Source of the DNA: a virus
Strand: one strand, 5' to 3'
Length of the DNA: 20,801 nt
Virus record (IMG/VR): IMGVR_UViG_3300023093_000009
Coordinates: 1-20,801 of that record
In this document: positions 1 to 20,801 of the stretch, piece after piece
Layout of the letters: each line of letters starts with the position of its first letter
Position numbering within the stretch: the first letter of the stretch is position 1
The notes under the pieces: model-generated
The model's database searches: none
The model's input: the letters and a program-made list of their open reading frames with translations, nothing else
Told to the model about the DNA's origin: nothing
Position numbers and translations under genes: made by a program

Positions 1-378
1 GAGCAGGTCGGTGCCGAGACCATCATCGCGAAGGCAACACCCACGCCGCCCGCCGCGCTGGGCCGCTCATTCTCGATCGCCCGAGCGGCCCGCATCCTCT
101 CCGGAGATCCCGCCATCGAACTCGGCCAGGACTCGCTCTTCCTCGCCATGAAGGCCAAGGGCTGGGTGCAACGCATCGACGGCATCTGGCGCCCGTCGGA
201 AGACCTCGTGAAGATCGGCTTCCTCGTCCGCCAGCCGAAGCGCATTCCAGGGCAGCGCCAGCTGTACCCGCAGATCCGCATCACCGAGGCGGGCATGCAG
301 TCGCTTCACCGCGAACTGCAGGGCGTCGCGACCCTCAACCTCTCCGAAACCCCGCACCTCACACTCCTGGAGATCTGA
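1..378 (+). CDS. Phage antirepressor, KilAC (ANT) domain, 5'-truncated
   Basis: The frame is open from base 1, so the start codon lies outside the window; 125 residues and the stop are present. The sequence reads as a KilAC domain: an entry helix containing SFSIARAARIL, then GQDSLFLAMKAKGWVQR, a short hairpin around DGIWRP, and a basic C-terminal part with RQLYPQIRITEAGMQSLHR. In this family the domain sits at the C-terminus of BRO/Rha/AntA-type antirepressors, which relieve phage repressor action during induction. The missing N-terminus would show which type is present. The next gene overlaps the stop by one base (TGATG), so this is the first visible gene of the early operon. The family call is from motif resemblance and is fairly secure; the exact role is inferred. 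Confidence 0.82.
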   Translation, partial: EQVGAETIIAKATPTPPAALGRSFSIARAARILSGDPAIELGQDSLFLAMKAKGWVQRIDGIWRPSEDLVKIGFLVRQPKRIPGQRQLYPQIRITEAGMQSLHRELQGVATLNLSETPHLTLLEI

Positions 379-656
379 TGACACAGCCAGACCCCGACAT
401 CACCGAAACACTGCTCGCCCCCGCATCCGGACTCGTCCACGCCACCAGCGTCAACGCGCTCGCGGCAGTAGGCATGACGGCGGGCGGAAACACCCCGCCT
501 TGCGTCATGGTCGACATCGTCGGCTACACCAACGCCCCTCTGGTCGACCGCAAGGAAGCGAAGCTCGCCTTCACCGTGCCTCTCGACGGTGCGCTAGCTC
601 TCGCCAGACAGCTCATCCTGGCGATCGAGACCCACTCGAAGCGGGCCGGCCAGTGA
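378..656 (+). CDS. Hypothetical protein, 92 aa
   Basis: A 92-residue protein whose ATG overlaps the upstream TGA by one base. The N-terminus is acidic and polar. The middle (MVDIVGYTNAPLVDR, AKLAFTVPL) looks like two or three beta strands, followed by a C-terminal helix (GALALARQLILAIETHSKR). No cysteine cluster, membrane segment or catalytic motif is visible. The next gene starts at a GTG inside this gene's stop region. I do not recognise the family. Coding is supported by the tight coupling to both neighbours and a clean GC-rich codon pattern. Confidence 0.8.
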   Translation: MTQPDPDITETLLAPASGLVHATSVNALAAVGMTAGGNTPPCVMVDIVGYTNAPLVDRKEAKLAFTVPLDGALALARQLILAIETHSKRAGQ

Positions 657-832
657 CCCGCCGCATCGTGCGCGCGATCGCGCTCATCGCCGTCCTCGCG
701 TTCTTCTGGTGGACCGCCTCGGCCGCGACGCTGCAGTCGCCTGGCTGGATGATCCTTGTCGCGATCGCGACACCTATCAGCCTGTTCATCACTATCGCGC
801 TCCTGCGTCGACGTGATCTCGGAGAGCTCTGA
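653..832 (+). CDS. Small membrane protein, two transmembrane segments, 59 aa
   Basis: Starts at GTG 653, a 4-base GTGA overlap with the previous stop, and ends with a TGA that overlaps the next ATG by one base. The 59 residues contain two hydrophobic spans, about residues 6-22 (ending FFWW) and 31-51. Basic residues lie at both ends (RR near the start, LRRRD after the second span), which suggests both termini are cytoplasmic. A longer in-frame ATG at 500 exists but would run wholly through the preceding gene, so the coupled GTG is preferred. Function unknown; small membrane proteins are common in phage early regions. Confidence 0.72.
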   Translation: MTRRIVRAIALIAVLAFFWWTASAATLQSPGWMILVAIATPISLFITIALLRRRDLGEL

Positions 833-1116
833 TGGGTGCGAACGATACCGGCGAGCAGCTGCAGGCCGCGATCGCCGAATGCATCCTGCTCGAGCAGGAG
901 ATCTCGCGCCTGCAACAGGAACTAGAGACGCGCCCTGCACTCACCATCGAGCAGATTCTCGCGCTCGCCACCCACTTCGACCTCCTGCAGGAGAACGCCA
1001 AGACCCTCGGCGAAAAGGTGCTCACCCCTAGCGACCTTCACACTGCGGTCGAGGCCATCTGGAAAGCCGCTGACACGATCATCCTCGCCGCCCGCGCGGA
1101 GCGGGTCAGGAGATGA
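832..1116 (+). CDS. Hypothetical helical protein, 94 aa
   Basis: A 94-residue protein predicted to be almost all helical. The first 35 residues (LLEQEISRLQQELETR) have a heptad-like pattern of Leu/Ile with Glu/Gln, which suggests a short coiled coil and possible dimer formation. The C-terminal half (TAVEAIWKAADTIILAARAERVRR) is amphipathic and ends basic. Its ATG overlaps the previous stop by one base and its TGA lies inside the ATGA of the next gene. I see no enzyme motif and do not recognise the family. Confidence 0.8.
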   Translation: MGANDTGEQLQAAIAECILLEQEISRLQQELETRPALTIEQILALATHFDLLQENAKTLGEKVLTPSDLHTAVEAIWKAADTIILAARAERVRR

Positions 1117-1838
1117 CCGCCGCATTCGTCTGCCCGGACGACCACGCTCACGGCGACAAGACGACCTGCCGCATCAGTCATGGGTGCCGTTGCACGCCAT
1201 GCATGCTGCGCGCAGCAACTGACAACGCGCGGCGCCGGCGCCTCGCCGCATACGGCCTCGACAACAAGACCACCCGCCCCGCGATCGGCGTCCGGCGCCG
1301 CATGCAAGCACTCGCCGCGCTCGGTTGGAGTGTCGACGAGCTTGCGGCCATGGCGGGCATCAGTCCGAGGACCGCTGACCACTGGACCATGGGCGCCGGC
1401 GCCAGAGTTTTCAAGCGCACCTTCGACAGGGTCGACGCGCTCTACGAGCGGCTCTGGAACACCCCGCCTACACCGACGGAGCCGATCGGTCGCCGTCGCC
1501 GCACGATGGCTCTCGCCCGGGCTGCAGAACACAACTGGGTGCTGCCACTGGCGTGGGACGACATCGACACCGACGAGACGCCGCCCATCCCGGACGAGGC
1601 TCCCATCGATGAGGTCGACCACGCTCGCGTCGCGCTCGCGATCGACGGGATCCGCCTCGAGCTCACACGCGCGGAGCGGCTCCTGGTCGTCGAGCAACTG
1701 AACGCGTGGGCGTACCCGGACGGCGCGATCGCCGAGCAGCTCGGGTGCGCCATCAGGACGATCGAGCGCGATCGCGAAGTCCTCGGGCTGCCGGCAGCTG
1801 TGGGTGCCGACAAGCAACCGATCGGTCGAGCAGCATGA
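1113..1838 (+). CDS. Cys-rich N-terminus plus two HTH domains, DNA-binding protein
   Basis: A 241-residue protein with three visible parts. Residues 7-30 form a cysteine cluster (C7, C19, C25, C27, C30 with His at 11, 13 and 23) that looks metal-binding, followed by a basic stretch RRRR. Residues 61-100 are a helix-turn-helix (RRRMQALAALGWSVDELA, then GISPRTADHW). After a linker comes the signature LPLAWDDID near residue 148. Residues 184-230 form a second HTH resembling sigma region 4 (TRAERLLVV, then DGAIAEQLGCAIRTIERDRE). This is a recurrent actinobacteriophage DNA-binding architecture, and its first half is repeated in the gene at 2305-3750. A regulatory role in the early region is likely; the target is unknown. 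Confidence 0.82.
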   Translation: MTAAFVCPDDHAHGDKTTCRISHGCRCTPCMLRAATDNARRRRLAAYGLDNKTTRPAIGVRRRMQALAALGWSVDELAAMAGISPRTADHWTMGAGARVFKRTFDRVDALYERLWNTPPTPTEPIGRRRRTMALARAAEHNWVLPLAWDDIDTDETPPIPDEAPIDEVDHARVALAIDGIRLELTRAERLLVVEQLNAWAYPDGAIAEQLGCAIRTIERDREVLGLPAAVGADKQPIGRAA

Positions 1839-2140
1839 CCATCAGCACCCGACAGGCCACGAGACTCCGTCTCGGCGTCACTGCGGCACTGGACACTTTC
1901 TTCCTCCCGGACCCGTACCACCGTCAGTTGTTCCGCCACAGCCACACAGCTGCCGGCAAGGCGTACTACCGGGTGCTGCTGCACGGCCTTGTGAAGCAGC
2001 GCGCCCGCGTCCTCGGCTTTGTTGCTCAGACCCAGTACGCCAACGAGGAGAACGGCGGCGACATCGTCTGGCGCGATGACGAGGTCGATGTCCTGCTCGA
2101 GCACATCCGCCGCACCCTCACCGAACTGCACGAGCCATGA
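1835..2140 (+). CDS. Hypothetical protein, 101 aa
   Basis: A 101-residue protein starting at an ATG in ATGA overlap with the preceding HTH gene and itself overlapped by the next ATG. It is helical and rich in aromatic and His residues (DTFFLPDPYHRQLFRHSH, then GKAYYRVLLHGLVKQR), with an acidic C-terminal third (WRDDEVDVLLEHIRRTL). There is no signal peptide, membrane segment or cysteine. I do not recognise the family and assign no function; position alone puts it in the early operon. Confidence 0.8.
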   Translation: MTISTRQATRLRLGVTAALDTFFLPDPYHRQLFRHSHTAAGKAYYRVLLHGLVKQRARVLGFVAQTQYANEENGGDIVWRDDEVDVLLEHIRRTLTELHEP

Positions 2141-2295
2141 GCCCCCGGCTAGCCGGCTTCCTGGTGCTCGCACTCATCGCGTTCGCACTCTTCGCCGGCG
2201 TGGCCTTCGCCCTCGAGAACCACCAAGAGCAGCAGATCGCTCCAACCCCCACACCGACCCCCACCTTCACGGAGCAGCAGCTCCCCACCCTCTAG
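2137..2295 (+). CDS. Single-span membrane protein with Pro/Thr tail, 52 aa
   Basis: The ATG at 2137 overlaps the upstream stop (ATGA). The 52-residue product has a basic N-terminus (MSPR), one hydrophobic span at about residues 5-26 (LAGFLVLALIAFALFAGVAF), and a tail of alternating Pro and Thr (PTPTPTPTF). Charge distribution places the N-terminus in the cytoplasm and the tail outside. It could also be read as a small secreted protein with an uncleaved signal. Function unknown. Confidence 0.7.
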   Translation: MSPRLAGFLVLALIAFALFAGVAFALENHQEQQIAPTPTPTPTFTEQQLPTL

Positions 2296-2304
2296 GAGCC
2301 CCCG

Positions 2305-3750
2305 ATGGCCAGATCCAGAGTCCTCCCGTCCGACCCTGCCTTCCCCCACGGCATCGCCACTGGCGTCTCGCGCGGCTGCACCGACGAAGCCAGCTGCCCC
2401 GGCAACGAACACGGCGTCACCTGCCGGCAGGCGCTGCGCGACTACCAGAACAATCTGCGCGCGAAGAAAAGCGGCAAGGCAGAGCTAAAGATGACCCCAC
2501 CCGCACCCGTCGATGCCGTCGCGGTGGAGCGTACGTTCTTGCCTCCTGCTCCCGACCCGGAGCAGGCAACGCCGCTGCTCGGCGATCGGATCGACGCCGA
2601 GGTCGAAGCGATCGCCGACGAGGCCAACCGGGAGCTCGCGCCGACCCTCGTCGCGCCCAAGCCGGCGCCGGCGAAGGTCGAAGGGATGACCGCAGCGCGC
2701 GGCACCACCCGCCGCCTGCAGGCGCTGTGCTGGATGGGTTACACGCCGGTCGAGCTCGCCCACCACACACAGATCTCCGTCGACGCAATCTGGTGGCTGC
2801 TGTTCAGCCCACCAGAGCAGGTGAAAGATGTCACCCACCGGGTGATCGTGAACACCTTCCAGAAGCTCCGCGAACAGCCGAAGAACACCAACGAGGGCGC
2901 GCCCGGCTGGTCGACCAGCAACGCGCGCATCCGCGACCTCGCAGCCGCACGGAAGTGGGCGGGTCCGTACGCGTGGGAGAACATCGATTCCGACCCGGAA
3001 CCCGAGCGCACCCTCGACCCCGGCGTCGGCACTCGCGGCCGCGAGCAACAGGTCAAGGACAAGAAGATCGCGAAGCTCGAGAAGGAACTCGAGACGGCGA
3101 ACGCGAACCTCGCGTCGGTCACAAATCACTTCACCAAGGTCGAGGCCAGCCCACCCGTCCGCGGCGTACCTGAGTTCCCTGGCAGCGAAACCTCCGACGG
3201 CATGAACGCCTACCAGCTGGCGAACGAGCTCAACACCGCCCACACTCGCGCGGCCGACCTGGAAGAGCAGCTCACGGACCGCGCAGAGCGCATCAAGTCG
3301 CTCGAGGAAGATCTGAGCCACCACCGCGACGCACTCCTCGCCAGCAGCGAGGACCTCGCAGACCTGCAGAAGCGGCTCGAGGAAGTACACGGCACCAGTA
3401 CCCAACTCACTGCTCACTCGGCCGAGATCATCCGCCTCGAGCACGACCTGGCCGTCACGATCGCCGAACTCCTGCATACCGGCCGGCTTTTGGAGGGCGA
3501 GCGCAACAAGCACGAGACGACCCGAAACGAGCTCGCCGACCTGGAGACGCAGCACGACGTACTCGAGGTAGTCACGGAGCGGAAACTGGGCGAACAGCAG
3601 AAGACGATCGCCGCCCTACGCGAGGTTGTCGACCAGCACGCACGGGATTACGACGTGCGCGGCACTGACGTGGCCGCCCCCGCGACTTTCTCGCCGGCGC
3701 CCGGTGTCACCATCACCGTCCATGTGCACGGCCCCGCAGATGCCAGATGA
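2305..3750 (+). CDS. HTH protein with long C-terminal coiled coil, 481 aa
   Basis: The ATG is preceded by AGGAG at 2294-2298 with six bases of spacing, so this gene has its own good ribosome site. The N-terminus (about residues 14-45) has cysteines in GCTDEASCPG and VTCRQAL, probably metal-binding. Residues 136-165 form an HTH (RRLQALCWMGYTPVELAHH). The signature AWENID follows at about residue 223, matching AWDDID in the gene at 1113-1838, so the two share a module. From residue 251 to about 443 the protein is a long heptad-rich coiled coil (KIAKLEKELE, LEEQLTDRAERIKSLEEDL), broken by a Pro/Gly-rich segment near 275-295. It may be a DNA-binding oligomer or bridging protein; that is inference. 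Confidence 0.8.
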   Translation: MARSRVLPSDPAFPHGIATGVSRGCTDEASCPGNEHGVTCRQALRDYQNNLRAKKSGKAELKMTPPAPVDAVAVERTFLPPAPDPEQATPLLGDRIDAEVEAIADEANRELAPTLVAPKPAPAKVEGMTAARGTTRRLQALCWMGYTPVELAHHTQISVDAIWWLLFSPPEQVKDVTHRVIVNTFQKLREQPKNTNEGAPGWSTSNARIRDLAAARKWAGPYAWENIDSDPEPERTLDPGVGTRGREQQVKDKKIAKLEKELETANANLASVTNHFTKVEASPPVRGVPEFPGSETSDGMNAYQLANELNTAHTRAADLEEQLTDRAERIKSLEEDLSHHRDALLASSEDLADLQKRLEEVHGTSTQLTAHSAEIIRLEHDLAVTIAELLHTGRLLEGERNKHETTRNELADLETQHDVLEVVTERKLGEQQKTIAALREVVDQHARDYDVRGTDVAAPATFSPAPGVTITVHVHGPADAR

Positions 3751-4007
3751 GCAGCGCGACTCGCCGCCACCACGTCCTCTCCGAGGCCCTCGTCGACGTC
3801 CACATCAAGAACCAGCGCGCAGCCTCCCGGCGCACCTACACCCGCGCCGACCAATGGCTCATCCGCCACGTCAGCACCCACAACTGGATCGCCTACCCCG
3901 CAGCACCAGGCGTCCACGTGTCGCTCTTCCCGCCAGTCCCATACCTCCCGTTCGACAGCCAGAAGGCCGCGCTCGCCGAGGTGCTCCGAAGGGTTTACAG
4001 CAAGTGA
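3747..4007 (+). CDS. Hypothetical protein, 86 aa
   Basis: Begins at an ATG in ATGA overlap with the coiled-coil gene and ends inside the GTG start of the replication initiator. The 86 residues are basic, with HIKNQRAASRRTYTRADQWL predicted helical and a Pro-rich segment (PPVPYLPFD) before a final helix. Placement just before the initiator, and the basic character, would fit a small DNA-associated protein, but there is no recognisable domain and no function is claimed. Confidence 0.75.
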   Translation: MSSATRRHHVLSEALVDVHIKNQRAASRRTYTRADQWLIRHVSTHNWIAYPAAPGVHVSLFPPVPYLPFDSQKAALAEVLRRVYSK

Positions 4008-4810
4008 GCATCCGCCACCTCATCGCCGCGATGGACCTCCAGTGGCTCTACGAGGAGCACGAGACCGAAGACGGCCGCCCCGTGAAACTGTCGCCGTCCC
4101 ACAAGCTCGCGCTCGCCGCGGTCGCCGACGACGCTTCCGACAAGACCGACCACTCGTTCCCGGGCCTTGAGAAGGTGCAGAAGTGGGCTGGTGTGGGCAA
4201 GCGTCGCGCGCTAGAGCTCATCCAGGATCTGACCGCTGCGACGTACCTCGAATCGATCGCCGCCGGCTTTCCTGGCAAGCGAGCGGTGTACAAGGTCAAT
4301 ATCCCGAAGGCCGGCGCGATCGCCTCGGCTGAAATGGCGCCCGAGCCTGTGGATAACTCCCAAATAATGGGTGCGGAATCTCGCACTTCTCAAATAATGG
4401 GTGCGGAGATTCGCGAAAACGCGCGAGATCTCGCACCCCTCTCCTTAGACCCTCTCCTGATTAAACAATCACCTAGGAGAACAACCACAGAGTCTGTGGA
4501 TAACTCCAGCGTCGGTGACGACCAGGATTCAGATTCACCGAAGCTGGGGCTGCTGGCTCGGCGTCGTCAGCGCAAGATCGGCCGGGAGCTCGACCACAAC
4601 CGGATCTTCGCTCACGCGGCGACGATGCTCGCCGACATCCCCGAGGTCGACCGGCGGCGCATCGCGACGATGCTGGCCTTCGCCGTCCTGGCCTATCCCG
4701 CCGCCAAGGGCGAGTCGGTCACCGCACCGACCGCGTACGTGCTCCGGGCCTTCGAGAACGACCCGTTCGTCTGGCAGAAGCGCGGCATGGACATGTGGGC
4801 CGAGTCATGA
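4004..4810 (+). CDS. Phage replication initiator, winged-helix protein with internal origin
   Basis: GTG 4004 overlaps the previous stop (GTGA) and gives 268 residues; longer upstream readings in this frame run through two other genes and are rejected. Residues about 28-100 form a winged-helix domain (SPSHKLALAAVADDAS, then FPGLEKVQKWAGVGKRRALE, then a wing around GFPGKRAVYKV) of the type seen in phage replication initiators. Residues 115-170 are a low-complexity linker with PVDNS, a duplicated QIMGAE and a second VDNS. The C-terminal part (HAATMLADIPEVDRRRIATM, then YVLRAFENDPFVW) is helical. The linker-coding DNA holds DnaA boxes and repeats, the arrangement known from lambda O. The role is to bind the origin and recruit the host replication machinery. 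Confidence 0.78.
   Translation: MSIRHLIAAMDLQWLYEEHETEDGRPVKLSPSHKLALAAVADDASDKTDHSFPGLEKVQKWAGVGKRRALELIQDLTAATYLESIAAGFPGKRAVYKVNIPKAGAIASAEMAPEPVDNSQIMGAESRTSQIMGAEIRENARDLAPLSLDPLLIKQSPRRTTTESVDNSSVGDDQDSDSPKLGLLARRRQRKIGRELDHNRIFAHAATMLADIPEVDRRRIATMLAFAVLAYPAAKGESVTAPTAYVLRAFENDPFVWQKRGMDMWAES
4347..4507 (+). other. Candidate replication origin inside the initiator gene
   Basis: Two copies of CTGTGGATAACTCC (4347-4360 and 4494-4507) each contain TGTGGATAA, the exact complement of the consensus DnaA box TTATCCACA. Between them lie two 17-bp direct repeats (CAAATAATGGGTGCGGA at 4361-4377 and 4391-4407, a 30-bp period). Three 16-bp related blocks follow the pattern GTGCG..ATCTCGCAC at 4371-4386, 4401-4416 and 4421-4436, the last containing the 12-bp palindrome GCGAGATCTCGC. 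Next comes a locally AT-rich stretch (GATTAAACAATC, 4459-4470). Rare A/T-ending codons such as ATA appear only here. The layout matches initiator-gene origins of lambdoid type. Function is inferred. Confidence 0.68.
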
Positions 4811-5148
4811 GCCAGATCGATCAGGAACTCCGCGAAGAGCTCGAGCAGCTGCACGCCGACGTCGACAGGGCCCTCACCAACCAGGTCATCGAGCAGCTCG
4901 AGTTCGCTCCGCCGTGTGTCGGCTGGCCTAACGGCGAATGCGAGCAGGGCGCAACCGTGATCGTCTCATGCCGAAGCTGCATGGCTAGCGCGTTCTTCTG
5001 CGACAGCTGCATCGAAAAGCTGCGCAGCATCACCGGCACCTGGTGGATGCGTCGCTCCGGCCGGGTCTTCGAGTGCAACCGCTGCCTCACCCACGCGTCG
5101 AGCTTCGACAAGGGCTACAGCGTCAGCCGGATCAGCGGGCGAGCATGA
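4807..5148 (+). CDS. Zinc-ribbon-like protein, 113 aa
   Basis: Starts at ATG 4807 in ATGA overlap with the initiator; an in-frame ATG four codons upstream is less well placed. The product has a helical N-terminus (residues 5-33) and then three CxxC pairs: C55/C58 (CRSC), C65/C68 (CDSC) and C90/C93 (CNRC), with further cysteines at 37 and 45. This spacing is typical of zinc ribbons or treble-clef structural zinc sites. The aromatic-basic segment TWWMRRSGRVF lies between the pairs. It probably binds nucleic acid or protein, and its place between the initiator and the resolvase suggests a replication or recombination role. The exact family is not recognised. Confidence 0.78.
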   Translation: MSQIDQELREELEQLHADVDRALTNQVIEQLEFAPPCVGWPNGECEQGATVIVSCRSCMASAFFCDSCIEKLRSITGTWWMRRSGRVFECNRCLTHASSFDKGYSVSRISGRA

Positions 5149-5648
5149 CCACCGAACGCGCCCTGGTCGACCTCGAGAAGGTCCGCACCGACACCACCGC
5201 TGGCTGGCTCGAGCAGCTGCTCGGCGAGGGAATGACAGAAGCCGCAGCGTCCCGCGTCACGCGTGACGAATGGGTGCTCGACTTCGGCTACGCGAGGCCA
5301 CCGATCAGCCCCAACGGGTCCCGAGGCAACCACCACACCCACGCCCGGAAGGTACGCGATGTTCGTACCGTCGCGACCTACAAAGCCCGCAGTGCGAAGA
5401 TCCCGACCCTGCCGCGGATCCGCGCCGAGCTCACCTGGTTCGTTCGCGATCGCATTCGCCGCGACCCGGTCAACCTGGCCCTCGTGCTCAAGGCCATGGT
5501 CGACGGCCTCGTGACCGCCGGCATCGTCACCGACGACACCCCCGACCTCGTCGACACCCCGATGCCGACCATCGTCCGCGTCGACGCCACCAAGAACCCC
5601 GAAGCGTGGATGGAACTCCGCGTCACCCCCTGGGAGGGCCTCGCATGA
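5145..5648 (+). CDS. RusA-like Holliday junction resolvase with altered active site
   Basis: ATG 5145 overlaps the upstream stop (ATGA); 167 residues. The C-terminal two thirds fit the RusA family: the entry motif PPISPNGSRGNHHTHARKVR, a basic strand-helix segment (VRDRIRRDP), the core DPVN at 107-110, K116, the helix KAMVDGLVTAGIV, and the acidic pair D130-D131 followed by TPDLV. RusA enzymes are homodimeric metal-dependent nucleases that cut four-way junctions. The usual DxDN is DPVN here: the second aspartate is valine (V109, GTC, one base from GAC). In E. coli RusA this position (Asp72) is essential, so activity may be lost or altered. The N-terminal 45 residues are an extra helical segment. 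Confidence 0.75.
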   Translation: MTTERALVDLEKVRTDTTAGWLEQLLGEGMTEAAASRVTRDEWVLDFGYARPPISPNGSRGNHHTHARKVRDVRTVATYKARSAKIPTLPRIRAELTWFVRDRIRRDPVNLALVLKAMVDGLVTAGIVTDDTPDLVDTPMPTIVRVDATKNPEAWMELRVTPWEGLA

Positions 5649-6028
5649 GCGACGAAAGAGATCTCGACGAGCGCGCCCGCGACATCACGTTGCGCACCTT
5701 CACCCGCCGGCCGAAGTGCGACAAGCCCACCGACACGACGCCGTGCCTGCTCGAGCGGAACCACCACGGCGACTGCAAAGGCCGGCCGACGATCGCCCAG
5801 GTCGTCACCTTCGAAGCCGAGAACGCCACCACCCACGGCGGCGTGAAGGAAGAGCGCATCCGCGCCGTGTTCGGGATCTCCGCGCCGCGCTACTACCAGC
5901 TGCTGCATCACTACATCACCACCGACGAGGCGCACCAACTCGACCCGATCACCGTGCACCGGATCCTCCGCACCACCGCGGCCGCAGCTACCGCCCGCCA
6001 ACGCCGCGAGTTCCCGCCTCGCCCCTAA
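5645..6028 (+). CDS. DUF3263-like protein with N-terminal Cys/His motif
   Basis: ATG 5645 overlaps the RusA-like gene (ATGA); 127 residues. The N-terminal part has C25, C34, H40, H41 and C44 (PKCDKP, TPCLLERNHHGDC), a possible metal site. Residues about 63-110 (GGVKEERIRAVFGISAPRYY, then LDPITVHRILRTT) match the pattern of DUF3263, a small actinobacterial domain: a helix, a turn with a Gly-Ile-Ser-like step, the aromatic YY, then a DP-containing helix. DUF3263 resembles an HTH, but its function is not established. This is the last gene of the tightly coupled block; 49 non-coding bases follow. Confidence 0.7.
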   Translation: MSDERDLDERARDITLRTFTRRPKCDKPTDTTPCLLERNHHGDCKGRPTIAQVVTFEAENATTHGGVKEERIRAVFGISAPRYYQLLHHYITTDEAHQLDPITVHRILRTTAAAATARQRREFPPRP

Positions 6029-6077
6029 CTCCACCGACCCACAGCGCACCACCCACCCCGATGAAAGGCAACACACC

Positions 6078-7457
6078 ATGACTGACACCACCCCGCAGAT
6101 CGGATCCACCATCCGGATCCCGATCGCCGAGCTCACCGTCGACGCGAACATCAGGAAAGTGACCAAGGTCCCGACCTCGTTCGCATCCTCCGTCAAACAG
6201 CACGGCGTGATGGTCCCCGTCGAGGCCTACCAGGTCGACGGCACCTGGCACCTCGGCGACGGCCAGCTCCGCTACCTCGCCTCACTCGACGCCGGCCTCC
6301 TCGACATCCCCGCGATAGTCACAGACCCCGCGCTCGCCGAGTCCACCCGACTTCTCCGCCAGCTGATCCTCAACGAGCACCGCACCGAGATCTCCGACGC
6401 CGATCGCGCCGGCACCTACCAGACCCTCTTCGACCTCGGCGTCTCCGCCGACCAGATCGCCCGGAAGGCCAACAAGCCGAAGAGGACCGTCGAGCGGGCA
6501 CTCGCCGTCACGGGATCTGCAAGTGGCGCGGCATCGCTCGAGCAGGGAGTGACGCTAGATCAGGCCGCCGAGATCCTCGAGTTCGAGGACGACCCGGAGA
6601 TCACCGCGGCGCTCACCGAAGTCGCGGCCACCCAACCGGAGAAGCTGCAGCACCACATCGCCACCGCGCGACAGGCGCGTGAAGAGGCAGCTCGCCGAGC
6701 CGAGACTGTCGCCGAGGTCGAGCTGCGCGGCATCACCGTCGTCGAACCCGGCGACCACATGAAGGGCGCCGTCCGCCTCGACCATGTCTACACCGACGCG
6801 AAGCTCAAGAACCTCGCGGCCGAGGACGACCTCAAAGGTCACGTAATCGCACTCCTGAACCGCATCTACGGCTGGATCAACGAAGAGTGGCGGCCGAAGT
6901 TCGTCCCCGAGTACTTCGTCAATCCGGTACCCGACGGATTCTTCGTCAAGACCACCGCGGCGGAGAAGGCCCCACTCACCGAAGACGAGCTCGCCGCCCG
7001 CCGCGAGGTACGCGAGAACAACAAAGCCTGGCCGCTCGCCACCACCGTCCGCCAGACGTGGATCACGGACACGCTCCTGCAAGGCAAACTCCCCAGCGAC
7101 GTCACCGTGTTCCTAGCCACCAGCCTGTGCGGCGAGCACCCGAAGACCGGCCAGAGCAACGGACGCGAGCTCGCGTCCAAGTGGCTCAACCTCGGCGACC
7201 CGACTCAGACTTCCTACACCCGCGCCGAGCCCATCGCGCTCGAGCTCGCAGACCAGCCACAGCGCGCCGAACTCATCGCGCTCGCCGTTGCCGTCGGGCG
7301 CGCCGAGGCCGCCATCCACGGCAAGGAAGGGTGGCGGGTTCACTACAGCGAGCTCAGGAGGCTCGCGACCTACCTGCGCCAACTCGAGGCCTGGGGCTAC
7401 GGCCTCGCACCCATCGAAGAGCAGCTCATCACCAAAGCCGAGGAGGCGGCCAAGTGA
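6078..7457 (+). CDS. ParB-like nuclease/CTPase-fold protein, 459 aa
   Basis: ATG 6078 follows GAAAGG (6063-6068) with a suitable spacing. Residues about 10-100 form a ParB/sulfiredoxin-type domain (RIPIAELTVDANIRK, SVKQHGVMVPVEAY) with the hallmark loop GDGQLRY at 60-66. Residues about 104-145 (ILNEHRTEISDADRAGTYQT, then GVSADQIARKANKPKRTVER) look like the adjoining HTH. Residues 150-215 are helical and charged; the remaining about 240 residues are unlike chromosomal ParB and contain aromatic-rich segments (YGWINEEWRPKF). No ParA and no obvious centromere repeats accompany it, so plasmid-style partition is unlikely. Phage ParB-domain proteins of this type may act as nucleases or transcription factors. 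Domain call firm, role open. Confidence 0.82.
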   Translation: MTDTTPQIGSTIRIPIAELTVDANIRKVTKVPTSFASSVKQHGVMVPVEAYQVDGTWHLGDGQLRYLASLDAGLLDIPAIVTDPALAESTRLLRQLILNEHRTEISDADRAGTYQTLFDLGVSADQIARKANKPKRTVERALAVTGSASGAASLEQGVTLDQAAEILEFEDDPEITAALTEVAATQPEKLQHHIATARQAREEAARRAETVAEVELRGITVVEPGDHMKGAVRLDHVYTDAKLKNLAAEDDLKGHVIALLNRIYGWINEEWRPKFVPEYFVNPVPDGFFVKTTAAEKAPLTEDELAARREVRENNKAWPLATTVRQTWITDTLLQGKLPSDVTVFLATSLCGEHPKTGQSNGRELASKWLNLGDPTQTSYTRAEPIALELADQPQRAELIALAVAVGRAEAAIHGKEGWRVHYSELRRLATYLRQLEAWGYGLAPIEEQLITKAEEAAK

Positions 7458-7915
7458 GCCCGCGCACCGTCACCCTCATGGACAAGCTCCTCCTGACCGA
7501 CATCGTCGCGAAGCCCGAGCTGCTCCGCACCCGTCCGGTCCAGGCGCGATCGCTGCGCCAGCTGCAGACGATCGTCACCGCAGCCCGCCACGTCCTTCGC
7601 GAAGTCGGCCGCGACGAGCTGACCACCGCCATGGTCGCCGATCGCGCCGGCGTCTCGATCGGAACCTTCTACCGGTACTACGACGACCGCGGCCCGCTCC
7701 TCGACGAGATCCTCACCATCACCACCGTCGACCAGGTGCGCGCCCTCCCGCGAGGAAGCGTGCTGCTCTGCGCCGTCAACGAGGTGTTCTGGCTCGCGCC
7801 GGGTGAGGGCAAGCGCACCTGGTACGCCGCCGGCTACACGGCCGACTCCACCTGGACCGACGAGACCGTGCTCGACTGGGTGCCGCTGCGTCTTCTCCAC
7901 CGAGGTGATCGGTGA
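7454..7915 (+). CDS. TetR-type HTH protein with short C-terminal part
   Basis: GTG 7454 overlaps the ParB-like stop (GTGA); 153 residues. Residues about 33-82 are a TetR N-terminal DNA-binding domain: LQTIVTAARHVLREVGRDEL, TTAMVADRAGVSIGTFYRYY, then DDRGPLLDEIL. Classical TetR regulators are about 190-220 residues with a helical ligand-binding domain; here only about 70 residues follow, rich in Trp and Tyr (TWYAAGYTADSTWTDE), and they look like a different small domain. This is an atypical regulator or DNA-binding protein coupled to the ParB-domain gene. It ends 16 bases from the end of a gene on the other strand. Confidence 0.78.
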   Translation: MSPRTVTLMDKLLLTDIVAKPELLRTRPVQARSLRQLQTIVTAARHVLREVGRDELTTAMVADRAGVSIGTFYRYYDDRGPLLDEILTITTVDQVRALPRGSVLLCAVNEVFWLAPGEGKRTWYAAGYTADSTWTDETVLDWVPLRLLHRGDR

Positions 7916-7939
7916 TGGTCTGCTGCCGGTCTCACTCGG
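7900..7939. terminator. Hairpin spanning the convergent gene ends
   Basis: CCGAG(G)TGA at 7900-7908 pairs with TCACTCGG at 7932-7939, an 8-bp stem with one bulged G; an inner CGG/CCG can extend it. It covers the stops of both convergent genes (TetR-like at 7913-7915, opposite-strand gene at 7932-7934). There is no clear T-run on either side, so this is at best a weak bidirectional terminator or mRNA 3' end. Confidence 0.3.
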
Positions 7940-8453
7940 CCTCGTCCTCCGCCTCCTGTGCCTTCATCGCGGCCAGCGCAGTTGCGTACGTGCTCTCTAC
8001 CGCTAGCGGAGAGATCTCGCCGCGATACCAGGCGGACGCCGCCATCCCAGCTGCGACTAACTGCTGGGTTGCCGGCCCGACGCCCATTCCTGTGCTGGGG
8101 AGACTCACGCGAAAGACGCGGGGGATTGCCATTTCGTCGCCGACGACCCACATCTCGAGCTCCCCGATGTGCCTGCTGAAATCAACTAGACGCCTTGTGC
8201 TCGCGGCCTTATCAATCGCTTTCTCCGTCAAGTACGCGCCCAGGGATGCCTCAATTTCGACGATCAGTCGCCGAATCTCCGACCGTCGAAGTTCAGCGGC
8301 ACGTGTCTTCCGCTCTTCCCTCTCCCGCAGCCATGGAGCCAGCACCGTGCCCGCAATCGATCCCACCAACGCGATCACCGACACGGCGATCGCGACCCAG
8401 GAGGTGTCAGCCGGTGCATCCTTCACCGCGCTCGCGGCTGCGATCAGAATCAT
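7932..8453 (-). CDS. Single-span membrane protein with helical cytoplasmic domain (moron, gene 2)
   Basis: Reads leftward from ATG at 8451-8453; 173 residues. The N-terminus is short, then comes one hydrophobic span at about 19-41 (WVAIAVSVIALVGSIAGTVL), followed at once by a strongly charged helix (WLREREERKTRAAELRRSEI) that places the C-terminus in the cytoplasm and resembles a coiled coil. The remainder (VDFSRHIGELEMWVVGDEMA, QQLVAAGMAASAWYRGEI) is helical with an acidic tail. No known domain is recognised. The start codon has no Shine-Dalgarno but directly follows a 16-bp sequence shared with the gene at 8506-9120. It lies antisense between two rightward operons, as expected of a prophage-expressed accessory gene. 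Superinfection exclusion or defence is possible, unproven. Confidence 0.8.
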   Translation of the reverse strand: MILIAAASAVKDAPADTSWVAIAVSVIALVGSIAGTVLAPWLREREERKTRAAELRRSEIRRLIVEIEASLGAYLTEKAIDKAASTRRLVDFSRHIGELEMWVVGDEMAIPRVFRVSLPSTGMGVGPATQQLVAAGMAASAWYRGEISPLAVESTYATALAAMKAQEAEDEAE

Positions 8454-8466
8454 GCCCGCAGCCTAC
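8451..8466 (-). promoter_or_regulatory. Putative leaderless promoter, copy 2
   Basis: On the minus strand the sequence is GTAGGCTGCGGGCATG. TAGGCT fits the actinobacterial -10 pattern TANNNT, and exactly six bases separate it from the ATG, so transcription would begin at the A of the start codon. No Shine-Dalgarno and no clear -35 box is visible. The same 16 bp precede the gene at 8506-9120. The rest of the 52-base gap between the two leftward genes holds nothing else I can name. Confidence 0.55.
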
Positions 8467-8505
8467 CGAGGAGCGCATGGGTGCTCCCACGGTCCCCGTC
8501 GTCCC

Positions 8506-9120
8506 TCATCCGACCGTCGGCGCAGGCGGATTCGCCTTCTGCCATGTCTCAGCCAGAGCACGCAGGGGCAAATCCGACGCCGGAAGTCGGAGCTCTTGGT
8601 GCCTCCGTTCGCCGGTGATGGTAGTGAACGAGACCTTCGCACGATCGCGACCAGGGCTCTCAGTGCCGTATCGCCAAACAAAACTCGTCACCTCGTAATC
8701 CGCGGTCACGCTCACCGGATTCCGCCGCTCAACGTGAACGAGCTTCTGTTCACCCGGATCGACAATCTCCCACTTCAGAGGTTTGGACTCGTCGGTCATG
8801 AACACGGTCCAAAGCGGATCGGCTTCGAAGGTCAGCACGACATCCGTCGCCCGGGTCTCACCCACGTTCGTCAACATGAGCTGCACGTTGAAGATGGTGC
8901 TCGCGGGTGGGTCTGCCGGGTATTCCAAGGTCCAATACGCGTCCCGGTAAGCGCGCACATCGCTCCGCGCTTGTCGCGACTCCAGCCACGACAGACCAGC
9001 AAACACAAGTGCGACGACCGCGATCACAGTCGTGATGACGTAGCCGGCTATCGCCCACCCAGTGCCGTCCGTCTCACCCGCCGGCTTAGCGGCAAGGAGT
9101 AACCACATGCTCTCAACCAT
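8506..9120 (-). CDS. Single-span membrane protein with beta-rich cytoplasmic domain (moron, gene 1)
   Basis: Reads leftward from ATG at 9118-9120 (a second Met is five codons in); 204 residues. One hydrophobic span at about 22-44 (WAIAGYVITTVIAVVALVFA) is followed by LSWLESRQARSDVR, so the C-terminus should be cytoplasmic. The rest alternates like a beta-sandwich: FNVQLMLTNVGETRATDVVL, then KPLKWEIVDPGEQKLVHVE, then VSFTTITGERRHQ, ending in a short helix. The L.N.GE..A.DV pattern is seen in membrane-anchored Ig-like domains of unknown role. The gene has its own leaderless-type start element and opens the two-gene antisense cassette. Function unknown; a lysogen-expressed protective protein is the leading guess. 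Confidence 0.8.
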   Translation of the reverse strand: MVESMWLLLAAKPAGETDGTGWAIAGYVITTVIAVVALVFAGLSWLESRQARSDVRAYRDAYWTLEYPADPPASTIFNVQLMLTNVGETRATDVVLTFEADPLWTVFMTDESKPLKWEIVDPGEQKLVHVERRNPVSVTADYEVTSFVWRYGTESPGRDRAKVSFTTITGERRHQELRLPASDLPLRALAETWQKANPPAPTVG

Positions 9121-9133
9121 GCCCGCAGCCTAC
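9118..9133 (-). promoter_or_regulatory. Putative leaderless promoter, copy 1
   Basis: Minus-strand GTAGGCTGCGGGCATG, identical over 16 bp to the element at 8451-8466. The next seven bases upstream match at five positions. TAGGCT fits TANNNT and the ATG follows after six bases. The element sits in the 30-base space between this leftward start and the rightward ATG at 9151, so the two transcription units are divergent and very close. Confidence 0.58.
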
Positions 9134-9150
9134 AGAGCAGGAAACGAACA

Positions 9151-9876
9151 ATGATCGCAACTCTCGTCCTGGCAGTCATCGCGCTCGCCGCGCTCACGCT
9201 CACCGTCATGGCGTGGCCTGGCATCAGCCGTCGTCGCCGGTGGGACCGACTGTGGAAGGAGTGGGCCCGCTTCGACTTACCTGCGGCGATGGCGCGCGGC
9301 CTCGCCGGGATCGGAACCGCCGCGGCCGCGACTGCACCCGCCTTCGCCCGCTTCGGCCAACTCATCGGCGAGATGAACATCGAAGTGGCGCGACTGACGG
9401 AGGGCACCAGTTTTCTCGCCGGTGAGCTCGGCGTCTGGCAACTACCGAAGCCCAATCCGACCAAGCGACCCGTGACCACGGCGCGCGAGCTTTTCGACCG
9501 GATCGAAGCGATCCGAAGCCGAGCGGCGCGCAGACAAACGCGAGGGCAGAACTTTCCCGAGCGACGGATCGATCTCGGCGAGAACATCCTCGGGATCCTG
9601 CGCGGCTCGGAGCCGACATCGCTCACCGACATCTTCGACCGCCCCACGCTGATGGGCATCCCGATCAACACCGCCTGGTTCGTTCCGCGCCACTCCATGC
9701 TCCAGACGGCGTCCGGAATCACCATCCACCCGCTCACCATGATCACCCTCACCTCGCAGAACCACCTCGAGGAACTCGAGCGCACCATCGCCGAGCTGCA
9801 CCGTCAGGCCAACACCGCCTTCGCCGAAGCCCACTACCACCTGGCCATCGACATGGAAGAGATCTACCAGCAGTGA
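9151..9876 (+). CDS. Membrane-anchored protein of unknown function, 241 aa
   Basis: ATG 9151 follows AGGAAA (9139-9144), a good ribosome site. The 241 residues begin with a hydrophobic anchor at about 2-22 (ATLVLAVIALAALTLTVMAW), then a basic cluster SRRRRW that keeps the rest in the cytoplasm. A helical Ala-rich region (about 45-85) is followed by a mixed domain (GVWQLPKPNPTKRPVTTARE, RIDLGENILGIL) and a C-terminal helix (HLEELERTIAELHRQANTAF). I do not recognise the family. It resumes the rightward direction after the antisense pair and is coupled to the next gene by a GTGA overlap. Confidence 0.78.
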   Translation: MIATLVLAVIALAALTLTVMAWPGISRRRRWDRLWKEWARFDLPAAMARGLAGIGTAAAATAPAFARFGQLIGEMNIEVARLTEGTSFLAGELGVWQLPKPNPTKRPVTTARELFDRIEAIRSRAARRQTRGQNFPERRIDLGENILGILRGSEPTSLTDIFDRPTLMGIPINTAWFVPRHSMLQTASGITIHPLTMITLTSQNHLEELERTIAELHRQANTAFAEAHYHLAIDMEEIYQQ

Positions 9877-10745
9877 GCAAATACCCTCCCGGCACCGAGC
9901 CGACCACCGACCCCTACTGCCAAGCCCTCGGCTGCGCCACGAAATCCACCGCGCTCGCCGCGAGGGAGATCGGGCCGGTCATGCCGCGACGTGCCATCCA
10001 GGGGACCGACCTCTGCTCGTACCACCACGAGCAATTCCGCCGGCTCCTCGGCGACCTCGTCGTGATCCTCGGCGACCTGCAGGACAAGGCCTACGCGAAG
10101 ACGAAGACCGGCGACGCAGCGTCCGACCGGAACTCGGCCGGCGCGAAGGACTACGGCTTCTCCTGGAACGTGAAAGCCGTCGAAGTGATCGCCGAAGTCA
10201 CCGAGTGGGTCGAGTACCTGGTCGACATCGTCACGAAGTACAAGCCCGTCCCGGCACCGCTCATCCGTCCCGAGGTGAAGCACACCGCCGAGTGGGTCGA
10301 CGGCGTGAGAGTGCTCCGCTGGTCCTGGCGCACCGTCGTCGTCCCGTACACGCACGGCCTCGAGCGGGCGAAGGGCGTCCGCCTGCAGCTGGCGATCCTC
10401 TGGCAGCATCACGCCGACTGGCTGTCCTGGTACCCGACCGTCGGCCGGTCTCTCCTCGTCGACGCGTTCACCCACTGGCATGCCGGCCGGGCAGCGATGC
10501 TCTCCGGATCCGTGAAGGTCCTCCGCCTGCAGAACGCGAAATGCCAAGAAATCGTTGGCGAAAGCGACCTCGGCCCGCTCGTCTGCGGCGCACCCCTGTA
10601 CGCCACGCTCCAACCGCGCGACGCCGACGACAAACCGCTGCCCGGCTTCACCAGCTCCAAGATCATCTGCTCCACCAACCCGCGCCACGTCCAGCTGCCC
10701 CGCGAGCGATGGAGGGAGTTCGCCGATGCAGCCGCCCGCGGATGA
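9873..10745 (+). CDS. Two-zinc-site actinophage protein, 290 aa
   Basis: GTG 9873 overlaps the previous stop (GTGA). The N-terminus has C16, C21, C48 and H51/H52 (DLCSYHH), and the C-terminus has C224, C238 and C266 (KCQEI, LVCG, IICS); both look like structural zinc sites. The central part is helical (FRRLLGDLVVILGDLQDKAY, LQLAILWQHHADWLSWYP). Long proteins of this layout, with an N-terminal Cys/His cluster, central helices and a C-terminal ribbon, occur widely in actinobacteriophages without known function. Identification rests on general resemblance. The end overlaps the next gene by 20 bases. Confidence 0.75.
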   Translation: MSKYPPGTEPTTDPYCQALGCATKSTALAAREIGPVMPRRAIQGTDLCSYHHEQFRRLLGDLVVILGDLQDKAYAKTKTGDAASDRNSAGAKDYGFSWNVKAVEVIAEVTEWVEYLVDIVTKYKPVPAPLIRPEVKHTAEWVDGVRVLRWSWRTVVVPYTHGLERAKGVRLQLAILWQHHADWLSWYPTVGRSLLVDAFTHWHAGRAAMLSGSVKVLRLQNAKCQEIVGESDLGPLVCGAPLYATLQPRDADDKPLPGFTSSKIICSTNPRHVQLPRERWREFADAAARG

Positions 10746-10938
10746 CCCCACCGGCGGCAACAACCACTGGGTGTACCTCGACATCGTCTGCGAGCTGCTC
10801 GACGTCGGCGACAAACAGGCGCTGAAGATCGCGAGAGCCGAGGGCTGGCGCACCGCCCGAGACCTACGAGAGCGCCGCCGCCAGTACCACTTCGGCGACG
10901 TCCTCCGCACCTACCACCAACGAAAGGCCCAACCATGA
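10726..10938 (+). CDS. Small HTH-like protein, 70 aa
   Basis: ATG 10726 is preceded by GGAGGGAG (10711-10718) at a spacing of seven bases, a strong site lying inside the upstream gene, so this start is preferred over longer readings from 10555. The 70 residues contain a helical pattern resembling an HTH (VCELLDVGDKQALKIARAEG, then WRTARDLRERRRQY) followed by the motif FGDVLRTY. A DNA-binding or Xis-like role is possible but weakly supported. It overlaps the next ATG in ATGA form. Confidence 0.72.
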   Translation: MQPPADDPTGGNNHWVYLDIVCELLDVGDKQALKIARAEGWRTARDLRERRRQYHFGDVLRTYHQRKAQP

Positions 10939-11540
10939 CCACGCCAACACCGCTCCGCACCAACGACCTCACCGAGATCGCCGACCTCATGAACACCCAC
11001 CCTGCGCTGAAAGCCGTCGTCATCGGCCACAGCCGTGCCGGTGCGGCCGAGCTCTACGAAGAGATCGCGCAGGCCATCACCAACCACATCAACACCGACG
11101 TCGCACAGCTGACGAAAATCAACGGCGGCGAGAGCCTGCGCCTGACCAACGAAGCCACCCTGATATTCGCCTCCGCCGCGGAACTCCGACAAGGCCGCGC
11201 CTTCGACCTCGTCATCATCCGCGACAACGCCCCGAAACTCCTCGACCTCATCGAGGAAGCAAGCCCCACCCTCGCCACCACCGGCGGGCAGATCCTCCTC
11301 GTCGAACCCGCCGACGCCGAGACCGAGACGAAAGTCCCCGCGCTCGCCGTGGCTGAGTCGATCGTCGTCCGCAACGACGCCGTGTACTTCAACGGCGAAC
11401 CACTGCCGTACTACCTCGTCGACAGCGGCATCGAAGTGCATCTCGACAAGCACGGATTCTCCACGATCACGCTCACCTTCCCCGCGAACCACGTCGACGT
11501 CGACTTCGACAGCCCCTTCGCCCCCGCACCGCAGCAGTAA
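10935..11540 (+). CDS. Terminase/RecA-like fold without a P-loop, unknown function
   Basis: ATG 10935 follows the leader CGAAAGGCCCAACC; 201 residues. Segments follow the strand order of a terminase-type ATPase core: LKAVVIGHSRAGAAELYEEI (strand plus helix), SLRLTNEATLIFASAAE, GRAFDLVIIRDNAPKLLDLI at the place of Walker B, and LATTGGQILLVEP. There is no GKT/GKS loop, and the Walker B acid pair is RDN instead of DE, so ATP hydrolysis is unlikely. The C-terminal part (YYLVDSGIEVHLDKHGFS, TITLTFPANHVDVD) is beta-rich. The fold suggestion is mine from sequence pattern only; the gene may be a degenerate ATPase or an unrelated Rossmann-like protein. Confidence 0.72.
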   Translation: MTTPTPLRTNDLTEIADLMNTHPALKAVVIGHSRAGAAELYEEIAQAITNHINTDVAQLTKINGGESLRLTNEATLIFASAAELRQGRAFDLVIIRDNAPKLLDLIEEASPTLATTGGQILLVEPADAETETKVPALAVAESIVVRNDAVYFNGEPLPYYLVDSGIEVHLDKHGFSTITLTFPANHVDVDFDSPFAPAPQQ

Positions 11541-11565
11541 CCAATCCGACCCGAAAGGCACCACC

Positions 11566-12051
11566 ATGACCACCGATCAGCGCCCCGAGATCCTCCGGCG
11601 CAACATGGAAAACCTCAACCAGGCCGGCGAACTCGCCACCGACCTCGTCACCGCGATGCACGCCAACGACGGCGCCGCAGCGAAGACAGCCACAGAGACC
11701 TTCCTCGCCTTCATCCGCGGCCTAGACAAAGACGCCAGCGAGCAGCTCACCCTCAACACCAGCTCATCGATGGTCCAGTACAGGGTGCACGCCGCCCGCA
11801 CCCAACGAGACCACCACTTCATGGCCGACCTCGACCCGCTCACCGTCGCCAGCGCCATCCTCGACCACGACGTCCAAGACACCAGCACCGCAGCCTTCCA
11901 TAGCTTCGTCGCCGAAGCCGTCGAGAGCGGCCTCGCCAGCGTCATCACCACCGTCCGACAGCTTCCACCCTTCGCCAGCGAGCAGATGCTCCTCCACCTC
12001 ATCGCCACCCACATGATCACCGCCGAAGAGGGCAGCGACAGCAATGACTGA
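11566..12051 (+). CDS. Hypothetical helical protein, 161 aa
   Basis: ATG 11566 follows CCGAAAGGCACCACC, the same type of leader as the genes at 6078 and 10935. The product is helical throughout (NMENLNQAGELATDLVTAMH, AATETFLAFIRGLDKDASEQ, HLIATHMITAEEG), without cysteines or membrane spans. I do not recognise the family. Its last eight bases (ATGACTGA) contain the start of the next gene, a nucleotide-metabolism enzyme, so the two are probably co-translated. Confidence 0.78.
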   Translation: MTTDQRPEILRRNMENLNQAGELATDLVTAMHANDGAAAKTATETFLAFIRGLDKDASEQLTLNTSSSMVQYRVHAARTQRDHHFMADLDPLTVASAILDHDVQDTSTAAFHSFVAEAVESGLASVITTVRQLPPFASEQMLLHLIATHMITAEEGSDSND

Positions 12052-12772
12052 CCTCGCCGCCCTCGCCGAGGCCATCCGGCGCGAGTATCAGCCTGGACTC
12101 ATGGACGTCCCCTCCGATCTCGGAACCAAAGCCGTTGTCCTCCGCGCACTAGCCGACACGATCGACACCCTCGCGGTAACCGAGCACCCCCACGAGGTGT
12201 TCGCCATTACGGCGGCGCACCTTGCCCGACAGCGCGAGTTCAGCCAGAACACGTTCGGCCCGGGACCGCGCCTTGCCGGCGTCCTGGACCACATCCGCAA
12301 GGAGCTGGCCGAGGTCGAGGCCGAGCCGCAGGACATAACCGAGTGGGCCGACGTCGTGATCCTGGCCTTCGACGGCGCCCTGCGACAGGGCCACGACCCT
12401 CAAGCAATACTCGACGCCATCCTGGCGAAGCAGACCCGCAACGAGAGCCGCGCGTGGCCGGACTGGCGCACCCAGCCGAGCGACCGTGCAATCGAGCACA
12501 TCCGCATCGAAACCGACCTGACCAACACACTCAGCGAGAACACCACCGCGCTCGCCGAGGAGCAGCCAGACAACCGCGAAGAGCACTGGCTATCCGACGT
12601 AAGCGACGACCGCACCGGCCGACCCGCCGACTGGCGATGGGTCGCAACCTGCAGCTGCTCCAACCCCGACACCAGCGGCGACGGCCTCACCACCTTCCGA
12701 GGCACCAGCATCCCCGACGCCGTCAACCAATGGCACGAACACGCACTAGCGAAAGAGAGCACCCATCGATGA
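12044..12772 (+). CDS. DUF550/MazZ-like dNTP diphosphohydrolase with extra C-terminal domain
   Basis: The 242-residue protein contains at about 59-140 a clear DUF550 (MazG-superfamily) domain: HLARQREFSQNTFGPGPR, GVLDHIRKELAEVEAEP, DITEWADVVILAFDGALRQG, then RAWPDWRT. The metal-binding acids of the all-alpha NTP pyrophosphatase fold are present: E87, E90 and E100, D103 (ExxE and ExxD). Related phage enzymes hydrolyse dATP/dGTP-type nucleotides to the monophosphate and pyrophosphate; MazZ of cyanophage S-2L does so in the 2-aminoadenine pathway. Residues 185-240 form a second small domain with CSC and a DAVNQWHEH ending, function unknown. No PurZ is in the window, so a role in base replacement cannot be claimed; nucleotide-pool control is the safer reading. 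Confidence 0.82.
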   Translation: MTDLAALAEAIRREYQPGLMDVPSDLGTKAVVLRALADTIDTLAVTEHPHEVFAITAAHLARQREFSQNTFGPGPRLAGVLDHIRKELAEVEAEPQDITEWADVVILAFDGALRQGHDPQAILDAILAKQTRNESRAWPDWRTQPSDRAIEHIRIETDLTNTLSENTTALAEEQPDNREEHWLSDVSDDRTGRPADWRWVATCSCSNPDTSGDGLTTFRGTSIPDAVNQWHEHALAKESTHR

Positions 12773-13071
12773 CCTTCCTCCTCGTCCTCGGCTTCATCAT
12801 CCTGATCCTCATCGGCATCGCCATCGTCGCCTGGCCCATGATCGTGTGGCTCGGCATCGGAGACGACCGCAACTGGACACTCCGAACCAAGATCCTCCAC
12901 ACCATCGGCGCAGTCCTCGCGCTCGCCGCACTCGTCAGCTTCATCATCACCATCGTGCCGAGCTCCAATGGATCAGAACACTGCGGACCCGGAACCCGCT
13001 ACGTCTCCGAAAGCCACTACAACCCCGCCACGAAGAGCACCATTAGGGAGTGGGAGTGCATAGCCGAGTGA
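12769..13071 (+). CDS. Two-span membrane protein with small external Cys domain, 100 aa
   Basis: ATG 12769 overlaps the previous stop (ATGA). The 100 residues have a first span at about 2-29 (LLVLGFIILILIGIAIVAWP), a short loop with basic residues (TLRTK), a second span at about 43-63, and a 35-residue tail with C72 and C97 (SEHCGPGTRYVSESHYN, REWECIAE). The tail is probably outside the cell and may hold a disulfide, since the two cysteines sit at its ends. Function unknown. It is the last gene before the terminator at 13197, so it closes the early/middle block. Confidence 0.75.
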   Translation: MTFLLVLGFIILILIGIAIVAWPMIVWLGIGDDRNWTLRTKILHTIGAVLALAALVSFIITIVPSSNGSEHCGPGTRYVSESHYNPATKSTIREWECIAE

Positions 13072-13378
13072 GCCGAATCTCGTTCTGATCTGTGGCCCGA
13101 TAATCGAATCTGCGGCGTGTCGCGTGGTCAATACCTAGATTCACGTTTCATTGCCGCGACTATCTCAACGTAACTTCGGTGTACTGCACCTAGACGAGGC
13201 CCTGCCAATCGGCGGGGCCTTTGTCGTTCCTGCCCCTCCGCACGCCGTCTCGTCGGGTGGCGTCGTGCGGAGTGAAGACGATGGCCGCGGGGGCCACGTC
13301 GACCGGTGTGCTCCCGGCCGAGGCGCTTGCTGTGGCGCGAACGGGAGGCCTTCGGGCCCACGACCAGAGGAGATCGAC
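13072..13378 (+). other. Intergenic region between early/middle and head modules
   Basis: This 307-base non-coding stretch holds the terminator at 13197-13225. A strong hairpin follows: CTCCGCAC at 13236-13243 pairs perfectly with GTGCGGAG at 13265-13272, extended by GCC/GGC. A small CTTCGG-loop hairpin (GGCC-TTCG-GGCC, 13347-13358) lies just upstream of the AGGAG of the next gene. I see no tRNA and no convincing -35/-10 pair. The late promoter or a leader RNA of the packaging operon would be expected here. An in-frame ATG at 13151 could extend the next gene, but it would translate through the terminator and is rejected. Confidence 0.5.
13197..13225 (+). terminator. Rho-independent terminator of the early/middle block
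   Basis: AGGCCCTGCC (13197-13206), loop AATC, GGCGGGGCCT (13211-13220) form a 10-bp stem with one G-T wobble, followed by TTGTCGTT. It sits 125 bases after the last gene of the block and before the head module, the expected place for a rightward stop. Confidence 0.8.
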
Positions 13379-13588
13379 ATGGCCGGCATCAACCTCGGGC
13401 CAGACTTCGAGCGCGACGTCGCCGAGCTGGCCGACATCGACCTCGACTCGATCGACCCGGGCACGCTCGACATTGCACTCCTGAACCCGGGCGGCGACAC
13501 AACAGTGCGCTTCAAGGTGCACACCAGCGTGTCGACGCCGGATCTCCAAGCACTCATCCAGCAGTACGCCGCTCCCGACCAGAGCTAG
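13379..13588 (+). CDS. Small acidic protein, 69 aa
   Basis: ATG 13379 follows AGAGGAGA (13366-13373) at good spacing. The 69 residues are acidic at the start (FERDVAELADIDLDSIDPGT) and then beta-like (LLNPGGDTTVRFKVH), ending in a short helix (LQALIQQY). It is the first gene of the packaging module, six bases ahead of the HNH gene. I do not recognise a family. Coding is supported by the ribosome site and tight spacing. Confidence 0.72.
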   Translation: MAGINLGPDFERDVAELADIDLDSIDPGTLDIALLNPGGDTTVRFKVHTSVSTPDLQALIQQYAAPDQS

Positions 13589-13594
13589 AAGCTC

Positions 13595-13882
13595 ATGGGC
13601 AACGGCATCCACACCGCCCGCTATCGGACCGACCGCGAGGCCAAGCGTGTCGAGTGGCAACGGCGCCGCCGCCCGTGCAACATCTGCGGGCAGCCGCTGA
13701 ACTACAGCCTGCCGAAAGATCACCCCGAGCACTTCCAGCTCGACCACATCAAGTCACGTGACAAGTTCCCCGATCTCGAGTTTGACCCTGCCAACTGGGC
13801 CCCCGCCCATGCCTCGTGCAACAAGCGCAAGAGCAACGGGGAGGCTGCCCCTGGCCTGGGCGAAACATCCGAAGACTTCTGA
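13595..13882 (+). CDS. HNH endonuclease
   Basis: A 95-residue protein with the zinc-stabilised HNH core: C28 and C31 (CNIC), the catalytic DHI at 50-52, N67 (FDPANWAPAH), then H72 and C75 in HASCNKRK. These supply the His-Asn-His nuclease elements and a zinc knot. Small HNH proteins beside the terminase are required for terminase-directed cos cleavage in HK97-type phages. The position directly upstream of the terminase genes fits that role. The ribosome site is weak (AGAAG) and the gene follows its neighbour by six bases, so it is probably coupled. Confidence 0.88.
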   Translation: MGNGIHTARYRTDREAKRVEWQRRRRPCNICGQPLNYSLPKDHPEHFQLDHIKSRDKFPDLEFDPANWAPAHASCNKRKSNGEAAPGLGETSEDF

Positions 13883-13938
13883 CACTGCCACGCAGCGCGC
13901 CATCAGCTCATCACCTAGCCACCGACCAAGGAGACATC

Positions 13939-14229
13939 ATGCTCAAGCCCACCACCAACCACCTGTTCGTCGTCGCCCGTGGTGACGAGATCGTCGGCGA
14001 GCCGTTCGCAGACCGTGAGACTGCCGAGCGTCAGCTGCGCCACGTCAACGAGACCAGCGTCGCGATCGGACTCGAGCCGAGCGCCGTGCTCGCCACCGTC
14101 GAGCAGCGCATCACCTACCGCAACTTCGAGCACATCATCGAAGACGCAGCAGAGCTGCCCGTCGACGGCGACGAGCCGGCCGACGACAGCAAAGACGCCG
14201 CGAGCAGCTCCTCGACTGCGAAGAGCTGA
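13939..14229 (+). CDS. Hypothetical protein with acidic Ser-rich tail, 96 aa
   Basis: ATG 13939 follows AAGGAGA (13928-13934), a strong ribosome site. The product begins with beta-like segments (TTNHLFVVARGDEIVGEPFA), a helix (DRETAERQLRHVNETS), another strand (VLATVEQRITYRNF), and ends in a disordered acidic and Ser-rich tail (DGDEPADDSKDAASSSSTAK). The fold resembles a small alpha/beta domain. It lies between the HNH and the terminase genes; role unknown. Confidence 0.75.
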   Translation: MLKPTTNHLFVVARGDEIVGEPFADRETAERQLRHVNETSVAIGLEPSAVLATVEQRITYRNFEHIIEDAAELPVDGDEPADDSKDAASSSSTAKS

Positions 14230-14386
14230 CAGCCGCGAACACCATCGACCAGGGGGCGCTGGGGCAGGGGTGATCAAATCTCTACGCGAATTTACAAGCG
14301 AGACTCCCCGGGCAGTGATCTATCTCCCCCCACGGTTGCCTCGCGTGCGCGCGCGAGGTGCGTGACGCCAGGAAGGCAGGGGACCG
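14230..14386 (+). other. Non-coding region upstream of terminase, candidate cos/packaging site
   Basis: These 157 bases carry no gene. They start with G-runs (GGGGGCGCTGGGGCAGGGG), then a locally AT-rich segment (GATCAAATCTCTACGCGAAT), C-runs (TCTCCCCCCACGG), and a perfect 7-bp hairpin CCTCGCG/CGCGAGG at 14339-14358. Position between HNH and TerS, with G- and C-rich tracts around an AT-rich core, fits a terminase recognition or cos region. The cut site cannot be located from sequence alone. Confidence 0.4.
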
Positions 14387-14929
14387 ATGGTCTCTGACGA
14401 AGAGAAGCGCGCTCAGGCTGCTACCCGGGCCCGCCGTTACAGGGAACGGAAGCGCGCGAACGCGAATGCAGCGGACACGCTTCCCGGCCTGACGCGTGAC
14501 GCGGTCGCCTCGAGCACCATCCCGCCGGCGGATGCGCCGAAGCCGCCCGCGTTCACGATGCTGAACTCGGTCAACGCGGCGATCGACGCGATGAAGTGGC
14601 TGCAGCCGTCCGACTTCGCCGCGGTCGACCTCGCGCGGATGACCGCGCTGCAGTACGACAACCTGCTCGCAGGAGATCCGAGCGCAACCGGACGGGCGGC
14701 ATCGCTCGGCCAGCTGCTCACCCGCGTCCTGCACGAGCTCGGCGGAACCCCGACGGTCCGCCTCGCCCATGAGCTGCGCTCGATGCGATTGCAACCACCC
14801 ACAGCAGACCCGAAGCCCGGTGACCCGAATGCCGACGACCTCGACGAAGAAGCAAGCGAACCCAGCCGGCGCAAGAGCGGGGCAACGGTCACGTCCATCA
14901 AACGCCCGCCGAAGCGGAAGCGGGCCTAA
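14387..14929 (+). CDS. terS: Terminase small subunit
   Basis: A 180-residue protein directly upstream of the large terminase. The N-terminus is basic and helical (EEKRAQAATRARRYRERKRA), the middle is a helical core (MLNSVNAAIDAMKWLQPSDF, AVDLARMTALQYDNL, SLGQLLTRVLHELGG), and the tail is acidic then strongly basic (PPKRKRA). This matches the general layout of actinophage small terminases: a DNA-contacting N-terminus, an oligomerisation core and a tail that meets TerL. The identification leans on position and layout, since small terminases diverge greatly. The ATG follows GGCAGGGGACC. The 3' end overlaps the likely TerL start by about 100 bases. Confidence 0.75.
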   Translation: MVSDEEKRAQAATRARRYRERKRANANAADTLPGLTRDAVASSTIPPADAPKPPAFTMLNSVNAAIDAMKWLQPSDFAAVDLARMTALQYDNLLAGDPSATGRAASLGQLLTRVLHELGGTPTVRLAHELRSMRLQPPTADPKPGDPNADDLDEEASEPSRRKSGATVTSIKRPPKRKRA

Positions 14930-16499
14930 ACGGTACGGATCCGAGCAGGCGCGCCTGTTCACCAAGCCGGCGCGAAAACTCACCAGGTCGACGACGCTCG
15001 GCTACCAGGCGATCGAGTTCTGGGAGTGGTGCCGATCCCGTCTGGAAGAGCTCGCCGAGCAGGATCCGGACCTTGCCGACCTGGTCGACCTCGTCCCGCC
15101 GCCCATGCCGTGGCAGAAGTGGTTCTTGATCCACGCGCTCGAGCTGCTGCCCGGGCCCGACCAGGTCTTCCGCTTCCGCACGGTGCTGCTCCTCGTCGCC
15201 CGCCAGAACGGGAAGACGTCGCTGATGGTGATGCTCATCCTGTGGCGACTATTCACCGACGGCGCCCCGATGATCATCGGCGCAGCACAGAACCTCGACG
15301 TCGCCGAAGAGACCTGGGACCGAGTCGTCGAGATCGCCGAGGCGATCCCCGAGCTCGAGTCCGAGATCGCCAAGATCGGCAACGTCAACGGCAAGAAGTT
15401 CATCCGCCTCGACGGCCGTGAGCGGTACCGCCCCCAGGCGGCCAACCGCCGCGGCGGCCGCGGGTGGTCCGGCGACATGATCCTCCTCGACGAACTGCGC
15501 GAGCACCAGACCTGGGATGCCTGGGCCGCGATCTCCAAGACCACCATCGCCCGCGACCGCGCTCAGGTCTACGGCGCCTCCAACGCCGGCGACGCAGCGT
15601 CGATCGTTCTGCGCCACCTGCGGAAGATGGCGATCGAGTCGATCGAGGGCCGCGCTCCCGATGCGTTCGATGACGACATCTCTGACGACGAGATCTCCGA
15701 GTTCCTCGCCGAGGGCACGATCGGGCTCTTCGAGTGGTCCGCGGCACCGGATCGCGGCCGGTGGAACAAGGACGGCTGGTACCAGGCCAACCCCGCACTC
15801 GGCTGGACGATCAAGGAATCCGCGATCGCCGCGGCCGCGGGAACCGACCCCGAGTCGATCTTCCGCACAGAGGTCCTCTGCCAGTTCGTCGACTCGTCCG
15901 GATCCGGACCGTTCCCCGACGGTCGATGGGAGGAGATGTCGGAGCCGAAGGTCGTGCGCAACCCTGACCTGCCCGCCGGCTACTGCATCGACGTGTCCCA
16001 CGACCGGAAGATGACCTACGTCAACCTGACGTTCTACGACAGCGACCCCGAGCCCCGGCTGCGCGGCGAGATCGTCGCGATGCGCGCCGGCACCGACTGG
16101 GTGATCCCGTGGCTCAAATCAGACGAGCGCAAGGTCAAGCCGCGGCTGCTCACCATGCAGACGAACGGCGCGCCGGTCTCGTCGCTCATCCCCGACTTCG
16201 AAGAGGCCGGCCTCGAAGTCGTCGAGTGGGCCGGCACCGATCTCGGCCGCGCCTCCGGCATGGCCTTCGACGAGCTCGTGCAAGGCACAGTCACGCACGG
16301 CGTGCAGCCCGTCCTCGACATCGCCGCCAACACAGCACGCGTGAAGCCCGCCGGCGACGGCTGGCTCATCGACCGGAAGAACTCGCCCGAAGACGCAGCC
16401 CCGCTCGTCGCCTGGGTCGGTGGCATCTGGCTGGTGCGCGTGCACGGAAACGACAACGCCGAGTCGGTGTACGAAACCCGAGGTCCTCTGACCTTCTGA
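14829..16499 (+). CDS. terL: Terminase large subunit
   Basis: Taken from ATG 14829, giving 556 residues; ATG 14769 in the same frame would add 20 residues but lies deeper in terS, and no later in-frame start precedes the conserved region. The ATPase half has the Walker A-type loop ARQNGKTS (124-131) and Walker B DMILLDE with D221-E222. The nuclease half begins at YCIDVSHDRKM with D388 as a likely metal ligand; later acids in FDELVQG and DRKNSPEDAA would complete the RNase H-like site. It drives DNA translocation into the prohead and cuts the concatemer. Family: terminase of HK97-like siphoviruses. The 101-base overlap with terS is unusually long. Confidence 0.9.
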   Translation: MPTTSTKKQANPAGARAGQRSRPSNARRSGSGPKRYGSEQARLFTKPARKLTRSTTLGYQAIEFWEWCRSRLEELAEQDPDLADLVDLVPPPMPWQKWFLIHALELLPGPDQVFRFRTVLLLVARQNGKTSLMVMLILWRLFTDGAPMIIGAAQNLDVAEETWDRVVEIAEAIPELESEIAKIGNVNGKKFIRLDGRERYRPQAANRRGGRGWSGDMILLDELREHQTWDAWAAISKTTIARDRAQVYGASNAGDAASIVLRHLRKMAIESIEGRAPDAFDDDISDDEISEFLAEGTIGLFEWSAAPDRGRWNKDGWYQANPALGWTIKESAIAAAAGTDPESIFRTEVLCQFVDSSGSGPFPDGRWEEMSEPKVVRNPDLPAGYCIDVSHDRKMTYVNLTFYDSDPEPRLRGEIVAMRAGTDWVIPWLKSDERKVKPRLLTMQTNGAPVSSLIPDFEEAGLEVVEWAGTDLGRASGMAFDELVQGTVTHGVQPVLDIAANTARVKPAGDGWLIDRKNSPEDAAPLVAWVGGIWLVRVHGNDNAESVYETRGPLTF

Positions 16500-16514
16500 A
16501 CCCGAGGAGATCCC

Positions 16515-16739
16515 ATGGCCCGAATCGACCGGCTGCTGCGCAAAGCCATCCGCAGCAGATTCCTGATCACCCTCGTCGACGAGGACGCCTTCGTAGGCGT
16601 CGTCGTCGACGCCGACCACGAGCACCTGGTGCTCGCCGACGCCGCACACATCGATGCCGAGGGCAAACCCGTCCCGGCCGAGACCCAGCTGTGGATACCC
16701 CGCAGCCAGGTCAAGTACATGCAGGAAATCAGACCCTAG
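16515..16739 (+). CDS. Small beta-rich protein between terminase and portal, 74 aa
   Basis: ATG 16515 follows GAGGAGAT at good spacing. After a basic start (RIDRLLRKAIRSR) the protein is a run of beta strands: FLITLVDEDAFVGVVVDADH, then EHLVLADAAHI, then ETQLWIPRSQVKYMQEI. This resembles an Sm-like small barrel. Proteins of this size and pattern are common between terL and portal in actinobacteriophages and have no established role. The stop TAG overlaps the ribosome site of the portal gene. Confidence 0.78.
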   Translation: MARIDRLLRKAIRSRFLITLVDEDAFVGVVVDADHEHLVLADAAHIDAEGKPVPAETQLWIPRSQVKYMQEIRP

Positions 16740-16749
16740 GGGGCGTGCA

Positions 16750-18777
16750 GTGCTGATGCTCTCAAACGGGGCCGTGGTCCCAACCAACACCACCCTCGCC
16801 GACCGCACGCCGATGTTCGCCGACGCGAACTACTACGGCAACTACGCGCTTCCGCTGCTCAACGAGTGGGCCGCTTACAGCGCGCTGTACAAGAACCAGG
16901 TCTGGGTCGGCGCGATCATCCGCAAGCTCGCCTTCGCCACCGCCCGGATGCCGTTCGACATCAAGATCGCCGGCAAGAACAACGACCAGTACGACGAGGC
17001 CGGCCCTCTCACGGCGCTGATGCGACGACCCAACGAGCGGATGAGCGGATTCGCGCTCTGGCAGTGGACGTCCTCCATGTGGGACATCTACGGCGAAGCA
17101 TTCTGGCTCAAACTGCGCGATCGCGCCGGTACCGTTCGCGAGCTGCACCCGCTGCACCCAGCGAACGTCGTCGTGCGCCGCATGCCGGACGGTCGCCTGG
17201 GATACATATACACGGCCGGCAACCGCGCCGCGATCGACACCCTGCCGGTGTTCGACGAGGACGACATCGTTCCGTTCGTGTCGTTCAACCCCGACACCCC
17301 CAACCGCGGCCTGTCGAACCTCGAGAGCCTGCGCATGACGCTGCTCAACGAGGACGCCTCTCGCCGGGCCACCGCATCGTTCTGGAAGCGCGGAGCTCGC
17401 CCCGGTTTCCTACTGCAGCACCCGAAGACGATGTCCGAAGGTGCCCAGGCCCGGTTCAAGGCGTCGTTCAACGCGACGTCGGCCGGCGCCGACAACGCCG
17501 GCGGAACCACCATCCTCGAAGAGGGCATGACCGCCGAGATCCTCCAGCTGAACCTGGAGGAGATGCAGTACATCGAATCGCGGAAGCTCAACCGCGAAGA
17601 GGTGTGCGGCGCGTACGACGTGCCGCCGCCGGCGCTGCACATCCTCGACAAGGCGACGTTCTCCAACATCACGGAGCAGCTGCGCTCGGTCTACCGCGAC
17701 ACCATGGCGCCGCGGTTCGAGTTCATGGAATCGGTCGTCGACCATCACCTGCTGCCGGACTTCTACGCCGTCGACGAAGCATTCAGCCGATTCAACATGG
17801 ACGAGGTCCTCCGCGGTGACTTCGAGACTCGGGCAACGGCCGCGGTCGCGCTGCGCAACGCCGGCCTCGCCAGCGGCAACGAGCTGCGTCCGATGTTCGG
17901 CTGGGCGCCATCCGACGACCCGGCGATGTCGGAGATCTTCGCCAACGCCGCGCTCGTCGAGCTCGGCAGCATCAGGGGAGCGCAGCCTGTCTCCACCGAC
18001 GGGGAGTTGATCCCTCAGCCGGTGAAAGCCGTCGCTCGTCCGGCGGTAAAGACGCCGGCGCTCACCGTGCGGTCGATCATGGGCCGTCTCTCCCGGGTGA
18101 AGGCCAGCAAGGCCGACACGAAGGTGAAACTGATCCAGGAGCACCAGAAGGAGCTCGACGCGTTCTTCGCCAAGCAGAAGGCGGCGGTGAAGGCGGCCAG
18201 CAGCACGAAGGCTGCCGGCTTACTCAACCCCGGCGACTGGGATGCGGAGCTCGCTGGGATACTCGGCACGCTCGCGGCCGCGACCTCCGAAGCGATCGGC
18301 GGCAAGACGGCGACGGATCTGGGCGGCAGCTACGACGCCGGCCGGATTGCACCGTGGCTCGAGCAGGACGCGCAGACGTCGGCGAAGAACATCAACGCCA
18401 CCACCGCCGTGCAGCTCAACGAGTGGCTCGAGCGGCAGAACGCCGAAGACGAGGACGAAGAGCTCGAAGCGGACACGGACGAGTTCTTCGACTCCAACGT
18501 CGCACAGCGATCGTCGGAGATCTCGCTCGGCCGGGTGGTGATGATCGCCGGACTCGCGGCGCTCGTCGCGGCGGAGCAATCCGGCGCGAGCTCAAAAACG
18601 TGGGTGGTCACATCGGCCAACCCGCGAGCATCCCACGCCGCGATGGACGGCGAAACCGTGTCGCTCGGAGAGAACTTCTCCAACGGCATGAACGGACCAG
18701 GCGACTTCAGCGGCGGCGCCGACGAAGTAGCCGGCTGCAGCTGCGAGCTGCAGTTCACACTCGAGGACGGCAACTGA
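16750..18777 (+). CDS. Portal protein fused to a C-terminal MuF-like domain
   Basis: GTG 16750 lies six bases after AGGGGG (16738-16743) and is preferred; ATG 16756 is the alternative, two codons later. About the first 430 residues are an HK97-type portal: NQVWVGAIIRKLAFATARMP, WQWTSSMWDIYGEAFW, then RKLNREEVCGAYDVPPPALH and FEFMESVVDHHLLPDFY, the wing and stem elements. A linker follows, then from about residue 560 a head-morphogenesis (MuF-like) region ending in KTWVVTSANPRASHAAMDGE and GDFSGGADEVAGCSC, the typical C-terminal MuF signature. The portal is the dodecameric DNA gate; MuF proteins attach to it inside the head. The 675-residue length fits a fusion of the two usually separate genes. 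Confidence 0.88.
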   Translation: MLMLSNGAVVPTNTTLADRTPMFADANYYGNYALPLLNEWAAYSALYKNQVWVGAIIRKLAFATARMPFDIKIAGKNNDQYDEAGPLTALMRRPNERMSGFALWQWTSSMWDIYGEAFWLKLRDRAGTVRELHPLHPANVVVRRMPDGRLGYIYTAGNRAAIDTLPVFDEDDIVPFVSFNPDTPNRGLSNLESLRMTLLNEDASRRATASFWKRGARPGFLLQHPKTMSEGAQARFKASFNATSAGADNAGGTTILEEGMTAEILQLNLEEMQYIESRKLNREEVCGAYDVPPPALHILDKATFSNITEQLRSVYRDTMAPRFEFMESVVDHHLLPDFYAVDEAFSRFNMDEVLRGDFETRATAAVALRNAGLASGNELRPMFGWAPSDDPAMSEIFANAALVELGSIRGAQPVSTDGELIPQPVKAVARPAVKTPALTVRSIMGRLSRVKASKADTKVKLIQEHQKELDAFFAKQKAAVKAASSTKAAGLLNPGDWDAELAGILGTLAAATSEAIGGKTATDLGGSYDAGRIAPWLEQDAQTSAKNINATTAVQLNEWLERQNAEDEDEELEADTDEFFDSNVAQRSSEISLGRVVMIAGLAALVAAEQSGASSKTWVVTSANPRASHAAMDGETVSLGENFSNGMNGPGDFSGGADEVAGCSCELQFTLEDGN

Positions 18778-19793
18778 TGCAGGTAGTCACCAAAGAAGCA
18801 ACGGTCGAGAACACCGGCACGGACGAGGACTTCCCGGGAACCTTCCGGGTCATCCTCTCCGCGCCCACGAAGGATCGCGACGGAGACACTCTCCTGACCG
18901 ACGAGTGGGAACTGCCGCTCCCCGAGCACATCACCTTCGACCAGGACCACGGGATGTCGGTGGGCACCACCATCGGCTCCGGTGTCCCGTCGATCGACGA
19001 GAAGGGCCAGCTGATCGTCGACGGCACCTACTCGTCGCTCGATCGCGCCCAGGAAGTGCGCACCCTCGTCAACGAGGGCCACATCCGCACGACCTCGGTC
19101 GCCTTCATGACGAAAGACTCCACCGAGAAGGGTGCGAAGACCACCAAGCGCGAGCTGCTCAACGGCGCGTTCGTCGCGATCCCGTCCAACCGGGAGGCGC
19201 TCGTGCTCTCGTCGAAGGCGGCGAAAGTGAAGGTCGGCGCTCGCAACAGCACGACGGACGCCGCCACGATCCAGAACATCCACGACAGCGCGGCCGAGCT
19301 CGGAGCTGACTGCTCTGCGACCAAAGCGCTCGTGCAGGTGCGCCGGACGACGACGAAGACCATCGCCGGCAGCCTCGAAGCGATCCAGGAGCGCATCCAG
19401 CACGCGCTGCGGGCTGAGTTCACGGGCGCCTGGCCGTGGCTTCGCGGCACTCTCCCGGAGGGCGAGGGTGGCACGGCCGTCTTCGACCTCTACGACGACT
19501 ACACCGGCGACCGGGGAACATTCCGGCAGTCGTTCACAGACGACGGGACCACGGTCACCCTCACGGGTGAGCGCAGTCCCGTGGACGTGATGGAACACAT
19601 CACGCCATCCGCTGACGAGGTTCAGCAGAGCACGCCCAGTGATGGCGCTGCAGACGAGTCCGCCGCCGGCACGGAAGTCCCCGCCGCCGACTCGAAAGCA
19701 ACCCCCTCCGATCAGGTCGCTGCCGCAGAGATCCAGATCAGATCCGCCCACATCCGGGCAATGCACGCCACCGCAACAAACCTCGATTCCTAG
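18777..19793 (+). CDS. HK97-family prohead protease with C-terminal extension
   Basis: ATG 18777 overlaps the portal stop by one base (TGATG); 338 residues. The first about 150 residues are a U35/S78-type prohead protease: FPGTFRVILSAPTKDRDGDT, H58 in FDQDHGMSVG, S107 in IRTTSVAFM, and an acidic residue near AIPSNREALV (E140). H58 to S107 are 49 apart, the same as His65 to Ser114 in HK97. The extension (about 160-270) contains NIHDSAAELGADCS and a beta-rich unit GTAVFDLYDDYTGDRGTF; this occurs in actinophage proteases, perhaps as a scaffold-like part. The final 60 residues are low-complexity acidic. The enzyme would cleave the capsid N-terminus during maturation. Confidence 0.9.
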   Translation: MQVVTKEATVENTGTDEDFPGTFRVILSAPTKDRDGDTLLTDEWELPLPEHITFDQDHGMSVGTTIGSGVPSIDEKGQLIVDGTYSSLDRAQEVRTLVNEGHIRTTSVAFMTKDSTEKGAKTTKRELLNGAFVAIPSNREALVLSSKAAKVKVGARNSTTDAATIQNIHDSAAELGADCSATKALVQVRRTTTKTIAGSLEAIQERIQHALRAEFTGAWPWLRGTLPEGEGGTAVFDLYDDYTGDRGTFRQSFTDDGTTVTLTGERSPVDVMEHITPSADEVQQSTPSDGAADESAAGTEVPAADSKATPSDQVAAAEIQIRSAHIRAMHATATNLDS

Positions 19794-19808
19794 AAAGGAA
19801 CCAGCGCT

Positions 19809-20801
19809 ATGCCCACCGCACTCAAAGAGGCCCAGGACAAGGTAGTCGCCCTGTCGCAGAAGGCCTATGCCATCGTGCAGAACGAAGATGGCAAGCTCAC
19901 CGTCGCCGAGCAGGCGAAGGCTCTCGAGCCGCTCGAGGCCGACATCAAGGCCGCCACCGAAGAGGTGCAGAACCTCGACTACGTGGAGAAGCAGCGCAAG
20001 AAGCTGTCCGGCTCCGCCTTCGGGAAGGCAGCCGACGAGCACAACTCCGATGGCAAAGACGACCAGGCCGGGTGGTCGATCGGTAAGCAGTTCGTCAACT
20101 CGAAGGGCTACAAGTCCCTCATCGAAAAGGGCTTGAAGGGAGGCAACTGGACCTCCGGCGACATCGAGCTCAAGGAGGCCTTCACCGAGGGCACCGTCGA
20201 CGCTCCCGGCGGCGGCTACGCGGCCGCGACGCTCAACCCCAACGTCGTGCCCGGTGTCGTCGACATCCGCTTCCGCACGCTGACGATCGCGGACCTGTTC
20301 CCGGCCGGCGCGACGAGCTCCCCGCTCATCCGCTACCTGCAGGAGACGATCGCGGTCAACGGCGCGAAGGGCGTGAAGGAAGGCGACCTGAAGCCCGAGT
20401 CCAAGCTCGCGTTCAAGACGGTCGACGAGACCCTCCACAAGATCGCGACCTTCCTCGCGGTCACCGACGAGATGCTCGAGGACTACGCCCAGGCCCAGTC
20501 GTACATCGACGCTCGCCTGGCGCTGTTCATCAAGATCGCCGAAGAGGACGCCATCCTCAACGGCAGCGGGCTCGACGGCGACATGAAGGGCCTCCTCAAC
20601 CGCGAAGGCCTGGCCGCCACGGTCATCCGCGGCACCGCCCCCTCGGCCGCGGACGACAACCCCATGGATGCGATCTACCGCCAGATCACCCGCATCCGCA
20701 TCACCCAGTTCCTCGAGCCCGACGCGGTCACCATCGACCCGCTCGGGTGGGAGGACATCACCCTCTCGAAGAACACCCAGGGCTTCTACTACGCCAACGG
20801 G
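19809..20801 (+). CDS. HK97-fold major capsid protein, 3'-truncated by window end
   Basis: ATG 19809 follows GAAAGGA (19793-19799) at nine bases. The frame stays open to the last base, giving 331 residues without stop. The first about 105 residues are helical and charged (PTALKEAQDKVVALSQKAYA, LEPLEADIKAATEEVQNLDY), a delta-type scaffolding region expected to be removed by the upstream protease. Then comes the HK97 fold: an N-arm and E-loop region (NPNVVPGVVDIRFRTLTIAD, IRYLQETIAVNGAKG), the P-domain helix (IATFLAVTDEMLEDYAQAQS, LALFIKIAEEDAILNGSG), and A-domain start (PLGWEDITLSKNTQGFYYAN). It forms the icosahedral shell. Confidence 0.92.
   Translation, partial: MPTALKEAQDKVVALSQKAYAIVQNEDGKLTVAEQAKALEPLEADIKAATEEVQNLDYVEKQRKKLSGSAFGKAADEHNSDGKDDQAGWSIGKQFVNSKGYKSLIEKGLKGGNWTSGDIELKEAFTEGTVDAPGGGYAAATLNPNVVPGVVDIRFRTLTIADLFPAGATSSPLIRYLQETIAVNGAKGVKEGDLKPESKLAFKTVDETLHKIATFLAVTDEMLEDYAQAQSYIDARLALFIKIAEEDAILNGSGLDGDMKGLLNREGLAATVIRGTAPSAADDNPMDAIYRQITRIRITQFLEPDAVTIDPLGWEDITLSKNTQGFYYANG

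What the first reader, a model, noticed from the sequence alone, without database searches (positions are those of the whole stretch)
7932..9120. Antisense two-gene membrane cassette inserted between lytic operons
Between two rightward blocks lie two leftward genes and nothing else. Both products have one hydrophobic span near the N-terminus followed by basic residues, so both should present a cytoplasmic domain: a beta-rich one in gene 1 and a charged helical one in gene 2. Neither matches a family I know. Opposite orientation and private promoter-like elements are typical of morons expressed in the lysogen, where superinfection-exclusion and anti-phage functions are often found. The two may act as a pair, one as sensor and one as effector, but that is a guess.
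Basis: partly seen in the sequence, partly recalled or inferred. Interest (0 to 1): 0.7.

Follow-up and report, generated by a model that had tools for sequence, protein, structure and literature searches.

The report
Foreign two-gene membrane-protein phage cassette
An actinobacterial virus carries, backwards among its own genes, two borrowed genes with matching built-in start signals; each makes a protein that should hang a different domain from the inner face of the cell membrane, as genes that guard the host against rival viruses often do, though that function is untested.

Summary
Two leftward genes (8506-9120, 204 aa; 7932-8453, 173 aa) fill the gap between rightward blocks, and each encodes one N-terminal membrane span followed by a basic stretch. 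The flanks are early/DNA-metabolism genes, not lysis genes, and the first gene to the right (9151) also has one membrane span. New evidence: (1) third-position GC is 0.71-0.73 against 0.81-0.89 in the neighbours, and a syntenic prophage lacks the cassette, so it is an acquired accessory. (2) Of 451 ATGs in the window only these two starts have TANNNT 5-8 nt upstream. Both carry the same TAGGCTGCGGGCATG, so each gene is probably transcribed alone as a leaderless mRNA. (3) Gene 1 belongs to a broad unnamed family (phrog_9607: membrane span plus beta domain), found in prophages at comM and beside type I restriction genes. Gene 2 has one distant mobile-region relative. (4) The relatives found never occur together, so the pair/sensor-effector idea is unsupported. 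Best reading: a lysogenically expressable moron cassette of two independent membrane-tethered proteins, with superinfection exclusion or defence the likeliest role (about 0.35-0.4). Interesting but of a known kind. The most novel untested point is a duplicated promoter-start-anchor module fitted to two different domains.

The parts
8506..9120 (-). gene 1, 204 aa: one N-terminal membrane span, basic linker, beta-rich cytosolic domain with TNVGETRATDV (phrog_9607-like family)
   Evidence: ORF; phrog_9607 E=1.1e-5; HMM built from relatives without gene 1 finds it at E=2.4e-7 among 10,887 ORFs; predicted strands (low confidence)
7932..8453 (-). gene 2, 173 aa: one N-terminal membrane span running into a long charged helix, then two helices; no named family
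   Evidence: ORF; one distant relative L151:9793-10530(-), phmmer E=9e-7; model pLDDT 57, helical
9118..9132 (-). TAGGCTGCGGGCATG: -10-like TAGGCT 6 nt before the ATG of gene 1 (leaderless-type start)
   Evidence: TANNNT about 12 bp upstream of the start marks leaderless genes in Actinobacteria (PMC3160421)
8451..8465 (-). TAGGCTGCGGGCATG: identical element at the ATG of gene 2
8448..8473 (-). 26-nt repeat copy 2 (23/26 identical to 9115-9140), spans promoter and start of gene 2
9115..9140 (-). 26-nt repeat copy 1, spans promoter and start of gene 1
9151..9876 (+). divergent neighbour, 241 aa, N-terminal membrane span, native composition (GC3 0.83); its start is 30 bp from that of gene 1; probably not part of the cassette
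   Evidence: no Pfam/PHROG/NCBIfam/PADLOC match
7448..7915 (+). left neighbour: TetR-type HTH followed by a phrog_2021-like tail; ends 16 bp before the cassette; not part of it
   Evidence: TetR_N E=2.1e-10, phrog_2021 E=0.001

Best explanation
The cassette is a horizontally acquired accessory ('moron') insertion in the early region of a probably temperate actinobacterial siphophage. SHOWN: foreign codon-position composition, reverse orientation, absence from the syntenic relative, an identical leaderless-type promoter/start element at each gene, and gene 1's membership of a family found in prophages and defence/mobile loci. INFERRED: because each gene should start transcription at its own ATG on the strand opposite the rightward early operon, both can be made when that operon is silent, i.e. 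in the lysogen, while lytic rightward transcription would run antisense through them. INFERRED: both products sit in the cytoplasmic membrane with the C-terminal domain inside. Gene 1 presents an Ig-like beta domain, likely a binding domain; gene 2 presents a helical one. The likeliest function is membrane-level exclusion of, or defence against, other phages by binding an incoming phage component or a host membrane partner. Gene 1 and gene 2 most likely act separately, with different targets. Probabilities: acquired accessory cassette 0.85; individually promoted leaderless genes 0.8; exclusion/defence role 0.35-0.4.
For: GC3 0.71 and 0.73 against 0.81-0.89 in the clearly called neighbours; GC 62.6% against 66.1%. 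The only two ATGs of 451 with TANNNT at 5-8 nt are these starts, and neither has a Shine-Dalgarno-like site, while many other window genes do or overlap the gene before. The same 15-mer marks gene starts elsewhere: 26 of 33 non-redundant high-GC IMG/VR hits head an ORF of at least 60 aa against 39% of control ATGs, 10 of 40 have a TTGA -35-like element, and 3 of 3 hits in 200 Microbacteriaceae genomes are starts of 226-325-aa ORFs. Syntenic prophage L058 (terL 60%, portal 59%, ParB, g4, HNH, terS) has no such cassette. Gene-1 family members lie near terL in a comM-located prophage (L152), at comM near an ERF gene (L153), beside type I R-M genes and recombinases (L150, L163) and beside a weakly Mrr-like nuclease (L160). 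Prophage-borne membrane proteins that block other phages are established in actinophages (Sbash, CarolAnn, Butters; PMC6426596, PMC6426606, PMC7542560).
Against: No function is known for phrog_9607, and association with defence loci is anecdotal (a few of 13 loci, no background rate measured). No integrase or repressor was recognised in the 20.8-kb fragment, so temperance is inferred from a relative. Neither promoter has a good -35 element, and the consensus scan found none. No expression data exist. Low GC3 could also reflect relaxed selection rather than acquisition.
Confidence: 0.5

Rival explanations
1. The two proteins form one two-component abortive-infection system (Rex-like): a sensor and a membrane effector.
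For: Adjacent, same strand, identical promoter elements. Two-gene prophage defence systems exist in Gordonia and mycobacterial phages.
Against: Known Rex-like pairs consist of a soluble protein plus a 4-pass membrane protein; here both have a single span. Relatives of the two occur separately. Each gene has its own promoter-like element.
Confidence: 0.12
2. The products are host-fitness or envelope-modifying lysogenic factors (not anti-phage), e.g. altering a membrane enzyme or transporter.
For: Family members also sit in chromosomes away from recognisable defence genes, e.g. L156 next to a 6-phosphogluconate-dehydrogenase-like gene.
Against: Several other loci are prophage or restriction-linked.
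Confidence: 0.2
3. They are early lytic takeover proteins, expressed on infection from strong host-type leaderless promoters.
For: Leaderless promoters are read by the host polymerase at once; in many IMG/VR phage contigs the same 15-mer heads small ORFs.
Against: The genes oppose the rightward early block and the syntenic relative lacks them.
Confidence: 0.2
4. The cassette contributes to lysis (holin/spanin-like).
For: Single-span proteins in a phage genome.
Against: No lysis genes nearby; no holin or spanin match in PHROGs or Pfam; a 100-150-aa cytosolic domain is atypical of holins; C-in topology with a large cytosolic domain does not fit an i-spanin.
Confidence: 0.03
5. The ORFs are spurious and the plus-strand 396-aa ORF (7912-9102) or nothing is coding.
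For: Coding scores of genes 1 and 2 are weak.
Against: Gene 1 has remote homologues across its span and beta domain, gene 2 has one. Their frames score best of the six, and both ATGs carry the only TANNNT starts.
Confidence: 0.03

Closest known systems
phrog_9607 (PHROGs v4, function unknown), a family scattered in Microbacteriaceae chromosomes and prophages
   Same: N-terminal membrane span, charged linker, beta-rich domain with N-x-G-x-T-x-A-x-D-V-like motif, C-terminal helix
   Different: Gene 1 is divergent (15-22% identity), lacks the R-(P/S)-Y motif before the first strand, and aligns only over the span and the first half of the domain in the PHROG match
Prophage-mediated two-gene defence of Sbash gp30/gp31, CarolAnn gp44/gp43, Butters gp30/gp31 (Rex-like)
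   Same: Adjacent accessory genes with a membrane protein, in an actinophage
   Different: Those pair a soluble protein with a 4-pass membrane protein; here both are single-pass and apparently independent
Membrane-level exclusion by small prophage proteins, e.g. DicB of E. coli (PMC6832061, found)
   Same: Hypothesised mode: acting at host inner-membrane proteins
   Different: No sequence relation tested or seen; DicB is a small protein whose host targets are known
EACC1 (Pfam PF19953, effector-associated constant component of conflict systems)
   Same: Weak hit over the membrane span of gene 1 only (E=0.004, below cut-off)
   Different: No EACC1-associated effector recognised nearby; only one of ten family members hits it

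Membership tests
phrog_9607-like family (gene 1) | Profile similarity covering membrane span and beta domain | tested here: met
   phrog_9607 E=1.1e-5, residues 27-125; HMM from 13 relatives without gene 1: E=2.4e-7 among 10,887 ORFs, all other matches being the family itself; all ten members of A2 hit phrog_9607
phrog_9607-like family (gene 1) | Conserved N-x-G and following Ala positions of the beta domain | tested here: met
   W22, N85, G87, A91, P122 invariant in alignment A2
Moron / accessory lysogenic cassette | Insertion absent from close relatives | tested here: met
   Absent from the interval between ParB and g4 in L058; only one relative this close was available
Moron / accessory lysogenic cassette | Composition differs from the flanking genes | tested here: met
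   GC3 0.71/0.73 against 0.81-0.89
Moron / accessory lysogenic cassette | Own promoter and terminator | tested here: inconclusive
   Leaderless-type -10 elements at both starts; no terminator found, no sigma-70 consensus pair
Moron / accessory lysogenic cassette | Expression in the lysogen | not testable with these tools
   No transcriptome available
Leaderless genes of Actinobacteria | TANNNT about 12 bp upstream of the start and no Shine-Dalgarno site | tested here: met
   2 of 451 ATGs, both of these genes, gap 6 nt, no SD-like site; definition from PMC3160421
Rex-like two-gene defence | One soluble and one 4-pass membrane protein | tested here: not met
   Both products have one span; definition from PMC7542560
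Rex-like two-gene defence | Homologues of the two genes co-occur | tested here: not met
   0 of 13 gene-1-family loci have a gene-2-like ORF; the single gene-2-like locus has no gene-1-like ORF; distant relatives only
EACC1 | Score above Pfam gathering cut-off over the domain | tested here: not met
   17.5 bits against 23.6, membrane span only
Known anti-phage defence (PADLOC-DB) | Profile match | tested here: not met
   No match for either gene

The most novel reading that the evidence does not exclude
The two genes share one duplicated 5' module, consisting of a leaderless promoter, start codon and membrane anchor, joined to two unrelated cytosolic domains: a mobile 'promoter-plus-anchor' unit that turns different binding domains into membrane-tethered exclusion proteins expressed without any phage activator. 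Support: a 26-nt repeat across promoter and start (23/26), a second in-frame repeat in the span region (8365-8378 / 9014-9027, offset changed by 18 nt = 6 codons), and weak protein similarity over the first 50 residues (score 45; 18 of 500 segment-preserving shuffles reach it).
Probability: 0.2. Interest if true: 0.65.

Novelty: new member of a known kind. Interest (0 to 1): 0.4.

Why it matters
Prophage-encoded membrane proteins decide which phages can enter a lysogen, but most are unrecognisable by sequence. This cassette gives two small, testable candidates and a search handle: reverse-strand genes with unique leaderless starts and odd third-position GC inside a phage operon. It also ties one of them to a widespread unnamed family with members in prophages and restriction islands. 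If the shared promoter-start-anchor module is real, it would show how phages build new membrane-tethered proteins by swapping domains behind one expression and anchoring unit.

Tried and rejected
Close relatives of either gene in isolated phages and plasmids (tblastn), in IMG/VR contigs and, for gene 1, in GTDB genome contigs: none. Class-wide search of 395 genomes with gene 1 or the two-row gene-2 alignment: no new relatives. The gene-2 hits L134/L135 are histidine-kinase-like proteins that match only over the span/coil region and were rejected. L129/L130 hits are chance matches to beta repeats or low-complexity protein. A profile search of PDB sequences gave only chance matches, mostly to membrane-helix or coiled-coil segments. 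Three relatives (two of the gene-1 family, one of gene 2) have no tblastn match in isolated phages, a third gene-1-family relative has none in IMG/VR, and the 10-row alignment was too diverse for a pattern scan. Rfam: no match. The idea that TAGGCTGCGGGCATG is a common host consensus was rejected: the 16-mer GTAGGCTGCGGGCATG has 3 copies in 200 Microbacteriaceae genomes.

Full report
What is there. The window is a 20.8-kb IMG/VR fragment of an actinobacterial siphophage. Its terL is most similar, among isolated phages, to Arthrobacter, Gordonia and Microbacterium phages (43-48%) and, best of all, to a locus in a Microbacteriaceae genome (L058, 60%). Essentially every convincing gene is rightward except two: 8506-9120 (204 aa) and 7932-8453 (173 aa), both leftward from ATG. 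The flanks are RusA-like, ParB-like and a TetR-HTH/phrog_2021 protein on the left. On the right are a one-span membrane protein (9151-9876), unknown genes, a MazG-like ORF (naming by inspection), HNH, terS, terL and portal. 'Lytic operons' in the sense of lysis is not right; these are early and packaging-side genes.

It is foreign. Third-position GC is 0.73 and 0.71 in the two genes and 0.81-0.89 in the clearly called neighbours; overall GC is 62.6% against 66.1%. In L058, which keeps ParB, the g4 homologue, HNH, terS, terL and portal in the same order, the interval between ParB and g4 contains rightward genes and no such pair. L058 continues into host chromosomal genes and contains divergent XRE-type genes (naming by inspection), so the relative is a prophage. 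That makes this lineage probably temperate; no integrase or repressor was recognised in the window itself.

It carries its own starts. Upstream of both ATGs stands the identical TAGGCTGCGGGC. TANNNT with a gap of 5-8 nt occurs before only 2 of 451 ATGs in the window, exactly these two. In Actinobacteria a TANNNT about 12 bp before the start marks leaderless genes (PMC3160421). Neither gene has a Shine-Dalgarno-like site. The exact 15-mer is rare but marks starts elsewhere: 26 of 33 non-redundant high-GC IMG/VR hits head an ORF of at least 60 aa, against 39% of control ATGs; ten of 40 also have TTGA at a 15-19-nt spacing from the -10; all three copies of the 16-mer found in 200 Microbacteriaceae genomes head long ORFs. 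Here the -35 region is poor. The identity extends over 26 nt (23/26). A second repeat in the membrane-span coding region, shifted by six codons, and a borderline protein similarity over the first 50 residues (18 of 500 segment-preserving shuffles score as high) hint that promoter, start and anchor were duplicated together. That is a suggestion, not a result.

What the proteins are. Each has one span with acidic/neutral residues before it and a run of Arg/Lys after it, hence N-out/C-in by the positive-inside rule (sequence, inference). Gene 1 then has about ten predicted strands and a C-terminal helix; gene 2 is helical (both models are low confidence). Gene 1 is a divergent member of the phrog_9607 family: E=1.1e-5 directly, and E=2.4e-7 among 10,887 ORFs with a profile built from 13 relatives without it. 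Relatives share W-span-charged linker-(R-P-Y)-strand-NxGxTxAxDV. Weak matches of gene 1 to TRAP-beta, and of a neighbour of one relative to CARDB, are compatible with an Ig-like beta sandwich. The family occurs in 14 of 300 Microbacteriaceae genomes. Two members lie at comM beside phage genes (L152 near terL, L153 near an ERF gene; comM named by inspection), two beside type I restriction-modification genes and recombinases (L150, L163) and one beside a weakly Mrr-like protein (L160). Gene 2 has a single convincing distant relative, in a region with ParA-like, resolvase and replication-type genes (L151).

Pair or not. Profiles of both were run against all ORFs held. None of the 13 gene-1-family loci has a gene-2-like ORF, and the gene-2-like locus has no gene-1-like ORF. 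With separate promoter-like elements, this argues for two independent tenants rather than a sensor-effector pair. The known actinophage two-gene defences (Sbash, CarolAnn, Butters) pair a soluble protein with a four-span protein (PMC7542560) and so do not match in architecture.

How it most likely works. In the lysogen the rightward operon is off, and host RNA polymerase starts at the two leaderless promoters. The proteins insert in the inner membrane and hold a beta-type and a helical domain in the cytoplasm, where they would bind an incoming phage protein or a host membrane partner. Shown: composition, absence from the relative, the start elements, and family membership of gene 1. Inferred: topology, lysogenic expression, exclusion. 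I put the accessory-cassette reading at about 0.85, individual leaderless transcription at 0.8 and an exclusion/defence role at 0.35-0.4; host-fitness and early-takeover roles remain open.

Verdict. A real, acquired, reverse-strand membrane-protein cassette. It is a new member of a known kind (phage morons) with one good new observation (twin leaderless start modules) and one new family link.

Noticed in passing
7448-7915 (+): A TetR-type DNA-binding HTH (TetR_N E=2.1e-10) is followed by a short tail matching phrog_2021 instead of a TetR ligand domain; an unusual fusion right at the cassette's left edge.
   Followed up: no
9151-9876 (+): A third single-span membrane protein, divergent from gene 1 with starts 30 bp apart and its RBS inside gene 1's promoter region; no family match.
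   Followed up: partly
L152:9473-10324 and L153:9425-10702: phrog_9607-family genes lie directly at a comM-like (Mg-chelatase-like) gene in two Microbacteriaceae genomes, with phage genes beyond, suggesting comM as an integration site with the family member at the prophage edge.
   Followed up: partly
L151:10578-11276 (+), L152:8714-9268 (-), L158:9001-9468 (+), L160:9057-9698 (+): Neighbours of the gene-1 or gene-2 relatives are themselves small membrane proteins with a different cytosolic domain and no strong Pfam match; such clusters may be general.
   Followed up: no
L072, L087, L088, L092, L095, L104, L105, L115, L116, L124, L126: A set of metagenomic phage contigs repeats GCGTTGACC-(about 16 nt)-TAGGCTGCGGGCATG before different genes: a strong leaderless phage promoter with both hexamers.
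   Followed up: partly
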